This document shows, piece after piece, positions 1-64,000 of a DNA stretch of 64,000 bases. Numbering within the stretch: the first letter of the stretch is position 1; each line of letters begins with the position of its first letter. Origin of the DNA: Streptomyces roseus (GTDB lineage: Bacteria > Actinomycetota > Actinomycetes > Streptomycetales > Streptomycetaceae); the NCBI RefSeq assembly GCF_001044425.1, contig NZ_LFML01000163.1:137784-201783 (forward strand), given 5' to 3'. A program made the translations under genes and the position numbers. Below the pieces are notes generated by a model. That model searched no databases and was not told the DNA's origin. It saw nothing but the letters and a program-made list of their open reading frames with translations.

Positions 1-2391
1 GACCACGTACGCACGGTGATTGACCATCGGGCGCCCGATCGGCGGGATCCGGCCGTACGAGGGCGCAACCACCCGGTGCATGGTCACGGACACGGCCGCT
101 TCGGTGGGCCCGTACGCGTTCCAGACCTCGCGGCCGCCCGTCGCCCAGCGGTCCACGGCGTCCCCGGACGGGGCCTCACCGCCCGTGGACAGGAACCGCA
201 GCGCCGGCAGTCCCGCCGGGTCCAGCAGCGGCAGGAGCGCCGGCGGCAGGTCGGCGACCGTCACCGCATGCTCGGCGAGCAACGACTGGAGCCGGTCGAC
301 GTCGACCCGTTCGGCCTCGGTGGCCAGGACCAGGGTGGAGCCGCTCAGCAGGGAACCGAACACGTCCAGGACCGACACGTCGAACGACAGCGAGGCGAAG
401 CCGAGGAACCGTTCCGTGCGCCCGGACCCACCGGGACCGCCGCAGTCGCCGGACCCGCCGGACCCGCGGGTCTCGCCGGACCCGAGGCCGTCGCCCGCGC
501 CGCACAGCGCGAGGTGGCCGCGTACGAAGTCGACGGCCGCCGCGTGCGGGACGACGACGCCCTTCGGCTCGCCCGTACTGCCCGAGGTGTACAGCAGGTA
601 CGCGGCGGACGCGGCCGGCAGCGGTACGGACCTCCGGCCGGCGCGGGACCCGTCCGTCGGCGCACTCGCGTCGACCACGCTCGGCAGGTCGTGCGGCAGC
701 CGCTCACGGCTGCCCGGCCCGGCGACGACCGTACGCAGCCCGGCGTCGCGGACGATGTACGCGATGCGCTCGGGCGGCAGGCCGGGGTCGAGCGGCACGT
801 AGCAGCCGCCCGCCTTCAGGACGCCGAGCAGAGCCGCGACCATGGACGGGGAGCGCTCCACGCAGACGCCGACCGGGGTGCCCGGTTCCACGGCCGTCCG
901 CAGCCGGTCCGCGATGCCCTCGGCCCAGGCGTCGAGCTCACGGTAGGTGACCTCCTGGCCGGCGCAGATCACGGCGGCCTGCTCGGGGGTGCGGGCCGCC
1001 GCCTCCTCGAAGAGCGTGTGCAGCGACGCGTCCGCCGCCATGGGATCGACGCCGCCCTCGGCGAAGGCGGCGAGCCGCTCCTCGTCCTCGGTGGTCAGGA
1101 AGGGCAGCGAGCCGACCGCGGTCGCGTCGTCGGCCGAGGCGAGCGCGATCAGGAAGCGGGTGAACCGGACCCGCAGCGCGTCGAGTCCGACCCGATCGAG
1201 GTCGGCGGCGTCGCCCTCGGCCTGCACGGTCAGCGGGCTGTCGCCGCCGCGGTCGTAGACGTTGAGGGAGACGTGCTCGACGGGGCCGACCGAGAGGTTG
1301 TGCGCGCGGGCGGGAGCCCCGGCGAAGGACAGCTCGTAGTCGAACGACATGAGGTTGACGGCGGCGTCCCACAGTCGGGGGCCGGTCCCGGTGAACTCCT
1401 CGATGCGGTAACGCTGGTGGCGCAGGACCTCCTTGATGCCGGCCGAGGTGGCGCGCAGCAGCTCGCCGACCGTCGTGTCCGCCGTGACCGTCAGTCGCAG
1501 CGGCAGCACCTTGGAGAACATGCCGGGCGTCCGGCGGGCGTCCGGGGTGGTGCGGCCGGTGACCGGCAGACCCAGGACCACGTCCTCGGTGCCGCCCGCG
1601 CGGTGCAGGTGGGCGGCGGCCGCGGCCATCACCAGCGCCGACCAGCGCGTGCCGTGCCGGCGCGCGGCCTCGCGCAGGGTGCGGGCTTCGGCGGGGTCGA
1701 GGTCGCCGCTCACCCGTACCGTCGTACCCGAGCCGGGCGCCGGAACGCTGCCGGTGAAGGAGACGGGCTCGGGGGCACCGTCCAGGCGGGCCCGCCAGAA
1801 CTCCCGGTCTTCCGCGCACCGTTCGGAGCCCGCGTACTCCTGCTCCTCGGCCACGATCCGCTGCCACGGCGCGCTCTCGACGGCCGGCACGGGCTCGCCC
1901 GCGACCAGCGCCGAGTACACCTGCGCGGTCCGCCGCGCGAGGATCGAGCCGGTGACCCCGTCCGCGACGAGATGGTGGTAGCCCTGCATCCAGCGGTAGG
2001 TCGCCGGACCGGTCCGTATCAGCAGGTGCCGGCACACGTCCCCCGAGGCAAGGTCCGTCGGCCTGGCCAGCTCGGCGCGCATCAGCCGCTCGGACTCGGC
2101 GTCCGGGTCCGGGTGGTCGCTGACGTCGACCGTCTCCATCCGCAGCGCAGGCGGACCGGCGGGTATCTGGTGCACCACGCCGTCCACCTCGGCGAAGCGG
2201 ACGCACAGCGTCTCGGTTCCGGCCACCATCGTGCGCACCGCCTCGGCGAGCAGCTCCGGATCCACCGCCCCGCGGATCTCCAGGTACTCGGCGATGGTGT
2301 AGTCGAGGCGGGTGGGGTCGAGCTGCTGTGCGAACCAGACGCCGTTCTGCGGCGGGGTCAGGGGCAGCGGCCCGCGGTCGTGAGTGGCCAT
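1..2391 (-). CDS. Non-ribosomal peptide synthetase, C-A part, 3' end beyond window
   Basis: Modular enzyme that activates and condenses an amino acid. The visible 797 residues begin with a condensation domain (about 1-440) carrying the catalytic HHLVADG motif, and continue into an adenylation domain (from about 470) with the core motif YLLYTSGSTGEPKGV and the downstream NAYGPTE motif. The N-terminus (LPLTPPQNGVWFAQQLDP) resembles EntF-type siderophore synthetases whose first domain is condensation. By hand alignment to GrsA the partial specificity residues read D-V-L-D-S-G-A-V-S, which I cannot assign to a substrate with confidence. The ATG at 2391 is preceded by GAGGAG about 12 nt upstream and no coding sequence continues upstream. 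Thiolation and release domains must lie left of the window. An antisense frame covers the same bases but has no domain sense. Confidence 0.93.
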   Translation of the reverse strand, partial: MATHDRGPLPLTPPQNGVWFAQQLDPTRLDYTIAEYLEIRGAVDPELLAEAVRTMVAGTETLCVRFAEVDGVVHQIPAGPPALRMETVDVSDHPDPDAESERLMRAELARPTDLASGDVCRHLLIRTGPATYRWMQGYHHLVADGVTGSILARRTAQVYSALVAGEPVPAVESAPWQRIVAEEQEYAGSERCAEDREFWRARLDGAPEPVSFTGSVPAPGSGTTVRVSGDLDPAEARTLREAARRHGTRWSALVMAAAAAHLHRAGGTEDVVLGLPVTGRTTPDARRTPGMFSKVLPLRLTVTADTTVGELLRATSAGIKEVLRHQRYRIEEFTGTGPRLWDAAVNLMSFDYELSFAGAPARAHNLSVGPVEHVSLNVYDRGGDSPLTVQAEGDAADLDRVGLDALRVRFTRFLIALASADDATAVGSLPFLTTEDEERLAAFAEGGVDPMAADASLHTLFEEAAARTPEQAAVICAGQEVTYRELDAWAEGIADRLRTAVEPGTPVGVCVERSPSMVAALLGVLKAGGCYVPLDPGLPPERIAYIVRDAGLRTVVAGPGSRERLPHDLPSVVDASAPTDGSRAGRRSVPLPAASAAYLLYTSGSTGEPKGVVVPHAAAVDFVRGHLALCGAGDGLGSGETRGSGGSGDCGGPGGSGRTERFLGFASLSFDVSVLDVFGSLLSGSTLVLATEAERVDVDRLQSLLAEHAVTVADLPPALLPLLDPAGLPALRFLSTGGEAPSGDAVDRWATGGREVWNAYGPTEAAVSVTMHRVVAPSYGRIPPIGRPMVNHRAYVV

Positions 2392-2892
2392 GCGGTGGTC
2401 AGTCTCCTCAGTCGGATCGGTCGATCAACGACGACGTGAGGCCACTGTCCGCGAGGGCCGGACGGTCCCGAAAGTCCCACTTATACGCCTCTTGACGAGG
2501 CCCGATCCACCCGGAGAAATCTCCGGTACCGCGATCCCGTGACGGGGGCCGCGACGCCGAGGAGACGCCCTACCGCGCACGGGCTCCGTGAGGCTCCAGC
2601 CGACGCCCGCGCCGTGCTGTACGAGGAGCGCCACATCGGGTGCGATGCCGAAGCGCGATCCAGCGGCTCGTCCAGTACGCCGAGGTCGCGCAGGCAGGTC
2701 GGGAGCGCGTGCGGTGTCCTCGGCGTCCGCTGCCCCGGCGGACACCCGGAACTCGGCGCCACACGGCAGCCGGCCCCGCCGCGACCTCCGTACGTCCCCG
2801 CGTCACGCGCCCCGACGAGGGTGCGACCGTGCGGCCGCGCCCTTGTCGGGGTGCGGCCGCACGGGGTGGGCCGGGTCCGAGGGCTCCTCGGG
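2392..2892. other. Intergenic region upstream of NRPS gene
   Basis: About 500 bases between two minus-strand genes. The left part should hold the NRPS promoter; a lower-GC patch around 2475-2500 is the likeliest place. No actinobacterial iron-box palindrome was found, so iron control of the NRPS is not supported by sequence. Several frames are open on both strands but none has domain character or a good ribosome site. The right part holds the hairpin at 2827-2864. Confidence 0.5.
2827..2864 (-). terminator. Strong hairpin downstream of DUF11 gene
   Basis: A perfect 12-bp inverted repeat (CCGTGCGGCCGC / GCGGCCGCACGG) with a 14-nt loop lies about 30 bases beyond the stop codon of the minus-strand secreted-protein gene. 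There is no T-run, as is common for actinomycete terminators. Confidence 0.65.
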
Positions 2893-5427
2893 TCAGGACT
2901 CCCTGGTGAGGATGCAGAGCAGGGAGCAGGCGACGGCCGAGGACGGTGCGCTGGTGGTCGGCGGGGTGCCGGGGGGTGCGTTCAATCCGGAGAAGGTGGC
3001 CGATGCCGTGTTCTTGAGCGGCAGCGCCAGCAGGAAGGAATCGCAGTAGACCTGTCGGCTGGAGCCCACCGCGAGGTCGAAGGTTCCCGCCGCCGTCCGG
3101 CAGCTGGGGGTGGTGGGGTCATTGACCGTCACTCCGGTCGCCGCGACGGGACCGGTGTTGGTCACGGTGATCCGCCAGTACGCGGTGCCGAGCAGTTGCA
3201 GCAGGCCCACCGGGCTCTTTTTGGCCCAGGGCCCCGCGCCGCCCGGTCCGCACGCGTGCGGGTTCGACACGGTGCAGATTTCCTTCTCGACCGTCACCTG
3301 AGGCTTGCACTGCGCGCCGGGCGCCACGGCGAGTTCGACGGTGTTGGAGGTCAGGGCGCCGGACCCGTCGGTAGCGGTCGCGGTATCGGAGACCTGGGTG
3401 ACCGCGCAGTCCGCCGCCACGACGGTGCGTACACAGATCTGCGGCGCGTCGCCCTGGTAACTGGCCACCAGAGCGGGGTGGTTGGTGGCGGTGAAGTCGG
3501 CCGCGCTGTTCAGGACCAGTTGGACGGTGACGGTGATGGCCGGATGATCGGCGGCGGAGATGCCGCTGAGGTCGACGGTGCCGGCCGCGGTCAGGGCGGG
3601 CGTGGCGAGGACGGTGCCGTCGGGGTCGGTGACCACGGCGGCCGACGCGGCGAGGTTGACGTGGCTGAGGTCAAGGCCTTCCAGCCGCGCCTCGGTGTAC
3701 CCCTGGACGTGGCCGGACGCGCCGTCGCAGTAGAAGTCGGAGGGCTTGAGGGTGACGGCCGCACCACTGTGGACGCACGGAGTGGACCCCGTGCCGGGGT
3801 CCACGGAGAAGAGGATGCCCGCGTCTCCGAGGGCGATCAGGCAGCGGGTCGTGGCGTCGTAGGTGTAGCCGTAGTCGCGGGTCGCTCCGCCGCCCACGCC
3901 CGGGTGGGTGGCGGTGGCCGGGAACCCGGCGCACGGCTGCGCCGTGGTCCAGCTGTAGCACAGGGTCGCCCCTGGGACGGGCCCGCCCCAGACGGGGAAG
4001 TAGCTGCGGGTGTCGGTGGCCGTGGCGACGACTTCGGGATTGAAGACGAGGACGCCGTTGCCCACCGCGCCGAGACCGGTGGCCGGTGCGGCGAGGGGCG
4101 CGCCGTCGATCCCGTAGCACGTGGTCAGCGGCGATCCGCCGTTGGTGGCCGCGGTGCACACGCCGCCCGCCGCACCGGAGGCGGTGTAGGAGGTGAACGC
4201 GTTGTACGTGTAGTGCGTGGCACCTGGGCCGGCCGGATGCGCGGTGTCCCAGCCGGCGCAGATCGTGGCCGTGGCCGGGTCGAAGCAGCCCAGGGCGGGC
4301 GCGGCGGCGAGGGTGGACCCGCTGCTCTGCGGCGATGAGGAGGCGAAGACCTTGCCGCCGGCCGTGGTCATACCGCCGAGGTAGAGCGACCCGGTCCCGC
4401 CGGGCAGGTCGTGGTTGGGCCGGACGACGGGGGCGTACGGCTGTCCGGCGCAGGGCGTGCGGCTGGCGATCTCCAGGCAGAGCACCTGGCCCGTGCTGGC
4501 GACGCCGTACAGGTTCCCGGCCTCGGCGACGAGACCGGCCATGCCGTTGGCGCTGGACGGGGTGCCGCCGGTGGCCCGCAGGGCGAAGAAGCCGCAGTTG
4601 GCACGGGCCCCGAGGTCCAGACAGCCGACGCCGAGCGCTGCCGCGGTCACCGCCGGGTAGTAGAGCACGCCTGGCCGGCCGGGGTCGAGAACGTACTGGG
4701 GCGTCAGGGTGCTGCTGATGTTCCCGGTGTTCCCGGAGCCGAGGGGACCCGGGGTGGTGTTGAGGGGGCGGGGCCACGGGCCGCCCGTACAGGGCTGCCC
4801 GGTCGACAGGTTGCTGCACACGGCTTGCGGCGCGGCGGGACCGGTGTGGTGGTACATGTTCCACGCCTCGACGTCACCGCTGTCGGTGCGGTGCAGCACG
4901 GGGGTGAATCCGTCGCCGCCGGTGGACTGGGCGGTGGGCCGCACCGGCGGCAGGAGGTTGGTGGCGAGGGCGGTTCCGCCGGGGCGGGCCGCGGGGTGGC
5001 TCGCGCGCACGGCGCGGGTCGCGGATCCGGGGTCGTCGGCGACGAAGGTCGTCCCGTCGGTGGACCAGGCGGGAGTCCAGCCCGGAGGCACCTTCAGGGA
5101 GCCGGGGACGTACGTCTGCGCGGTACCGGCGCCGGCGATGGGGTCGGTGACGACGGCGGGCGCCGGGGCTCCGGGAGCGGAGTTGGCGTAACTGACGGCC
5201 CAGTTGACGGTGGAGCCGTGGTCCAGCGGGATCCGGCCGGGGTCGGTCACGTTCTGGGCGGTCTTCACCAGGGTCGACGCGGCGGCGGCCCCTTCGGGGG
5301 CCGGTTTCGAGGCCGCCGACGTGGTGGTGACGCCTCCCGCGGCGGTCAGCGCGAGGGCGGTCAGCATGGCGGCCGCTGCGGTGCGCAGCGGCCGCCGGGA
5401 GCGGTATGCGGGCACGGGACGGGACAT
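2893..5427 (-). CDS. Secreted DUF11-type repeat protein
   Basis: An 844-residue exported protein of unknown function. The N-terminus is a classic Sec signal (arginine-rich start, hydrophobic stretch LRTAAAAMLTALALTAAG, then small residues). Near residue 85-115 and near the C-terminus (VTNTGPVAATGVTVND) are DUF11-like beta-sandwich segments found in bacterial surface proteins. The centre is rich in Gly/Ala/Thr/Pro with many paired cysteines, suggesting a disulfide-stabilised extracellular fold. There is no LPXTG motif, so it is probably released or loosely bound. The ATG at 5427 is chosen over an in-frame start 96 bases upstream because GGGAAG lies at proper distance and the signal peptide begins there. 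It stands alone, with a strong hairpin downstream. Confidence 0.85.
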   Translation of the reverse strand: MSRPVPAYRSRRPLRTAAAAMLTALALTAAGGVTTTSAASKPAPEGAAAASTLVKTAQNVTDPGRIPLDHGSTVNWAVSYANSAPGAPAPAVVTDPIAGAGTAQTYVPGSLKVPPGWTPAWSTDGTTFVADDPGSATRAVRASHPAARPGGTALATNLLPPVRPTAQSTGGDGFTPVLHRTDSGDVEAWNMYHHTGPAAPQAVCSNLSTGQPCTGGPWPRPLNTTPGPLGSGNTGNISSTLTPQYVLDPGRPGVLYYPAVTAAALGVGCLDLGARANCGFFALRATGGTPSSANGMAGLVAEAGNLYGVASTGQVLCLEIASRTPCAGQPYAPVVRPNHDLPGGTGSLYLGGMTTAGGKVFASSSPQSSGSTLAAAPALGCFDPATATICAGWDTAHPAGPGATHYTYNAFTSYTASGAAGGVCTAATNGGSPLTTCYGIDGAPLAAPATGLGAVGNGVLVFNPEVVATATDTRSYFPVWGGPVPGATLCYSWTTAQPCAGFPATATHPGVGGGATRDYGYTYDATTRCLIALGDAGILFSVDPGTGSTPCVHSGAAVTLKPSDFYCDGASGHVQGYTEARLEGLDLSHVNLAASAAVVTDPDGTVLATPALTAAGTVDLSGISAADHPAITVTVQLVLNSAADFTATNHPALVASYQGDAPQICVRTVVAADCAVTQVSDTATATDGSGALTSNTVELAVAPGAQCKPQVTVEKEICTVSNPHACGPGGAGPWAKKSPVGLLQLLGTAYWRITVTNTGPVAATGVTVNDPTTPSCRTAAGTFDLAVGSSRQVYCDSFLLALPLKNTASATFSGLNAPPGTPPTTSAPSSAVACSLLCILTRES

Positions 5428-6337
5428 AGGCTTCCCATTCTGTGGCGTGGAGCGCGCACCAACGGAGGTGCATGACAGGTGCACGCAGACGCATACCGTA
5501 GGGGTGTGGTTCCAATCCGTCACCGGCTTTGTCGTAGCAAGACGGATTCCGACAGAAAATGGGCATCAAGTGTCGGAACCGGCAAAGTAGTTGCCTGTTT
5601 AACTTCTTGAACCTTCGTGATCGAGTGCGGATTCTGTCCGGCAGCAGATCCTGGTTTAGGGCCGCCGTGCGTGCGGCAGCAGGACGCGGGATGCACGCCA
5701 CCTCCGGCTCCGCCCGCGCCTGCGATCATCACGGTCACCCGCCACAACGACACCGGACCGCCGTATGCGGTCGGCTGGCTCTGCCTCTTGATCACGTGAC
5801 CGTAGGAGCTGACGTGCGCCGTCGCGAACAGCCGGTACCCTGCCCGTTCCCGGTGCCGTTGGCCAAGGCGTATCCGCAGCTGGTGGCGTTGTGGCACCCG
5901 GACCGCAACGCCGGGTGTTCCCGAACTGCGGATGCGTGGAGAGGGTTCGGCCTGGCACACGGGAGGCCGAGCACGAGCAGTGTTACCGGTCGCACCCGGG
6001 AGTCCGAGGAGAACGCACCATACATCAAGGCCGGGCTCGCCGAGGCGGCGAAGGCCGCAGCCGGCCCCGCGGAGCAACTGCTCGACACGCTCACTCTGCC
6101 CGAGACGCTCCCGGCCAACCTGGCGGTATCCGCTGTCGGGCAAACCGTGCGAGCGCGTCGACGCGAAGCATCTGGCATTCGTCAGCGGCCTCGGGTGAAG
6201 CCGCCGCGTGACCGGCCGAGGCCCTCACCTCCCGCACCGCCCCACCGAGCGGGTGACGAGGTTCTGCCGGTTGCTTCCGTAACTGACCAGGGCCCGATCT
6301 GCTCCACATGGGGGGGCGGTCGGGCCCTGGACCGTGA
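5428..6337. other. Gene-poor stretch with zinc-ribbon remnant
   Basis: About 900 bases. The right side of the DUF11 gene should contain its promoter (5428-5560, relatively AT-rich). From 5814 there is a short plus-strand reading frame with zinc-ribbon similarity (separate entry). The rest, including an alanine-rich open stretch around 6020-6200, shows no recognisable gene. Confidence 0.5.
5814..5930 (+). pseudogene. Remnant of treble-clef zinc-ribbon protein
   Basis: A GTG at 5814 has a well placed GGAG upstream and opens a frame reading LAKAYPQLVALWHPDRNAG. That resembles the start of the repeated 'probable zinc-ribbon' unit (pattern: P-x-L-x-x-x-W-H-P-x-x-N-G) present in multi-copy treble-clef proteins of actinomycetes. 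The expected following WWxC and CxxC segments are absent in this frame, so the gene appears frameshifted or deleted soon after. Family assignment is from memory of the motif and is tentative. Confidence 0.4.
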
Positions 6338-6577
6338 CTAGACCTCTTTGTGCAGGACTTCGGCCTCTTCGTATTGGGCGAGTGCCAGCCCGAGGCCGAA
6401 CCAGGTCGCGGGCCAGGTCGCGGTGAAGATCCCCCACCGGTCCGCCCGGTCGATGCCCGCCGGTTCCACCTTCATCGACGTCGCCCATGAGGCGATGGAC
6501 AGTCCGATGGTCAGGCAGGCGACGGTGTACGCGTGTTCGCTCCGCAGGCCTTTGTCGTGCAGCATCTTGACGATCAT
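6338..6577 (-). CDS. Small integral membrane protein
   Basis: A 79-residue protein of unknown function. Two hydrophobic segments are visible: residues about 18-33 (TVACLTIGLSIASWATSM) and about 48-65 (WGIFTATWPATWFGLGLALAQ), with charged ends, so a two-span membrane protein is likely. The ATG at 6577 is supported by AAGGAG 5 nt upstream; longer in-frame starts give an arginine-rich extension and lack a ribosome site. It lies downstream of the SRPBCC gene on the same strand with about 130 bases between. Confidence 0.7.
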   Translation of the reverse strand: MIVKMLHDKGLRSEHAYTVACLTIGLSIASWATSMKVEPAGIDRADRWGIFTATWPATWFGLGLALAQYEEAEVLHKEV

Positions 6578-6708
6578 GGTGCTCCTTGGGATCCGACGGC
6601 GTAGCCTCCACCGTCGCCCACATGCCGGCATCACGCATCTCGGAACCTAGCTCCGCCGTCGTCGGCGGCCAGGCGCTCGGGAGCTGCGCAATCGCACCTT
6701 GGACGTGG

Positions 6709-7128
6709 CTATCGTGCAGCTTCCGCTGCCTCGACGGCTGACTTGATCCCTTCGAGGGCTTCGACCAGGCCGTGGTCGACCTGTGCGCCTTCAACCTGCT
6801 CAGTGTGCAGTTCCACGGAGAGCCGTGCGTGGTGGGCGTCGTCGCCAGGGGATACGTGCAGCTTGCCGCGGTAGTCGTGCGGGCCTGGTGCGCCCCATTC
6901 CAGCGACTTTCCCTCCTCGAGGACGTGAATCCAGGCTTCGCTCGTGACGTCCTGTTCCGGTTCACCGGGCGGCTCGATGTGGGCGGTGACGGTGACGCGG
7001 TCACCGTCATGCGGTTTCGCGGAGGTCAGGCGCGGCATGTAGGCGGGCAGGTTTCGCACGTCGGCGAGGTAGCTGAAGAGCGTGGCCGCGGGAACCGCCA
7101 CAGTGATCGATGTGTCGTAGTCACCCAT
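6709..7128 (-). CDS. SRPBCC family protein
   Basis: A 139-residue START/Bet v 1-like fold protein with a hydrophobic ligand cavity, likely cytoplasmic. The typical pattern is visible: an N-terminal beta strand (YDTSITVAVPAATLFSYLADVRNLPAYMPRL), a central strand run, and a C-terminal amphipathic helix (residues about 118-138). Such proteins are annotated as polyketide cyclase/dehydrase-like, but a catalytic role here is not supported. It is one of three SRPBCC genes in the window; the other two (33.3 and 52.4 kb) resemble each other more than this one. Confidence 0.85.
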   Translation of the reverse strand: MGDYDTSITVAVPAATLFSYLADVRNLPAYMPRLTSAKPHDGDRVTVTAHIEPPGEPEQDVTSEAWIHVLEEGKSLEWGAPGPHDYRGKLHVSPGDDAHHARLSVELHTEQVEGAQVDHGLVEALEGIKSAVEAAEAAR

Positions 7129-7461
7129 GAGGTACTGGCTTCCCCGAACAGATCGCCCCCAGGCAGCGAAGCTCCGCAGCTCACCCGAGTGGCAGACCAG
7201 CGTGTCCCCGGTGCCGGTGCCGGTGCCGGTGCCGGCCGGCGGTCAGGTTCCGCGGTGCCTGGACCCCGCTCTGCCGCCGTGCCACGCACGTCCGCTGGCT
7301 GCCCGGCGTATGGGCCGTCCAGGTGAGGCCCCGCTGCCCACGCCCCTGGCCGTGCGGCGGCCGGCCAGAGGTGGCTCGGGGCCATCGCCGGAGGGGGCGG
7401 CGCTGAATTGCGCGGTCCGACCCCGAGTACGGCACGCCACCGGACTCGGGGCACGAGGTCC
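7129..7461. other. Intergenic region with hexamer repeat
   Basis: About 330 bases between minus-strand genes. It holds the promoter side of the SRPBCC gene and the CCGGTG repeat. No supported gene. Confidence 0.5.
7208..7235. repeat. Short tandem hexamer (CCGGTG)4
   Basis: Four perfect CCGGTG units followed by CCGG, 80-110 bases upstream of the SRPBCC start codon. Possibly just a simple-sequence tract; the position could affect promoter spacing if its length varies. Confidence 0.8.
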
Positions 7462-10143
7462 CTACGCGGAGGGGCAGGGGCGGGCCTTGCCGCGGCTGCC
7501 CCAGGTGGCAGGGTTGTCGAGGCCCGGTGGCTGGTCAGGCAGGAGGCCGCACGCCATCCATGTCGTCACGCTCTTGTCCGTGTGTGACTCCAGGACGTAG
7601 ACGGCTTTGTTCGGCGGATACTTGTGGCGGCTGTCAAGAGACAGGAGGCCCGATGCGCCCGAGAAGTTCTGGACGCCCGGGTTCGACAGGCGCGCGTACA
7701 CGTCCGTCGGCTGGAACGGTGCGCTGCTGTTCTGTGGTGTCTTGTACTGCGCGTAAACCGAGTTGATCACTTCGGAGGCCACCCGGAGCGCGTCGTAGGC
7801 CCCTGCCGCGTTCCCTTCCGGCACCGAGCCGTCCTTGAAGACGCTCCGGAAGCGGACCGTGAATTCGGAGTACGGGCTGTCGGGGCTCACCGTGCCCGTG
7901 GAGTTGTTGAGCATCACGTAGTAGGGCTTCAGCACGGAGTGCTTCTGGAGCATGTCTCCCGGATCCTGCATGTACGTCGCGGCTGTGCTTTCGGAGAAGA
8001 CGGCAACCGGCTTCCCGTCCGCCTTCCGGCAGTCCGCGCTTGCCTGCAGGGCGTCGAAGAGTTCCGGCATCTCGCCCGAGCGGCCCGCGTACAGGATGTA
8101 TCCACCTGAGGCTCGGATCTCGGCGCAGATGTCGCGCGCCACTTCCGAGACGATCTGTCCGTTGCGGTTCTCGTAGTAGGGGACGTTGACCACCTTGCCC
8201 CCCTTGTAGTGCTCGGTGAACTTGCGCTGGAGGTCGGCGCTGAAGAACTCGTCGTCGGGGTCGTAGACCACCACGGCCGTCCTGCCGTCCTTGCTCGTCG
8301 TGAGCTCACCGATCTGCTCCGAGTACGCGGCGAACTCGGCCATCACCTCGGCTATGCGGTCGTTCGAGGGGGACACCTGGAAGTAGTAGGAGGGGGCGCG
8401 CTCGTCCACCATCCTGCTGCCGGTGACGGAGTTGCCGATCACGGGAATGCTTGCGGCCGAGATCTCCCCGACCGCGGCGAAGGAGGACGGGCGGCTTTGG
8501 GTGATGCCCACCACGGCAGCGATCCTGTCCCGGTCCTTCCGCTCGATGATCTCCCGCGCGACATCCGGTCCCTGGCCGTTCTGGGATCCGTAGGCGAAGT
8601 ACTTTCCCGCGTTGGCGATCAGCAGACGTATCTGGACGATGTCGCCCTCACGGCTGTTGACCTGGTTCTGGGCCGCCAGCGTGCCGCGCAGGCTCTGGAT
8701 GCTGACCGGGGTGGAGTCGCCGGGCTCGGCGGTGAGCGGGGCGAAGAACACCACTGTCCGGTACGGGCGCCCGCTCGTGACGGCGTCGCGGTTCTGCTCC
8801 GCCGCGACGGCTTCCAGGGCGAGCAGTTCGTTGTCCCGGCCGGGGACGCCCAGGTGGCACTCGCGTCCGTCGGTGACCCCGACGATCTCCCCCGAACTGA
8901 CCTTGTGGCACGAGGGTGACGGTCCGGTATCGCGCTCGACGAAGTACAGGCCTCCGGTCACCAGGACGCAGACCACCACCGGGGCCGCCAGGGCCCGGGC
9001 GTAATCCCCCCGGCCGCTCGCCCGTACGGTGACCTGCGGGTTGGTCTCCACCCACCGGTCGGCCGGCCCGTCGTCATCGCTCGCGGACAGCGGGACGACG
9101 TACACGGCCGAGGCCGAGCCCCTGGTGTACAGGCTGTGGACTCGGTCGGCCAGCCCGGTCACGCTTCGGACGTCGGCCGGGACGGTCTGCGCGTAGGACG
9201 GCGGCTCACCTTGCAGCGCACCGAGGACCATCAGGGGCGCGGGCGGCTCGGTACGGACGATGTCCGCGTAGGTGTCCAGCAGCTGACGGACCGGAGTGCC
9301 TTCCTCGCCGACCTCGGGAAGCAGCAGGACGAAGGGCCAGCGCCGGCGGGGCCGGTGGATCCAGAGCCGGGACGGCGAGGCGGCCTTGGACAGGTCGTTG
9401 AGCAGGGCCATGAGCAGCATCCGCTGGACCAGGGCGTGGTTGCCGCGGGCGATGCCGGAGGGGGTGATGGTCAGCGCCATCCGGAGGAAGTTCGCGCCCT
9501 TGGGACGCCGCGAGCCGACCCAGCGCAGGCTGCGGCGTCTGCTGAGCCACAGCCCGTACACGCGGCGGGGCAGCCCGACGACCAGAAGCTGGAACAGGGA
9601 GAGCCAGATGTTGACCAGGAAGTTGTCCCCGGTGGCTCCGGCCAGTCGCGCCAGTGTGCCCAGGAAGGGGCGCCGGAGCAGGAGCTGGAGGTACAGCTCG
9701 TCGCGCAGCCGGCGGCGTTTGGTTGCCATGGAACCGGCGCCGACCGGCACGTCCAGGGCGGCACGGCAGGTGTGGAATCGCGGCAGCTTCAGTTCGCCTG
9801 CGCCCGGGGGCATGGTGCCCTCCAACTGCTCGACGATGGCGTCCAGCAGGGCGACGTGCTGGTCGGTCACGCCGCCGGGGCCGGCGGCGCGCGCGGCGGC
9901 GTCACCGTCCTCGATCAGGGCGTGCGGGACGAGGTCGACCGTACGGCCGAGATCCTCCTCGCACAGACGGTCTCGGTAGCCCAGAATGACGGTGCGGCCG
10001 GTGGATGCCTGCGTGGTCCCGGGCGGAGCCGGATCCCGCTTCAGCAGCATCACCGGTAACCGTCGGCTCGCGCTCCGGTTTCCGGCGAACGTATCGAACT
10101 GCTCGATCAGGTATTCGATCCCCTGGGGAAGCGGCCTTTGCAC
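7462..10143 (-). CDS. Membrane-anchored protein with type-1 periplasmic-binding domain
   Basis: An 893-residue protein. Residues about 1-380 are cytoplasmic-looking and basic, with a Gly-Leu-Pro-Arg rich middle part (LWLSRRRSLRWVGSRRPKGAN) and no intact Walker motif that I can see. A single hydrophobic span (about 383-402, APVVVCVLVTGGLYFVE) follows. Residues about 415-893 match branched-chain-amino-acid-type ABC substrate-binding proteins (ligand-binding phrases AAVVGITQSRPS and IPVIGNSVTGSRM; near the end YDALRVASEVINSVY). The layout suggests an outside ligand sensor coupled to an inside domain, rather than a free binding protein. GTG at 10143 is preferred because AGAGGAG lies 4 nt upstream; an in-frame ATG five codons earlier has no ribosome site. 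No transporter permease genes are adjacent. Confidence 0.82.
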   Translation of the reverse strand: MQRPLPQGIEYLIEQFDTFAGNRSASRRLPVMLLKRDPAPPGTTQASTGRTVILGYRDRLCEEDLGRTVDLVPHALIEDGDAAARAAGPGGVTDQHVALLDAIVEQLEGTMPPGAGELKLPRFHTCRAALDVPVGAGSMATKRRRLRDELYLQLLLRRPFLGTLARLAGATGDNFLVNIWLSLFQLLVVGLPRRVYGLWLSRRRSLRWVGSRRPKGANFLRMALTITPSGIARGNHALVQRMLLMALLNDLSKAASPSRLWIHRPRRRWPFVLLLPEVGEEGTPVRQLLDTYADIVRTEPPAPLMVLGALQGEPPSYAQTVPADVRSVTGLADRVHSLYTRGSASAVYVVPLSASDDDGPADRWVETNPQVTVRASGRGDYARALAAPVVVCVLVTGGLYFVERDTGPSPSCHKVSSGEIVGVTDGRECHLGVPGRDNELLALEAVAAEQNRDAVTSGRPYRTVVFFAPLTAEPGDSTPVSIQSLRGTLAAQNQVNSREGDIVQIRLLIANAGKYFAYGSQNGQGPDVAREIIERKDRDRIAAVVGITQSRPSSFAAVGEISAASIPVIGNSVTGSRMVDERAPSYYFQVSPSNDRIAEVMAEFAAYSEQIGELTTSKDGRTAVVVYDPDDEFFSADLQRKFTEHYKGGKVVNVPYYENRNGQIVSEVARDICAEIRASGGYILYAGRSGEMPELFDALQASADCRKADGKPVAVFSESTAATYMQDPGDMLQKHSVLKPYYVMLNNSTGTVSPDSPYSEFTVRFRSVFKDGSVPEGNAAGAYDALRVASEVINSVYAQYKTPQNSSAPFQPTDVYARLSNPGVQNFSGASGLLSLDSRHKYPPNKAVYVLESHTDKSVTTWMACGLLPDQPPGLDNPATWGSRGKARPCPSA

Positions 10144-10888
10144 GCTGCTCCTCTGCATGTCAAGACGCCAGGCGACGATGCCGGTCGTCCTCCGGATACG
10201 CCGCCGCAGGGCAGAGCTCGGCCAGGTGTCATCACACCCAAGTGGTCACGATCGACCACCTGCCCCCCAGCGGCAGTGAGTTCCGCCACACTAGCGGGAT
10301 GCGCTGCCGCGTCGCTGGCGAACGAGTTGCTTGCCGCTGCCGCCTCTCAGGCGCCCTTGGTTCCCACTGAGTGCGGTGGGTGGTTGCTCTGGAATCGCAC
10401 GTGCACCGCGTGACGGGACGCGGTATGCCGTGCCGCCCGTGCGCGGCTGTCGACGGCGGCACGGCCGAGCCGGTCGGTCACCCGCCGTTCCCCCTGTACC
10501 GGACACCGCTGCTACGGCAGCCGCCCGAGACCGACGGGCATGGGCCGGGCGCCGCGCCGGCAACTGCCGTCTGCAAGGGGGCATGAGAATCGATGGCCGC
10601 CTTGCACGTGGCAGGGGAGGCCGGGGTCGCGGGCCAAGAGGGCGGCTTGGGCGCGGTTGCCCAGAAAGGGGCACGTTGCGCTGCCAGAGCTTTCCGGGCA
10701 CAGCCAGGAAAAGCGACCTCTCCGTGGCGCATTCGCGGAGAGCCGCGTAGGGGCCGTGCCCGCCCGCCGCAACGAGGCGGGATACGTCTGCGCTGGGCTC
10801 CACGCCGAAGCCCGCCACCGCGCTCCAGGCGGCGTCGACCGACGGACCGAGGTCGTTGCCCCGACGGCGTCCACCGTGAGGGTCAGCT
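10144..10888. other. Gene-poor region
   Basis: About 745 bases. Several frames are open on both strands but they are arginine/proline/alanine-rich in a way expected from GC bias, and none has a convincing start. It contains the promoter side of the binding-domain gene at its left end. Confidence 0.45.
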
Positions 10889-11092
10889 TCAGGCGCGGTT
10901 GAACAGGTCTCCAGCGTTCACCGGAATCCGGGCACCCCGTGTTGGTCCCGGACGGCGGGGCACGTCCCGGCCCTCGGCGAGCCACTGGCGCTCGACGGCG
11001 TCGTAGATCGGGGTGTCGGACACTTGCCAGAACTCCTCGGCCAGCCGGGCGAATCCGGCTCGCTCCGGAGGCAAAACGATTCTCTGCTCCAT
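10889..11092 (-). CDS. Small hypothetical protein
   Basis: A 67-residue protein of unknown function starting MEQRIVLPPERAGFARLAEEFWQ. Composition and codon pattern look coding, with an amphipathic helix in the first half and a basic, proline-rich tail. No good Shine-Dalgarno sequence precedes the ATG at 11092, and a TTG four codons earlier is equally possible. No domain recognised; could be a spurious frame. Confidence 0.4.
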   Translation of the reverse strand: MEQRIVLPPERAGFARLAEEFWQVSDTPIYDAVERQWLAEGRDVPRRPGPTRGARIPVNAGDLFNRA

Positions 11093-11497
11093 GCCCGGGT
11101 TCAACGAAGCGGGGCGCCTGATGTGGCGGCGCGTGACCGTTCCGTCATGAACCGAGGCCGCAAGGATGGCTGAGCCCGGGAGCGACGACGACCCCTGGCG
11201 CCGGGGGGTAGGAGCCGGGGCCTGGCAGGATGTCGGCGGTCAGGACGAAAGCGACCTCGGTGCGGCCATTGCGCGGCTTGGGCCCCAGCATGGCGGTACA
11301 CGCCTGACAGCAGGCGGGCGGGGAGCATGCTCACCCTTGTCACCGGACACCTGGTCCGCTTTCCGACGCCACCGCCCCTGTCACGAGCATTAACCCCCTG
11401 CGCCACGTTCCGTAACCGAAATAGTGCGGATCGTAACGCTTCGTGCGAGCGTGGGGACGAGGAATCCTTCATCCCCGCATCAAGAGGAGTCGCCGTC
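11093..11497. other. Intergenic region upstream of charged 65-aa gene
   Basis: About 400 bases. The part from 11385 to 11480 is less GC-rich and probably carries the promoter of the gene starting at 11498. No gene supported. Confidence 0.45.
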
Positions 11498-11695
11498 ATG
11501 GGCGGTATGCAGGACAAGCGCCAGGAGCCGGGCAAGGGCCGCGAGGAGCAGCAGCGCCCGCAGCGGCCCGGTCAGGACCCCGTCCACCCTCAGCCCGGCC
11601 AGCCGTCCCGCGGCAAGAGCCCCGAGGAGATCAAGCGGCGCCGCGAGGACCACCCGCTCCACGGAGAGCGAGACCTGCGCGACGAAGAGCTCTAG
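11498..11695 (+). CDS. Small highly charged hydrophilic protein
   Basis: A 65-residue protein rich in Arg, Glu, Gln, Pro and Gly, with almost no hydrophobic residues, hence probably intrinsically disordered. It begins MGGMQDKRQEPGKGREEQQ and ends with an acidic/basic stretch (ERDLRDEEL). AGAGGAG 9 nt before the ATG and a strong terminator hairpin 23 bases after the stop mark it as a real single-gene unit. Similar tiny disordered proteins in streptomycetes are stress or sporulation associated, but no function can be assigned from the sequence. Confidence 0.75.
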   Translation: MGGMQDKRQEPGKGREEQQRPQRPGQDPVHPQPGQPSRGKSPEEIKRRREDHPLHGERDLRDEEL

Positions 11696-11718
11696 AACAG
11701 AGCGGCACCCCACGCACG

Positions 11719-11758
11719 CAGAGCCCGGCCGGTCCCCAGTCACCCCGGCCGGGCTCTG
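11719..11758 (+). terminator. Rho-independent-type terminator
   Basis: A perfect 14-bp stem (CAGAGCCCGGCCGG pairing with CCGGCCGGGCTCTG) with a 12-nt loop, followed by TCATTTCC. It sits directly downstream of the 65-aa gene. Confidence 0.88.
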
Positions 11759-12684
11759 TCATTTCCTCCCACCGCCCACCGGCAGCCAGGCCCGGCTGAT
11801 CCGCCTCGGGCGAGCACCGGCTGTGAGCCCCGCTGGCCACCCAGGCACTGGCGCGCCCCCAAGCACGTACTCCGCGTACGTGATGCTTCTCCTGGGCCAC
11901 TGGAGCGAGCCGCGGGTGTTCCAGGGGAAGGAGGCGCGGCCCGGGAGATCACGCCGATGGCAGGGCGGTCCCGGGCGTACTGCTGCACATGCGGGCGCGG
12001 CGGTGTTGTCATCGCGCCGAGCGGCGTGACATACGGCGAGGGGGAGCCCGGTGGACGGGCTGCAGCTGACCGATCCTCGGCAAGTGAGGCGGTACCGAGC
12101 CACCGGCATGGGCCTTTCGGTACAGGGGTCGCCCAGGTGCTCAACTTCCCCACCGCGTATGCCGAACCGGACATCACCCGCCTGCCGCAATGCCTTGAGG
12201 TCGTCGCCCCGTGCCTCGCCAAGCCCCCGAACGGGCCCGTCCGTCGCAGCGCTGATCAAGGAATTGGCCGTGGTGCGGGCCGACAGTGATCCCCTGACCG
12301 AGGTCGCCTTCTCAGCCGACCGCCCCCAGCCGGCGCCTGCGCCCCGTCCGGTCACCGGAACGGCAACACCAGCCGCGTCAGCCGAGCCGGCCTGGTCGCG
12401 CCGCCTCGCTGCCGCCCCCTTGCGGCTGGTGCGTGCCGGGTTTCCTCACCGAAGGCCGAGTCGTGACGCATCAACCCGAAACGGCTGCCAGGAGATCTTC
12501 CAGCCCGGCTTCCTCGGAGTCGGGCGAGGCTGAATCGGCATGACGGACGTGCGCTCGTCTTCGCTCTCGCCGGCTGACGGTCAACGTTCGATGAGAACAA
12601 TCCCTTCTCCGCACACGGGATGGAGGACGCCCCGGCTGGGGAGCTGTACAAGCCGGCCGACAGCTGACTGCGGGAGGGGAGAGC
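11759..12684. other. Long region without a supported gene
   Basis: About 925 bases. A plus-strand fragment near 12051-12105 (MDGLQLTDPRQVRRYRA) looks like part of the DUF5753 tail of XRE-type regulators, where a phrase like 'D-P-x-x-V-x-R-Y' recurs, but the frame degenerates quickly. This is probably decayed DNA. No intact gene, RNA or repeat identified. Confidence 0.4.
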
Positions 12685-13266
12685 GTGGGGATGGGCACGG
12701 TGGTACTGGTGTTGTCAGCCGTCATCGGCGCGGCGGCTCTGATGGGGGTTCTGGTGCGCTCTGGGCGCCGGGAAGCCGCAGCGGAGAAGGCACGACTGGC
12801 AGAACAGGCAAGGATCCAGGCCGTCCGGTCGATGGAGGCGGTCTGGGCGATGGATCCGCTGCAGTTCGAGGAGTACGTCGCGGAACTGTGCCGCCGCGAC
12901 GGATGCGTCGACGTGCGCCGTGTGGGTGCGGCGAACGATCTGGGCGCCGACGTGATCGGCAGGCTGCCGGACGGCCGGAAGCTGGTGGTGCAGTGCAAGC
13001 GCTACGCGAAACACCGCACTGTCGGAAGCCCGGACCTGCAGAAGTTCAACGGCACCGCGCGCAGCGAACATGGAGCGGACATTCCGCTCTTCGTCGCCTC
13101 ATGCAAGTTCACCAAGCAGGCCCGAGCCTTTGCCGCCCGCCACGACCTGGTCCTCGTCGACGTGGACCTGCTTGGCTTCTGGAACAGCGGCACCGCCCTC
13201 ACTGCGCTGCTGGAGCTGGACATCAACCGGTCTGGCACCAACCGGCGGCTGGCCCCTGACAGCTGA
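12685..13266 (+). CDS. Membrane-anchored Mrr-like restriction endonuclease
   Basis: A 193-residue protein. Residues about 4-22 form a transmembrane helix (VVLVLSAVIGAAALMGVLV), followed by an Ala/Glu/Arg helix, then a PD-(D/E)xK nuclease fold of the Mrr_cat type from about 55. LQFEEYVAELCRRDG is the usual helix, GADVIG carries the metal-binding Asp, and VVQCKRY gives the Q-x-K catalytic pair. Mrr domains cleave modified or foreign DNA; the membrane anchor suggests action near incoming DNA, which is inference. The GTG at 12685 has GGGAGGGGAG close upstream; an ATG two codons later is equally usable. It stands alone, with no methylase or specificity subunit beside it. Confidence 0.87.
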   Translation: MGMGTVVLVLSAVIGAAALMGVLVRSGRREAAAEKARLAEQARIQAVRSMEAVWAMDPLQFEEYVAELCRRDGCVDVRRVGAANDLGADVIGRLPDGRKLVVQCKRYAKHRTVGSPDLQKFNGTARSEHGADIPLFVASCKFTKQARAFAARHDLVLVDVDLLGFWNSGTALTALLELDINRSGTNRRLAPDS

Positions 13267-13525
13267 ACTCTTCCATCGCTCAGCGTCGATGCCCTTCCAG
13301 ACGTGCCCCAGCCCGCGGCGCCGGGCGGCGGGCGCCGGGAGCAGATGCGAGGCCCGAACCGTTGACACCTCGGGCCTGACACGGGCCGGCGGGTCACCGC
13401 TCCGGGTGCACTTGACCGCCGCACCGGGCGTTTGGCGACGTCAGGGACCGGCTACGTCCTAGCGTTGGCCCGGCATGCCCCAGGCGTGTCACGCCGGGAC
13501 CCGAACCCAACGGAGGCACATCACC

Positions 13526-14077
13526 ATGACTGTCGAAACCTCGGAGCTCACTGGGGACTACGTCCTCGACCCCGCCCACACCCGCATCGGCTTCGTCGCC
13601 CGCCACGCCATGGTTACCAAGGTCCGCGGCGCCTTCCACCAGTTCGAGGGCACCGCGCACCTGGACGGTGAGACCCCCGCCAATTCGAGCGGCCAGATCG
13701 TGATCAAGACCGCGAGCATCGACACCGGCGTCGAGCAGCGCGACCAGCACCTGCGCACCAACGACTTCCTCGACGCGCCCAGCTTCCCCGACATCACCTT
13801 CCGCACCACCAAGGTCGAGCAGAAGTCCGACACCGACTACCGGGTCACCGGCGACCTGACCGTCAAGGACACCACCAAGCCCGTCACCATCGACTTCGAG
13901 TACACCGGCAACGCCGTCGACCCCTACGGCAACCTGCGTGTCGGCCTGGAAGGAACGGCGACCATCTCCCGCAAGGAGTTCGGCGTGACCTGGAACGCGG
14001 CCTTGGAAGGCGGCGGCGTGCTGGTCGGCGACAAGGTCGTCCTGGAGTTCGACATCTCTGCGATCAAGCAGTCGTAA
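13526..14077 (+). CDS. YceI family protein
   Basis: A 183-residue lipocalin-like protein that binds isoprenoid-type lipids in characterised relatives. The family signature is clear: YVLDPAHTRIGFVARHAMVTKVRG at the start, then DQHLRTNDFLDAPSFPDITF, and finally the NAALEGGGVLVGDKVVLEFD end. No signal peptide, so a cytoplasmic form as usual in actinomycetes. ATG at 13526 has GGAGG at good distance. Length equals the family norm. Single-gene unit. Confidence 0.95.
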   Translation: MTVETSELTGDYVLDPAHTRIGFVARHAMVTKVRGAFHQFEGTAHLDGETPANSSGQIVIKTASIDTGVEQRDQHLRTNDFLDAPSFPDITFRTTKVEQKSDTDYRVTGDLTVKDTTKPVTIDFEYTGNAVDPYGNLRVGLEGTATISRKEFGVTWNAALEGGGVLVGDKVVLEFDISAIKQS

Positions 14078-14389
14078 CAACACCTGATCACCCCGGTCCC
14101 CCGACCCTCCACTCCCACTCGTCTGCTGCCGGAGCTCATCGACGCAGCCGCTCCCAGGTCGGCACGGCGTGCCCGCGCGCACGGCAGGGCGCAGCGAGGA
14201 GCAGTTCGCGCGCCTCGGCGGTGGAGGGCGGGCACGGCTGGTGAGGACGGCGCTGTCGTAAGGGCGAGTGCGCCGACCGCTTCGCCGTCATCGATCTCCC
14301 GCTGGAGGCCGAGCCGGCCATCCGCATGACCACCCGCTCGGTGCCCATCTCCTCGACGTGCTGTCAGCGACGAGTACCTCGCGGCCTCT
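14078..14389. other. Intergenic region between YceI and sigma/anti-sigma genes
   Basis: About 310 bases between convergent genes. A plus-strand stretch at about 14275-14345 reads DRFAVIDLPLEAEP and looks like a coding relic, but no family is identified. No clear terminator hairpin was found. Confidence 0.4.
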
Positions 14390-15064
14390 TCACGGGTTGT
14401 CGTCCACCGCCGGCGCGGGCGGTTCCAGTACGGCGTTGATGGTCAGGTCAACGGCAGCGACGGCGAGGCCGAGCATGTGGTGTGCCGCACCCAGCACCGC
14501 TCCGCGGACCTCTTCGGCCAGCTGCGGCAAGGGATCGTCGAGGGCGGCGGCGATCGTCATGGAGACGGTGTGCCAGGTGTCGCCCTCCTGCACGGGCGAG
14601 AGACGGCAGCTGGCGGCCCGGGCCCCGGGGATGCTGTCGGCTGCCCGCCGCAGCACCTTCGCGGCAGTGCTCTCGGCGATGCGCCGATTCCGGTCGGGGT
14701 CGTCGAGCAGCAGCATGGCGCCCAGCCGTGTCTCCGCGCGCACGGCGCTGATGATCCGATCGGCGAGGCTGTGGTCGTCAGGGCGATCCTCGGCACGCAG
14801 GGCGCGAGTGGCGCGGTCCAGGGCTGCCAGCCCCTCGATGGCCTCTCGGCAGAAGGCGCAGCCGGTGGTGTGCGGGTCGATCGCGGCTGTGGCGGGAGCG
14901 CGGGCCTGTTCCCAGACACGGGCGAGTGGGCGCCCGCAGGGAAGACGTTCACTGCCGAAGTCCAGCCCGGCGTCTGTTTCCGGGCGGCTCCCCGATCCGG
15001 GGCGGTCCGGGCGAGCGGGGGTGTCGTCAGGGGTAGGGCGCGGGTGCGGGTCGTCTAGTGCCAT
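14390..15064 (-). CDS. Anti-sigma-type zinc motif fused to Asp23-like domain
   Basis: A 224-residue soluble protein. After a proline-rich lead, residues 43-72 contain C43-G-R, then H65-x3-C69-x2-C72 (DPHTTGCAFC), the zinc-binding layout of ZAS anti-sigma factors. From about 100 to 218 the chain reads like an Asp23/Gls24 domain: an amphipathic N-terminal helix, then a strand-helix-strand run ending AEEVRGAVLGAAHHMLGLAVAAVDLTINAVLEP, matching the bona fide Asp23 proteins encoded divergently. The start overlaps the sigma gene end by 10 bases, implying translational coupling. Likely role: binds and inhibits the adjacent sigma factor and senses the state of the Asp23 complex, or zinc/redox through the cysteines. 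No membrane segment. The fused layout is seen directly; regulation is inferred. Confidence 0.82.
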   Translation of the reverse strand: MALDDPHPRPTPDDTPARPDRPGSGSRPETDAGLDFGSERLPCGRPLARVWEQARAPATAAIDPHTTGCAFCREAIEGLAALDRATRALRAEDRPDDHSLADRIISAVRAETRLGAMLLLDDPDRNRRIAESTAAKVLRRAADSIPGARAASCRLSPVQEGDTWHTVSMTIAAALDDPLPQLAEEVRGAVLGAAHHMLGLAVAAVDLTINAVLEPPAPAVDDNP

Positions 15065-15741
15065 GGGCGCATCGCCTCCGTCAAGGCGCGTCGTGCGCGG
15101 AAGAGTCGGCCGCGCACTGTCTGTTCGCTGCAGCCCACCACGTGTGCGATATCGGCGTAGGTCAGGCCGTGCAGCTCCCGCAGGATCCAGCACGCCCGCA
15201 GCTCCGGGCCGAGTTCCCAGAGAGCGCGTGACAGGGCGGCTGCGGCGGCGTGCGACTCGGCGACTCGTGGCGGTGAGCTGCCGGGGTCGGCGGTAGCAGG
15301 TTCGGGAAGCGTGTCCAGGGGCAGCAGGCGCGGCAGACGTTGCATGTTCAGACACCGGTTGGTGACGATGCGGTACATCCACGTGCCGAAAGAGGCATCC
15401 CGGTGGAATTCCGGCAGCTGTCGCCAAGCGCTGATGAAGGCGTCCTGCACGGCGTCCTCGGCATCCATCGGGTTGCCGAGCAGGCGCTGCGCGAGGGCGA
15501 GCAGGCGGCTGCCGTGCCGGCGGACCAGAGCCGCGAACGCATCGTCGTCGCCTTCCCCGGCCCGTACGGTCAGCAGGGCGTCCGGAAGGTCCCCGTGGAC
15601 ATCTTGCCCTGGCGTACGCCTCTGCCCTGCTGTGACTGCGCCCTCCGGCTGTGTTGTGGGCCGCGAGGGGAGTTCGGGCCCGCGCGGGTGTCGCGGGGGC
15701 CGGGGTCGGGACATCTGCCGGGGTCGGGACTTCTGGCGCAT
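15055..15741 (-). CDS. ECF-type RNA polymerase sigma factor
   Basis: A 228-residue sigma-70 family protein. Region 2 covers about 60-130 (AFAALVRRHGSRLLALAQRLLGN, DAEDAVQDAFISAWRQL, FGTWMYRIVTNRCLNMQR); region 4 covers about 165-225 (LRACWILRELHGLTYADIAHVVGCSEQTVRGRLFRARRAL) with a clear helix-turn-helix. There is no region 3 and the first ~45 residues are a basic, disordered extension. The ATG at 15741 follows GGAGAGG; shorter starts are possible. It is first in a two-gene unit with the zinc/Asp23 protein and divergent, across about 158 bases, from the Asp23 operon that it may control. Confidence 0.93.
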   Translation of the reverse strand: MRQKSRPRQMSRPRPPRHPRGPELPSRPTTQPEGAVTAGQRRTPGQDVHGDLPDALLTVRAGEGDDDAFAALVRRHGSRLLALAQRLLGNPMDAEDAVQDAFISAWRQLPEFHRDASFGTWMYRIVTNRCLNMQRLPRLLPLDTLPEPATADPGSSPPRVAESHAAAAALSRALWELGPELRACWILRELHGLTYADIAHVVGCSEQTVRGRLFRARRALTEAMRPWH

Positions 15742-15899
15742 CGCCCTCTCCAGCGCGAAGGGCTTGTGTGATCTTCTGCCTATTTCCGATCATAAGCGGC
15801 TTTCGAGGCACATACGGCGTGAGGGATGCGTGTGCCGTGTGTCCAAACAGTGGAGGGCACCACACCGGTGCCCGGACGGGACACCTGGGGAGGTTCCTC
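15742..15899. promoter_or_regulatory. Divergent promoter region, sigma gene / Asp23 operon
   Basis: A 158-base region between two divergent stress units, with a relatively AT-rich core at 15770-15800. Both promoters must lie here. I do not see an unambiguous ECF-type -35/-10 pair. GGGGAGG for the Asp23 gene is at its right end. Confidence 0.55.
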
Positions 15900-16385
15900 A
15901 TGTCGGACACCATCAACCCCACCCCCGGCGGGGCGGAGCCCGCGTCGAGCCCTGCTCCGACCGGTCAGGTCGGCGCCGGCACCGCGCCCCACTCCCGGGG
16001 CCGGACGACCATCTCGGACAGCGTGGTCGAGAAGATCGTGGGTATGGCAACCCGCGAGATTCCCGGCATCCACAGTCTCGGCGCGGGTATGGCCCGCACC
16101 ATCGGCGCCGTGAAGGACATGGTTCCCGGCGGACGCAGGAGCGTCAGCCGTGGCGTGAAGGTGGAAGTGGGTGAACGGCAGACGGCCGTCGACCTCGACG
16201 TCGTCGTGGAGTACGGGGTGGCCATCGTGGACCTCGCCGGCGAGGTCCGCCGCAACGTCATCTCGGCCGTGGAACGCATGACCGGCCTGGAAGTCGTCGA
16301 AGTGAACATCACCGTCGATGACGTCCACCTGCCCGACGAGGAAGACGACGAGGACCTGGACGGCACGGCGACGCGCGTGCAGTGA
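15900..16385 (+). CDS. Asp23/Gls24 family envelope stress protein
   Basis: A 161-residue protein. Residues 1-35 are a disordered Pro/Ala/Ser lead. The Asp23 domain follows: a helix (TTISDSVVEKIVGMATREIPG), then strands (VKVEVGERQTAVDLDVVVEYG) and the final signature AVERMTGLEVVEVNITVDDVHLP. The tail is acidic (EEDDEDLDG). In Staphylococcus aureus Asp23 is a membrane-associated protein held by AmaP, and its loss induces cell-wall stress genes. First gene of the operon running to AmaP. ATG at 15900 has GGGGAGG 6 nt upstream. Confidence 0.95.
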   Translation: MSDTINPTPGGAEPASSPAPTGQVGAGTAPHSRGRTTISDSVVEKIVGMATREIPGIHSLGAGMARTIGAVKDMVPGGRRSVSRGVKVEVGERQTAVDLDVVVEYGVAIVDLAGEVRRNVISAVERMTGLEVVEVNITVDDVHLPDEEDDEDLDGTATRVQ

Positions 16386-16496
16386 CCCACACGCGATCCG
16401 CGCGCCAATGCCCCGGTCGCGATCCGCGAGCGAAGTGCGAGCGAAGCGATCCCGACACGGCACAAGCAGATTGTTGCGAAAGAGCAGGTGAGTGAG

Positions 16497-16673
16497 ATGA
16501 GCGCAGCGGCAGTGGGCCTGCTGGCCGGCATGGCTCTGGGATTCGCCGCATTCTTCGGCGGATTCTGGGCCTTCCTCCTGGTGCTGGTCCTCGGCGCGGT
16601 CGGCCTGGGGCTCGGCCTGATGGCACAAGGTGACGTACGGACGTCAGACTTCCGTCGCCGGGATCGGCAATGA
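16497..16673 (+). CDS. Small DUF2273-like membrane protein
   Basis: A 58-residue protein, almost wholly two adjacent hydrophobic spans (AVGLLAGMALGFAAFFGGFWAFLLVLVLGAVGLGLGL; shown in part: residues about 4-40) with a basic C-terminal tail ending in RRRDRQ. Size, composition and position match the DUF2273-type peptides that accompany Asp23 and AmaP. ATG at 16497 is preferred over a GTG three codons earlier because of the AGG spacing. Its stop overlaps the next start (ATGA), so the two are translationally coupled. Confidence 0.8.
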   Translation: MSAAAVGLLAGMALGFAAFFGGFWAFLLVLVLGAVGLGLGLMAQGDVRTSDFRRRDRQ

Positions 16674-17077
16674 CCTCGCATCCCGTCACCGGCCCGTCCG
16701 CAGGATCGGCCGACGCCTCACCCGTGGCGGCGGTGCCCCCGGCGGAACGCGGCGCCACGGTCATCCCGGACAAGGTCGTGGCCCGCATCGCGGCCCGGGC
16801 CGCCCGGGAGGCGCTGGCCGGGGGAGCGGCGGCGTCACCCGAGCGCGGCAGTCCGGGTACTCCGAGCGCCTCCGTCACCACCGGGAACGGCACGGTGCGA
16901 CTGAGCCTCTCCATGAACCTGCCCTATCCCACGGACCTCGCGACCGCCTCTCGCCGCGTGCAGCAATACGTCGGCGAGAAGGTCAGCCGACTGACCGGGA
17001 TGAAGGTCACCGAGGTCTCTGTGGTCATCGAGCAACTCGTCGCCTCCGGCGGCCCTCGGCAAGGCCGTGTGCAGTGA
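16670..17077 (+). CDS. Second Asp23/Gls24 family protein
   Basis: A 135-residue protein with a shorter Asp23 domain. It has an N-terminal disordered part (1-30), a helix around ATVIPDKVVARIAARAAREAL, the strand LSLSMNLPYPTDL, and the closing LTGMKVTEVSVVIEQLV. It is paralogous to the product of the first gene of the operon and lacks its acidic tail. It starts within the stop codon of the preceding membrane peptide gene. Likely forms mixed assemblies with the first Asp23 protein at the membrane. Confidence 0.9.
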   Translation: MTSHPVTGPSAGSADASPVAAVPPAERGATVIPDKVVARIAARAAREALAGGAAASPERGSPGTPSASVTTGNGTVRLSLSMNLPYPTDLATASRRVQQYVGEKVSRLTGMKVTEVSVVIEQLVASGGPRQGRVQ

Positions 17078-17117
17078 GCGGCCGGAAGCGGCATCTCCCC
17101 TCGGAAGGAGAGCCGGC

Positions 17118-17786
17118 ATGAAGCGGGACCTCGATCAGCCGGTTCGGACGGAGCAGTCGGGCACAGCCGATGGCGGCGCCTCAGGCGCGGTCGGGCGACC
17201 GGCCGGGCACACCCCCGGACCCGGGCAGCCAGGAGACGGTGTCGTCCGCGGGCACCGACCGTGGTCCGCCCGCCGGATCCCCGCCGCGTTGATCGCGTTG
17301 GTCGTCGCGGCCGCCGCCGTGCTGCTGTTGGTGGACGTCGTCAGGGTCCGCGTCGGCCGGTCCGCCGCGGCCTGGCGCACGAGCCTCGCTCATGAGCTCG
17401 CCACCCGCCCTCTCGACGACGTCTGGGTACGGATCGGCGCAATCGTCGTCGCCCTGCTCGGGCTCTGGCTCATCGTGCTGGCCCTCACCCCGGGCCTGCG
17501 CCGCCGGCTGCCGCTCAAGACTTCCGACACCGACGTGCGCGCCGTACTCGACCGCGGAGCCGCGACCCTCTTCCTCCGCGACGCCGCTCTGCGCGTCCCC
17601 GGCGTCAGCCGTGCCACGATCCACCTCGGCAGACGCCGCCTCGCAGCCCGAGCGGACGTACGGTTCCGTGATCCGGACGAGGTCAGGGCCGATGTGTCGA
17701 GTGCCCTTCGGGAACAGCTCGACCGGCTCGCCCTGGCCCGCCCTCCCCACCGCATCTCCGTCCGGGCACGTCCCTCCCGGAAGTGA
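17118..17786 (+). CDS. DUF6286 membrane protein
   Basis: A 222-residue protein. The first 55 residues are polar and disordered; then two membrane spans are visible, about 56-78 (IPAALIALVVAAAAVLLLVDVV) and about 108-130 (WVRIGAIVVALLGLWLIVLAL). A soluble C-terminal domain (about 135-222) contains RDAALRVPGVSRATIHLGRRRL, a feature shared with Asp23-type folds. This is the DUF6286 layout that accompanies actinobacterial Asp23 operons. ATG at 17118 follows GGAAGGAG. It ends at a possible GTGA overlap with the next frame. Confidence 0.88.
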   Translation: MKRDLDQPVRTEQSGTADGGASGAVGRPAGHTPGPGQPGDGVVRGHRPWSARRIPAALIALVVAAAAVLLLVDVVRVRVGRSAAAWRTSLAHELATRPLDDVWVRIGAIVVALLGLWLIVLALTPGLRRRLPLKTSDTDVRAVLDRGAATLFLRDAALRVPGVSRATIHLGRRRLAARADVRFRDPDEVRADVSSALREQLDRLALARPPHRISVRARPSRK

Positions 17787-17830
17787 CGTGCCGGACACCC
17801 CCGCCGACGACACAGCACAGGACGGCTCCC

Positions 17831-18439
17831 ATGAAGAGGCAATCGGTGATCAACCGGATCCTTCTGGGCCTGGCAGGCCTGGTCCTGCTCGGTTCAGGGC
17901 TCGTGGTCCTCGCGGGCGGCTTCAACCTCTACGAGCGCCGGAACCTCACGCCCCCCGACGGCTGGCCGTTGACCACCCCCGGAGCCGTCGTCATCAGCGA
18001 CGGCACCCGTACCCGCTGGACGGACCAGGGCTGGTGGTGGCCCGTCGCCATCGCCGTCCTGGTCGTCATCGCCGTGCTGGCCCTGTGGTGGCTGCTGGCC
18101 CAACTCCGCCGGACCCACCCGGGGCGGCTCCGACTGGGACGACCGTCGGCACCCGCGGACGGGGTGGAACTGAACGAGCGCGCCCTCGGTGACGCCTTGG
18201 CCGCAGACGCACGCGGCCAGGCCGGCATCGGCCAAGCCACGGCGCACATGCTCGGAACGGCTCGCCACCCGGAAGCGCACCTCGACGCCACTCTCGCCCC
18301 GGACACCAACCCGGCCGAGGTCCTCCAGGCGCTGTGCGACGGCCCGCTGACCCGAGCCCGGCAATCCACGGGCCACAGCGATCTCCCCTTCCAGGTGAAC
18401 TTCCGTACCAGCCGGCACAAGCCACGTCGCACGGAGTAG
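17831..18439 (+). CDS. amaP: Alkaline-shock membrane anchor protein AmaP
   Basis: A 202-residue protein. Two membrane spans are visible: about 6-30 (INRILLGLAGLVLLGSGLVVLAGGF) and about 72-95 (WPVAIAVLVVIAVLALWWLLAQL). The soluble C-terminal domain (about 115-202) matches AmaP, which anchors Asp23 to the membrane in Gram-positive bacteria. ATG at 17831, with AGGACGG upstream, gives the normal N-terminus; a GTG at 17783 overlapping the previous stop would add 16 polar residues. Last gene of the Asp23 operon. Confidence 0.88.
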   Translation: MKRQSVINRILLGLAGLVLLGSGLVVLAGGFNLYERRNLTPPDGWPLTTPGAVVISDGTRTRWTDQGWWWPVAIAVLVVIAVLALWWLLAQLRRTHPGRLRLGRPSAPADGVELNERALGDALAADARGQAGIGQATAHMLGTARHPEAHLDATLAPDTNPAEVLQALCDGPLTRARQSTGHSDLPFQVNFRTSRHKPRRTE

Positions 18440-18714
18440 CCGGAGGCAGCCCACGGCACGGTGACCGTATGACGAGCCGAAACCCGCGGCGCGCGGGGGC
18501 GCCCTGAATCCGCGCTGCCAGCCGTCCGACCTGCGGCGATACCAGTTTCGGGTTACGCTGCGCAGCCCTCCGCTCGGCCGCGACTCGGCGATCACAGGGC
18601 CGTTGGGGTGAGCGCTGTGTGGCGACCGGCGTAGGACCGGTAACAGGGCTGGCTGGGCGGGCAGGGTTGATGCGCTCTTCCCGTCCCCGTCCCCACAGCA
18701 AGATGGAGCATTCC

Positions 18715-19065
18715 GTGAGTGCAGACATGTGGAGCTACGACCCCGCGACGAACTACACGCCGGGCACCCGCCTGATCGGTTTCAAGGTCGAAGCCAGTGA
18801 CGGCCACATCGGCAAGGTCGACGAGCACACCGAGGACGTCGACGCGTCGTACATCGTCGTGGACACCGGACCGTGGATCTTCGGCAAGCACGTCCTGATC
18901 CCTGCCGGCGCCATCGCCCGCATCGACATGAACGACGAGAAGATCCACCTCAACCTCACCAAGGACCAGATCAAGGATTCGCCCGAATACGACAAGGAGG
19001 AGCACCGCGGCGACGCCGCTTACCGCGGCCGGCTCGACCAGTACTACGGCCACGACCACAGCTGA
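18715..19065 (+). CDS. PRC-barrel domain protein
   Basis: A 116-residue cytoplasmic protein with a PRC beta-barrel (residues about 15-75: RLIGFKVEASDGHIGKVDEH, then YIVVDTGPWIFGKHVLIPAG). The C-terminal third is acidic and Asp/Glu/Lys rich, ending in DQYYGHDHS. PRC domains mediate protein or RNA contacts; stand-alone copies in actinomycetes are mostly stress associated. The GTG at 18715 is chosen because GGAG is 6 nt upstream; an ATG four codons earlier contains that ribosome site. Separate transcription unit from the Asp23 operon, 275 bases away. Confidence 0.88.
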   Translation: MSADMWSYDPATNYTPGTRLIGFKVEASDGHIGKVDEHTEDVDASYIVVDTGPWIFGKHVLIPAGAIARIDMNDEKIHLNLTKDQIKDSPEYDKEEHRGDAAYRGRLDQYYGHDHS

Positions 19066-19083
19066 CCCCGCCGGCCGGCAGCC

Positions 19084-19116
19084 GCTGCGGCTCCCACCAC
19101 GCAGGAGAGCCGCAGC
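19084..19116 (+). terminator. Hairpin after PRC gene
   Basis: A 10-bp perfect stem (GCTGCGGCTC / GAGCCGCAGC) with a 13-nt loop, 18 bases past the stop codon. Confidence 0.65.
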
Positions 19117-19360
19117 ACCCGGGCCGGCCCGACCCGGGTCGCGAAGCGCCGGGCGGGGTGCCGGCGGAGAGGGCGGCCGAGCCCGTGCCTCGTCCCGCAG
19201 CGTCGGCCCGATCGTTGATGGCGGCCCGTCTCCGTACGAGTACCCGCGCAGCCGGATCCACGGTGTCCCGTCCTTGAGCGGAGCGGCCGCCCACCGAGTC
19301 ATCACCGCTCCTGAACCGCGACAGGCGGATGCTGTCCGCCGGTGAGGTTGAAAACGCCCT

Positions 19361-19609
19361 CTAGCTCAGGACGTTCGCCCACTGGCCGAGGACCGAGGGA
19401 AGCTCCCCGGCGTCCACCCAAGCGCGGAACAGTTGTTCACCCCGGCGATCCGGAGTGCCGGTGTACACCGCGACAACCACGCGGTCGTGCATGAGCGCGT
19501 CATCCCTGCATCCCCCGTTCTCCTTCCACACGGACACGAACCCCTGGCGGTACGTCAGCGGTCCGACCTCGTACACGTTTTCGGCTCCGCGGTCTCCATT
19601 TATGTTCAC
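19361..19609 (-). CDS. Hypothetical protein, 82 aa
   Basis: Begins MNINGDRGAENVYEVGPLTY (GTG start) and ends in DAGELPSVLGQWANVLS. Composition is balanced and less arginine-rich than random frames, supporting a real gene. No domain recognised, no membrane span, weak ribosome site. It lies alone, convergent with the PRC gene. Confidence 0.5.
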   Translation of the reverse strand: MNINGDRGAENVYEVGPLTYRQGFVSVWKENGGCRDDALMHDRVVVAVYTGTPDRRGEQLFRAWVDAGELPSVLGQWANVLS

Positions 19610-19721
19610 AGCAGGACCCTACGGCCGCTCCGCCCCTCGTGGACCGGGATTGAACGATCCGTCCGGCAGGACGGCGCAATCCGGCGTACTCGGACACTTC
19701 CGCGGTGGTACGCCACCATGC

Positions 19722-20699
19722 TCACGATCCGTAAGAGAGCTCCTCACTCCCGTCCGGCCGGAGCTCGATGCGGTCCGGGGCCAGGTCGACCGCCACGCGG
19801 TGCTCCATGCCCAGGGCCGCCAGGAACTTCCGGGGGAGCTGGACGCGCCCGGAGCGGTCCAGGACCACGTACTCGCGTTCGCTGACCGATTCCTCGCCGT
19901 GCTCGTCGGTGACCAGGCTGCGCAGGACCTCGCTGCTGGTGCGGCCGTCGCGGATCGCCACCGTGCGGCGGACCTCGCCCGCCACCATGGGGTCGTGCGT
20001 CACGATGACCACCGTCACGCCGAGCTCCTTGTTCACCGTGCGGAAGGTCTCGAAGACCGCCGCGGCTGTCTCCGAGTCCAGTTCGCCCGTGGGCTCGTCG
20101 GCCAGCAGCACCTTGGGATCGTTCGCCATCGCCACGGCGATCGCGACGCGCTGCTGCTGCCCGCCGGACAGTTGCGCCGGGTGCCGGTGGGCCAGGTCGC
20201 CGATCCCGAGGGCGTCCAGGACCTCCGCGACCCGGGCGGCGTGGCGTGCGGCCGCGCCGCGACGGGAGCCGCCGCCCTTCAACTGCATCGGCAGCGCCAC
20301 GTTCTGGGCGGCCGTCAGGAACGGCAGCAGATTGCGGGCCGTCTGCTGGAAGACGAAACCGACCGCTTCCCGCCGGTAACGCAGCCGGTCCCGCGCCGAC
20401 AGCTCCAGCAGGTCGTACCCCGCGACCGCCGCACTGCCCGCCGTCGGGACGTCCAAACCCGCCAGGATGTTAAGGAGGGTGGACTTGCCGCTGCCCGAGG
20501 CGCCGACGAGGGCCACCAGGTCGCCTTGGGCGACGGTCAGTTCCAGCCCCTGGAGGGCCTGGACCTCGATGCCGTCTGTGCTGAAGATCCGGACCAGACG
20601 GTCGCAGGTGATCGCGGCGTCCACCGGGGCGGTGCGGGGCTCCGCGGCGGCCGTCGCCCTGCGGCGCAGTTCCTCGTACGTCGGCTGCTCGGTGTTCAA
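19722..20699 (-). CDS. ABC transporter ATPase with C-terminal AbrB/SpoVT-like domain
   Basis: A 325-residue MacB/LolD-type ATPase. Walker A GASGSGKS at 66-73, signature LSGGQQQ at 178, Walker B VLLADEP at 197-203, switch histidine in VIVTHD. After residue 275 an extra segment reads VLDRSGRVQLPRKFLAALGM then RVAVDLAPDRIELRP, the swapped-hairpin signature of AbrB/SpoVT domains, normally found in transcription factors and antitoxins. The start is TTG at 20699, overlapping the permease stop (TTGA), with GGGAG upstream. It pairs with the two upstream FtsX-type permeases. Role of the tail is unknown: DNA binding, dimerisation or autoregulation are possible. Confidence 0.9.
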   Translation of the reverse strand: MNTEQPTYEELRRRATAAAEPRTAPVDAAITCDRLVRIFSTDGIEVQALQGLELTVAQGDLVALVGASGSGKSTLLNILAGLDVPTAGSAAVAGYDLLELSARDRLRYRREAVGFVFQQTARNLLPFLTAAQNVALPMQLKGGGSRRGAAARHAARVAEVLDALGIGDLAHRHPAQLSGGQQQRVAIAVAMANDPKVLLADEPTGELDSETAAAVFETFRTVNKELGVTVVIVTHDPMVAGEVRRTVAIRDGRTSSEVLRSLVTDEHGEESVSEREYVVLDRSGRVQLPRKFLAALGMEHRVAVDLAPDRIELRPDGSEELSYGS

Positions 20700-23593
20700 C
20701 GCTGGTCTCCCGCTCTCAACTCGGTGGTGATCTGCCGTCGCCCGGATGTCGCCGCCTCGACGAGCACGGCCGCAGCGACCAGGGCGGCGAGGCCCGCAGC
20801 CGGTATCAGCACGGGCCGCGCGGTGAGCCGTACCCCGGCCGGCACGCTCGCGCCGACCAGCGTGGACAGGTCCATCGCCGGGCCCAGCAAGGCCACCGCG
20901 GCCGCCGCCACCAGAGCCCCGCCCAGTGCCGCGGCCAGCGTGTGCGGCAGGGCCTCGGCGAGGATCAGTGCCACGCCCTGCCGGCGGCGCAGCCCCATGG
21001 TGCGCAGCCGGGCCAGCAGCGCCGCACGTTCGGGGACGTTGCGCATCAGCGTGAGCAGTACGGCCAGCAGTGCGAAGCCGGCCGCCGCCGCGACGGAGGC
21101 CCAGAAGAGGCGCTGTGCCGACCGTTGGAGCGGATCGGCGGCCAGCTCGGCGACGGCCTCCGCGCTGGTGCGCACCGGATACGCCTCGTCGACCGGGAGC
21201 GCCTGGGCAGTCGGATATCTCACCGCGCCGGGCGCCGCGGTCGCAGCCGCGTCCGCCGCGCCGGCCGCCGGGCGCGTGGCCCGAACCAGCGCGCGCAGCC
21301 CGTCCGCGGCTGGGGAGCCGAGGCCGAACCACCGGTTCGGGCGGTCGACGCCGTGGATCGAGGCCGTCGCGGGGCCTGCGGGCAGGACGACGGTCACGCC
21401 GCCCGGACCCGGCTGGGCGGGAGTGCAGTCGATCACGCCCGTGACCCGCGTCCGCAGCTCCCCGCCGCTGCCGGCCCGCAGTACGTACGTGCCCGGCGCC
21501 GCCTGCCGCGCCAGGTCGGCGCTGAACAGGGCGGGCACCGGGGCATCGGCGGACCCCGCGCCGCCTCCGGCCAGCAGGGCGGGGTCGAAGGCGCCGCAGC
21601 CGAGGGTCCGGGAGAGCTCCGCGTAGGCGGCGGGCTCGGCGACGATCAGCGTGACCTGGGTGGTGCCCTGGGCGGTGCCGAGGACGAAGGAGTCGTGGTC
21701 GATCCACAGCGGCACGGACGTCCGTACGCCCGGCAGCTCGCCCGCGGCCTTCGCGAGCCCGTCCGGGAGCGGGGAGTTCCCGGGCGCGGAGATCGCCGCG
21801 TCGCCCCCGACGGTCAGCCGGGCCACCTCCAGCCGGGCCGAGTCCACGGACTGCAGCACGGCGGCCCCGAATCCGCCGGTGGTGATGGCGAGGAGCAGGG
21901 CGACGAGCGGCAGGACGGAGGGTCCGCCCCGGCCCCGGGCGCGCGCCCCGCTCGCCCCCGAGCCGCGGGCGGCCCGCGCCAGCCCGAGGAAGCCGACGAG
22001 CCCGGAACCGCGGCCGGCCGCCCGGGCGAGCCAACCGGTCACCACGGGCTGCAGCCGGGCCAGCAGCAGCCCGCCGCACAGCGCGAGCAGCAGCGGAGCC
22101 GCGACCAGCAGGGGGTCCATGTCGCTGCCGGCGGGGGAGATCCCGCGGCGGCGGACCTCCAGCACGGCGGCGCCCGTGGCGGTGAGCACGAGCAGCTCGC
22201 CGACGGGCCTGCGCCACCGCGCGGCCGGGCGCGGCGGAGCCAGCAGGACGGCCGCCCGTACCGGGAAGGCCAGCAGCGCCAGCAGAGCGACGGCCGCGGC
22301 GGAGAGCAGAGCGGGTGCGAGCCGGGGCGTGGGCAGCAGCAGTACGGCCAGTGCGGCGGCGGCCGCGGCCGCCGGGAGCACCGTGACGGCGCCCTCCCCG
22401 AGGAGACGCCCGACGATGCCGACCCGCGAGCCGCCCCGCGCCAGCAGCAACCGTAGCTCGGCGCCCCGGCGGTCCGAGGCGAGCGCACCGGCCAGGCACA
22501 GCACGACGAAGGCGACCCCGCCGACCCCGGCGGGCCCGATCGCGGCGAGCGGAGCCGCGGCCTGTCTGCGCACGCGGGCCTGCTCGAACAGCTCGGACAG
22601 CCTCGAAGTGCTGCGCAGCAGATCGCGGTTGCTCTCACGGGCGAGTGCGGCCGCCGTGGGCCCCGCGACGTACGAGGCGACCTCCCTGGCCGTGGCGTCG
22701 AGCCGGTCGGCCTGCAGCCGGCCGATGTCCACCGGAAGCCGCCAGAAGTCCACGGCCGTGCGGCCCCAGCTGTCCAACCGGTCGAGGTCCCCGGCGCCGA
22801 CGAAGGCGTCGACGTCCCAGGAGAGGTTCTCCCCGATGTAGTGCTCGCAGGCGCGGGCGAGGCACCCCAGGTCGGCCCAGAAGTCCTCGGTCTCGTCGGG
22901 GACCGTGTACAGACCGACGACCTCGACGGACGGCGTGCCGTGGAGCTGGGGCGCGCTCGTCAGGACCGACCCGAGGCGGGCGCCGAGGGTCTCGGCAGCG
23001 CGCTTCGAGAGCGCGATCTGCAAGGGCCGCGCGGACCCGGCGGGGTCCTGGGCGCCCTGCGCGGGTGCGCCCCCGGTGGCAGCGGCGGGGGCGTCGCCCG
23101 GCCAGCGCCCCTCCACCAGCCGCACGTGCGCCTGCGCCTGCCGTACGTACAGCAGGGCCATGTTCGGCGGGAAGCCGGACGGCCGGGACAGTTCCGGATT
23201 CACCAGCGGCTGCCGCTTGACGGTCCGGCTGCCGTGGATCACCGCGTCCGCGTCGATGGGCAGGCTGCCGCCCGTAGGGGCGAGCAGGTCCTTCAGTGTT
23301 CCGTCCAGGACCTGGGTACTCTGCCCGGCCTCCGGGGGCGGCGCGGTCGCCAGCAGGCTGGTGTCGCTCGGCCCGCTGTGGTGGAGGAAGGACCTCAGGG
23401 CCTGGTCGGCGCCCCGGTCCTGGGCCCGTGGCAGCGCGGCGGCCAGCAGGACGGCGACGAACGCCAGCGCGGCGCCGAGCACGGTGGCCACCGGCGCCGC
23501 CCGCAGCCGGGTCCTGACCCACGGAGCGGGCCGCGGCCCGGACCGCGGGGTGGCGGCGGACGGCGGCGGAACGGTCGGCGGCGGGGTGGTCAC
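20696..23593 (-). CDS. FtsX-like ABC transporter permease (second of pair)
   Basis: A 965-residue membrane protein. N-terminal span about 37-57 (VATVLGAALAFVAVLLAAAL) then a large extracytoplasmic domain, several spans in the middle (about 330-480), a second outside domain and three spans at the C-terminus (about 810-940), ending RRQITTELRAGDQR. This is the MacB/FtsX duplicated layout used to export lipids, peptides or drugs mechanically. The GTG at 23593 overlaps the stop of the preceding permease by 4 bases and has GGAGGAG just upstream. Confidence 0.88.
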   Translation of the reverse strand: MTTPPPTVPPPSAATPRSGPRPAPWVRTRLRAAPVATVLGAALAFVAVLLAAALPRAQDRGADQALRSFLHHSGPSDTSLLATAPPPEAGQSTQVLDGTLKDLLAPTGGSLPIDADAVIHGSRTVKRQPLVNPELSRPSGFPPNMALLYVRQAQAHVRLVEGRWPGDAPAAATGGAPAQGAQDPAGSARPLQIALSKRAAETLGARLGSVLTSAPQLHGTPSVEVVGLYTVPDETEDFWADLGCLARACEHYIGENLSWDVDAFVGAGDLDRLDSWGRTAVDFWRLPVDIGRLQADRLDATAREVASYVAGPTAAALARESNRDLLRSTSRLSELFEQARVRRQAAAPLAAIGPAGVGGVAFVVLCLAGALASDRRGAELRLLLARGGSRVGIVGRLLGEGAVTVLPAAAAAAALAVLLLPTPRLAPALLSAAAVALLALLAFPVRAAVLLAPPRPAARWRRPVGELLVLTATGAAVLEVRRRGISPAGSDMDPLLVAAPLLLALCGGLLLARLQPVVTGWLARAAGRGSGLVGFLGLARAARGSGASGARARGRGGPSVLPLVALLLAITTGGFGAAVLQSVDSARLEVARLTVGGDAAISAPGNSPLPDGLAKAAGELPGVRTSVPLWIDHDSFVLGTAQGTTQVTLIVAEPAAYAELSRTLGCGAFDPALLAGGGAGSADAPVPALFSADLARQAAPGTYVLRAGSGGELRTRVTGVIDCTPAQPGPGGVTVVLPAGPATASIHGVDRPNRWFGLGSPAADGLRALVRATRPAAGAADAAATAAPGAVRYPTAQALPVDEAYPVRTSAEAVAELAADPLQRSAQRLFWASVAAAAGFALLAVLLTLMRNVPERAALLARLRTMGLRRRQGVALILAEALPHTLAAALGGALVAAAAVALLGPAMDLSTLVGASVPAGVRLTARPVLIPAAGLAALVAAAVLVEAATSGRRQITTELRAGDQR

Positions 23594-26500
23594 ATCTCCT
23601 CCACGGGGCGCAGCCGGGCGGCGATGTCGCGGCCCCGGGGGCCGCTGAACGCGGCCGACAACAGGGGAACGGCCGCGATCGCGGCGGCCGTCAACAGGGT
23701 CTGCCAGAACGGCATGTCCACCCGCACGGGCGGGAAGGGCAGTTGTGCGGCGGGCGTCAGCACCACCAGGGGCGCCATCAGATGGACGAGGGCGACACCC
23801 AGCCCGGTCCCGACCGCGGTCCCGAGGACGATCAGCACCCCGCCCTCGGCGGCGGATGCCCCGGCGAGCGACCGGCGCGGTGTGCCGAGCGCGAGCAGGA
23901 CGGAGAACTCCCGCCCGCGTACGCGCCGCTCGGCGGCGGTGGACGTCGCGAAGCCGATGGCCGCCAGAACCGCGCAGGCGACGGCGAGGGCGGCCAGCGC
24001 GCTCTGCGGCCCGGCACTCAGCGGGTCGTCCAGCAGGCCCGCGGTGATCTCCTCGCGGAGCTGGACGCGTTCGGTCCTGGCCCCCTCGCGCAGCGCGGCC
24101 GCCGCGCGGGCCGGGACCGGGTCGGCAGTCGAGGCGGCGGGCAGCCACCACTCGGTGGGCGGGGCCGGCTGCTGGCCGGCGGACTCCAGCAGGAACCGGC
24201 CGAGGGTGTGCAGGTCGACGGCGAGCGCCGTCCGTCCGACCACGGGGAGGGCGTCCACGGCGGCGGTGATGCGCACCGGGACGGTCGCCCCGTCCAGCGT
24301 GATGCGGACCGTATCGCCCACGGAGGCGCCGAGGGACCGCAGGTAGTGCGTGGTGGCGACGGCCGGGACGGAGGCGGCTGCCGGCGCGGCGGGCGCCGGG
24401 AACAGCAGGGCGTGCACTCCCTTCTCGGTGCCGAAGCCGCCTTGGTAGCGCAGCCGCAGCAGGTCCGTGGAACCCGCCGGGACCGGGGTGACGACGGCGG
24501 CCTGCGGGGAGCGGGGCTCCTGCGGGGGCGCCGACCGCCAGCCCCCGGCGCCGCCCGGGCCGGGCCCGGAGGATGCGGGGGGCACGGCGACCGGTACGGC
24601 GGCGCCGTCCGCGGCGTCGGAGACGGTGATCCGGCGCAGGGCCAGTTCGCTCCCGTCGCCCGCGGGGCCGCCGTCCCCGGCGTACGCGAGGCGTATCCCC
24701 GCCAGCGTCAACGGCGCCGCCGCCGCACCGACCGGGGCGTCGGTCAGGGTGTCGAGGCCGAACGGGAGGGTGGCGTCACCGCTGGTGGGCAGCCTGACGG
24801 GCGTCGTCCCGTGGGTCGCCCCGAACCGGTCGCGCAGCAGCAGGCTCACGGTGGCCCAGCTCGTACCGGCGGTCCGTACCGTCACGTCGAGGTCGATCCG
24901 GCGGGGCGAGCCGGGCAGGGCGATACCCGGGCCGGCCGCGGGGGTGCCGGCCGGCCCCGCGCCGGTGGCTCCCGCGCCGGCGGCGAGCGGGGTGAACAGC
25001 TCGCGCATTCCGTGGCCGCCCCGCAGATCGGCCCGTAGCGGCACCCGTTCGCCCACCTTGGCGGCGTCCAGCGCCACGACGTCGCCGACGCCCCCGCCCG
25101 GCAGCTGCTGCTCCTCGCGGACCACCGGGATCAGCCGGTCCCCGCCCGGCAGCGCCCCGTAGCGTCCGCCCTGCCCCATCGCGGACATGCTGCTCCCGGA
25201 GATCCGCAGACCGCCGGCGGTCGCGAAGTCGGCCTGGTCGCGCTGGGACGCGGACCACGCGGTGTGCTGGCCGAGGGCCAGGGTGCCGCTGGAGACGGCG
25301 AGGACCAGCAGCAGCACGGGCCCGGCGGCGCGGCCCGGCCTGCGGGCGAGCTGCCAGCCGACGAGGGCCGGGCCGAGGCTCCGGCCGCGCGCCGCCAGCC
25401 GCCCCCCGGCCCTCGCCGCGAACGGCAGCAGCCGCAGGACCAGCAGCGTCCCCGCGACCAGGGCGAGGGACGGCGCGGCGACCAGCACGGGTTCCACGCC
25501 CAGGTCGCCGGCCGTGGAACCGCCGGCCCCCGGGGCGTCCGAACCCCGGTGGTACGACAGCTGCTGGTAGCCGAGTACCGCGAGGGCCACCACGGCCAGG
25601 TCCAGGCCGGAACGGGCGGCGCCCCTCACCACGGCCTGCCTGCCACCGGCGCGGCGCAGCACGGCGGCCGAAGCACCGCGCAGGACGGAGGGCAGGGTCG
25701 TCAGCAGGACACAGGCCAGGGCGCAGCCGGCCGCGACCGGCCACACCAGCCAGGTGTCCGGGATCTCCAAGTGGACCCGCCCGAGCGGTCCGACCCGGCC
25801 GAACAGGTGAAGCAGGGGCGGTGTGAGCAGCGGTGCGAGGACGGCCGCGGGCAGCGCGAGCAGCAGCGACTCGGCCGCGCCCAGCGCGCCGAGGCGCCGG
25901 CGGGAGGCGCCGCGGGCGATGAGCAGGACGCGCTCCGGTTCTTGACGGATCGTCATGAGGTGGGACACGAGGAGCAGTGCGGCGGCCGAGAGGACGCCGA
26001 GCTGGAGGGCACCCGCCAGCAGCGCGGACCGGGCCACGAGCAACCCGGAATGCAACTCGGCCAGCAGTGCGGGGAGTTCGGTGGAGGTCCGGAGTGAGGT
26101 GGTGCGCTGGAGGGAGATCCCAGCGGTGTTCGCGGCGGTCGAGACGGCGGCGGCCTCGGAGGTACGGATCGTGCCGAGGTCCGGGGTGAGGAGCGTGCCG
26201 CGGTACTCCTGGAGGAGGCCGCCCGTCGTGAAGGCGGTGTCGTCCACCATGAGCGGGCCGTAGGTGGTGAAGGCGCCGGCCTGGATCTCCCGGCCGCCGA
26301 GCGGGTCGAGCCGCCAGTACCCGGCGTCCGGATCGGCGGCCCGGTACACGCCGGTGACCAGCACGGTCAGCGGAGGGCCGCCGAACCGGTCGTCCAGCCG
26401 GACCGGCGCGGGCAGCGCGGACTCTGCCAGTCCGAGCCGTGCCAGCGCCGCCCGGGGCACGGCCACTTGCGGCGGAGTGCCGCCCGCGACGGCGGCGGCG

Positions 26501-26910
26501 ACCGGCCGCGGCCACTCGCCCGCGAGCAGCCGTACGTGCTCGTGGCCGAGCGCGGCGAGCAGGGTCAGGTCGGCGTCGCGGCCGGAAGCGGCGGCGCCGG
26601 GGAGCCCGTACGAACGGCTGAGGGCCACGCTCTCGGAGGCCACCGGAAACCGCCCGAACACCTCGTCCGCGAAGCTCCGTACGGACTCGTCGTCCTTGGC
26701 GCGGGAGGAAGCGGGACGGCCGCTGGTGACCACGACGGTGGTCCGGGGTCGTTCCGGGCCGGCCAGGGTCCGCCGGAGCCCTTCCTCTCCCACGCCACGG
26801 GTGAAGGCCGTCAGCGCGGTCAGGGCGGTCGCGGTGATCAATACGGTGAGCAGTGCGGCGACACCGAGCGGCCATCGCCCGCGCAGTCGGCGCACGACGA
26901 AGCCGAGCAC
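23590..26910 (-). CDS. FtsX-like ABC transporter permease (first of pair)
   Basis: A 1106-residue permease of the same layout as its downstream neighbour. First span at about 14-35 (PLGVAALLTVLITATALTALT), an outside domain, a span cluster at about 305-590, a second outside domain to about 910, and three C-terminal spans to about 1085. The two proteins probably form a heterodimer served by the AbrB-tailed ATPase encoded at the end of the unit. GTG at 26910 follows GGGGGAGG. The genes are stop/start overlapped throughout, so the three are one operon. Confidence 0.88.
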   Translation of the reverse strand: MLGFVVRRLRGRWPLGVAALLTVLITATALTALTAFTRGVGEEGLRRTLAGPERPRTTVVVTSGRPASSRAKDDESVRSFADEVFGRFPVASESVALSRSYGLPGAAASGRDADLTLLAALGHEHVRLLAGEWPRPVAAAVAGGTPPQVAVPRAALARLGLAESALPAPVRLDDRFGGPPLTVLVTGVYRAADPDAGYWRLDPLGGREIQAGAFTTYGPLMVDDTAFTTGGLLQEYRGTLLTPDLGTIRTSEAAAVSTAANTAGISLQRTTSLRTSTELPALLAELHSGLLVARSALLAGALQLGVLSAAALLLVSHLMTIRQEPERVLLIARGASRRRLGALGAAESLLLALPAAVLAPLLTPPLLHLFGRVGPLGRVHLEIPDTWLVWPVAAGCALACVLLTTLPSVLRGASAAVLRRAGGRQAVVRGAARSGLDLAVVALAVLGYQQLSYHRGSDAPGAGGSTAGDLGVEPVLVAAPSLALVAGTLLVLRLLPFAARAGGRLAARGRSLGPALVGWQLARRPGRAAGPVLLLVLAVSSGTLALGQHTAWSASQRDQADFATAGGLRISGSSMSAMGQGGRYGALPGGDRLIPVVREEQQLPGGGVGDVVALDAAKVGERVPLRADLRGGHGMRELFTPLAAGAGATGAGPAGTPAAGPGIALPGSPRRIDLDVTVRTAGTSWATVSLLLRDRFGATHGTTPVRLPTSGDATLPFGLDTLTDAPVGAAAAPLTLAGIRLAYAGDGGPAGDGSELALRRITVSDAADGAAVPVAVPPASSGPGPGGAGGWRSAPPQEPRSPQAAVVTPVPAGSTDLLRLRYQGGFGTEKGVHALLFPAPAAPAAASVPAVATTHYLRSLGASVGDTVRITLDGATVPVRITAAVDALPVVGRTALAVDLHTLGRFLLESAGQQPAPPTEWWLPAASTADPVPARAAAALREGARTERVQLREEITAGLLDDPLSAGPQSALAALAVACAVLAAIGFATSTAAERRVRGREFSVLLALGTPRRSLAGASAAEGGVLIVLGTAVGTGLGVALVHLMAPLVVLTPAAQLPFPPVRVDMPFWQTLLTAAAIAAVPLLSAAFSGPRGRDIAARLRPVEEM

Positions 26911-27104
26911 GTGTGCAGTTCCTCCCCCATCCGGACTTTCGGTACCGGATAGCGGACGATGCTGTCAGATTCGGGCGGTGAGAGGAAGGGACTTGCGTGA
27001 ATAGCGTGACAGGTGCGCAAATGTGAGCGGAAATCCGCAGTGGCGGAATGCGCGGAAGGCTGGGGCGGGGGCACCGCGCACCACTCAACGGGGGAGTGCA
27101 GATC
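26911..27104. promoter_or_regulatory. Divergent promoter region of the ABC genes
   Basis: A 194-base region between the permease operon and the divergent ATPase gene. It is less GC-rich than its surroundings (26930-27040) and should hold both promoters. No convincing operator palindrome identified. Confidence 0.5.
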
Positions 27105-27845
27105 ATGACGGTCAAACGGGAGACCACGACGACGGTCACCGCACCGCGGAAGGACGGCGACACGCCCATCGTGGTCGTGGACGACGTACGCCACAGCTTC
27201 GGCAGCGGACCACGGGCCGTCCACGCCCTGCGCGGCGTGTCCTTCGACATCCGCCGCGGCGAACTCGTCGCCCTCAGGGGCCGGTCGGGCTCGGGCAAGA
27301 CCACCCTGCTGAACCTCGTCGGCGGCCTCGACAGTCCGACCGGCGGCCGGATCACCCTCGACGGCACCGACCTGGCCGCCCTCGACGAGCCGGGCCTGCT
27401 CGCACTGCGCCGCGACCGCATCGGCTTCGTCTTCCAGTCCTTCGGCCTGATCCCCGTCCTCACCGCCGTCGAGAACGTCGGCGTACCGATGCGACTGCGG
27501 CGCATCCCCGCCAAGGAGCGCGAGGAACGCGCCCGGACCCTGCTCGCCCTGGTAGGCCTCGCGGATCACGCCGAGCAACGCCCCGGCGAACTCTCCGGCG
27601 GCCAGCAGCAGCGCGTCGCGGTGGCCCGTGCCCTGGCGAACGACCCCGACCTGATCATCGCGGACGAACCCACGGGTCAACTCGATCTGGAAACCGGTCG
27701 CTCGATCATGGAACTATTGCGCGCGGTGGTCCGCAGCAAGGCCGTCACCATCCTCGTCGCCACCCACGACCCCAACCTGATCGAACTCGCCGACCGCGTA
27801 GTGGAACTGCGCGACGGCCGCATCATCACTCCCGGGGACGCGTAG
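27105..27845 (+). CDS. ABC transporter ATPase, MacB/LolD type
   Basis: A 246-residue ATPase of the lipoprotein/macrolide export class. Walker [10 protein letters not shown] at 59-67, Q-loop in [10 protein letters not shown], signature LSGGQQQR, Walker B LIIADEPT. It lacks the AbrB-like tail of the other ATPase. ATG at 27105 has GGGGGAG upstream; an earlier in-frame start only adds a glycine/arginine-rich lead. It is divergent from the two permease genes and has no permease of its own nearby, so it may share those permeases. Confidence 0.92.
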
Positions 27846-28011
27846 GAAGTCCGGGCGGGGGTGCGCACCCGAACTTGCCCCGCACCTCGGGTGATCGGTC
27901 GGCGATGACCCGGTGGTGCCCGGCCACGACGCGCATGGTGCAGACAACGACTCCGTGCCGGGTGCTGACTGCGGTCGATCCCAGGACAACCTCCCAGCGA
28001 GGGCGCGCAGA

Positions 28012-29109
28012 TCATCCCCTGCGCCGTATTGTCACTGCGCCGCCGGCTCGCTTCAAAGCCGCGTCGGCCTTGGCTGCGATTTCGGCGCTGACCGCCTTCA
28101 GAATCGGCCTGGGTGTGTTGTCGACAAGGTCCTTGGCTTCCTTCATGCCGAGCGAGGTCAGCTGGCGTACGACCTTGAGGACCCAGATCGGTTTGTTGCC
28201 GGCAGAGTCGAGGATGACGTCGTAGAACTCTTCATCGTCCCTGCAACCGCCTTGTGTCGGCGGGTTGGTGTTCTCCCCTCGGCGGGTGGATGTCGCTGAC
28301 AGCCCCCCAAGTGCCGCGATCGCGGCACTTGCATCAGGGCGGTGTTCGGGCTTCTTCGTCAGCAGTTGTTCGATCAGCGCGGTCAGCGGGCCCGCGTTCC
28401 GCAATGGCGGATGTGGTTCAAAGGCTACCGCCGCCATGATCGCCGCCGCCGACATACGACGAAACGGTGAGGTTCCCTCGACCGTCTCGAACAATGTCGC
28501 TCCAAGGGAGAAGAGGTCTCCCGCCGGGTTGTCCGCGCCCGGGACAGGGCCGAAGCGCTCGGGGGCCATGTACTCGAGGGTGCCGACAACCATGCCGGTG
28601 GAGGTGAGCGAGGTGTCGTCGCGGTGTTTGGCGATACCGAAATCAGTCAGCAGCACCTGCCCGTTGGCGGCCAGCATGATGTTGGCCGGTTTGACGTCCC
28701 GGTGCACGATGCCAAGCCGGTGCGCGGCCCTGAGAGCCGTCAGTACACCGAGGGCGATCTCAGAGGCCCGTTCCGGTTCCAGGCGAGTGCGTCGCTTGAG
28801 TTCCTGCGCCAGGGACACACCATCAATGAGGCGCATCACCACCCACGGCAGGCCGTCCTCAGTGACCACGTCATACACGGCCACCACGTTCGGCTCGTCG
28901 CGTAACGCGGCGGCATTGCGCGCCTCGCGCTTCGCCCTCGCGATGAGCTCCGCCCGCTCTGCGGCGGAGGTGTGCGGGTCGATCTTGATGCGCTTGATCG
29001 CAACCAAGGCACTCAAGCGCTCGTCGTACGCCCGCCATACCTCGCCGAACCCTCCCGCGGCTATGACGTCGAGCAACCGATAGTGACCACCGATCAACCG
29101 CTCCGCCAC
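28012..29109 (-). CDS. Ser/Thr protein kinase fused to ribosomal L7/L12 C-terminal domain
   Basis: A 365-residue protein. Residues 9-270 form a complete Hanks-type kinase: glycine loop AAGGFGEVW at 18-25, ATP-binding K39 in VAIK, catalytic HRD at 136-138, DFG at 156-158, and an activation segment with several Ser/Thr. After a linker, residues 294-365 match the C-terminal domain of ribosomal protein L7/L12 (KVVRQLTSLGMKEAKDLVDN). That domain in the ribosome recruits translational GTPases. No membrane span, unlike most actinomycete kinases with sensor domains, so it acts in the cytoplasm. GTG at 29109 follows GGAGGG. Possible role: phosphorylation of, or docking to, translation factors (inference). 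Confidence 0.93.
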   Translation of the reverse strand: MAERLIGGHYRLLDVIAAGGFGEVWRAYDERLSALVAIKRIKIDPHTSAAERAELIARAKREARNAAALRDEPNVVAVYDVVTEDGLPWVVMRLIDGVSLAQELKRRTRLEPERASEIALGVLTALRAAHRLGIVHRDVKPANIMLAANGQVLLTDFGIAKHRDDTSLTSTGMVVGTLEYMAPERFGPVPGADNPAGDLFSLGATLFETVEGTSPFRRMSAAAIMAAVAFEPHPPLRNAGPLTALIEQLLTKKPEHRPDASAAIAALGGLSATSTRRGENTNPPTQGGCRDDEEFYDVILDSAGNKPIWVLKVVRQLTSLGMKEAKDLVDNTPRPILKAVSAEIAAKADAALKRAGGAVTIRRRG

Positions 29110-29429
29110 GAGAGCCCTCCGTCATCAGGTTCGACATTGCCAGGAGCGTACTTCGCGGACCCGGGACGGGGCGTGCGTATCGGATGATCAGCTATGGCGC
29201 GAGCCAGGTCGAGCTTCCCTGAGGTGGCCGGCGTTCCCCGCCGCTACCGACGGCTCCGGGAGACCCCCGACCGCCCCGCGGTCGCGGGCGTCCGCGGGGC
29301 GGGGGCGGAGGTCCGTACTCCGCAACAACGGGATCCCGGCCCGGTGACGAACCGCGTCCGGCCGTCGCCCCGGCTGCATTGCGGCGGCTACGGTGCGGCG
29401 ACGGCGGAATCCGGGAGAGGGAGAAGACC

Positions 29430-30029
29430 ATGAGAGCGGTTCGGAGGCAGGTGGCCGTGGCCGCCCTGGCGGTGTGCGGCGTACTGGCGCTCACCGCCTG
29501 TCAGAACGGCGACGACCTGGCCGCGCCGGACGCGAAGCCCACCGCGGCCGCCTCGGCCCCGCCCACCGCCGGCGCCACGGTCGCCGTGCCGGCCCCTTCG
29601 AAGACCGGCGCGGCGCCCAAGCCCTCGGCAACGGCCACCCCGGCGGCGAAGAATCCACCCGCACCAGCCCCGCCCCCCGCGCCGACCTGCGGCGCCGACC
29701 ACAGGATGCCGATCTCGCCCGACACGATCGCCGTGCACCGCTACACGCCCGAGGGCGGTATGACCACTCTCATCGTCCAACACGGCACGTACGGTTGCCC
29801 CGGGCGCTTCGAACCGTCGGGCGCGTGGACGTACATCCCGATCGCGGAGACGGCCAAGATCACCGCGACGGCGCCGATCCTCGGGCCCTCCACGGTGACG
29901 GGCAAGCCGATCTCCACCAGCGAGCTGACCGGGTGGCTGGACACCCACCCGGACAAGGGCCTGCCCTTCCGCTACCACCTGAACGCGGCGGGGGTCATCG
30001 ACACCCTCGACGAGATCTACGTCAAGTAG
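29430..30029 (+). CDS. Secreted lipoprotein
   Basis: A 199-residue putative lipoprotein. Lipobox LTAC with the lipidated Cys at residue 24 after a hydrophobic stretch (VAVAALAVCGVLAL). Residues 30-85 are a Pro/Ala/Thr-rich linker that would span the wall. The C-terminal domain (about 88-199) is globular with two cysteines that could bond. No family recognised. ATG at 29430 has GAGAGGGAGAA upstream. It is divergent from the kinase gene, 320 bases away, with the intervening part GC-rich and without clear signals. Confidence 0.85.
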   Translation: MRAVRRQVAVAALAVCGVLALTACQNGDDLAAPDAKPTAAASAPPTAGATVAVPAPSKTGAAPKPSATATPAAKNPPAPAPPPAPTCGADHRMPISPDTIAVHRYTPEGGMTTLIVQHGTYGCPGRFEPSGAWTYIPIAETAKITATAPILGPSTVTGKPISTSELTGWLDTHPDKGLPFRYHLNAAGVIDTLDEIYVK

Positions 30030-30265
30030 CACGCCGAGCGCCTCCCGGGCTGCTACCAGATGGAGTCGACCCTCTTTGAGTGGTCGATGAACGCGTTGCG
30101 GCTGTGCTGGTATATGTCGCATACGACCTGGTTGCGGCGCTGGCATGGGTGTCCTGGTTGCGGGGCCGGCAGACGCTCGCCGGAGGAGATGTGCGCGGCT
30201 TACCGGCGCCGGGCCGCGGGAAGGCCGGCGCTCCGAACCTGCGAAGGCTGGTAGTGCTTTGTCGC

Positions 30266-30520
30266 TTAGGTTGAACTCGCGATGTCGGTGGTCAGCCCGG
30301 TGGCGGCCAGGCAGCCGTCGATGAGCTGAGGTCGGTACTGGATCTCCCGTAAGCCGCGCCTGACCGTCCGCACGAGGTGGCCCTGGTCCGCGAAGGCGAC
30401 GTTGGCCAGGAATCCGCTTCGCAAAGGGATCAGATGCCCTCGACCGGGTTGAGGTCGGGCGCGTATGGGGGGGGCAGCCAGTCCTGGGCCGCGATGGACT
30501 CCTTCAGCTGCGAATAGTCG
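30266..30520 (-). pseudogene. IS630-type transposase C-terminal remnant
   Basis: The minus strand reads ESIAAQDWL, then LPPPYAPDLNPVEGI followed by a stop codon where Trp is expected. After a one-base shift, LANVAFADQGHLVRTVRRGL and IQYRPQLIDGCLAATGL follow. This is the catalytic-Glu end of an IS630-family DDE transposase, broken by a nonsense change and a frameshift. The N-terminal two thirds and the inverted repeats are missing. Confidence 0.8.
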
Positions 30521-30691
30521 GACGTGATTCAGCTGGTCAGCGGCTTTGAGACGACGCACGGCGTCACTCTCCCCACCGAGGCGCTCGGCGACTTCGTGAC
30601 CGCCGAGCAGATCATCGAGGCAGTCGAGAAGAGGGCAGGCGATGAAGTAGAGGCTCGTGCGGTGGGGCGATCTTCTAGAGCGGGGGAGTAG
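30521..30691 (+). pseudogene. C-terminal half of an acyl carrier protein gene
   Basis: The 56 codons read DVIQLVSGFETTHGVTLPTE then ALGDFVTAEQIIEAVEKRAG. This matches the part of an acyl carrier protein just after the phosphopantetheine serine (helix II, loop, helices III/IV). The serine and helix I are missing because the frame is truncated at the IS630 debris. No start codon, so presumably dead; it is a scar of a lost biosynthetic gene. Confidence 0.6.
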
Positions 30692-31133
30692 GGGGCTGAG
30701 AGCCTGGTTCGCTCTCGACGGGTACGAGGAAGACATCGTCGACGTAGCACCACGCCCAAGGGCTCTCCACCGCGGCCGCGACCGCGTGGCAGGTGTCCTG
30801 TGCGTGCTTCCACGCATGGGCTCCCGGAGAGCTGTCGCAGCAGCCGTTGTGCCCGCAGGCCAAGCAGACCCGCAGGTGAACCCAATCGCCCCGTCCTGCG
30901 GCCTGGCATTCCTCGCAGCCCGTGATTCGCAGTGGAGCCCGCGCCGGTTCCCCGGCGTGCGGGCACGGGCGCGGTTCCGAGCGCCCGTGGTCGGGCGCCG
31001 TGCGCCAGCCGGCGCTCGGCAGGCGCAGAACGTCACGGTCGACTCCTGGATCTTGCGGCTGATCTGGGGCCCGCTCCGAACGATTCCGTTCCGAACGGTT
31101 CGAGTCGACGGTGTTCTCACGGGTGGGCTTCAT
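30675..31133 (-). CDS. UBP-type zinc-finger protein
   Basis: A 152-residue protein whose C-terminal two thirds is a zinc finger of the ubiquitin-hydrolase type: CEECQAAGRGDWVHLRVC, CGHNGCCDSS, then H-x-H and a closing WAWCYVDDVFL. Bacteria lack ubiquitin; such stand-alone fingers in actinomycetes have no established role, though the domain usually binds a C-terminal di-glycine. The first 50 residues are polar and vary in relatives. ATG at 31133 has AGG 7 nt upstream. The end overlaps the tail of the carrier-protein relic on the other strand. Confidence 0.82.
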   Translation of the reverse strand: MKPTRENTVDSNRSERNRSERAPDQPQDPGVDRDVLRLPSAGWRTAPDHGRSEPRPCPHAGEPARAPLRITGCEECQAAGRGDWVHLRVCLACGHNGCCDSSPGAHAWKHAQDTCHAVAAAVESPWAWCYVDDVFLVPVESEPGSQPPTPPL

Positions 31134-31622
31134 TACGGGCCTCGTATCACGTCGTGTGTCTCTATGCCGTATTCCGTCGTGGCGCTACGTACGGATGCGG
31201 GCCGGTCCGGCTGCCGGGCGGCGAGCAGGGGGCCCGCCGGACCGTGTGCGAACGGCCCTCGGCACCCCGGAGCTGCGCGGCCTGGAGCGCGGCGGTGTCA
31301 TTGACGTCCACGCATACGACTCCGCCTGGAAGCGTTCCGGCCGGATGCGCCGCCCGCCCTCAGCATTCACGGATACACGAGCACGCGCAGGTCGGGGCTC
31401 ATCCCGCACCCTGTGGGTAGCGGTTCACTCCAGCCCTTCGAGCGCGGTGTCGGGGCCGCGGTGTGACTGAGCCCTCCAGCTGTCCATTGAGCTTCGGGAT
31501 TGTCCTGTTGAGCGCCGCAGGCGCCAGCAAGGTGAGGCCCGTACGTGCTTTGCCGGGGTGTTCGCCGTCCTTCCCTTCGTCCGAGAGCGGGCGTTGTCGG
31601 TGGGCGCTGACAGGGTGTGGGC
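31134..31622. other. Intergenic region, no supported gene
   Basis: About 490 bases. Open frames on both strands are arginine/proline-rich shadows. No repeat or terminator identified. Confidence 0.4.
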
Positions 31623-32816
31623 ATGACGAATGACGAGAGTGCCCGCATGACGCGGATCCTGAGCGGATTGCCGGCGGGCGCCCAAGCCCTGCTGTTGGGT
31701 ACGGATTGGGAGTCTCTCCAGCACGCCTACGGCTCCGGCGAGGACATACCCCTCTCGCTGTGCTCCCTCGTGGACGAAGATCCAGAGGTCCGGTCCGAGG
31801 CGTTGGCCGCGCTGGACATGGCTGTGCTGCACCAGGGCTCCCTGTACACCGTCACCGCGCCCGCAGTCCTGTTCGTCGCCGCGATCCTCGACCATCGCGT
31901 GGCCCTCGCCGAGCACGAGGGGCACTTCCCGTGGGATGACGGCCCGTCGCGCACCTTGCGGGCCGCCCTGCTCGTCTGGCTGGGACAAGTTGCCGAGTCG
32001 GCCGCCTACGGGGAGGACCTCGTACGCGAGCGAACCGACTGGCAGTGGGAGCCCTGGCATGACCGGGCAAGGCACGAGCACGACCCGGACGAGCTCGCCG
32101 CACTGCACGCGTGCCGGGAGATACGCCCCGCCTTGTACGACGCCGTCGAACCGTTCCTGTCCTCTCCCGACGCTCACGTCCGAGAGGCCGCGCTCGGCGC
32201 CGCGGTGCCGCTCCTCACCGCCCCAGAGCTCGCCGACCGGGTGCCGCAGGCCGCCACGTTGCTGCGGGCGCGTCTGGGTACGGGGTCGGGGCGACGGGAG
32301 CGAGCGAGTGTGGCGCGGGCGCTCGGAGTGTGGGGGATGGACACCTCCGACCTGCTCACCGATTCCGACCCGGCTGTGCGGGTCTGCGCCGCGCTCGGGC
32401 CCGCCCAAGTAGATCGGCCACGCGCTCTCGCCGTCCTCCTCCACGCCCTTCGGGACCCGCAGACGACGGACGGATGGTTCCCCGAACCGCTGCCCGGGCT
32501 CGACGGGTGGTTCCGGTTCACCGTGCTGCGCTCCGCGCTCGCCCTGGCAGAAACCTTCGAAGAGGTGGCATCGGTGGCGGTCGCTATCGTGGCAGCCAGA
32601 GGCACGTCGGTCGTCGACTTCGAGCGCGGGCCCATCCTGTTCAGAGCTTTTGCCGGTGGGTACGACCCGGCCCACCCGCTCTCCAGCGCCCAACGCGACT
32701 TGCTGCGGGCATTCGTGGACACCGACGATGCGACGGGCGGTATCGGCAGGAACACGTTGTGGTTCCGTGCGGCCGGGCTGCCCGACAATCGAGAGGGCAT
32801 CGCCGCGTTGCTGTGA
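31623..32816 (+). CDS. HEAT-repeat-like protein
   Basis: A 397-residue protein built from helical pairs resembling HEAT repeats, with recurring D-P-x-V-R phrases (DEDPEVRSEALAALD at about 52-66, SPDAHVREAALGAAVPLL at about 186, DSDPAVRVCAALG at about 247). Function unknown; HEAT proteins are scaffolds. Similar proteins occur in streptomycetes as immunity-like or hypothetical proteins. ATG at 31623 versus GTG two codons earlier cannot be decided. Cytoplasmic, single gene. Confidence 0.82.
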   Translation: MTNDESARMTRILSGLPAGAQALLLGTDWESLQHAYGSGEDIPLSLCSLVDEDPEVRSEALAALDMAVLHQGSLYTVTAPAVLFVAAILDHRVALAEHEGHFPWDDGPSRTLRAALLVWLGQVAESAAYGEDLVRERTDWQWEPWHDRARHEHDPDELAALHACREIRPALYDAVEPFLSSPDAHVREAALGAAVPLLTAPELADRVPQAATLLRARLGTGSGRRERASVARALGVWGMDTSDLLTDSDPAVRVCAALGPAQVDRPRALAVLLHALRDPQTTDGWFPEPLPGLDGWFRFTVLRSALALAETFEEVASVAVAIVAARGTSVVDFERGPILFRAFAGGYDPAHPLSSAQRDLLRAFVDTDDATGGIGRNTLWFRAAGLPDNREGIAALL

Positions 32817-33270
32817 CCTTGCCCGCCACCACACTGTCAGCCCTGGCGCTCCCCAGCCGAGGGTGAGTCGGGAGGTGCTCCGGATGCCGGCAGCCGGCCA
32901 CTGGGGGGCGGTAGGGGAAGGCATGATCGAGTCTCTGGGGATTCGATGGTGGGGGTGTGGTGTGGGGGACTGGCTCTGTCGAGGGCGTTGAGGACCTCGG
33001 TGGGGTCCTCGTGATGCCGGTCGGCCGCGCGCACGGTGTAGCGGGTCAGGCTGGTGACGACGGCGGCTTCGGCGCCTTTGCCGCACACCCCGATCCCACC
33101 CCGCGCACCGGTACCTCGTCCGCATCTCACCCCCACACCGTGGAGGCAACCGGACCGGTGGCTGCGGCAGGGGAGCCGGAGCACCGGCGTCGGCGAAGGT
33201 ACTCACCATCACGGCCGCGAGGGCACCGGTGGCCGGGGCGGGCACGGCGGGCGGTGGGGCGCGGGCCTCG
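32817..33270. other. Intergenic region with decayed phosphatase fragment
   Basis: About 450 bases between convergent genes, holding the SpoIIE-like fragment at 32968-33094. Nothing else is supported. Confidence 0.4.
32968..33094 (-). pseudogene. SpoIIE/PP2C phosphatase fragment
   Basis: The minus strand reads GVCGKGAEAAVVTSLTRYTV then RAADRHHEDPTEVLNALDRA, matching the metal-binding G-D-V-C-G-K-G-x-x-A loop and following helix of SpoIIE-type serine phosphatases. The conserved Gly-Asp just before is replaced and there is no coding continuation on either side, so only a scrap remains. Confidence 0.6.
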
Positions 33271-33696
33271 TCAGCCGGCCGCCTCGCGCTCCGCCATGGC
33301 CTGGAACTCGCCGAGGTCGTAGTTGGCCAGGACCGAGTCGAGGTTGGTGAGGGCGCCCAGATGCTCGACGAAACCCTTAGGGTCGTACTCGATCTGGAGG
33401 GCCACCCGGCTCTCCGTTGCGCTCAGCCGGTGGAAGGTCACCACGCCCGCGTGGTGCACCCCCTCCGAGGTGCGCCAGGCGATGCGCTCCTCGGGAATCA
33501 CTTCCGTGAGCTCCGCCACGAACTGCTTGTCGGCCCCGGGCAGGGAGACCTGCCAGACGAACGTGTCGGCGTCGATGCGCTTGACGTGCCGCACGTGGCT
33601 GAGGAAGGAGGGCCAGCGCTCCACGTCCTGCCACAGGGCCCAGCTCACGGAGACGGGCGCCTTGATGTCGACGGCTTCGAGCAATGAGGACGTCAT
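33271..33696 (-). CDS. SRPBCC family protein (cyclase/dehydrase-like)
   Basis: A 141-residue single-domain START-like protein. Landmarks: VDIKAPVSVSWALWQDVERWPSF at the start, VAELTEVIPEERIAWRTSEG in the middle, and HAGVVTFHRLSATESRVALQ. It is clearly paralogous to the gene at 52.4 kb. In streptomycetes this type is often found with stress or surface genes; ligand unknown. ATG at 33696 is best because GGAG lies 6 nt before; two upstream in-frame ATGs have poorer sites. Confidence 0.9.
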   Translation of the reverse strand: MTSSLLEAVDIKAPVSVSWALWQDVERWPSFLSHVRHVKRIDADTFVWQVSLPGADKQFVAELTEVIPEERIAWRTSEGVHHAGVVTFHRLSATESRVALQIEYDPKGFVEHLGALTNLDSVLANYDLGEFQAMAEREAAG

Positions 33697-34152
33697 GGGG
33701 TTCTCCATATTCTCCGAGCGGGCCATTGGTCCTCCACCGGCTACCCACGCGAACGGATTTCACCGCACGCGGGCGCACCAGAGGGCCGGTGGGCGGGGCT
33801 GGCGAACCTCACACGGGCAACGCCGCATGTTCTCCGCTTGACGGGGCACAAGGGTCTGTTGCGTCCCACCCTGCCCTTGAACACCCTCCCGAACGGACCG
33901 TCCCCCATGCCCCTTTGACTCACCGCGCCACGTCTATTTCAGGACTCCACGGTCGCGGCTCCCGAGCGAAATGCACACTAAGCACGCATCGCAGAGCGCG
34001 GAATCGGCCCCGCCGGTTGCCGCGGCCCGTTACTACTTCTGAGTCACACCCACGATCATGTAACCTCCGGAACCGCTCGATCCGTTTTCGACGATCCCCC
34101 CAGCAGGAGAACCCATGCCCACCCCTGCCACCACCCAGAAAGCCAGACGATC
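33697..34152. other. Divergent promoter region of SRPBCC and flavohemoglobin genes
   Basis: About 455 bases. The right third (34020-34110) is less GC-rich and probably holds the flavohemoglobin promoter. A short frame MPTPATTQKARRS starting at 34115 with CAGGAGA before it could be a leader peptide. No clear NsrR-type operator identified. Confidence 0.45.
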
Positions 34153-35457
34153 GTGTCCGGGTCGCACACCGACGGGAGGAGCGCGGGTCTCTTGAGATTC
34201 CGGATAGGACGCCCGACGAACCCGCCCACTCACCCGCACCCGCAGGGTCCCGCCCCCCACGCGGACACCACCCCCGCAGCGCCCGGCGAGCCGCCCGCGA
34301 CCGAGCCGCCCGCGGCCGAGCCGCCCTTGTCGGCCCACGAGATAGCGCTGATACGGGCTTCCGTCACCGTGGTCGAGCCGCTCGCAGCGGACATGACGGT
34401 CTATTTCTACGCGATCCTCTTCGCCCGATATCCCGAAGTCCGGCCGATGTTCCCCCCGGGGATGGACGCCCAGCGCGGTCGGCTGCTGCGCGCGCTGCTG
34501 CACATCGTGGATCTGGTCGACGACCCGGAGAGCCTGGTCCGCTTCTGCGGCCACCTCGGCCGCGACCACCGCAAGTTCGGCACCCTCCGCGCGCACTACC
34601 CCGCCGTGGGCGAGTGTCTCCTCGCCTCGCTGGCCCGCTACGCCGGTCCGGCCTGGACCGCGGACACCGCCGCGGCCTGGGGCAAGGCATACGGCGTGGT
34701 CGCCGACGTCATGATCGGCGCCGCCGAGCAGGACGAGGCGCAGCGGCCCGCCGTCTGGCCCGCCAAGGTGGTGCACAAGGTCCTGCGCGGACACGGCATC
34801 GCCGAAATCACCCTGCGGCCCCACATGCCGTACATGTTCGCGGCCGGGCAGTACGTCAGTCTCGAGACACCGTGGTGGCCCAAGCAGTGGCGCTACTACT
34901 CCGCCGCCAACGCACCCCGCCCGGACGGCACCCTCACCCTGCACGTCCGCGCGGTGGGCGGCGGTTCGGTCAGCGACGCGCTCGTACACCGCTCCACCGT
35001 GGGCGACCTACTCCAACTCGGACCACCCATGGGCGACATGGTGCTCGACGCCGCCGTCCACAGGGACCTGCTCTGCGTGGCGGGCGGGACCGGTCTCGCA
35101 CCGATCCGCGCGATCGTCGAGGAAGTGGCCCGCCGTGGCGGGGGGCACAATGTCGACCTGTTCCTCGGCGCGCGGACCGGCGCCGAACTGTACGGGGTCG
35201 ACGACATGCTCCGTATGGCGCAGCAGCACCACTGGCTGTCCATCAGGGGCGCCGTCTCCCACGAGTACATCCCCGGCATCCGGGGATCGCTGCCCGAGGT
35301 CCTGGCCGAGTACGGGCCGTGGTACCAGCACGACGTCTACTTGAGCGGACCGGCCCCGATGGTGGTCTCCGCCAGCCAGACGCTGACGCAGCACGGCACC
35401 CTGCCCGACCGAATCCACCACGACCCGTTCGAGACCCCCGTCCTGTCCGCTCATTGA
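34153..35457 (+). CDS. Flavohemoglobin (globin + ferredoxin reductase-like)
   Basis: A 434-residue nitric-oxide-detoxifying type protein. After a Pro/Ala-rich lead (1-57), residues 58-195 form a globin with proximal His139 (LGRDHRKFG) and YPAVGE. Residues 205-310 are the FAD domain with RYYS at 247-250, and 305-430 the NAD domain with AGGTGLAP at 310-317. The product converts NO to nitrate with NAD(P)H. The start is uncertain: GTG at 34153 lacks a good site, whereas TTG at 34192 has GGGAGGAG before it and overlaps the stop of a possible leader peptide. Followed after 55 bases by a PPOX flavoprotein gene, likely one operon. Confidence 0.92.
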   Translation: MSGSHTDGRSAGLLRFRIGRPTNPPTHPHPQGPAPHADTTPAAPGEPPATEPPAAEPPLSAHEIALIRASVTVVEPLAADMTVYFYAILFARYPEVRPMFPPGMDAQRGRLLRALLHIVDLVDDPESLVRFCGHLGRDHRKFGTLRAHYPAVGECLLASLARYAGPAWTADTAAAWGKAYGVVADVMIGAAEQDEAQRPAVWPAKVVHKVLRGHGIAEITLRPHMPYMFAAGQYVSLETPWWPKQWRYYSAANAPRPDGTLTLHVRAVGGGSVSDALVHRSTVGDLLQLGPPMGDMVLDAAVHRDLLCVAGGTGLAPIRAIVEEVARRGGGHNVDLFLGARTGAELYGVDDMLRMAQQHHWLSIRGAVSHEYIPGIRGSLPEVLAEYGPWYQHDVYLSGPAPMVVSASQTLTQHGTLPDRIHHDPFETPVLSAH

Positions 35458-35512
35458 GACCTGTCCGCTCCCTGAGCCACAGGCGCGCCGATCCTGCCAG
35501 GAGAACGCCCTC

Positions 35513-36121
35513 GTGACCTTTCCCCCACCGCCGTTCGGATCAGCGGGTGAACACCGGCTGCAGCAGCACATGGGAAGCGCCGACCGCGCCGCCCGGTTCT
35601 ACGACCAGCAGGTCCGCCCCTGCCTCACGCCCGAGATGCGGGAGTTCATCGGCCGCCAGAGCATGGTCTTCCTGGCGACGGCCGACTCCGGGGGAGCATG
35701 CGATTCGAGCTTCCGGGCCGGCCCGCCCGGATTCGTGCACGTACTGGACGAACACACCCTCGCCTACCCCGAGTTCCGCGGCAACGGGGTGCTCGCCAGC
35801 GCCGGGAACATGACCGAGAACCCGCATCTCGGCATGCTCTTCGTCGACTTCACGCACCATCGCGTCGGCTTGCACGTCAACGGTGTTGCCCGCCTCTACC
35901 ACGACGAGGACCTCCGCTCCACGCAGCCCGGCCTGCCGCGCGACACCGCGCCGGGCCGGAGCCCGGAGATGTGGGTGCACCTCACCGTCGAAGAGGCCTA
36001 CATCCACTGCTCCAAGTACATACCCCACTTGGTGCCGGGCCCCCGCGCCGGCCACCCGTCCGACCGGCCGAAGGACGCGGACTACTTCACCCGCTCCCGA
36101 ACGGCACCCGGGACCCGGTGA
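35513..36121 (+). CDS. Pyridoxamine-phosphate-oxidase-like flavin protein
   Basis: A 202-residue PPOX-fold protein. Family features: MREFIGRQSMVFLATADSGG at about 43-62, FVHVLDEHTLAYPEFRGNGV at about 73-92, and MLFVDFTHHRVGLHVNGVAR at about 109-128. Split-barrel proteins of this kind bind FMN, F420 or heme. GTG at 35513 follows AGGAGAA. The position behind flavohemoglobin is a recurrent pairing in actinomycetes and suggests a role in nitrosative or oxidative stress. Confidence 0.9.
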   Translation: MTFPPPPFGSAGEHRLQQHMGSADRAARFYDQQVRPCLTPEMREFIGRQSMVFLATADSGGACDSSFRAGPPGFVHVLDEHTLAYPEFRGNGVLASAGNMTENPHLGMLFVDFTHHRVGLHVNGVARLYHDEDLRSTQPGLPRDTAPGRSPEMWVHLTVEEAYIHCSKYIPHLVPGPRAGHPSDRPKDADYFTRSRTAPGTR

Positions 36122-36346
36122 TGCACGGCAGATGAGACGCGGGCGCCCGGGCGGCGGGTCGGGGGGCTCCTCCCGGGCCGGCTCCCTTGGACCGTGCCCG
36201 ACCCGCGCCGCCCGGCACCGCTCGCCCTGCAGGCCGGGGTCCAGGGCCAGGCCGCCGGCGGCCTGCTCTTGGCGGCGCAGGCGGGCAGGCCTTGCCGCCG
36301 AGTTCCGGAAACCGGGTCGGATACGTGCCGTCCGCGTTGCCCGGCT

Positions 36347-36568
36347 TCACCGCTCCCCGCGATGCTCCTCAAGATGTCGCGGCTGGGGGCTGCCCGCCCG
36401 GGTCCAGTCGGCGAACCACCAGGCAGCGGTGACCACGGCAGCCCAGAGCAGCCCTTGCAGCACGGCATTTGGCCACTCCGCCGATTCAGCCCACCGCTCG
36501 GCTCCCGTCAGGACCACCCAGGCCACCACGAAAACCACGGCCGTACGTACACGTCGATGCTTGAACAT
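36347..36568 (-). CDS. Small membrane protein
   Basis: A 73-residue protein starting MFKHRRVRTAVVFVVAWVVL. Two hydrophobic spans (about 9-22 and 36-53, VLQGLLWAAVVTAAWWFADW) with charged ends. GGGGCAGG lies 8 nt upstream of the ATG. Unknown function. It lies between the PPOX and WhiB genes on the opposite strand. Confidence 0.65.
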   Translation of the reverse strand: MFKHRRVRTAVVFVVAWVVLTGAERWAESAEWPNAVLQGLLWAAVVTAAWWFADWTRAGSPQPRHLEEHRGER

Positions 36569-36732
36569 GCGCACAACCTGCCCCGGACGCCGATGACCAA
36601 CAGAGATCAGAGCGGCATTCTCGGAGCAGGCCGCGGTGAAGAATCCAACGATGCCCCTGTCGGCCGCATAGAGCCGCGGATCCCGGTCAGGTGCGCGGGT
36701 GAGCGACCGACTACGTGAACGGAGGCATGACG

Positions 36733-36990
36733 ATGGACTGGCGTCACCAAGCGGCTTGCCGCGAGGAAGACCCGGACCTGTTCTTCCCCATCGGGAACAG
36801 CGGCCCAGCCCTGCTCCAAATCGAGGAGGCCAAGGCGGTGTGCCGCCGCTGCCCGGTCTTGGAGCGCTGCTTGGAGTGGGCACTCGAAGGGGGCATGGAC
36901 ATGGGCGTGTGCGGAGGCCTCACCGAGGAGGAACGACGCGCCGTCAAGCGCCGCGTGGCCCGGGAGGCGCGGGCTCGCCTCCACTCCTGA
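36733..36990 (+). CDS. WhiB-family iron-sulfur regulator
   Basis: An 85-residue Wbl protein. Four cluster ligands are visible: C9, C37, C40, C46 (CRRCPVLERC). The usual G-V-W-G-G turn reads GVCGG here (Cys at 60), a noteworthy change. The basic C-terminal tail (RRAVKRRVAREARARLHS) is the DNA-contacting part. It resembles the WblE/WhiB1 group (MDWRHQAACREEDPDLFFP). ATG at 36733 is chosen because GGAGG is 7 nt upstream; an earlier ATG is too close. Wbl proteins bind the sigma factor region 4 and sense NO or oxygen, consistent with flavohemoglobin nearby. Confidence 0.93.
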   Translation: MDWRHQAACREEDPDLFFPIGNSGPALLQIEEAKAVCRRCPVLERCLEWALEGGMDMGVCGGLTEEERRAVKRRVAREARARLHS

Positions 36991-37039
36991 CCCGCCTGCC
37001 CACCTCCCGGCCCACCAGGACCCACCAGCCGCCGGAGGC

Positions 37040-37190
37040 GTAGGCCGCGAACACCCCGATCCGGTCGTCCCGGCCGCCACGGCCGGCAGATCCGACTCGC
37101 GCCAGACGTGGGCACAGGCCTTGTTGCCCGGCGCCGGGCGGGCGCTCGCGACGACGAGTCGGCTGTCCGCGTCGATGACGACCTGCACGC
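37040..37190 (-). pseudogene. DDE transposase fragment (IS5-like group)
   Basis: The minus strand reads MQVVIDADSRLVVASARPAP then GNKACAHVWRESDLPAVAAG. This matches the second catalytic region of actinomycete transposases of the 'transposase family protein' type, where the phrase 'V-I-D-A-D-x-R-L-V-V' precedes 'D-A-H-x-W-R-x-S'. The expected Asp in 'A-D-A-H' reads Cys here and flanks are non-coding. Fragment only. Confidence 0.7.
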
Positions 37191-37322
37191 TCGCGGCCGA
37201 GAACCGGCAGTTGCGCGAAGAGGTGCCCGGCGTTCACATGACCTGCCGGACCGAACGCAGCGCAGGAGAGCCCCGCGGGACGGTTGTCCGGCGGGGCTCT
37301 CCCGGTGTTCAGGCCGTACGGG

Positions 37323-37589
37323 TTACCAGGGCGGCAACGGCAGTCCCGCCGCGCGCCTCGGTTCCAGGAAGTCCTCCCGGAAGACCTCCAGGGAGGCCCT
37401 GAGCAGTGGGATGTCCACCTCCGCACCGAGATGGGTCAGCTTGGCCGACTCCTCGTCCATGCGGAACTCCAGGAGGAGCCCACCGCGTCCGGCGTCGGTC
37501 ATCTCCACCACTTCCATGGCGTCGAAGTCCTCGCTGCCGAGCACGGTGAGGGCGGCGTACTCTCGTCCCCCCACGGTGAAAACCCTCAT
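37323..37589 (-). CDS. Presumed immunity protein of the Rhs toxin
   Basis: An 88-residue soluble protein with no recognised domain. The acidic and hydrophobic pattern (MRVFTVGGREYAALTVLGSE then FDAMEVVEMTD) suggests a small alpha/beta fold. Its ATG overlaps the toxin stop codon (ATGA) and GAGGG lies 6 nt upstream inside the toxin's last codons, so toxin and immunity are translationally coupled. A net acidic protein directly behind a C-terminal toxin domain is the standard layout for polymorphic-toxin immunity genes. Activity is inferred from position. Confidence 0.8.
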   Translation of the reverse strand: MRVFTVGGREYAALTVLGSEDFDAMEVVEMTDAGRGGLLLEFRMDEESAKLTHLGAEVDIPLLRASLEVFREDFLEPRRAAGLPLPPW

Positions 37590-40500
37590 AGCCATCCCTC
37601 GAATTGCAGTCCGCCGCCGCGCAGACTCCATCGCGCGCCGCGGCCGGTGGATTTCTCGATGATGTCGAGTACGTGTCCACCGTAGAAGGCAGAGGACTGC
37701 TCGATGGTCCTGGTGGCAGTGGAACTGCCGAGGATTTCGTCCAGCAGCACCTCGGCCCCGTCGTTGAGTGCCCGCTTGTCCGTGAGGCGGTTCGCGCCGT
37801 TGAGGAACGGCAGGTACTTCTTGACGTGGTCGGCGGTGCGCTTGACCGGGTCGGTGTGCTTCTGCAGGGCCCGGCCCGCCTCGGTCATGTGGAAGTCGCG
37901 CTGGAACGGCTTGCCGTTCTTCGGCGGGATCTCCTTCAGCGCGCTCGCCCGCAGGTCGTCGTCCGTGGCGTTCTTGAGAGCGCCGCAGTTGTGGACCAGG
38001 ACGGAGGCCGCGCCCGCCCGCACGTAGTAGGTGTGCGTGTCGGTGACCGTCAGGTTGTGGACGCGCTGTGCCTGAGTCCACGCCGTCACGGAAGTGACCT
38101 GCACCCACGTCCCCGAGGACGTCTGGAGCCAGTGGCCGGCCTTCAGGTCGCCCGCGTTGACCCACCGGCGCAGTTCGGGCACCCAGAACGGGTGGCCGTC
38201 GGTGGCGGTGATGACCTCGGAGGCCGTTCCCCTGTCTCCGTCGGTGTCGACGGTGATGCGGACGAGGTGCTTCTCGCCCTCGCCGACGATCCGTGCGGAG
38301 ACGGGTTCGGCGGTGGTGGTGCCGGTCTCGGGGTCGGTGGCGCGGACCTGCTCGCCGATCTCCACGTCCTCGATGGGCTTGGCCGAGCCGTCGGCCATCA
38401 CGACTTCGGTGCCGGGCGTGAAGCTGTTGCGGACCTTGCAGCTGCCTCCGCCCCCGTCGCCGCCGTCGTTCTTGGCGGCCTTCTTCGGCTCGGCGGACTT
38501 GGAGGACTTGCCGTGCCGGTCGGCCTTCTTGGCGCGGGCCGCCGCTTCCTTGGCCTGCCGGGCCGCGGTGGCCTTGGCTTCCTCGGCCTTGCGGGCCGCC
38601 GCCGCGGCCCGTTCCTGTGCGGCTCTTCGCGCCGCTGCCGCCTCCTCCTCGAGTTTTCTGGCCCGTTCGGCCGCTTCCTCGATCTGGCGTTTCCATTCGG
38701 CCAGGTCTTCGGCGTACTTGGCCATGGCCTGCTGGTAGCGCTCGACGCGCGCAAGGATGTCCCGCGCGAGTTTCAGCTTGCCCATCCAGCTGTTGAAGGC
38801 GTCCCAGGCCCGGTCCAGGGCCTTCAGGATGCGCTTGGCCTTGCCCGCGAAGGGCAGCGCCGCCTCGAAGGCGAGGCCGGCGCAGGCACCCCAGTCGCCG
38901 CCGAGGCAGGACTTGATGTCGTTGTAGCCGGAGGCGTCCTTGAGGATGCCGACGGCCACGTCCAGCGCCACGTCCAGGGCGCTTCGGCCGTTCGCCCAGT
39001 TCGCCCAGGCCGCCTCGGCGTCGGTGAAGTCCTTGATCGGCATCACCGGCGGCGCGATGGCCTGGCCGGCGGGGTCGGAGAACGTCACCGGCGAGTTGTT
39101 GGCGTAGGCGTACGGGTTCTGCTGCGCGGCCTCGTTGTAGTCGACGATCGGGTCGACGGACAGGAACCGCCCGGTGGCCGGGTCGTACTCCCGGGCCCCC
39201 AGGTGGACCAGACCGGTCGACTCGTCCGTCTCACCGCCGACGAAGGACTTCTTCCCCGGCCACACCGCCGGCGCGGTGCCCCGCGCGTCACCGAAGGGGG
39301 TGAACTTGCGGCGCGTGACGGCCTGGGTGGCCGCGTCGACGGCCGTGGTGGCGGTGCCGTTGTTGTCGGCGAGGAGGTAGGAGGTGGTGATCGCGCCGTC
39401 CTTGGCGGTCCTCACCATCGTCGGACCGGCCGTGTGCGCGTAGTAGCGCGTGGCCTCGACCGCGCCGTTCGGCTTCAGCCTGACCTCGGTGCCGGGCAGG
39501 TACAGCGTCGTACCGGCCGGGTCGCGCTTGATCAGGCGGTTGCCGTTGGCGTCGTAGAGGAACTCGGTGGTCTTCGTGCCCTCGGTCACCTTGGCGAGGT
39601 GGCCCTCGACGTCCCATTCCATCTGCTGGGTGTTGCCCTGGACGGTACGGGTCTTGGTGTTGCCGACCTCGTCGTAGGCGAACGTGTCGCTGCGGACGCC
39701 GCCGGGGCCGGAGGTGTCGACTCGCTGGAGCCGGTTGGCGCCGGGCTTGCCGGGTGTGCCGTATCCGTAGGAGCGGACGACGTCCTTGGTGAGGTCACCG
39801 GTGGTGGAGTGCTGGACCTCCTTGGTGCGGTTGCCGGCCGTGTCGAAGGCATACGAGGTCCAGTACGGGGCCGGGCCGCCGACCTTCGGCGCGGAGCCGG
39901 GACCGGTGGCGTTCGGCTTGGCCGCGCAGTCGTCGCTCGCCGTCCACGCCTCGCTCATGCGGCGCATGTAGTCGTAGGCGAAGCACTGCGTGTCCGTCGT
40001 ACCCGTGGCGGCCGCGCCCTCCTGGTCCTTGACCTTGAGGATGTTGCCGACTGCGTCGTACTCGTAGGAGGTGTCGTTGATCCGGCCGGGGGCCTTCTCC
40101 CGGTCGTTGACGGTGCGGGTCAGCCGGCGGGTCTGCTCGTCGTAGAAATTGGTGGTGAACAGCTGCGAGCCGGCGGCGCCGGTCTCGGTACGCAGCACGT
40201 CACCCATCGGCGAGTAGTCGACCTTGCCCACGAACGTCTTGCCCGCCACCCCCATGACGGTGGGCAGTTCGAAGTGGTTGTAGTTCATGGTCACGCGCTC
40301 GGCGGGGAGGCCGCCGACCGCGGGCTGTTGCGTCCAGGCCGTGAGGCCCGTGTTGGGCCGGTAGCCGGTGGAGAAGGAGTACGTGCCGGCGAGCGCGCCC
40401 TCCGACTTCGGGATGGTCACCGAGGACCCCGTGGGCCGGTAGCCCTGGTCGTAGCCGGTGACCGCGTGGGTGTAGGCGTTGCCGCCCACGTAGCGTGTCG

Positions 40501-43500
40501 AGGAGACCGGGAGGCCGACGGCGCCCGGCAGGGTGTCGTAGGCGATCTCACTGAGCTTGGCACCGGAGAGCGAGCCCTCGTGGGTCTCGGTGACTCTGCC
40601 CAGGGCGTCGTAGGCGAACGCCACGGTCTTGCCCCGCTGGTCCGTCACCGACTCCAGGCGGTCGCCCTTGCCGAAGACCTTGGAGGTGGTGCCCTTCTCC
40701 GGGTCGGAGACCTTCGTCTGGCGGCCCCGGATGTCGTACGCGAAGGACCAGGTGTCGCCGGCCGCGTTGACGACCGATTCGAGTTGGCCGCGCCGGTCGT
40801 AGCCGTAGCGGGTCGCGTCGTAGGCGCCGGTCGGTGAGTCCGAGCGGAAGGAGCGCAGCTCGGTCTTGCGGCCCTGGCCGTCGAGGAAGGCCTGGGTCGG
40901 GGTCTCGCCGGTGGGCGGGTCGACGGTGATGCTGTCGCCGTCGTACGCGGTGGTCGTGCGTGAGGTCTCCTCGCCGAACTTGCGGGAGATCTGCGCGGTG
41001 GGCCGGCCGCTGCCGTCGTACTGGGTGACGGTGGAGGACGGCACCTCGTTGTCCTTCGGGGCCCACTGTTCGCCGGAGGCGGTGCCGCCGGTGTAGTAGG
41101 CGCCGTTGGACTTCCACACCTGGCCGAGGCTGTTGTAGAAGGTGTCGGCTATCAGCCGGCCGCCGCCGAGTGCTTCCAGCTGGGTCTGGCGGATGCGCAG
41201 GCTGCTGTCGTAGATCTCGTAGCTGCTGCGGTAGCTGCCGTCGTCGACGAGGGACTTGGTCGTGATGACGACGGGCGCGTCCGGACGGACGTCGTAGGTG
41301 AACTCGGCGTCCGGGGACTTGGTGTCGGGGTCTCGGTCCGGTGACCACGCCGTGACCAGGCGGCCGAGGGCGTCGTACCGCATGACGCTGCGCCGGCCGT
41401 TGGCGTCCTCCTTGGCGAGGATCGACCCGCGGCCGAGGTCGGTCTCCGTGGTGTCGGTGTGGCCGAGCGGGTTGGTGGTGACGACCTTGGTGACGATCTG
41501 CCCGGCGGCCGGGGCGTAGTCGATCTTGGTGACCTTGCCGAACACGTCGGTCGTGGTCTTGGGGCGGCCGTAGGCGTCGAAGGTCAGCGAACCGTCCGTG
41601 GTGTACTGCGGCCGGCCGTCCGCGTAGCCGGACAGCGACTCGGATCGGACCACGTTGCCGACGGCGTCGTAGGACAGGCGGGCGTCGGATACGACGTCCT
41701 CGGGACGCTGCACGTCCTTGGCGTCACAGGCCTTGCCGACCGTCTCGATCCGCTTCTCCCGGCCGATGATCCACAGGGTTTCGTCGGACTCGTACTCGTA
41801 GCGGGTGCAGCTGTCGTCCTTCGGGTCGGAGACGTCCCCGAGGTCGGACACGGTCTGCGGGATGCCCCGCTCGTCGAGCGTGGTCTCCTGCGAGGTGCGC
41901 CGCCAGCCCCGGTTGCCCGAGAGCAGGGTGCGCGAGGAGACGTTGGTGGTGCCGCGGACGAAGGACTGGAGCGGTTCGATGCCCTCGCGCAGACGGGTGG
42001 CCGTCGGTCCGTGGAACCACGGCGTGTACGTGGTGGCCGCCTCCAGGGCGCCGCCCTCGCCGTTGTAGGCCAGCACCTCGCGGGTCTGGCCGGCGAAGAG
42101 CCGGTGGTCGGCGATCTCGTTGCCCTCGGAGTCCTTGACCTTCACCGAACGCCTGCCGCCCGAGGGGGCGGCCCGGTCACCGTCGAGGCCGCGGAAGAAC
42201 AGCGTCTCGGTCAGGGACCGCTTGTCCGGTGCGGCGCCGATCAGCGTTCGCACGCGTTCGTAGCCGCGCCACTGCGACCATGTGCGCGTGTTCGGGCGCA
42301 TGGTCTCGGTCTCGTCGTCGTACGCCCACGCCGGCGCGCCCAGGTACTGGTACTCGGTCACGCGCGCGGGGGAGTTGCCGTTGCGGTCCTCCTCCTGGAC
42401 CTGGTCGACGATGTGCTTGTGGAACCAGTCGGTGACGTAGAGCTTCTTCTCGCGCTTGGGGTCGTTCGGGTCCGGTATCTCGTTGATGACCGGGTAGCAG
42501 CGCAGGGTGTTCGATTCGTGGGATGCCGGCATCACGCGCGGCTCGGCGGCCCGGCATTCCGGGGCGCGGTAGTGCACGTTGACCGTGGAACCGGTCTCGG
42601 TGTCGATGGCCTCGATGCGGTAGCGCAGGTACGGCGGCTTGCCGTCGCCCATGCCGTCGACTCGGTTGGGCAGCTGCTTGCCGCGGAAGGTGACCGGCGG
42701 GAGGCTGACCTCCTTGCCGTTCTTGCCGGTGTGCTGGACGGCGGTGAGCCACAGCGGGTAGTCGGTGCCGTCACCGGTCTGCGGGAAGTCCTGTGTCAGC
42801 TTCCAGGTGTCGACGGGCTGGTGCGCCGTGCCGTTCCAGACCTCGGTGGTGATCTCCGTCAGCCGCTTGCGGGTGAAGAATGTCGGTGTGAAGCGGGCCT
42901 TGCACTCCTCCTTGGCCGCGCACAGCTGGTCGCCGGGGGTGTCGGGCCACATCTTGGCGATGTTCCAGTCGACCTCGGGCTTCAGCTTGTCCTGCGCGCA
43001 GTCGAAGTCCTTGGTCTTCAGGCAGCGCTCGGCGACGGTGAAATCGACCTGGGCGGGCGCCGGGGCGAAGAGGTTGTCCTTGCGCAGGCCGTAGGAGATG
43101 TGGTCGAGCCAGCCCGCGCGGTCGTAGGCGCGGTTGGTCGAACCGCCCGCGATCTTGTAGTTCGACCCGTAGTGGTTGACCTCCTTGTTGTACCAGTAGG
43201 TCATCGCGTTGCCGCGGGGGTCGACGACGTAGTCCAGGTTCCAGCGGTAGGCCTGGTCGCAGACCGAGTTCGCGAAGTCACCGGCCTTGAAGCAGTCCTC
43301 GCCCGGGTGGTTGCCGTAGACCGGCACGAGCAGCGCGGAGTTGGTGACGGGCTTGCCCGTGCTCCAACCGGGCACCTTGTTCAGGCCGAAGTGGAACTGG
43401 ACGCCCTGCGGGGTTGTGACCCGCCAGTGCTCGCCCTTCTTGTCGCCGTTGTCGGCGCCGGAGAGCAGCTCCACGCGCGAGCCGTCGTCCTCGGAGGGCC

Positions 43501-44842
43501 GCCAGACTCCGGTCTTGTCGTCCCGGACGAGCTGCGTGGAGCCGCCGTTGAGGGACATGGTGACGGTGGAGACGGCGTGGCAGAGGTCGCCGGTGTCGTC
43601 CTTGGGGTTGTTGAACCCGGAGCCCTCCTTCTTGTCCTGGCTGCACGGCAGGAACGAGCGCTCGATGAAGTTCGAGCCCAGGTCCCAGCCGTCGCCGACC
43701 CAGGAGGTCTGCTGCGAGGAGGCGGAGGTGCGGCCGTCGATCTGCGCACTGGAGTAGCCGAGCGCAAGCGACGGGCTGGGGCCGCCGAGGGAGGCGGGGA
43801 TCTCCAGAGGGTAGGACCAGGAGAAGTCACCGGCGGAGCCGCCGGCCTGCCAGGTGCCGGTCGGGCTGAGGGAGGTGGCCTTGAAGGTGCCGTTCGCTCC
43901 GTCGGCGCTGGGCGCGGCTGCGAGCACCATCGGTGCGGCGCCGGCGGCCGAGGCCAGCATCATCGGCCGGCCGGACGACGGGGCCTGCGACCTCGGCTTG
44001 GCGAAGGCCCCGACGGCCGGGGCCGACTCCCCGCGGGCCGGGGCGTCGACGGTCGCCGTGAGCGTGCCCGTCTGCGCGTCGTTCCGGGTGGTGACGGGCG
44101 TGCCGTTACGGCATTCCGGGCGTTCCGGGGTGGTCAGCGCGCAGGCGGGCAGGGCCGTGAAGCGCAGGCGCGAGCCCCAGCTGCCGCCGTAGGCGTTCTT
44201 GAAGGCGTTGTAGTCGAGCTCGACCGACACCGGGGCGGCGTCCCCGGTACGGGCATCGGTGCGTTGCACGGTGAGGAGCAGGCCGTTCGGTACGCCGGCC
44301 CGGTCGGCCTGGGTGCGGTCGTGCAGGTCGACCCGGACCTTGACGTCGTCCTGGGCCGGGGCAGGGGCACCGGGCGCGGGGGCGGCGAAGGACTGCGGGC
44401 CCTTGGGCGCGCTGCGCGTCTGCGGGGTCGCCGCGGCCGCGGCGGCGAGCCGTACCGGCAGCGTCCCGGCCCGCACCTTGGCCGTGGCCGGAGCTTCGGG
44501 GCCGCCCGCCGCGGGAGCGGCGAGCATCCCGGCGCGGGGGGCTTCGGGGGTGGTGGCCGCAGGGACCCGGACCTCGGCGGAGCCGGCCGCGGGCCAGGCG
44601 ACCGCGGGGGCGCCGGTCCACTTGTTCCGCTGGGATTCCGCGGGGCCGGAGGCGGGTTTGCCGGTGACCGGCTTGCCCCCGACCTTGGTCAGTTTCTGCA
44701 GTTCCGGCTTGGTCCCGGTGGCGGCCGTCGCGGGCGGTGCACTGAGTCCTGTGACGACCAGGCTGACGGCCAGGGCTGGTATCAACCAGCCGAGCGAGCG
44801 TCTGCGCCGCCCGCCCCTACCGTACGAATTGTGATTTGGCAA
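37586..44842 (-). CDS. Giant Rhs polymorphic toxin with Hint domain
   Basis: A 2418-residue secreted protein. Signal: RGGRRRRSLGW plus a hydrophobic stretch (about 18-38), possibly Tat-dependent. A disordered Ala/Pro region leads into a beta-rich N-terminal domain (about 330-900), then many YD repeats (about 1050-1850) forming the Rhs shell, closed by YDPATGRFLSVDP (about 1885). An Ala/Lys/Glu-rich coiled-coil region (about 2035-2110) precedes a pretoxin Hint domain (about 2140-2285, NSFTPGTEVVMADGS to VLVHNCG) that would release the C-terminal toxin. The toxin (2286-2418) holds AGRALQKH and GRGARWS phrases like those of BECR-type RNase toxins; activity not proved. Start is TTG; no earlier in-frame start is plausible. 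Confidence 0.95.
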   Translation of the reverse strand: MPNHNSYGRGGRRRRSLGWLIPALAVSLVVTGLSAPPATAATGTKPELQKLTKVGGKPVTGKPASGPAESQRNKWTGAPAVAWPAAGSAEVRVPAATTPEAPRAGMLAAPAAGGPEAPATAKVRAGTLPVRLAAAAAATPQTRSAPKGPQSFAAPAPGAPAPAQDDVKVRVDLHDRTQADRAGVPNGLLLTVQRTDARTGDAAPVSVELDYNAFKNAYGGSWGSRLRFTALPACALTTPERPECRNGTPVTTRNDAQTGTLTATVDAPARGESAPAVGAFAKPRSQAPSSGRPMMLASAAGAAPMVLAAAPSADGANGTFKATSLSPTGTWQAGGSAGDFSWSYPLEIPASLGGPSPSLALGYSSAQIDGRTSASSQQTSWVGDGWDLGSNFIERSFLPCSQDKKEGSGFNNPKDDTGDLCHAVSTVTMSLNGGSTQLVRDDKTGVWRPSEDDGSRVELLSGADNGDKKGEHWRVTTPQGVQFHFGLNKVPGWSTGKPVTNSALLVPVYGNHPGEDCFKAGDFANSVCDQAYRWNLDYVVDPRGNAMTYWYNKEVNHYGSNYKIAGGSTNRAYDRAGWLDHISYGLRKDNLFAPAPAQVDFTVAERCLKTKDFDCAQDKLKPEVDWNIAKMWPDTPGDQLCAAKEECKARFTPTFFTRKRLTEITTEVWNGTAHQPVDTWKLTQDFPQTGDGTDYPLWLTAVQHTGKNGKEVSLPPVTFRGKQLPNRVDGMGDGKPPYLRYRIEAIDTETGSTVNVHYRAPECRAAEPRVMPASHESNTLRCYPVINEIPDPNDPKREKKLYVTDWFHKHIVDQVQEEDRNGNSPARVTEYQYLGAPAWAYDDETETMRPNTRTWSQWRGYERVRTLIGAAPDKRSLTETLFFRGLDGDRAAPSGGRRSVKVKDSEGNEIADHRLFAGQTREVLAYNGEGGALEAATTYTPWFHGPTATRLREGIEPLQSFVRGTTNVSSRTLLSGNRGWRRTSQETTLDERGIPQTVSDLGDVSDPKDDSCTRYEYESDETLWIIGREKRIETVGKACDAKDVQRPEDVVSDARLSYDAVGNVVRSESLSGYADGRPQYTTDGSLTFDAYGRPKTTTDVFGKVTKIDYAPAAGQIVTKVVTTNPLGHTDTTETDLGRGSILAKEDANGRRSVMRYDALGRLVTAWSPDRDPDTKSPDAEFTYDVRPDAPVVITTKSLVDDGSYRSSYEIYDSSLRIRQTQLEALGGGRLIADTFYNSLGQVWKSNGAYYTGGTASGEQWAPKDNEVPSSTVTQYDGSGRPTAQISRKFGEETSRTTTAYDGDSITVDPPTGETPTQAFLDGQGRKTELRSFRSDSPTGAYDATRYGYDRRGQLESVVNAAGDTWSFAYDIRGRQTKVSDPEKGTTSKVFGKGDRLESVTDQRGKTVAFAYDALGRVTETHEGSLSGAKLSEIAYDTLPGAVGLPVSSTRYVGGNAYTHAVTGYDQGYRPTGSSVTIPKSEGALAGTYSFSTGYRPNTGLTAWTQQPAVGGLPAERVTMNYNHFELPTVMGVAGKTFVGKVDYSPMGDVLRTETGAAGSQLFTTNFYDEQTRRLTRTVNDREKAPGRINDTSYEYDAVGNILKVKDQEGAAATGTTDTQCFAYDYMRRMSEAWTASDDCAAKPNATGPGSAPKVGGPAPYWTSYAFDTAGNRTKEVQHSTTGDLTKDVVRSYGYGTPGKPGANRLQRVDTSGPGGVRSDTFAYDEVGNTKTRTVQGNTQQMEWDVEGHLAKVTEGTKTTEFLYDANGNRLIKRDPAGTTLYLPGTEVRLKPNGAVEATRYYAHTAGPTMVRTAKDGAITTSYLLADNNGTATTAVDAATQAVTRRKFTPFGDARGTAPAVWPGKKSFVGGETDESTGLVHLGAREYDPATGRFLSVDPIVDYNEAAQQNPYAYANNSPVTFSDPAGQAIAPPVMPIKDFTDAEAAWANWANGRSALDVALDVAVGILKDASGYNDIKSCLGGDWGACAGLAFEAALPFAGKAKRILKALDRAWDAFNSWMGKLKLARDILARVERYQQAMAKYAEDLAEWKRQIEEAAERARKLEEEAAAARRAAQERAAAAARKAEEAKATAARQAKEAAARAKKADRHGKSSKSAEPKKAAKNDGGDGGGGSCKVRNSFTPGTEVVMADGSAKPIEDVEIGEQVRATDPETGTTTAEPVSARIVGEGEKHLVRITVDTDGDRGTASEVITATDGHPFWVPELRRWVNAGDLKAGHWLQTSSGTWVQVTSVTAWTQAQRVHNLTVTDTHTYYVRAGAASVLVHNCGALKNATDDDLRASALKEIPPKNGKPFQRDFHMTEAGRALQKHTDPVKRTADHVKKYLPFLNGANRLTDKRALNDGAEVLLDEILGSSTATRTIEQSSAFYGGHVLDIIEKSTGRGARWSLRGGGLQFEGWL

Positions 44843-45137
44843 AGTGGATTCCGTGAAAAGTCACGCGTGGAAGTAATCTACACGCTGTTTCGACAACGAC
44901 CCAAAAAGTAACAGCGAGGAGTGCGTCACACTTTATTGCGGCCGTTACCGCAGGTTTTCCAAGGTTCTTGAGGAAACCAAGAACGGGCAAAGGCGGACAG
45001 TAAGTCCCTGGAATGGGAATCTCCTCTTCCGCTTTATTTCTGGTGCGCCCCACGTGAGAAGCTCACCCGGTCCGATTCGAGCCATCCGCGCGCGGGAACC
45101 GTTCCCGGGGCGCGCGGGACGACTGCGAGGAACACCC
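44843..45137. promoter_or_regulatory. Shared promoter region of Rhs toxin and LGFP protein
   Basis: A 295-base divergent region, markedly AT-richer than average. It contains a 21-base palindrome, GTTCTTG-7 nt-CAAGAAC (44964-44984), a good operator candidate, and stretches near 44890-44930 suited to promoters. Both flanking genes encode secreted giants, so coordinated control is likely. Confidence 0.6.
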
Positions 45138-48100
45138 GTGAGACCACCCCTGGCGCGGCTCCGCGCCATCGGCCAGCCACGCCTACGGGCATCAGCGCTG
45201 GTCACCACCGTGGCACTGACTGCCGGCCTGCTGGCCGCGGCACCCGCCGCCGTGGCGGCCGGTCCCCGTGACGCGGCTGCCCGAAGCGAGGATCCCGCCG
45301 CCCGGACCGACGCCGAAAGGGCGGCCGCAGAGGCCAAGCGGACCGGCAAGCCGGTCGAGATCGTGAGCGGGCGCACCGAGACCGACGACGTGTGGGCCAA
45401 CCCCGACGGGACCAAAACGGCCAATCGCGCCCTGGTGCCCGTGCGGGTCCGCAAGGGCGGAAAGCTGATACCGGTCGACACCACTCTGGAGCGCGGTCGC
45501 GACGGACGTGTCGCACCTAAAGCAACGGCAATGGGCCTGACCTTCTCCGGCGGCGGCGAGGCTCCGCTGGCGGTGATGTCGGAAAACGGCCGTGATGTTT
45601 CCCTGTCCTGGCCCAAGCCGCTTCCCGAGCCGAAGCTGGAGGGCGACAGCGCCGTCTACCCCGAGGTCCTCCCCGGAGTCGACCTGCGCGTCAGCGCGAC
45701 CGTGGACAGCTTCTCCCACGCCCTGATCGTCAAGTCCCGAGAGGCGGCGTCCAACCCGGCCCTCGCACAGCTCGACTTCGGCCTCAAGGCCAAGGGGCTG
45801 ACCGTACGTGCCGAGGCCGACGGCCAGCTGCGCGCGCTGGACCCGAACGGCCAGACCGTGTTCGGCTCGGCGAAGCCGCAAATGTGGGACGCGGGCGGGC
45901 AGAAGACCGCCGAGCCGCAGGCCCAGCAGCAGCCGCAGGCCCGATCCCAGTCCCTGGCCCCCGACGCCGCCGCCCCGGCGAGCCCGTCGGCCAAGGCGCC
46001 GCGCCCGGCCGCCGCACCCGCGGTAGCCCCGCAGGCCGCACCCGCGGCCGCGGCCCCGGCGGCTCCCGTCGCCCCGGTCGAGGGCGTCACCACCGGCGCC
46101 AAGCAGGCCGACCTCGGCATCCGGCTCTCCGGGTCCACGCTGACGCTGACCCCGGACCAGAGCCTGCTGCGGGCCCCGGACACCACGTACCCGGTCGTCA
46201 TCGACCCGACCTGGGACGCCTGGAAGCAGGCCTGGACGATCGCGTACAAGCACAACGCGTTCCCGTCCTCGCCGAACACCAACTACTGGAACGGCGGCAC
46301 GCTCAGCAAGGACGCCCGCGTCGGCTGTGCCAAGGACGCCGCCAACGGCAACGCGGTGATCTGCGCCAAGACGTTCTTCCAGGTCGGCATGACCGACTAC
46401 TGGGACAAGCAGATCATCGAGTCGACCCTGCGCATCAAGCAGAAGTCGGCCGGTTCCTGGAGCTGCAAGTCCGGTGACATCCAGGTCTGGGACACCGGCA
46501 CCATCTCCAAGTCCACCACCTGGAACAACCAGCCGAACTGGGTCCGCATGGTCGACGCGACCGGCCAGTCCTACGGCGGGCGCAACTGCCCCGGCGACGG
46601 CGACCTGATCGAGCTGAACGTGAAGTCGGCCGTGGCGACGGCCGCGCAGAAGCACTGGGGCAACTGGACGTTCGGGCTGAAGGCGGCCAAGGACACCGTC
46701 GACGTCTCCTGGCGCAAGCTCGACCCGAACAGCGCCCGCATCTCGGTCACCTTCAACACCACCCCGGACAAGGTGACCGAGCGCTCCACCGACCCCTCCG
46801 TCCCCTGCACCGGCGGCACCATCGGAACGACCGACCAGGTGGTCCTGCGGGCCCGCGTGAAGGACAAGGACAAGGAGGACGTCGGTCTCTGGGCCGAGTT
46901 CCACTACTGGAAGGACGGCGCCTCGACCCCCACCAAGGTCGAAAGGAGCGTCACCAACGGCAATGTGGCCCAGTTGCCGATCCCCGCGACCGGGCTCGAC
47001 GGCACCTACCGCTGGGACGTCCGGGCACTGGACAAGGTCGGTGCTCCCGGTCCCTGGGCGGGCCAGTGCACCTTCACGATCGACCGCACCAGGCCGGACA
47101 AGACCCCGTCCGTGAAGTCCGTCCAGTTCCCCGAGAACGAGGAGGACCCCGAGAAGACGGGCTTCGCCCGCACCGAGGGCGTCTTCACCCTGGGTGCCAA
47201 CGGCGTCAAGGACGTCACCGCCTTCGAGTGGTGGACCGACTCCAACCCCAAGGTCAACAAGGTCGCCCCGACGACCCAGGGCGGCTCGATCGACGTCAAG
47301 TACATGCCGACCACGGCCGGTCCGCAGCGGCTCTTCGTCCGCAGCCTGGACGCCTCCGGCAACCGGTCGAACCTCAAGGAATACCTCTTCTACGCCAAGC
47401 GCCTGGCCACCCGTGACAAGCACGGCGACCTCAACGGCGACGGCACGGTCGACATCTGGAGCGTCGACCCCGGGGCCGGCACCCTGTGGATGCACCCGGG
47501 CAAGGGCGACGGCACCTTCGATCTGTCCCGCCAGCTCGACCAGGGGTCCTTCGCCGATGCCGCCTCCGTGGCGCACCGCGGCAGCTGGAACGAGGACTAC
47601 TACGAGGACCTCGTCGTCCTGAGGCCCAGCCCGGACGGTTCGCGCAAGAACCTCTACGTCTACCCGAACAAGGGCGACGGTGATCTGGAGAACGCCGACG
47701 CCAACCGCCTGGAACTCCAGGTCGCCGATCCCGAGGCGAACGACCACTGGGCCAATGCCGACCAGGTCGTCTCCATCGGCAGCGTCAACGACGACAACGG
47801 CGACGGCCGCACCGACGACAACGACCAGCCGGACCTGCTGGTCAAGTCCGGCGACCAGCTGTGGCTGTACCTCGGTTCCGCGGTCGGCTTCCTGGACGTG
47901 TTCGGCGAGCCCATCGCGCTCGGCAACGCCGACTGGAAGAACATGACGATCATGGCTCCCGGCGACCTCAACGGCGACCAGCTGCCCGAGGTCTGGGCCC
48001 GCGACACCGTCACCGGCAAGATCCACCAGTACACCAGCCGCCGCACCACGGAGCCCGGCGCGGCCACCACCGCCGACCTCGCGGTCTTCGGTGAGCCTTC

Positions 48101-50114
48101 CGCCCGTGCGGGCGAGATCGCCACCGGGTTCACCGGCGCCGCCTACCCGCACCTGTCCACCAACGGCGACTTCGAGACCGACGGCTTCGCGGACCTGTGG
48201 TCCCGCGGCGGCGACGGCCGGATCACCGAGTTCCCGGGCCGGGCCGCGTCCGCCGGCTCCGCCTTCGCGGCTGGCCGTCCGCTGGTCCTCGGCGGCACCT
48301 CGTGGTCCGAGTGCCAGGCCTTCACCTCGACGGCCACCGGCACGCACACGCTGTGCGGCCCGATCCTGTCCAAGTTCCTGGCCAAGGGCGGCACGGCGCT
48401 GGGCTACCCGACGACCGACGTCCTCGTCCCCGCCGACGGCGTGGGCCGGTACGTGAACATCCGCGGCGTCGGCGCGACCAGCGACAACGGCTCCATCTAC
48501 TGGCACCCCAGCAGCGGTGCCTGGGTCGTCTGGGGCGCCATCCGGGCCAAGTGGCTCAGCATGGGCGCCGAGAAGTCCATCATGGGCTACCCCGTCTCCG
48601 ACGAGGCCAAGAACTTCGACGGCACGGGCTACAACTCCACCTTCTCCTCCACCGCGGGCGGCAGGGGCGGCATCTACTGGTCTCCCGAGACCGGCGCCTG
48701 GTCCGTCCACGGAGCGGTCTTCGACAAGTACGCCTCGCTCGGCGGCCCGGCCAGTTACCTCGGCTACCCGACCACGGACGAGACGAACGTGGGCGACGGC
48801 GGCGTGGCCCGCTTCAACCACTTCCGCAAGCGCTCCGACTCCGCCGACACCGGCTCCGTCTACTGGACCAAGACCAACGGCGCCTGGTCGGTGTTCGGTT
48901 CGATCCGCAAGAAGTGGATCGCGCTGGGCGGCGAGAAGAGCACCCTCGGCTACCCCACCTCCGACGAGTACGAGGTCGCGGGCGGACCCCGGGAGGACTT
49001 CGAGAAGGGCTACATCCGCCACAACCGCACCACCGGCAGCACCGTCGAGCACCTGCCCGCCGACCGGACCGCGCACCTGCGGACCGACCTGTCGGGCGAC
49101 TTCAACGGCGACGGCCGCAGCGACCTGGCCACCGCGTACGACTACGGCGACGGCACCACCGCGCTGTGGGTCTTCGACGGTCTGCCCAGCGGCGGCTTCT
49201 CGGAGCCGACGGTCCGCTGGACCAGCGCCAAGGGCAGTTTCTCCGCCACCCAGGCCAAGTGGGTCGCGGGCGACTTCAACGGCGACGGCCGGGCCGACAT
49301 CGGCGCCTGGTATGGATACGAGGACGGCAGCACCGCGCTGTGGAACTTCGTCTCCAACTCCACGGGCACCTTCACCCCGGTGAAGAGCATCACCGTCGCC
49401 AAGGGCGTGTACACCTGGGCCAAGTCCCAGCCCCTGGCCGGTGACTTCAATGGCGACAAGCGGGCCGACCTCGCCCTGATCCAGGACTACGGGGACGGCG
49501 ACATGGGCGCCCACACGTGGACCTCCAAGGGCGACAACACCTTCAACGCCTCCGTCGCGAGCTGGCGCACGGGCACCGGCAAGTGGTGGATCGACTACGC
49601 CACCTTCCGCGTCGGGGACATGAACGGCGACGGCCGGGACGACTTCCTGGCCATGTACGGCTACGCCTCCTACGGCACGGCCCTGTTCACCGGACTCGCC
49701 CAGCCGAACGGCGGCTTCGCCGCCCCGGTGAAGCACTGGGCCAAGGCCGCCGGTGTCTGGGAGTACGCGAAGACGAAGATCACCGTCGGCGACTACAACG
49801 GCGACAAGCGCGCCGACGTCGCCCTGATGTACGACCACGGTGACGGCCACGCCTCGCTGGACACCCTGCTCGGCAAGGCCGACGGCACGGTCGGCGAGAA
49901 CGTCCGCAGCTGGGACACGCCGGAGGGGAACTGGTACGGCACCAGCGCTGCCCTGCCGGTCTCGGGCGACACCGACGGTGACGGCCGGGAGGACATCGGC
50001 ATCGTGTATAACTACGCGAGCGGTGCCTCCAGCACCTTCACGTTCAAGAGCCGCCCGGACGGCGGTTTCGAGAACAGCCTCCGCAGCTGGCAGGCCCTGC
50101 CGGGCACCTGGTGA
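45138..50114 (+). CDS. Giant secreted FG-GAP / LGFP-repeat protein
   Basis: A 1658-residue exported protein. Sec signal at 1-42 (LVTTVALTAGLLAAAPAAVAA). The N-terminal part (about 50-250) is typical of secreted Rhs-associated proteins; a DNRLRE-like domain lies at about 364-547. FG-GAP/VCBS repeats with D-x-N-G-D-G calcium-binding loops occupy about 755-1040 and 1315-1658. Between them (about 1070-1300) are four LGFP repeats (phrases LGYPTTD, MGYPVSD, LGYPTSDE), which bind the cell wall. GTG at 45138 is preferred for signal-peptide quality and the AGGAAC upstream. It is divergent from the Rhs toxin and probably works in its presentation, adhesion or target binding. Confidence 0.92.
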   Translation: MRPPLARLRAIGQPRLRASALVTTVALTAGLLAAAPAAVAAGPRDAAARSEDPAARTDAERAAAEAKRTGKPVEIVSGRTETDDVWANPDGTKTANRALVPVRVRKGGKLIPVDTTLERGRDGRVAPKATAMGLTFSGGGEAPLAVMSENGRDVSLSWPKPLPEPKLEGDSAVYPEVLPGVDLRVSATVDSFSHALIVKSREAASNPALAQLDFGLKAKGLTVRAEADGQLRALDPNGQTVFGSAKPQMWDAGGQKTAEPQAQQQPQARSQSLAPDAAAPASPSAKAPRPAAAPAVAPQAAPAAAAPAAPVAPVEGVTTGAKQADLGIRLSGSTLTLTPDQSLLRAPDTTYPVVIDPTWDAWKQAWTIAYKHNAFPSSPNTNYWNGGTLSKDARVGCAKDAANGNAVICAKTFFQVGMTDYWDKQIIESTLRIKQKSAGSWSCKSGDIQVWDTGTISKSTTWNNQPNWVRMVDATGQSYGGRNCPGDGDLIELNVKSAVATAAQKHWGNWTFGLKAAKDTVDVSWRKLDPNSARISVTFNTTPDKVTERSTDPSVPCTGGTIGTTDQVVLRARVKDKDKEDVGLWAEFHYWKDGASTPTKVERSVTNGNVAQLPIPATGLDGTYRWDVRALDKVGAPGPWAGQCTFTIDRTRPDKTPSVKSVQFPENEEDPEKTGFARTEGVFTLGANGVKDVTAFEWWTDSNPKVNKVAPTTQGGSIDVKYMPTTAGPQRLFVRSLDASGNRSNLKEYLFYAKRLATRDKHGDLNGDGTVDIWSVDPGAGTLWMHPGKGDGTFDLSRQLDQGSFADAASVAHRGSWNEDYYEDLVVLRPSPDGSRKNLYVYPNKGDGDLENADANRLELQVADPEANDHWANADQVVSIGSVNDDNGDGRTDDNDQPDLLVKSGDQLWLYLGSAVGFLDVFGEPIALGNADWKNMTIMAPGDLNGDQLPEVWARDTVTGKIHQYTSRRTTEPGAATTADLAVFGEPSARAGEIATGFTGAAYPHLSTNGDFETDGFADLWSRGGDGRITEFPGRAASAGSAFAAGRPLVLGGTSWSECQAFTSTATGTHTLCGPILSKFLAKGGTALGYPTTDVLVPADGVGRYVNIRGVGATSDNGSIYWHPSSGAWVVWGAIRAKWLSMGAEKSIMGYPVSDEAKNFDGTGYNSTFSSTAGGRGGIYWSPETGAWSVHGAVFDKYASLGGPASYLGYPTTDETNVGDGGVARFNHFRKRSDSADTGSVYWTKTNGAWSVFGSIRKKWIALGGEKSTLGYPTSDEYEVAGGPREDFEKGYIRHNRTTGSTVEHLPADRTAHLRTDLSGDFNGDGRSDLATAYDYGDGTTALWVFDGLPSGGFSEPTVRWTSAKGSFSATQAKWVAGDFNGDGRADIGAWYGYEDGSTALWNFVSNSTGTFTPVKSITVAKGVYTWAKSQPLAGDFNGDKRADLALIQDYGDGDMGAHTWTSKGDNTFNASVASWRTGTGKWWIDYATFRVGDMNGDGRDDFLAMYGYASYGTALFTGLAQPNGGFAAPVKHWAKAAGVWEYAKTKITVGDYNGDKRADVALMYDHGDGHASLDTLLGKADGTVGENVRSWDTPEGNWYGTSAALPVSGDTDGDGREDIGIVYNYASGASSTFTFKSRPDGGFENSLRSWQALPGTW

Positions 50115-50146
50115 CCCGGCCGGCTCCGCACCAGTAGCCGCCCAAC

Positions 50147-50177
50147 GGCCCCGCACCTTCCCGGAAGGTGCGGGGCC
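50147..50177 (+). terminator. Strong terminator hairpin after LGFP gene
   Basis: A 15-bp inverted repeat (GGCCCCGCACCTTCC pairing with GGAAGGTGCGGGGCC) separated by one base, so the real loop is 4-5 nt. It lies 33 bases after the stop codon. Confidence 0.9.
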
Positions 50178-50556
50178 TCTGCGTATCCTCTCCCGTGACG
50201 CGCGGCCCCGGCCTGCGTCCACTATTTGATGTGGGCCTGGGCTCCGGGGTGTCGTAACGTGGTGGGGTTGCTGTGCCGAGGTATCGGTGACGGTGACCAG
50301 GTTTCCTGTTTCCATCTGTGTGTCGATCTTGAGGTGACTTCTTATCAACCAGGCCATGTAGTCGTCCGTTATCCCCGCGTGCTGTTGTGTCGCACGTGTT
50401 CGGGGGGCGGACGTCGCGCTGGCCTGAGTTGCGTCACCGTTCCCCGCAGTTTCCTTCCCGGGTGCAGCTCTGCCGTCTGCCCCGGGTCTCGTGTTCACGG
50501 CCCCGGTGCGGCTGTCGGCAGGGCTCCCCGATTCCCTTGGATCAGGAGCTCCCGTC
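50178..50556. other. Leader region upstream of the MFS gene
   Basis: About 380 bases, of which 50215-50395 is unusually AT-rich for this DNA. It must contain the MFS promoter and a long untranslated leader. A minus-strand frame there reads MAWLIRSHLKIDTQMETGNL and contains codons rare in the window, so it is more likely foreign or regulatory DNA than a gene. Efflux genes with long leaders are often attenuated; no leader peptide is demonstrated. Confidence 0.45.
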
Positions 50557-52035
50557 TTGTCTTCCTCCTCGCTCGGCAACGAGCCAGAGCACGCCACCAT
50601 CCAGACCCCGAACCCCCCGTCATCCGGACCGTCGACGATGGCCGTGGGGGCATGGATCGCCCTTCTGGTGCTGCTGACCGCCGAGCTGATGAACATGCTC
50701 GACCAGTCGGTCATCCTGACCGCCCTGCCCGCGATCCAGGAGTCGACCGGCGCCGGACCGGTCGCGGTGCAGTGGCTGACCACCGCCTATTCCCTGCCGG
50801 TCGCCGTCGGGCTGATCACCGGCGGGCGGCTGGGTGACATCTACGGCCGCCGCAGGATCCTGCTCGTCGGCACCGTCGTGTTCACCGCTGCCTCGCTGCT
50901 GTGCGGTCTGGCCACCGGCCCCGGTGTGCTGATCGGCGCCCGTCTGCTCCAGGGCGTCGGCGTGGCCGCGATGATCCCGCAGGTCCTGGCGACCATGCAC
51001 GTCACCTTCGAGGGCCAGAGCCGCAGCAAGGCATTCGGCCTGTACGGGGCCGTCCTGGCCATCGCCAACGTCCTGGGCCCGGTCCTGGGCGGCGTGCTCA
51101 CCCAGGCCGACCTGTTCGGGTTGTCCTGGCGGCCGATCTTCCTGGTCAACGTGCCCGTCGGGCTGGCCGTACTCCTGCTCGGACGCAGGTTCATCCCCGA
51201 GTCGACCGTCCGCAAGGCCGACCGGCTCGACCTGGCCGGCATGCTGCTGTCCTGCCTGGCCATCGTCTTGATCCTCTTCCCGCTCACCGAGGGCCACGCT
51301 CACCGATGGCCGCTGTGGTGCTTGGTCATGCTCGGCGCCGGCGTCCTGGTCCTCTGGTTGTTCCTGCGCCACCAGTGGCGCCGGCAGGACAACGCCCCGC
51401 TCATGGACCTGTCCCTCTTCCGGGTCAGGCAGTTCCGCGGGGGCATGGCCGCGGACCTGCTGCACGGCCTGCTGTGCGGCCTGTTCTTCATGACCTGGAC
51501 GCTGTACCTCCAGCGCGGGCTGGGCATGAGCCCGCTGGAGGCCGCGGTGGCCTTCGTACTGCTCTCCGTGGGAGAACTGGGCGGCGCGACCATCGCGGCG
51601 AAGGCCGCCGGACGGTTCGCCCGCCGTCTGCCGCAGGCCGGGGTCCTCATCGCGACCGCTGCGATGGTCGCCTACGGGCTCCAGATCGGCAGCCACCAGG
51701 GCGAACTGACCATGCGGGCCATGACCGCTCCGGTAGTGCTGATCGGCTTCGGCCTGGGCATGGTCTCCGGCCCGCTCGCCGATCTGTCGCTGGCCAGGGT
51801 CCCGCACGAGGACGCAGGCTCGGCCTCGGGCCTGTTCAACACCGCCATTCACCTGGGCATCGCGCTGGGCACCGCGCTCACCGGCGTGGCGTTCTTCGCC
51901 GTCACCGGCGGCTCTCCCGACGGCGCGGTCAACCGCGACGCGTTCGTGACCGTGCTGTGGTGGGTCGGCGGCCTCCTCGCCCTGATGTGGGCCCTGATGT
52001 TCTACCTGCCCAAGCAGGCCGACCAGGCCGACTGA
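50557..52035 (+). CDS. MFS multidrug efflux transporter
   Basis: A 492-residue transporter of the DHA2-like group, with about 14 membrane spans by eye. Signature pieces: ELMNMLDQSVILTALPAIQE, GGRLGDIYGRRRILLVG (motif A) and the motif-C-like ANVLGPVLGGVLTQ. It is expected to export drugs or secondary metabolites using the proton gradient. The start is TTG at 50557 with GGAG 8 nt upstream; the first 25 residues are polar. No TetR-type regulator gene is adjacent. Confidence 0.92.
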   Translation: MSSSSLGNEPEHATIQTPNPPSSGPSTMAVGAWIALLVLLTAELMNMLDQSVILTALPAIQESTGAGPVAVQWLTTAYSLPVAVGLITGGRLGDIYGRRRILLVGTVVFTAASLLCGLATGPGVLIGARLLQGVGVAAMIPQVLATMHVTFEGQSRSKAFGLYGAVLAIANVLGPVLGGVLTQADLFGLSWRPIFLVNVPVGLAVLLLGRRFIPESTVRKADRLDLAGMLLSCLAIVLILFPLTEGHAHRWPLWCLVMLGAGVLVLWLFLRHQWRRQDNAPLMDLSLFRVRQFRGGMAADLLHGLLCGLFFMTWTLYLQRGLGMSPLEAAVAFVLLSVGELGGATIAAKAAGRFARRLPQAGVLIATAAMVAYGLQIGSHQGELTMRAMTAPVVLIGFGLGMVSGPLADLSLARVPHEDAGSASGLFNTAIHLGIALGTALTGVAFFAVTGGSPDGAVNRDAFVTVLWWVGGLLALMWALMFYLPKQADQAD

Positions 52036-52446
52036 GCAACCTCCGGGGCCGACTGGTAGCCGGCGCACACAAGCCCGTTGCAGCTGGCGGGTTCGGAGGG
52101 CTGTGCCTGGTCGAGGACGTGGCAGGCTTCATCGAGGCCGGGGGTGACCGCATCGAAGGACGCGCCGGTCAGGGCGAGCGCACGGGCTTCTTGCTGGAAT
52201 GCTTCGGCTCGTAACCGTGGCGGTCGGTGATCCGGGCTTTGCGGAGCATGGCCCTTGGTGAACCGCCTGTCTTGCACGCGGTCTGACGAGGTGGGGCCGA
52301 CGGTGGCCCGTGGCGCGGCATCCGGCCGCGGGTCGCCGTCGGCGCTCCGTCCTCGGGGGCTCGCACCCCACTCCCAGTCGGTCCCGGCCCGGCAGCGGGT
52401 GACAGCGGGCCGGGGAGCTTCACCCTGGGAGGCCAGTACGGGGTAA
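52036..52446. other. Intergenic region with a possible gene relic
   Basis: About 410 bases between convergent genes. On the minus strand at about 52055-52275 a frame reads LALTGASFDAVTPGLDEACH and looks coding but has no recognised family and appears frameshifted near 52200. No terminator clearly seen. Confidence 0.35.
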
Positions 52447-52896
52447 TCAGACCTCGCCGCGCCAGGCCCCCGTCTCGCGGCCGCGGTCCTCGATGTACGC
52501 CTTGAACCGCTTCAGGTCACCGGTGACCTGCCGCTTGACGAAACCGAGCTTGTCGCCGACGGTCTCGGCGAAGCCGTCCGGGTCGTAGTCGAGCTGCAGC
52601 ATCACCTTGGTCTTGCTGTCGGCGAGGTGGTGGAAGGTGACCACGCCCGCCTGCTTCACCTCGCCGCCCAGGGTGGTCCAGGCGACTCGCTCGTCGGGGA
52701 TCTGCTCGGTGATCTCCGCTTCGAACTCCTTGGTCACTCCACCGATCTTCGCGACCCAGTGCGTCATGGTGTCGGTGCGCTGATCGATACGCTCCACACC
52801 GTCCATGAAGTGCGGGAACGTCTCGAACTGCGTCCACTGGTTGTACGCCGTACGCACGGGGACGTTGACCTCGATCGACTCTTCGACCTGCGACAT
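52447..52896 (-). CDS. SRPBCC family protein (second paralog)
   Basis: A 149-residue single-domain protein: VEESIEVNVPVRTAYNQWTQ at the start, ITEQIPDERVAWTTLGGEVK in the middle, GVVTFHHLADSKTKVMLQLD, then a C-terminal helix KRFKAYIEDRGRE. It is paralogous to the protein at 33.3 kb, sharing the IPxERxAW and AGVVTFH phrases. ATG at 52896 follows AAGGA at 6 nt. Cytoplasmic; ligand unknown. Confidence 0.92.
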   Translation of the reverse strand: MSQVEESIEVNVPVRTAYNQWTQFETFPHFMDGVERIDQRTDTMTHWVAKIGGVTKEFEAEITEQIPDERVAWTTLGGEVKQAGVVTFHHLADSKTKVMLQLDYDPDGFAETVGDKLGFVKRQVTGDLKRFKAYIEDRGRETGAWRGEV

Positions 52897-53482
52897 GAAG
52901 TGTCCTTCCTCTTCGCCGGCCCGATGTCGGGCCTGCCGTATCCGGGGAGCCGTTTCCCCTGTCGGCGCGCACCTGCCCGCGATCTGCTCGCTCATCACCC
53001 CCGAACAGACGCACCATCGGCGGATGCGCCAATTCAGGACGGCGAGGATGGCCCGCGGGGCACGGGGGCGCGCGGCGCAGCAGGTCCCGCAGCGGGCGGG
53101 AGCCGAAGCGCTACTCGTCGACCGGCTGCGTGCGCCCGCGGCGGAACCAGACGATTCGCCGCAGGATCCGCGTCCCGCCCGCACGGACCTGCTGGCCATC
53201 GCGCTGCTGCCTCTCGGCGACGCAGCTGTGGTCTTTGCATGACGGCGGGTCCCGGGCGGCCGCCCCATACTGCGCCAGCGGCCGTCCGCAGCTTCCTGGC
53301 CACACCTGAGCCTTCTGGCATGATCGTTTTCGTGGACGACTGGATTCTGCAGGCAGGCAGACGGCAGCGGCAGCTCCCAGAATGCTGCCGCTTGGCTACG
53401 GTGCTGTCGCTTCGGCCGGCTTCCCCGTACGGTGCAGGTGGGCGATGGTGTACGTCGTTGAAGTACGGGAGCGGAGAGTTGT
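52897..53482. other. Gene-poor region
   Basis: About 585 bases between divergent genes, containing promoters for the SRPBCC and STAS genes. The frames present are arginine-rich shadows. No RNA or repeat identified. Confidence 0.4.
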
Positions 53483-53797
53483 ATGGAAGCGCCGAGGGTG
53501 ACGGTTGATGCCGAGACGGACGGCGTGTGTGTGGTGGCCTGCTCGGGCGAGTTCGATCAGGACACGGTCGGCTTGCTGCGGGACGCCTGTGAACGCGAGA
53601 CGACCGGCGCGCAGTTGCTGGTGCTGGACGTAAGGGGTGTGACCTTCGCCGACTCGTCGTTCCTGAACGCCCTGATCCGCCTGCGCCATACCCGCCCGCT
53701 GGCTTTGGCGGGTCCGCTGCCGGCACAGCTGCACCGCCTGCTCAATCTGACCGGGGCGATTGCCCTGTTCGAGGTGCGCGAGGCCGGTGCGGCCTGA
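53483..53797 (+). CDS. STAS-domain anti-sigma factor antagonist
   Basis: A 104-residue SpoIIAA/RsbV-like protein. The STAS fold is evident: CVVACSGEFDQDTVGLLRDA then LLVLDVRGVTFADSSFLNAL, where the Ser in ADSS is the phosphorylation site. In partner switching the unphosphorylated form binds an HATPase anti-sigma factor and frees a sigma factor. One HATPase gene lies convergent, 0.4 kb away (54156-54560), a plausible partner. ATG at 53483 has a GGAGAG site 4-5 nt upstream. Confidence 0.9.
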   Translation: MEAPRVTVDAETDGVCVVACSGEFDQDTVGLLRDACERETTGAQLLVLDVRGVTFADSSFLNALIRLRHTRPLALAGPLPAQLHRLLNLTGAIALFEVREAGAA

Positions 53798-53942
53798 GCC
53801 CGTACGCGGCGTTCGTCGGGTCTGGTCCGGCCCCGCGTCTTTGCGTCGGAGCCCACGCTCCGTAGTCCCGGGTCGCGGGAGCGTCATGCGTGGGCCCGGG
53901 TGATTTCGTGTCGGCTGGTGCCGAGTGGGCACATACGAATGC

Positions 53943-54044
53943 ATGACTCTGTTGCTGCTGTTCCTGCTGCCTCTCGGTCTGGCCCTCGTGCTGCTGACGA
54001 CAGGCGAACATCACAAGCACGGTCGGCACCGCCACCCCCGATGA
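53943..54044 (+). CDS. Tiny membrane peptide with His-rich tail
   Basis: A 33-residue frame: one hydrophobic span (MTLLLLFLLPLGLALVLLT) followed by GEHHKHGRHRHPR, a metal-binding-like tail of four His plus basic residues. No strong ribosome site before the ATG. Composition is far from that of random frames in this DNA, which supports reality. Could be a KdpF-like accessory peptide or spurious. Confidence 0.4.
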   Translation: MTLLLLFLLPLGLALVLLTTGEHHKHGRHRHPR

Positions 54045-54155
54045 CCGCCCGCCCCGGCTACCGGACCTGTCGGTCCCGCTTCACAGCGGTGGGCGCAGGC
54101 GCGCGGGGCGGGGCGAGCGCAGTTGTCCCTGGGAGCTCGGCTGAGTGCCGGCGGG

Positions 54156-54560
54156 TCAGGGCCGACCGGTCTGGGCGGCGTTGAGCGTGGCCGTGACGGT
54201 CTTGCCGTCGTTGTGGATGCGGACGTCGGTCGTGGCGAGCTGGTTGACCAGCCGCCAGCCGAAGCCGCCGGGTTCGTTCGGGGCCCAGGGCTTGATCCGG
54301 GGCGGAACAGTCGAGCGGTCGCGGACCTCGACGGTGACGATTCCGCTCCGGGCGGTGACCTGGAAGGCGGTTGCGCCGCCACCGTGGCGGCGGGCGTTGG
54401 AGATCATCTCGGTTACCACGGTCAGTACGTCGTCCACACCCGCGGCGGGCAGATCCACGCCTGCCAGGCTTGCACGGGCGGTTTCCCGGGCCTGCGCGCA
54501 GCTGAGGCCCGCTCCGAGCGGTTCCGCCGGAAGTAGAGGCGGTAGCGTCGCATCTTCCAT
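54156..54560 (-). CDS. HATPase-domain anti-sigma factor/kinase-like protein
   Basis: A 134-residue GHKL ATPase of the RsbW/SpoIIAB type. The N-box is VTEMISNARRHGGG (Glu, Asn) at about 46-59 and the later Gly-rich loop reads GGFGWRLVNQLA at about 99-110. Such proteins phosphorylate a STAS antagonist or bind a sigma factor. There is no sigma gene adjacent, as is usual for the many stand-alone copies in streptomycetes. ATG at 54560 has GGGGAAA upstream. Confidence 0.9.
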   Translation of the reverse strand: MEDATLPPLLPAEPLGAGLSCAQARETARASLAGVDLPAAGVDDVLTVVTEMISNARRHGGGATAFQVTARSGIVTVEVRDRSTVPPRIKPWAPNEPGGFGWRLVNQLATTDVRIHNDGKTVTATLNAAQTGRP

Positions 54561-54773
54561 ATCGTGCACTTTCCCCCGCTTGCACCCTGTAAGCGATGAG
54601 CTGGACGTCTCCCGCCGTCCACCCCTGCTGCCCGCTCGGGCCGGCTTCTTTGTCTGCCAGTGCTTTACGTCTTGGCATGGACAGGCAGCGAATAAGAATA
54701 GTCCCGCCGGGAGCGCGTGGGTGAGGGAACGTTCCCGACGCCTCGAGGCAGCGGCCGGGGCCCGCTGATGTAC

Positions 54774-54911
54774 CTACCACCGGCGCACCCTCCCTGAAGA
54801 GTGCTGGTTTACCAGGGGGCAGACGGCGAGGGCCCGGCGAAGCCCCGGTCTCAGCCACGTCAGTAATGGCCCGTCGGCCGCCGGGACGAGCGAAATCGAT
54901 GTCGAGATCAT
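54774..54911 (-). CDS. Very small hypothetical peptide
   Basis: A 45-residue frame starting MISTSISLVPAADGPLLTWL. Its ATG overlaps the stop of the preceding small gene (ATGA), and GGAAAG lies upstream. No family recognised. The overlap is the main support. Confidence 0.35.
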   Translation of the reverse strand: MISTSISLVPAADGPLLTWLRPGLRRALAVCPLVNQHSSGRVRRW

Positions 54912-55096
54912 GACGGCGACTTTCCTTCCGCCTGGTGTCTCGGCGCGCTGCGGGCTTCCGACAGGCGCGTGGTCGTGCGAGGACCGGCCGCGGCGGAGCT
55001 GAGGAGGCGCTCCATGGCCTGCTGAACCGCCCGGAACTGGGGCCATGGGTCGCCGCCGGCGGGTTCGTGCGTGCGGGTCTGGTCGGTGGCTTTCAT
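54908..55096 (-). CDS. Small hypothetical hydrophilic protein
   Basis: A 62-residue protein starting MKATDQTRTHEPAGGDPWPQ, with a central helix (FRAVQQAMERLLSSAAAG) and a basic, probably disordered tail. GGAGG lies 4 nt before the ATG. Overlaps the next small frame by ATGA. No function recognised. Confidence 0.5.
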   Translation of the reverse strand: MKATDQTRTHEPAGGDPWPQFRAVQQAMERLLSSAAAGPRTTTRLSEARSAPRHQAEGKSPS

Positions 55097-55527
55097 CGCG
55101 CCTCCGTGCAGTTCGGTCGGGACGGCGGGTTCTGACGGTGGATTCTGCCGCGTCATGCACGGGATTGCCGCTTCCCGGTTCCTGGCGGGCGTCTACCCGC
55201 GCGCCCGTCGACGTAGCCGCGGCGATTGCGCGAAAGAAGCCGCAGCGGCAATCGGGTGCTGCCGGTCTCCGCGTCGGGCGCCCCGCGGTGGGCCGAAACA
55301 CTCGCCGTGAGAGCGGGGCTACCCGCTGTACTCGGCATCAGATGGCGACTACACACTGTCATCGCTTGAAAGATGTTCCAGCGGGCAGGCGCTCCTCAGA
55401 TTGATCGCCGGCCGGGGTCGGCTCGTAGGAGGAAAGAGATGCTGCTGGACACGGAAGAAGGTCACGCGACCGGAGGCGGCACCGCGGGACGCCCGTCCCG
55501 CGGCGCGGCCGGTAGGGCAGGTGCGCG
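55097..55527. other. Upstream region of the amidotransferase gene
   Basis: About 430 bases; promoter for the 55.5 kb operon presumably between 55330 and 55460, where GC content drops. No gene or clear operator recognised. Confidence 0.4.
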
Positions 55528-57309
55528 ATGTGTGGCTTGAGCGGGGAGGTGAGGTTTGACGGCGAGCGGCCCGACCTCGCCGCCGTGGAGCGCATGACCG
55601 ACGTTCTGGAGCCCCGCGGGCCGGACGGCCGGGGCGCCTGGTCGCAAGGGGCGGTGGCATTCGGGCATCGTCGTCTGGAGATCATCGACCTGTCCGAGCG
55701 CGGTGCGCAGCCGATGACGGATTCGGAGCTGGGTCTGACCATCGTCTTCAACGGTTGCGTGTACAACTACCGAGAGCTGCGCTCACGACTTGAGCAACGG
55801 GGTCACCGCTTCTTCTCGCGGTCCGACACCGAAGTGGTCCTGAAGGCGTACGCCGAGTGGGGAGCGGGCTGTGTCGATCACCTCGTCGGCATGTTCGCCT
55901 TCGTCGTCGCGGAGCACCGCACCGGCCGTGTCGTGCTGGCGCGTGACCGGCTGGGCATCAAACCTCTCTACGTCACCCAGGACGCCGACCGTCTGCGGTT
56001 CGCCTCTTCCCTGCCGGCACTGCTGGCGGCCGGCGGGATGGATACCTCCATCGACCCCGTGGCCCTCCACCATTACCTGAGCTGGCACGGGACGGTTCCC
56101 GCCCCCCGCACGATCCTGGCCGGCATCCGCAAGATCCCGCCCGCCACCGTCCGCGTCGTCGACCCGGACGGCACCCACCGCGACAGCTGCTACTGGCAGC
56201 CGTCGTACACCCGCGGATCCGACCTCGGCGAGGATCCGGCGTTGTGGCGGGAAGCGATCGACGATGCCCTGCGGACGGCGGTGCGCAGGCGCACCGTCGC
56301 AGACGTCCCCGTCGGCGTCCTTCTGTCGGGCGGCCTGGACTCCAGCCTGCTCGTGGCCCTGCTGGCAGAGGGGGGCCACGAGGACATCGTGACCTTCGCG
56401 ATGGGTTTCGAGGCGGAGAACGGCGAAGACGGGGACGAGTTCCTGTACTCGGACCTCGTCGCCCGCACCTTCGGGACCGATCACCACCAGTTCATGATTC
56501 CCTCCGCACGGCTCTCGTCCGCTCTGGTCCCCGCCATCGGCGCGATGAGCGAGCCGATGGTCAGCCATGACGCGGTGGCGTTCCACCTGCTGTCGCAACG
56601 GGTGGCCGAGGACGTCAAGGTGGTGCTCTGCGGCCAGGGTGCGGACGAGGTCTTCGCCGGTTACGGCTGGTATGCGCAGATCGCCTCCGCCGCCCGTCCC
56701 GACGCGGCCGGCGCGTACGCCGCCGCCTACTTCGACCGGCCGCACAAGGACCTCACCGCCATGCTGCGACCGGGTGTGGCAGCGGGGCACGACGTGTCAC
56801 GCGAGTTCGTGCGTGCCCACATGTCCGCCCCCGGGGCCGAGACCGCTCTCGACGCGTCCCTGCGGATGGACGTCCACGCACTCATGGCCGACGACCCGGT
56901 GAAGCGGGTCGACAACATGACCATGGCGTGGGGCCTGGAGGCCCGCGTGCCGTTCCTGGACCACGAACTGGTCGAGCTGGCCGCTGCCTGCCCGCCGCAA
57001 CTCAAGCTCGCCCAAGGCGGCAAGGCAGTGCTGAAGGACATCGGACGCAAGATCCTCCCCGCAGAGGTGGTGGATCGCCCCAAGGGCTACTTCCCGGTGC
57101 CGGCGGTGCGCCACATGGCCGGGCCCGTGCTGGCCCAGGTGCGGGAGACTTTGACCGCCCCCGAGGCTCGCCGACGCGGGATCTTCGACCAGGCCCTCGT
57201 GGCCGAGATGCTTGCGGCGCCCAACCGCCACCGCACCCACCGCGGAGCCAACACGCTGTGGCAGGTGGCGTCGCTGGAGATCTGGCTCCAGGCCCACGGG
57301 GTGAACTGA
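55528..57309 (+). CDS. Asparagine-synthetase-like amidotransferase (NAGGN type)
   Basis: A 593-residue class II glutamine amidotransferase. Cys2 (MCGLSGEVRFDG) is the glutaminase nucleophile; the glutaminase domain spans about 1-200 (RGPDG, FNGCVYNYRELR). The synthetase domain has the PP-loop LLSGGLDSS at about 267-275 and CGQGADEVFAGYGW. The wording of the N-terminal half is closest, from memory, to the N-acetylglutaminylglutamine amidotransferase family, which makes the compatible solute NAGGN rather than asparagine. The dipeptide synthetase is not adjacent. It is followed after 48 bases by an S9 peptidase in the same direction. ATG at 55528 is obligatory because Cys must be second. Confidence 0.92.
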   Translation: MCGLSGEVRFDGERPDLAAVERMTDVLEPRGPDGRGAWSQGAVAFGHRRLEIIDLSERGAQPMTDSELGLTIVFNGCVYNYRELRSRLEQRGHRFFSRSDTEVVLKAYAEWGAGCVDHLVGMFAFVVAEHRTGRVVLARDRLGIKPLYVTQDADRLRFASSLPALLAAGGMDTSIDPVALHHYLSWHGTVPAPRTILAGIRKIPPATVRVVDPDGTHRDSCYWQPSYTRGSDLGEDPALWREAIDDALRTAVRRRTVADVPVGVLLSGGLDSSLLVALLAEGGHEDIVTFAMGFEAENGEDGDEFLYSDLVARTFGTDHHQFMIPSARLSSALVPAIGAMSEPMVSHDAVAFHLLSQRVAEDVKVVLCGQGADEVFAGYGWYAQIASAARPDAAGAYAAAYFDRPHKDLTAMLRPGVAAGHDVSREFVRAHMSAPGAETALDASLRMDVHALMADDPVKRVDNMTMAWGLEARVPFLDHELVELAAACPPQLKLAQGGKAVLKDIGRKILPAEVVDRPKGYFPVPAVRHMAGPVLAQVRETLTAPEARRRGIFDQALVAEMLAAPNRHRTHRGANTLWQVASLEIWLQAHGVN

Positions 57310-57357
57310 CCCCCGGCCTGGGGGGCAGGGATCCCGTACGACGACGGAAAGGCGGAC

Positions 57358-59505
57358 ATGGCCCCGGATCGCCCCGCGTACACCTCGCCGGCCCCGATGG
57401 CGACCGGCCCCCACCCCCTCTCCGGCCCCCTGTCGGCTCCGGTTCTGCTGCGGACGCCGGGCGGGGGCGGTGCCGATCCGCCTACCCTCCTCACCGCGCA
57501 CGGATGCTGGTACCCCGCGTCGGACCCGAGGGGCGAGCACGTCGCCTTCATCTGCGACCGTGCCGGGGTCCCGCAGCTCTGGTGCGGTCCGGCCGGGGGC
57601 ACGGAAGTGCACGTCCTGGACGGCAGCCCGGATCCGGTGATCGAAGTGTCGTGGTCTCCCGACGGTCGCTGGATCGCCTACACCGCCGCGCCCGGGGGAG
57701 GGGAGCACACCCGGGTCCTGGTCGTACGCCCCGACGGCACCGGGCGCAAGGTCCTGGCGGGCGCGGGGCCGGGTGGCTCCGCCCACCTCGGATCCTGGAC
57801 GAGGGACGGCTCCGCCCTGGCCGTCACCGTCGCCCAGCCCTCGGCGAGGGGAGCGGAACACCGTGGATCCGGGCACGTGCCGCCGGACGCCGCCCAGGCG
57901 GCGGCGGGCCGTGCGGCCCCCGAGGCGGGATGGGCCGTGCGCGACGGAGCAGCGAGGCTGCTGGGCACGGGGGCCGTGCCCACCGCGTCCGACAAGCCGA
58001 CCACAGGGACGGAGGGGCTCTCCTCAGGTGGCCTCGCCGCCTACCTGATGGACCCGGACGGCGTGAACGCTCCCGTCCTTCTGTTCGCCGAGGAGGGCGC
58101 CGCGTCCCTGCGCGTGTGCGACGTCGGTGCAGGAGGCCGACTGGCGCTGGTCCGCAGGGGCCCGCGTGGCCTGCGGGAGGCGCTCGTACTCGACACGCTG
58201 ACCGGAAGCACCGTCTGGTCGGAGCACGTGGCCGACGGGGACCCGTGGATCGGGCGGTTCTCGGCCGACGCGCGGATCCTGTGGTTGCGCAGTGATGCGG
58301 ACAGGGAGTTCGCCGCACTGCTCCGGGTCCGTCTGGACGACGACGGTACGGCGGCGGAGGTGACCGTCGCCGCCGAGCGGGAGGGGTCCGGTCTCGAGTT
58401 GCTGAGCATTCCGGACCACGGCCGCTGGGCCGCCCTCGCCTGGAACGTCCAGGGGGCCGTGGAGCTGGAGACCGTCGGACTTACCGGTGCGGACACCGCG
58501 CAGGCGCCGTACCGCGGCGTGGGGCCGGTCCATCAGCGGGACCTGCCTCACGAGGTGGTGACCCGCATCGCACCCGTAGGCGCCGGCGGTCTCTTCGCCG
58601 CTCTGTCCGGATCGCGGCGCAGGCCCGGTATCTGGTCCCTGACGGACGGCCCCGCCCCGACGCGAACCCCCTGGTCAGCCCGTGACGAGGACGCCGTCCC
58701 GCCCGGCAGGCCTCCCGTGAGCCCCGCCCCCATGCGGTGCCGGGCCAGAGACGGGCTGCTGCTCGGAGGCTGGTACTACAGGGCACCGGGAAACGCCGCA
58801 GGCCGCCCCGCTCCCTGCGTTCTCCACCTCCACGGCGGCCCAGAAGAGCAGGAGCGGCCCGTCTTCAACCCCCTCTACCACGAGATCCTCGGCCGCGGTC
58901 TGGACGTCTACGCTCCCGATGTCCGCGGCTCCTCGGGCTGGGGGCGGTCCTTCGTGGACGCCGACCTCGGAGCCGGCCGCTTCTCGGCCATCGACGATGT
59001 CGCCGACTGCGCCGCGCACGCCGTTGAACTCGGCTACGCCGATCCGCTGCGGCTGGGGGTCATGGGCCGCTCATACGGCGGTTACCTCACCATGGCCGCA
59101 CTGGTGTGGCACCCGGACCTGTTCCGGGCCGGAGTCGCCGTATGCGGGATGTCGGACTTCGACACCTTCTTCTCCGGGACCGAACCCTGGATCGCCCAGT
59201 CCGCCGCCGCCAAGTACGGACACCCCGACCACGACCGGGACCTGCTTCGCGCCCTGTCGCCGATGAGCCGCATCGACCAGCTGCGCGCGCCCGTCCTGGC
59301 CGTCCACGGGGAACACGACACCAACGTGCCGCCTACGGAATCGGAGCAGTTCATCCGAGCGGCACGCGAGCGCGGAGTGACGGCGCAGCAGCTGACCCTG
59401 CGCGACGAGGGCCACGAGTTCCTGAGGGCGGACAACCGCAGGCTCTACCGGCGGGCGACGGCCGATTGGCTGGAGCGCCATCTCGGCACCCAGGCAGCAT
59501 CATGA
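57358..59505 (+). CDS. S9 family prolyl-oligopeptidase-like peptidase
   Basis: A 715-residue serine peptidase. The N-terminal two thirds is a degenerate beta-propeller of TolB/WD-type repeats (WYPASDPRGEHVAFICD, SWSPDGRWIAY). The C-terminal alpha/beta-hydrolase domain (about 455-715) has nucleophile Ser572 in GRSYGGY, Asp654 in HGEHDTN and His686 in DEGHEF. No signal peptide, so cytoplasmic. In the NAGGN-like context it may act on the dipeptide or on peptides of similar type. ATG at 57358 follows GGAAAGG. Confidence 0.92.
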   Translation: MAPDRPAYTSPAPMATGPHPLSGPLSAPVLLRTPGGGGADPPTLLTAHGCWYPASDPRGEHVAFICDRAGVPQLWCGPAGGTEVHVLDGSPDPVIEVSWSPDGRWIAYTAAPGGGEHTRVLVVRPDGTGRKVLAGAGPGGSAHLGSWTRDGSALAVTVAQPSARGAEHRGSGHVPPDAAQAAAGRAAPEAGWAVRDGAARLLGTGAVPTASDKPTTGTEGLSSGGLAAYLMDPDGVNAPVLLFAEEGAASLRVCDVGAGGRLALVRRGPRGLREALVLDTLTGSTVWSEHVADGDPWIGRFSADARILWLRSDADREFAALLRVRLDDDGTAAEVTVAAEREGSGLELLSIPDHGRWAALAWNVQGAVELETVGLTGADTAQAPYRGVGPVHQRDLPHEVVTRIAPVGAGGLFAALSGSRRRPGIWSLTDGPAPTRTPWSARDEDAVPPGRPPVSPAPMRCRARDGLLLGGWYYRAPGNAAGRPAPCVLHLHGGPEEQERPVFNPLYHEILGRGLDVYAPDVRGSSGWGRSFVDADLGAGRFSAIDDVADCAAHAVELGYADPLRLGVMGRSYGGYLTMAALVWHPDLFRAGVAVCGMSDFDTFFSGTEPWIAQSAAAKYGHPDHDRDLLRALSPMSRIDQLRAPVLAVHGEHDTNVPPTESEQFIRAARERGVTAQQLTLRDEGHEFLRADNRRLYRRATADWLERHLGTQAAS

Positions 59506-59618
59506 GGAGGCGCGCCCGGCCGCGCATCAAGCACGTGAAGCCCGCCCGTGCCGTGGCCGACCCCGCCTCTGCCGTCCTCACACCCCTCCAGGGGTGTTCG
59601 CGCAGATCCTCGGGGTAG
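59502..59618 (+). CDS. Small basic peptide overlapping the S9 gene end
   Basis: A 38-residue frame starting with ATGA overlapping the peptidase stop: MRRRARPRIKHVKPARAVAD then PASAVLTPLQGCSRRSSG. Eleven Arg/Lys; one Cys. Overlap suggests translational coupling, but composition is also what a GC-rich random frame gives. It runs through the hairpin at 59580-59597. Confidence 0.3.
   Translation: MRRRARPRIKHVKPARAVADPASAVLTPLQGCSRRSSG
59580..59597 (+). terminator. Compact hairpin between S9 and SDR genes
   Basis: ACACCCCT-CC-AGGGGTGT, an 8-bp perfect stem with a 2-nt gap (effective loop 4 nt or more). May attenuate transcription between the peptidase and the SDR gene. Followed by TCGCGC, no T-run. 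Confidence 0.45.
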
Positions 59619-59687
59619 CAGCAGGGTGCATCGGTACGTGTCCGGACCGCACCCGCGGGATTGGCGCGTCCCGTACCGGGAGGTCGC

Positions 59688-60578
59688 ATGTCATACGCGA
59701 GAGACCGGATGCCGCTGAGCGGCCGCGTCGCCGTTGTGACGGGCGCCGCGCGGGGGCTCGGCGCTGCAACCGCCCGGGAGCTCGACCGGCGGGGCGCGAA
59801 AGTGGCTCTGCTGGGGCTGGAACCGCAGGAGCTCGCCCATGTCGCCGCCTCGCTGCGCCAGGAGGCCACCTGGTGCCACGCCGACGTCACCGACGACGCC
59901 GCGATGGCGGACGCGGCCGCGCATGTGGCCGCCCGGCTCGGGCCCGCCTCCATCGTGGTCGCCAACGCTGGTATCGCCGAAGGCGGGCCGTTCGCCGACT
60001 CCGATTCCGTCTCCTGGCGGCGCGTCGTCGAGGTCAACCTCATCGGGAGTGCGGCGACCGCCCGCTCCTTCCTCCCCGCACTGCTGACCACCGGAGGGGT
60101 CTACCTCCAGGTCACCTCGCTGGCCGCCATGGGCACGTCACCGCTGATGAGCGCCTACTGCGCCTCCAAAGCGGGAGCCGAATCCCTCGCCCATGCCCTG
60201 CGCGCCGAACTCGCCCACGAGGGCGTCGGGGTCACCGTCGCCTACATCAATTGGGTCGACACCGACATGACCCGTGAGGCCGACCAGTACGCGGTCCTGC
60301 GCGAACTGCGTGCCCACATGCCCCGGCCCGCCCGCAAGGTCTACCCGGCCGCTCACGTGGCCGCACGCCTGGTCACCGCCGTAGAACGACGCAGGGCGTC
60401 CGTATACGTACCCGCCTGGCTGCGGGCCGTCCAGCCGGTGCGGGCGTTCCTGCCGCCGATCGTGACGCACATCGCGCGCACCGAGTTGCCTCGGCTCGCC
60501 CGAACGGCCCCGTTCGAAGCCACGGGGATGCTGGGCGCCGGCGGCCAGGCGGACGAGGAAGCGCGCGACGAGCGTTGA
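59688..60578 (+). CDS. Short-chain dehydrogenase/reductase
   Basis: A 296-residue classical SDR. NAD(P) motif TGAARGLG at about 18-25, NAG in IVVANAGIAEGG, catalytic Ser in VTSLAAMG and the YCASK tetrad. The C-terminal extension (about 225-296) with AVERRRASVYVPAWLRAVQP resembles SDRs acting on lipid or polyketide-like substrates. ATG at 59688 follows GGGAGG at 4 nt. Same direction as the amidotransferase and peptidase genes, with 182 bases and a hairpin between. Confidence 0.93.
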   Translation: MSYARDRMPLSGRVAVVTGAARGLGAATARELDRRGAKVALLGLEPQELAHVAASLRQEATWCHADVTDDAAMADAAAHVAARLGPASIVVANAGIAEGGPFADSDSVSWRRVVEVNLIGSAATARSFLPALLTTGGVYLQVTSLAAMGTSPLMSAYCASKAGAESLAHALRAELAHEGVGVTVAYINWVDTDMTREADQYAVLRELRAHMPRPARKVYPAAHVAARLVTAVERRRASVYVPAWLRAVQPVRAFLPPIVTHIARTELPRLARTAPFEATGMLGAGGQADEEARDER

Positions 60579-60644
60579 GGTGCCTCTGCGCTCGCGTACG
60601 CGCCCGTCCGTTTTCCACCTGCTCGGGAGGGCAGACGCCGGCGT

Positions 60645-62132
60645 ATGGACCAGTCGAAGACGCCCGTACTTGACGCGCTGGCCGCCTACCACGACACAGG
60701 CCAGACCCCCTTCACCCCACCCGGGCACAAACAAGGCCGCGGCGCCGACCCGCGGGTGAAGGCGGCGCTCGGCGACGCGGTGTTCCGCTCCGATGTCCTC
60801 GCCACCAGTGGCCTGGACGACCGTACAGCCTCCCAGGGCGTCATCGAGGAGGCGCAGGCGTTGATGGCCGAGGCCGTCGGCGCCGATCACGCCTTCTTCT
60901 CCACCTGCGGGAGCTCGCTGTCGGTGAAGTCGGCCATGCTGTCCGTCGCCGGACCGCACGAAGAACTCCTGGTCGGCCGGGACGCCCACAAGTCCGTCGT
61001 CTCCGGACTGATTCTTTCCGGAATCCGACCTGTGTGGGTGGACCCGCAATGGGACGCAGAACGCCACCTCGCCCACCCCCCGTCCGCCGAGGCCTTCGAG
61101 GCGGCCTTCGCCGCGTACCCCGACGCCCGCGGCGCGCTGGTGACCACCCCCACCCCGTACGGCACCTGCTCGGACCTCACCGCCATCGCCGAGGTGTGCC
61201 ATGCGCGGGGCAAGCCCCTCGTCGTCGACGAGGCTTGGGGCGCCCACCTGCCCTTCCATCCCGGCCTGCCCACCTGGGCGATGGACGCCGGAGCCGACGT
61301 CTGCGTCACCTCCGTCCACAAGATGGGCTCCGGGCTGGAGCAGAGCTCGGTTTTCCACCTCCAGGGCGACCTGGTCAAGCCCGAGGTACTCAAGAGCCGC
61401 GAGGATCTGCTGGGCACGACCAGCCCCTCCGTCCTCGTGTACGCGGCCCTCGACGGCTGGCGCCGGCAGATGGTCGAACAGGGAAAGGCCCTCTACGACG
61501 ATGCCCTCGACCTCGCCCGGCTGCTGCGCGAGCAGATCGCGCGGATCGACGGCATGCGGGTGCACGGCCGCGAGGATTTCTGCGGCCCCGGCAAGGCGGC
61601 CGACGCCGACCCGCTGCAGATCATCATCGATATCAGTGCCTGGAACGTCCCGGGCTACCGCGCAGCCGACTGGCTGCGCCGCCACCACCGGGTCAACCTC
61701 CACCTCGCCGACCACCGCCGCATCAGCGCCCAGCTCACGCACGCCGACGACGAACGCAGCGCCCGCGTCCTGCTCACGGCCCTGACCGATCTCGCCGCAC
61801 ACGTCCCCGAACTGCGTACCGGGCAGCCCGTAGAGGTGCCGGCGCCCGCCAGGCTGCGGCTGGAACAGGCGGCGCTGCCGCGCGACGCCTTCTTCGGCCC
61901 CACCGAACAGGTCCCCTGGCAGAAGGCGGCCGGGCGGATCGCCGCCGAAATGCTCACCCCCTACCCGCCGGGCATCCCGGCGGCGCTCCCCGGGGAACGC
62001 CTCACCGATGACGTACTGTGCTACCTCCGCTCGGGCGTCGAAGCGGGCATGATCATCCCTGATGCGGTCGACCCGCAGGTCAACAGCGTCCGGGTATCCA
62101 TCGAGAGCGGCCGCTCCGGCACCGGCACCTGA
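60645..62132 (+). CDS. PLP-dependent Orn/Lys/Arg decarboxylase-type enzyme
   Basis: A 495-residue fold-type I PLP enzyme. The N-terminal signature TPFTPPGHKQGRGADPRV is typical; FFSTCGSSLSVKSAML binds the phosphate, VVDEAWGAHLPFHPGLP carries the PLP Asp, and Lys226 in SVHKMGSGLEQSS forms the Schiff base. Small C-terminal domain to 495 (AEMLTPYPPGIPAALPGERL). Such enzymes make cadaverine, agmatine or putrescine. Shorter than the long wing-domain enzymes of E. coli, like the biosynthetic SpeA/CadA-type of Firmicutes. Last gene of the run beginning at 55.5 kb. Confidence 0.93.
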   Translation: MDQSKTPVLDALAAYHDTGQTPFTPPGHKQGRGADPRVKAALGDAVFRSDVLATSGLDDRTASQGVIEEAQALMAEAVGADHAFFSTCGSSLSVKSAMLSVAGPHEELLVGRDAHKSVVSGLILSGIRPVWVDPQWDAERHLAHPPSAEAFEAAFAAYPDARGALVTTPTPYGTCSDLTAIAEVCHARGKPLVVDEAWGAHLPFHPGLPTWAMDAGADVCVTSVHKMGSGLEQSSVFHLQGDLVKPEVLKSREDLLGTTSPSVLVYAALDGWRRQMVEQGKALYDDALDLARLLREQIARIDGMRVHGREDFCGPGKAADADPLQIIIDISAWNVPGYRAADWLRRHHRVNLHLADHRRISAQLTHADDERSARVLLTALTDLAAHVPELRTGQPVEVPAPARLRLEQAALPRDAFFGPTEQVPWQKAAGRIAAEMLTPYPPGIPAALPGERLTDDVLCYLRSGVEAGMIIPDAVDPQVNSVRVSIESGRSGTGT

Positions 62133-62335
62133 TCCCGCGGCCTCTCACGTCCTTCCGGTACCGCCCCCGGTCTCCCGGCTGGGGGCTCGCCCGGACCAGG
62201 CGGGGAAGTGGAGCCGGACCTCCCCTTTCCGGCATTCGGCATGCTTTCGCAGCAGCGTAGTGAGGCCAAACTCCCGTTGGCGTTCCCCCGGCGCCAACCC
62301 GGCGCAAGGGGGTCGCTGATCCGCAGCCGTGGCCG

Positions 62336-62527
62336 TCAGTCTGTGTCGGGGTGGGCGTCAGTGCGCAGCGTCCAGGCCTGTCCCGCACACTCGTAGGGCA
62401 GGGGAGGGAACCGGTGCCCGCGGACGTCGGTGCTCTTGCTCCAGAGGTGCTCCTTGCCGCAGTCACAGGCATAGATTCCGCTCTGCGGCACGACCTCGCC
62501 GGGCTTCCATCGGGTCGTCTCATCCAT
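62336..62527 (-). CDS. Small Cys-containing protein (YjzC-like)
   Basis: A 63-residue protein: MDETTRWKPGEVVPQSGIYA then CDCGKEHLWSKSTDVRGHRF and PPLPYECAGQAWTL. C-x-C and a later Cys, with KPGE...SGIY, suggest a small zinc-ribbon-like or YjzC-like fold. Function unknown. ATG at 62527 has AGG about 8-9 nt upstream. Convergent with the decarboxylase gene. Confidence 0.75.
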   Translation of the reverse strand: MDETTRWKPGEVVPQSGIYACDCGKEHLWSKSTDVRGHRFPPLPYECAGQAWTLRTDAHPDTD

Positions 62528-63124
62528 GGCGGGCGCCTACCCGCCTGCTCACGGCCATATGCCGGTCCGGGCGCTCGCGTGTTCCGGGCCCGGCGCGCGC
62601 GCCGCGCCGCCCCGTCGGGTGAGGCTCCCATTTCCGGCCCGGACACCGCCCACGACCTCGCCGGGTGACTCGGCCAAGCGGTGATGCGTTCACGTTCGCC
62701 CCAGGCCTTACGCCTCACGGGCCGGTGCCGTAACTGGTCGTGGGGGTCCGGCGCCGGCAAAGCCGCCCGCGTCCGCGGGGGTGAGCGTGAGATGCGGGTA
62801 CGTCGCGGGGCGCAGACGATGGCTGCGTACAGACCACCGAGAAGGGAGCGTCATCCCCAGGAGATCCAGCGCCAGAAGCGAGGAAGCGCCGGATCCAGGG
62901 ACGCTCGACCATGACCGAGCAGTGGCTGGCGAACACCCTGGGTGACTGTCCGCGGCACGGAGGACCGCCGCTCAGAAGGTCCCGACCGCACGCGCACAGG
63001 GCGGAAGCGGTGGATGTGCGCTGTGGTGCGGGGCCCGGCCCGTGCGCCGGGTGTGGACTACGGCTTGCTCCCCGGGGCAGACGTGTGTTCCCGGGAAAGC
63101 GGAGAGGCGGGTCGGAGGCTGTGC
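62528..63124. other. Upstream region of the Nramp unit
   Basis: About 600 bases. Short plus-strand frames (for example at 62792-62914, Arg-rich) have no recognised domain. The promoter of the three-gene unit should be in the right part. Nothing else supported. Confidence 0.4.
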
Positions 63125-63214
63125 ATGGACCAAGGACTGGTACTGCTGGCGAGCTGGGGGCAGCTGGCGCTGCTCCTGCTGCTGGCGGTGTACTTCATTG
63201 CCCGCAACCGGTGA
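63125..63214 (+). CDS. 29-aa membrane peptide
   Basis: MDQGLVLLASWGQLALLLLL then AVYFIARNR, a single-span peptide with GGAGG 6 nt upstream of the ATG and a stop (TGA) overlapping the GTG of the lipoprotein gene. The overlap and ribosome site make it credible despite the size. Probably an accessory of the transporter. Confidence 0.6.
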   Translation: MDQGLVLLASWGQLALLLLLAVYFIARNR

Positions 63215-63678
63215 GGCACGCGGGTGTGCCGTGGCGTGCGGCGGCGTGGCCGGCTCTGGCGGCCGTGTGCGTCTTGGCGGTGGCCGGGTGCGCGGGCTCC
63301 TCGCGCACGGAGGAGGACTACCGCCTCAAGGCCGCCAACACCGCCGAAGCCGCAGCTTCAGCCGTGGGCACGGCACGCCTGGCCACCGAGGCCGCCGGCC
63401 GCGGAAACACCACCAGTGCGTACGCATCCGTCCTGCTGGGGGAGGCGGAGAAGGACCTGGCCGGCGCCGAGCAGGCATTCACCTCCCGCCAGCCCCCGGA
63501 CGCGAACGCCGACCGGATACGGGGTGAGGTCACCGACGCGCTCTCTGCGGCCGGCGATGCCATGACCGCCGCGCGGATCGCCGCCCGTCGCGGCGAGAGC
63601 ACCGCGCTCGCCGGGCACACGCCGGCGCTGGCCAAGGCGCAGGACCAGCTGGAGCGGCTGGAGGAACGGCTGTCGTGA
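63211..63678 (+). CDS. Lipoprotein with helical domain
   Basis: A 155-residue protein: signal with lipobox VAGC (Cys27), then a mature part made of Ala-rich helices (ANTAEAAASAVGTARLATEA, ALAKAQDQLERLEERLS), likely a helical bundle outside the membrane. GTG at 63211 overlaps the upstream stop, and its own stop overlaps the next start (GTGA). Confidence 0.85.
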   Translation: MRHAGVPWRAAAWPALAAVCVLAVAGCAGSSRTEEDYRLKAANTAEAAASAVGTARLATEAAGRGNTTSAYASVLLGEAEKDLAGAEQAFTSRQPPDANADRIRGEVTDALSAAGDAMTAARIAARRGESTALAGHTPALAKAQDQLERLEERLS

Positions 63679-64000
63679 AACGCGTCCTCGCCGTCACCCT
63701 CGGCATCCTGACCGCCATCGGAGGGTTCGTCGACATCGGCGACCTGGTCGCCTCGTCCCTGGTCGGCGCCCGCTTCGGATTCGCCCTCGTCTGGGTCCTG
63801 CTCCTGGGCGTGGTGGGTATCTGCGTGTACGCGGAGATGGCCGGCCGGGTCGCCGCGGTGTCCGGTCGGCCCACCTTCGACATCGTCCGCGAGCGCCTCG
63901 GCCCCCGCGTGGCGTTCGCGAACCTCACCGGCTCGTTCCTCGTCACCCTGCTGACACTCGCAGCCGAGCTCGCCGGGGTCGGCCTCGCACTGGAACTGCT
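63675..64000 (+). CDS. Nramp-like metal transporter, 5' part only
   Basis: The first 108 residues of a polytopic protein: VLAVTLGILTAIGGFVDIGD, then LVASSLVGARFGFALVWVLL and GICVYAEMAGRVAAVSGRPT. This resembles the first three helices of Nramp metal transporters, but the usual D-P-G-N metal-binding motif appears as VDIGD, so the substrate may differ. The gene is cut by the window edge. GTG start overlaps the lipoprotein stop, giving one operon with the small peptide. Confidence 0.82.
   Translation, partial: MKRVLAVTLGILTAIGGFVDIGDLVASSLVGARFGFALVWVLLLGVVGICVYAEMAGRVAAVSGRPTFDIVRERLGPRVAFANLTGSFLVTLLTLAAELAGVGLALEL

Follow-up and report, generated by a model that had tools for sequence, protein, structure and literature searches.

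Within the window (the whole 64,000-nucleotide stretch of Streptomyces roseus DNA that was analysed), the gene of an ECF sigma factor is joined to that of a probable anti-sigma factor with an Asp23-like domain, and both lie opposite an operon for Asp23 family proteins and the membrane anchor AmaP. With about even confidence, we read this as a dedicated ECF sigma/anti-sigma pair that would control the divergent Asp23-AmaP operon and read its assembly via the Asp23-like domain. The DNA itself shows the two domains of the anti-sigma candidate, the overlap of its gene with the sigma gene, the conserved synteny and, at the Asp23 operon, a promoter-like element linked to the sigma factor. The pairing of sigma and anti-sigma factor is supported by the conserved overlap together with the zinc motif, and the functional tie of the pair to the Asp23 operon by the promoter-like element and conserved synteny. 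The features are:

15055..15741, minus strand: ECF sigma factor of 228 aa (ATG start at 15741; Pfam regions 2 and 4)
14390..15064, minus strand: probable anti-sigma factor of 224 aa with zinc motif and Asp23-like domain (motif and profile matches)
14849..14938, minus strand: zinc motif C43-x21-H65-x3-C69-x2-C72 of the anti-sigma candidate, kept in 53/54 Streptomyces proteins
14417..14698, minus strand: Asp23-like domain, residues 123-216, with conserved Cys153 (profile-profile matches, predicted a-b-b-a-b)
15819..15846, plus strand: ECF-type promoter-like element GTGAGGG-N14-TGTCCAA, 53 bases upstream of aspA (pattern match)
15900..16385, plus strand: aspA, Asp23 family protein (Pfam PF03780, E 1.5e-30)
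16497..16673, plus strand: DUF2273-like small membrane protein (Pfam PF10031, E 3.4e-4, 21.0 bits, cut-off of 25.4 not reached)
16670..17077, plus strand: aspB, second Asp23 family protein (Pfam PF03780, E 2.2e-8)
17118..17786, plus strand: DUF6286 membrane protein (Pfam PF19803, E 1.9e-27)
17831..18439, plus strand: AmaP, Asp23 membrane anchor (NCBIfam NF033218, 57.2 bits vs a cut-off of 55)

Gene neighbourhood and promoter-like element

The genes of the sigma factor and of the anti-sigma candidate overlap by 10 nt, and the pair is divergent from the operon running from aspA to amaP. On checking, the coordinates, strands and overlap given by the first-pass annotation are correct. Its ECF sigma assignment is borne out by Pfam (Sigma70_r2 E 2.7e-19, Sigma70_r4_2 E 2.8e-12), i.e., regions 2 and 4 are present without other sigma regions, as is typical of ECF sigma factors, and the remaining Pfam matches fall on the region 4 part. 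The position of the sigma start codon (CAT) is at least 90% conserved in the alignment of close relatives. The divergent set of Asp23, DUF2273-like, Asp23, DUF6286 and AmaP proteins, also proposed there, is recovered by Pfam and NCBIfam, the DUF2273-like member staying under its cut-off. The window has no third Asp23-like gene of the kind that is common downstream in relatives (no match above noise).

Related loci were retrieved with the anti-sigma candidate protein as query. Here, "close" denotes the 25 matches outside the own genome down to E 1.6e-45, all of which were taken, plus L012 and L013; "distant" denotes 26 of the 52 matches with E 1.4e-29 to 7.8e-19; L007-L011 are left out of the counts, four of them having contigs as long as those of genomes already taken. 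The weaker matches mostly cover no more than the Asp23-like part; 29 of those listed were taken, and these second-type loci are without the sigma pair. The overlap measures exactly 10 nt in 25/27 close relatives and 4 or 10 nt in 21/25 distant ones. A divergent aspA is found in 26/27 close and 21/26 distant Streptomyces loci. The sole close locus without it (L067) lies at a contig end, as does L072 among the distant loci with no aspA in view (L072, L077, L078, L080 and L081). Variants of the layout are an aspA about 3 kb away (L069, L074, L076) and an aspA with the remaining operon genes absent (L086, L087). For the loci of other families, the Asp23 operon is in view at 19/23 and aspA is absent from 4/23. 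That is, the arrangement of sigma gene, partner and divergent Asp23 genes, for which a survey of other Streptomyces had been proposed, recurs there and also in other actinomycetes.

Upstream of aspA, the pattern GTGA[GC]G-N13-16-TGTC[CT] occurs in 25/27 close sigma-bearing loci (window counted) and in 1/29 operons without the sigma pair (L095), the latter comprising the 28 second-type loci with aspA and the own genome's second Asp23 operon (L154). A strict pattern, which permits at most 14 free bases after a fixed start, has a single match in the own genome, i.e., 15819..15846, a count that holds for that pattern and compares with 1 in the reversed control. Applied to 20 close-relative genomes, it finds the locus site in 7 and gives 7 matches elsewhere vs 11 in the reversed control; locus sites are missed because their spacer is one base longer or their second half is changed.

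In the distant loci, 17/25 sigma genes have an equally spaced element, GTNAC-N-GTGTCCAA, upstream. Genome-wide, this distant pattern yields 11 matches in 9/17 genomes, all 11 of them at the sigma/Asp23 locus, and 1 control match. The aspA element of the distant loci is weaker (9/21 by the general pattern, 11/21 by matrix), and the sigma gene's own upstream region in close relatives has the element in 0/27, by matrix and pattern alike. Matrix counts for close aspA and distant sigma are circular because those sites trained the matrix, such that only distant aspA (11/21), close sigma (0/27) and the aspA of loci without the pair (1/9) are independent. In other families, GTGA[CG]-N-GTC[CT] is found before aspA in 6/19 and before the sigma gene in 3/23, where shuffles expect 0.09 and 0.14. 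The element at 15819..15846 is probably the sigma factor's promoter in front of the Asp23 operon.

The two parts of the anti-sigma candidate

The H-x3-C-x2-C zinc motif noticed earlier in the sigma partner is indeed present (C43...H65-x3-C69-x2-C72), and the whole Cys-x21-His-x3-Cys-x2-Cys site precedes the Asp23-like domain. It agrees with the ZAS pattern, i.e., H-x3-C-x2-C preceded by a further Cys or His ligand, as do 53/54 Streptomyces proteins. All three Cys are present in 54/54 aligned Streptomyces proteins, each of which except L072 (contig end) adjoins a sigma gene. Among 20 proteins of other families (L138, L151 and L152 left out), the three Cys are conserved because the selection used the Cys pattern, and the zinc His is kept in 16. 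Exceptions to the conservation of the zinc part are L155, L138 and L151. The structure model predicts helices at residues 47-55, 64-68, 70-91 and 97-117 of the N-terminal part. There is no clear membrane segment: the highest 19-residue hydropathy is 1.57 vs 2.5-3.0 for the operon's three membrane proteins, and among relatives of the candidate 5/54 exceed 1.6 (highest 1.99).

With regard to known families, Pfam zf-HC2 matches 0/17 family members (E up to 10), and no zinc or anti-sigma family of Pfam is matched well by the zinc part. The own genome has 10 zf-HC2 proteins by this search; with 5 of them, the zinc part reaches a weak hhalign probability of 48 over 48 columns (reversed-profile control 1.3). 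This value belongs to the longer profile including other families; a shorter profile of residues 35-94 gives 6.

The conserved ligands raise the question of a thiol/zinc redox switch of the RsrA/RshA kind. Here, oxidation of the Cys ligands, perhaps together with Cys153, would free the sigma factor, the Asp23-like domain would serve only as scaffold or as tether to the membrane, and the Asp23 operon would be a mere output. The four-ligand site in 53/54 Streptomyces proteins and Cys153 in 54/54 fit such a switch. We nevertheless consider it unlikely: in the other families 4/20 proteins have D, R or E in place of the zinc His and 8/20 lack Cys153, strict-pattern matches exceed the control level only at sigma/Asp23 loci, and the 29 second-type loci retain the Asp23-like domain without H-x3-C-x2-C (among the matches listed).

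The Asp23-like domain suspected in the sigma partner is supported along several lines. On its own, the candidate misses the cut-off of Pfam Asp23 (PF03780; 14.8 bits vs 28, E 0.038), and residues 135-215 match the neighbouring aspA by sequence comparison (30%, E 2.6e-4). In profile-profile comparison, aspB is the best of the four operon proteins compared (hhalign probability 98.4-98.6), followed by aspA (95.4-96.8), while DUF6286 and AmaP give partial matches over 43-44 and 80-81 columns (59-88). Pfam Asp23 matches 12/17 relatives of the candidate (E up to 10, best E 9.5e-7), and the DUF6286 profile 11/17 (best E 3.1e-4). The structure model, built from 8 sequences in five runs (mean pLDDT 71.0, 60.1, 54.0, 49.2 and 48.5; best used), predicts an a-b-b-a-b fold for the C-terminal half. 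For aspA, no solved related structure was found by sequence (E up to 1), and its AlphaFold model is poor (pLDDT 40.8) and was not used for fold search.

The predicted domain superposes on the cytosolic domain of MamM (Z 11.2, rmsd 1.7, 78 residues). Among the matches listed, metal-transporter domains stand beside domains that build secretion rings, with similar Z (PrgK 10.6, EscJ 9.8), and no function is drawn from these listings. If the MamM resemblance of the model were taken at face value, with many of the listed MamM entries metal-bound, the domain might itself sense a small molecule or a lipid of the membrane, without involvement of the Asp23 complex; a link to lipid synthesis exists for YqhY, a protein of the Asp23 family (PMC5437119). 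However, PrgK and EscJ suggest that perhaps only a common arrangement is seen, and we regard such direct sensing as rather improbable.

All 29 second-type proteins keep the Asp23-like domain without H-x3-C-x2-C, 26/29 carry a second Asp23-like domain in fusion, and aspA adjoins 28/29 of their loci (L203 is without it), each among the matches listed. Since these loci retain the domain beside aspA, the Asp23-like domain is by itself a member of the Asp23 module. Sigma matches are in view at two of these loci, i.e., L099 (164 bits, at a distance of about 5 kb) and L197 (64 bits, at about 1.4 kb); for comparison, partner sigma factors score 258-300 in Streptomyces and 101-193 in other families. 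In L138, the sigma factor and the Asp23-like domain form an in-frame fusion that lacks the zinc part.

These pair-less loci, in which an Asp23-like part still faces the Asp23 operon, are also what one would see if the partner belonged to the Asp23 complex as a structural or adaptor subunit, instead of being an anti-sigma factor, and shared its operon with the sigma gene by happenstance. The L138 fusion and the absence of a strong match of the zinc part to known anti-sigma profiles point the same way. Still, three Cys in 54/54 Streptomyces proteins (53 beside a sigma gene) stand against H-x3-C-x2-C in 0/29 second-type proteins, where the loci come from a search with the window protein and L155, retrieved later, is an exception, and the overlap with the sigma gene is conserved; this is the reading we hold least probable of those discussed so far. 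A chance resemblance is rejected, since motif, overlap and synteny all recur across Streptomyces and other actinomycetes.

A possible assembly-sensing mechanism

For the preferred reading, a sigma/anti-sigma pair that senses the Asp23 assembly, the steps could be as follows. The zinc-motif helices of the partner's N-terminus would hold the sigma factor, while its Asp23-like C-terminal domain, closest to AspB, would dock on the Asp23 assembly and report its amount or intactness; we infer both the sigma binding and the docking. A change of the assembly would shift the anti-sigma factor between sigma-holding and sigma-releasing states, and the freed sigma factor would transcribe the Asp23 operon from the element at 15819-15846. 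Through such a switch, the cell may set its level of an Asp23-type envelope protein with the help of a look-alike. In a homeostasis variant, an intact membrane-bound Asp23 complex would favour holding, and its loss or disturbance would lead to sigma release. In our view, homeostasis is likelier than runaway feedback, where the sign of the feedback is one that we infer.

More tentatively, the anti-sigma candidate may be a true subunit of the Asp23 lattice in the membrane, one that can be exchanged. The cell would then gauge the assembly of a structural membrane complex by the competition of a sigma-carrying AspB look-alike for places in it, and would pass the result directly to the transcription of the complex's own operon. 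The zinc domain might then have been grafted onto a protein of the Asp23 module, or been lost in the pair-less lineages.

If assembly sensing holds true, the sensor domain of this anti-sigma factor and the structural protein that the factor controls would be relatives of each other. Given a candidate promoter, a conserved pair, natural pair-less versions and a natural sigma fusion, a reporter can test the question directly.

Comparison with known systems

The first-pass annotation knew of no described mechanism of this kind, which needs correcting. ECF286 (model: Streptomyces rimosus) and ECF292 (model: Mycolicibacterium cosmeticum) are already listed as adjoining soluble Asp23-family proteins that are predicted anti-sigma factors (PMC8999054, citing Casas-Pastor 2021). 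That 2022 review files both groups under 'unknown mechanism' and states that experimental data are lacking (PMC8999054). Among the papers listed in the literature searches, we found neither an experimental test of such Asp23-family partners nor the idea of assembly sensing. The window sigma gene shows the ECF286 trait of a soluble Asp23-family neighbour, and the ECF286 model is also a Streptomyces; this likeness to both groups is one of gene neighbourhood. In contrast to the window pair, a zinc motif, a divergent Asp23-AmaP operon and a target promoter are not mentioned for these groups in the review's account (PMC8999054).

Like the anti-sigma candidate of the window, ChrR, the partner of RpoE (ECF11), is soluble and combines a zinc (ZAS) domain at its N-terminus with a separate domain at its C-terminus, which in ChrR is a cupin-like sensor (PMC8999054). 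The presumed sensor of the window partner is Asp23-like instead and resembles proteins of the opposite operon. RsrA, the partner of SigR in Streptomyces, has a C...H-x3-C-x2-C site as in the window partner, and the 48 columns around and after the site align in register at the weak probability of 48. The protein of the own genome at L160 is presumably RsrA, and RsrA is not known to carry an Asp23-like domain.

In Staphylococcus aureus, the Asp23-AmaP system is under SigB. Its Asp23 self-assembles into filaments and has AmaP as its anchor, and as in the window operon, the Asp23 protein and the AmaP anchor are encoded in one operon (PMC6954212). The window Asp23 operon differs from that of S. aureus in that a local ECF sigma factor with an Asp23-like partner adjoins it.

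Architecture and recurrence of the locus

The locus suggests, with what we consider about an even chance, that a dedicated sigma/anti-sigma pair governs the Asp23 operon, the Asp23-like domain of the partner reading the assembly. The pair and the operon are arranged as follows.

15741-15055, minus strand: ECF sigma factor, regions 2 and 4
15064-14390, minus strand: partner (224 aa, probable anti-sigma factor), overlapping the sigma gene by 10 nt
15900-16385, plus strand: aspA, first gene of the Asp23 operon, 158 bases from the sigma start
16497-16673, plus strand: DUF2273-like gene, score under the Pfam cut-off
16670-17077, plus strand: aspB, third gene of the operon
17118-17786, plus strand: DUF6286 gene, fourth gene of the operon
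17831-18439, plus strand: amaP (NCBIfam AmaP, 57.2 bits vs. a cut-off of 55)

The first-pass annotation had described this pair and the divergent Asp23-AmaP operon at these coordinates, and both stand. The locus is flanked by two ORFs that we take to resemble a YceI-type protein (13475-14077) and a PRC-barrel protein (18619-19065).

Of 295 Streptomyces genomes, 195 contain a match, which in many covers just the Asp23-like part. We divided the matches into close (25 fetched loci plus L012 and L013), distant (26 loci fetched out of 52 rows) and weaker ones (mostly the Asp23-like part alone). The synteny survey suggested earlier shows that the arrangement recurs, i.e., aspA is divergent from sigma factor and partner in 26/27 close and 21/26 distant loci. 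Three distant loci have aspA at a distance of ~3 kb, and for the distant loci L086 and L087 no gene of the Asp23 operon other than aspA was seen. Sigma gene and partner gene share exactly 10 nt in 25/27 close loci, while 21/25 distant ones show an overlap of 4 or 10 nt; in deviating loci, starts are probably annotated too far upstream.

At class level (394 genomes), matches occur in 74 genomes and 21/137 genera, some to the Asp23-like part only. All 23 loci fetched outside the genus show a sigma match of at least 100 bits (fused in L138, split over two frames in L151), and aspA is in view in 19 of them, divergent in some and in the same direction in others. The L138 gene (L138:6603-8291, minus strand) is an in-frame fusion in which sigma regions 2 and 4 run directly into the Asp23-like domain, the zinc part being absent; this single case, with a region 2 partly unlike the window's, may be a decaying gene or a one-piece switch.

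The two halves of the partner

The C-terminal half of the partner matches aspB with profile-profile probabilities of 98.4-98.6 and aspA with 95.4-96.8, which are one-against-one comparisons and not database E-values; DUF6286 and AmaP reach 59-88 over partial stretches only. The aspB and aspA matches bear out the Asp23-like domain proposed from the sequence alone. AlphaFold, run on 8 sequences, gave a best model (mean pLDDT 71, pTM 0.45; four other runs 48.5-60) with helices across residues 47-117, followed by helix-strand-strand-helix-strand across 123-213, with block confidences of 65-92. Compared with the PDB, the predicted 123-213 domain is similar to the cytosolic domain of MamM (Z 11.2, rmsd 1.7 over 78 residues) as well as to ring-building domains, e.g., PrgK (Z 10.6). 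A sequence search found no solved structure related to aspA, and hydropathy gives no clear membrane segment in the partner.

Residues 43-72 read C-x21-H-x3-C-x2-C. This motif is conserved in 53/54 Streptomyces partner proteins, the window's counted, with variable spacing from the first Cys to the His; the sole exception (L065) has Tyr in place of His. A Pfam search matched zf-HC2 in 0/17 family members. Ten zf-HC2 loci were found in the genome holding the window, five with a usable segment; against these five proteins, a longer zinc-part profile aligned 48 columns with probability 48, vs. 1.3 for the reversed profile and <1 for the aspA, aspB, DUF6286 and AmaP profiles. By its conserved motif the zinc part may therefore fairly be termed 'ZAS-like', with profile membership at most putative.

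Several relatives deviate in this half. In L142, L146, L148 and L158 of other families, D, R, D and E, respectively, stand in place of the His, with the three Cys retained; L151, also of another family, has lost the Cys pattern. The close relative L155:5659-6455 (genome G222) has a 276-bit sigma match and the Asp23 operon; its partner carries Arg at the position of the first Cys, after which an Asp23-like half was not detected.

Outside the zinc motif, Cys153 in the first strand of the Asp23-like domain (14417-14698) is present in 54/54 Streptomyces proteins and 12/20 from other families. With these cysteines in view we considered a redox switch in the partner, which appears unlikely; direct ligand sensing is somewhat less probable again.

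Candidate promoter element and loci lacking the pair

The candidate promoter element GTGA[GC]G-N13-16-TGTC[CT] is found 5' of aspA in 25/27 close loci including the window (15819-15846), vs. 1/29 operons without the pair and 0/27 upstream regions of close sigma genes. An earlier, stricter count at aspA, from whose pattern the window's element is one base off, gave 22/27 close, 0/21 distant and 0/9 pair-less loci (shuffles expected 0.0). The one pair-less carrier, L095, has the element upstream of aspA, where it may be a leftover or serve a sigma factor encoded elsewhere.

A related element of the distant relatives (GTNAC-N-GTGTCCAA, same spacing 21-22) precedes the sigma gene in 17/25 loci and is found upstream of aspA in 9/21 (general pattern) or 11/21 (matrix). 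For other families, GTGA[CG]-N15-18-[TG]GTC[CT][AT] stands before sigma in 3/23 loci (L134-L136, one family; 0.14 expected in shuffles) and before aspA in 6/19 (L137, L141, L149, L156, L157, L159, one different family; 0.09 expected), where both expectations somewhat understate chance because the pattern was picked after the data had been inspected.

Genome-wide, the strict close-relative pattern matches once in the window's own genome, at 15819-15846, and its reversed control likewise once. Across 20 close-relative genomes, 7 of 14 matches are at the locus; the 7 elsewhere look like chance, since the reversed control yields 11. The distant pattern has 11 matches in 9/17 genomes, 11/11 of them at the sigma/Asp23 locus (control: 1). 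These motif counts point to the Asp23 operon as the strict target of the sigma factor, plus its own operon in distant relatives.

A second type of Streptomyces locus lacks the pair. In 29/29 fetched loci the Asp23-like-domain protein is without H-x3-C-x2-C; in 26/29 the same reading frame holds another Asp23-like domain, and aspA adjoins in 28/29. Only L099 (~5 kb) and L197 (~1.4 kb) have a sigma match nearby. In those second-type proteins inspected, no Cys was seen at the position of Cys153. The second domain is usually its own gene downstream of the partner in sigma-bearing loci, i.e., a third Asp23-like gene of many distant and close loci (L068-L093 range), absent from the window as well as from L007 and L043, the relatives nearest to it. 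That is, the Asp23-like domain travels with the Asp23 module regardless of the sigma pair, and we interpret the partner in sigma-bearing loci as a protein of the Asp23 module with a putative sigma-binding zinc domain, gained by graft or elsewhere lost. That it is a structural subunit and no anti-sigma factor we hold to be the least likely of the alternatives.

The window's own genome holds two further loci. L153:3426-3818 (C35) is a 131-aa remnant of a distant-type partner, comprising the Asp23-like half with the Cys and no zinc part; it adjoins a fragment resembling the third gene and has no sigma match within 7 kb. At L154:4210-6425 (C112) the Asp23-AmaP operon is present in full once more; there, 10 kb contain neither a sigma nor a partner match, and the promoter element is missing.

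Proposed mechanism and relation to known systems

For the dedicated pair, we propose that the zinc-motif partner would hold the sigma factor, its Asp23-like domain would read Asp23 assembly and the sigma factor would serve the Asp23 operon. As the domain matches aspB best of the operon proteins compared, it may dock on AspB's partner, perhaps AspA. A constant sensor with variable output, i.e., homeostasis with a putative feedback sign, would fit the missing element at close sigma genes (0/27).

According to PMC6954212, S. aureus Asp23 self-assembles and, when AmaP is absent, forms rings; by analogy, co-assembly of the Asp23-like domain with Asp23 proteins is plausible. In a plasmid collection, 4/5 matching records name the relative 'Asp23/Gls24 family envelope stress response protein'. 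The literature matches listed include no experimental work on an ECF sigma/Asp23-like partner pair of this kind. The window's pair is probably a member of the predicted kind in which an ECF286/ECF292 sigma factor lies beside a soluble Asp23-family protein, a predicted anti-sigma factor (PMC8999054, in the passages available). As far as these passages show, the zinc motif, the promoter link, the pair-less form and the idea of assembly sensing are additions to this kind.
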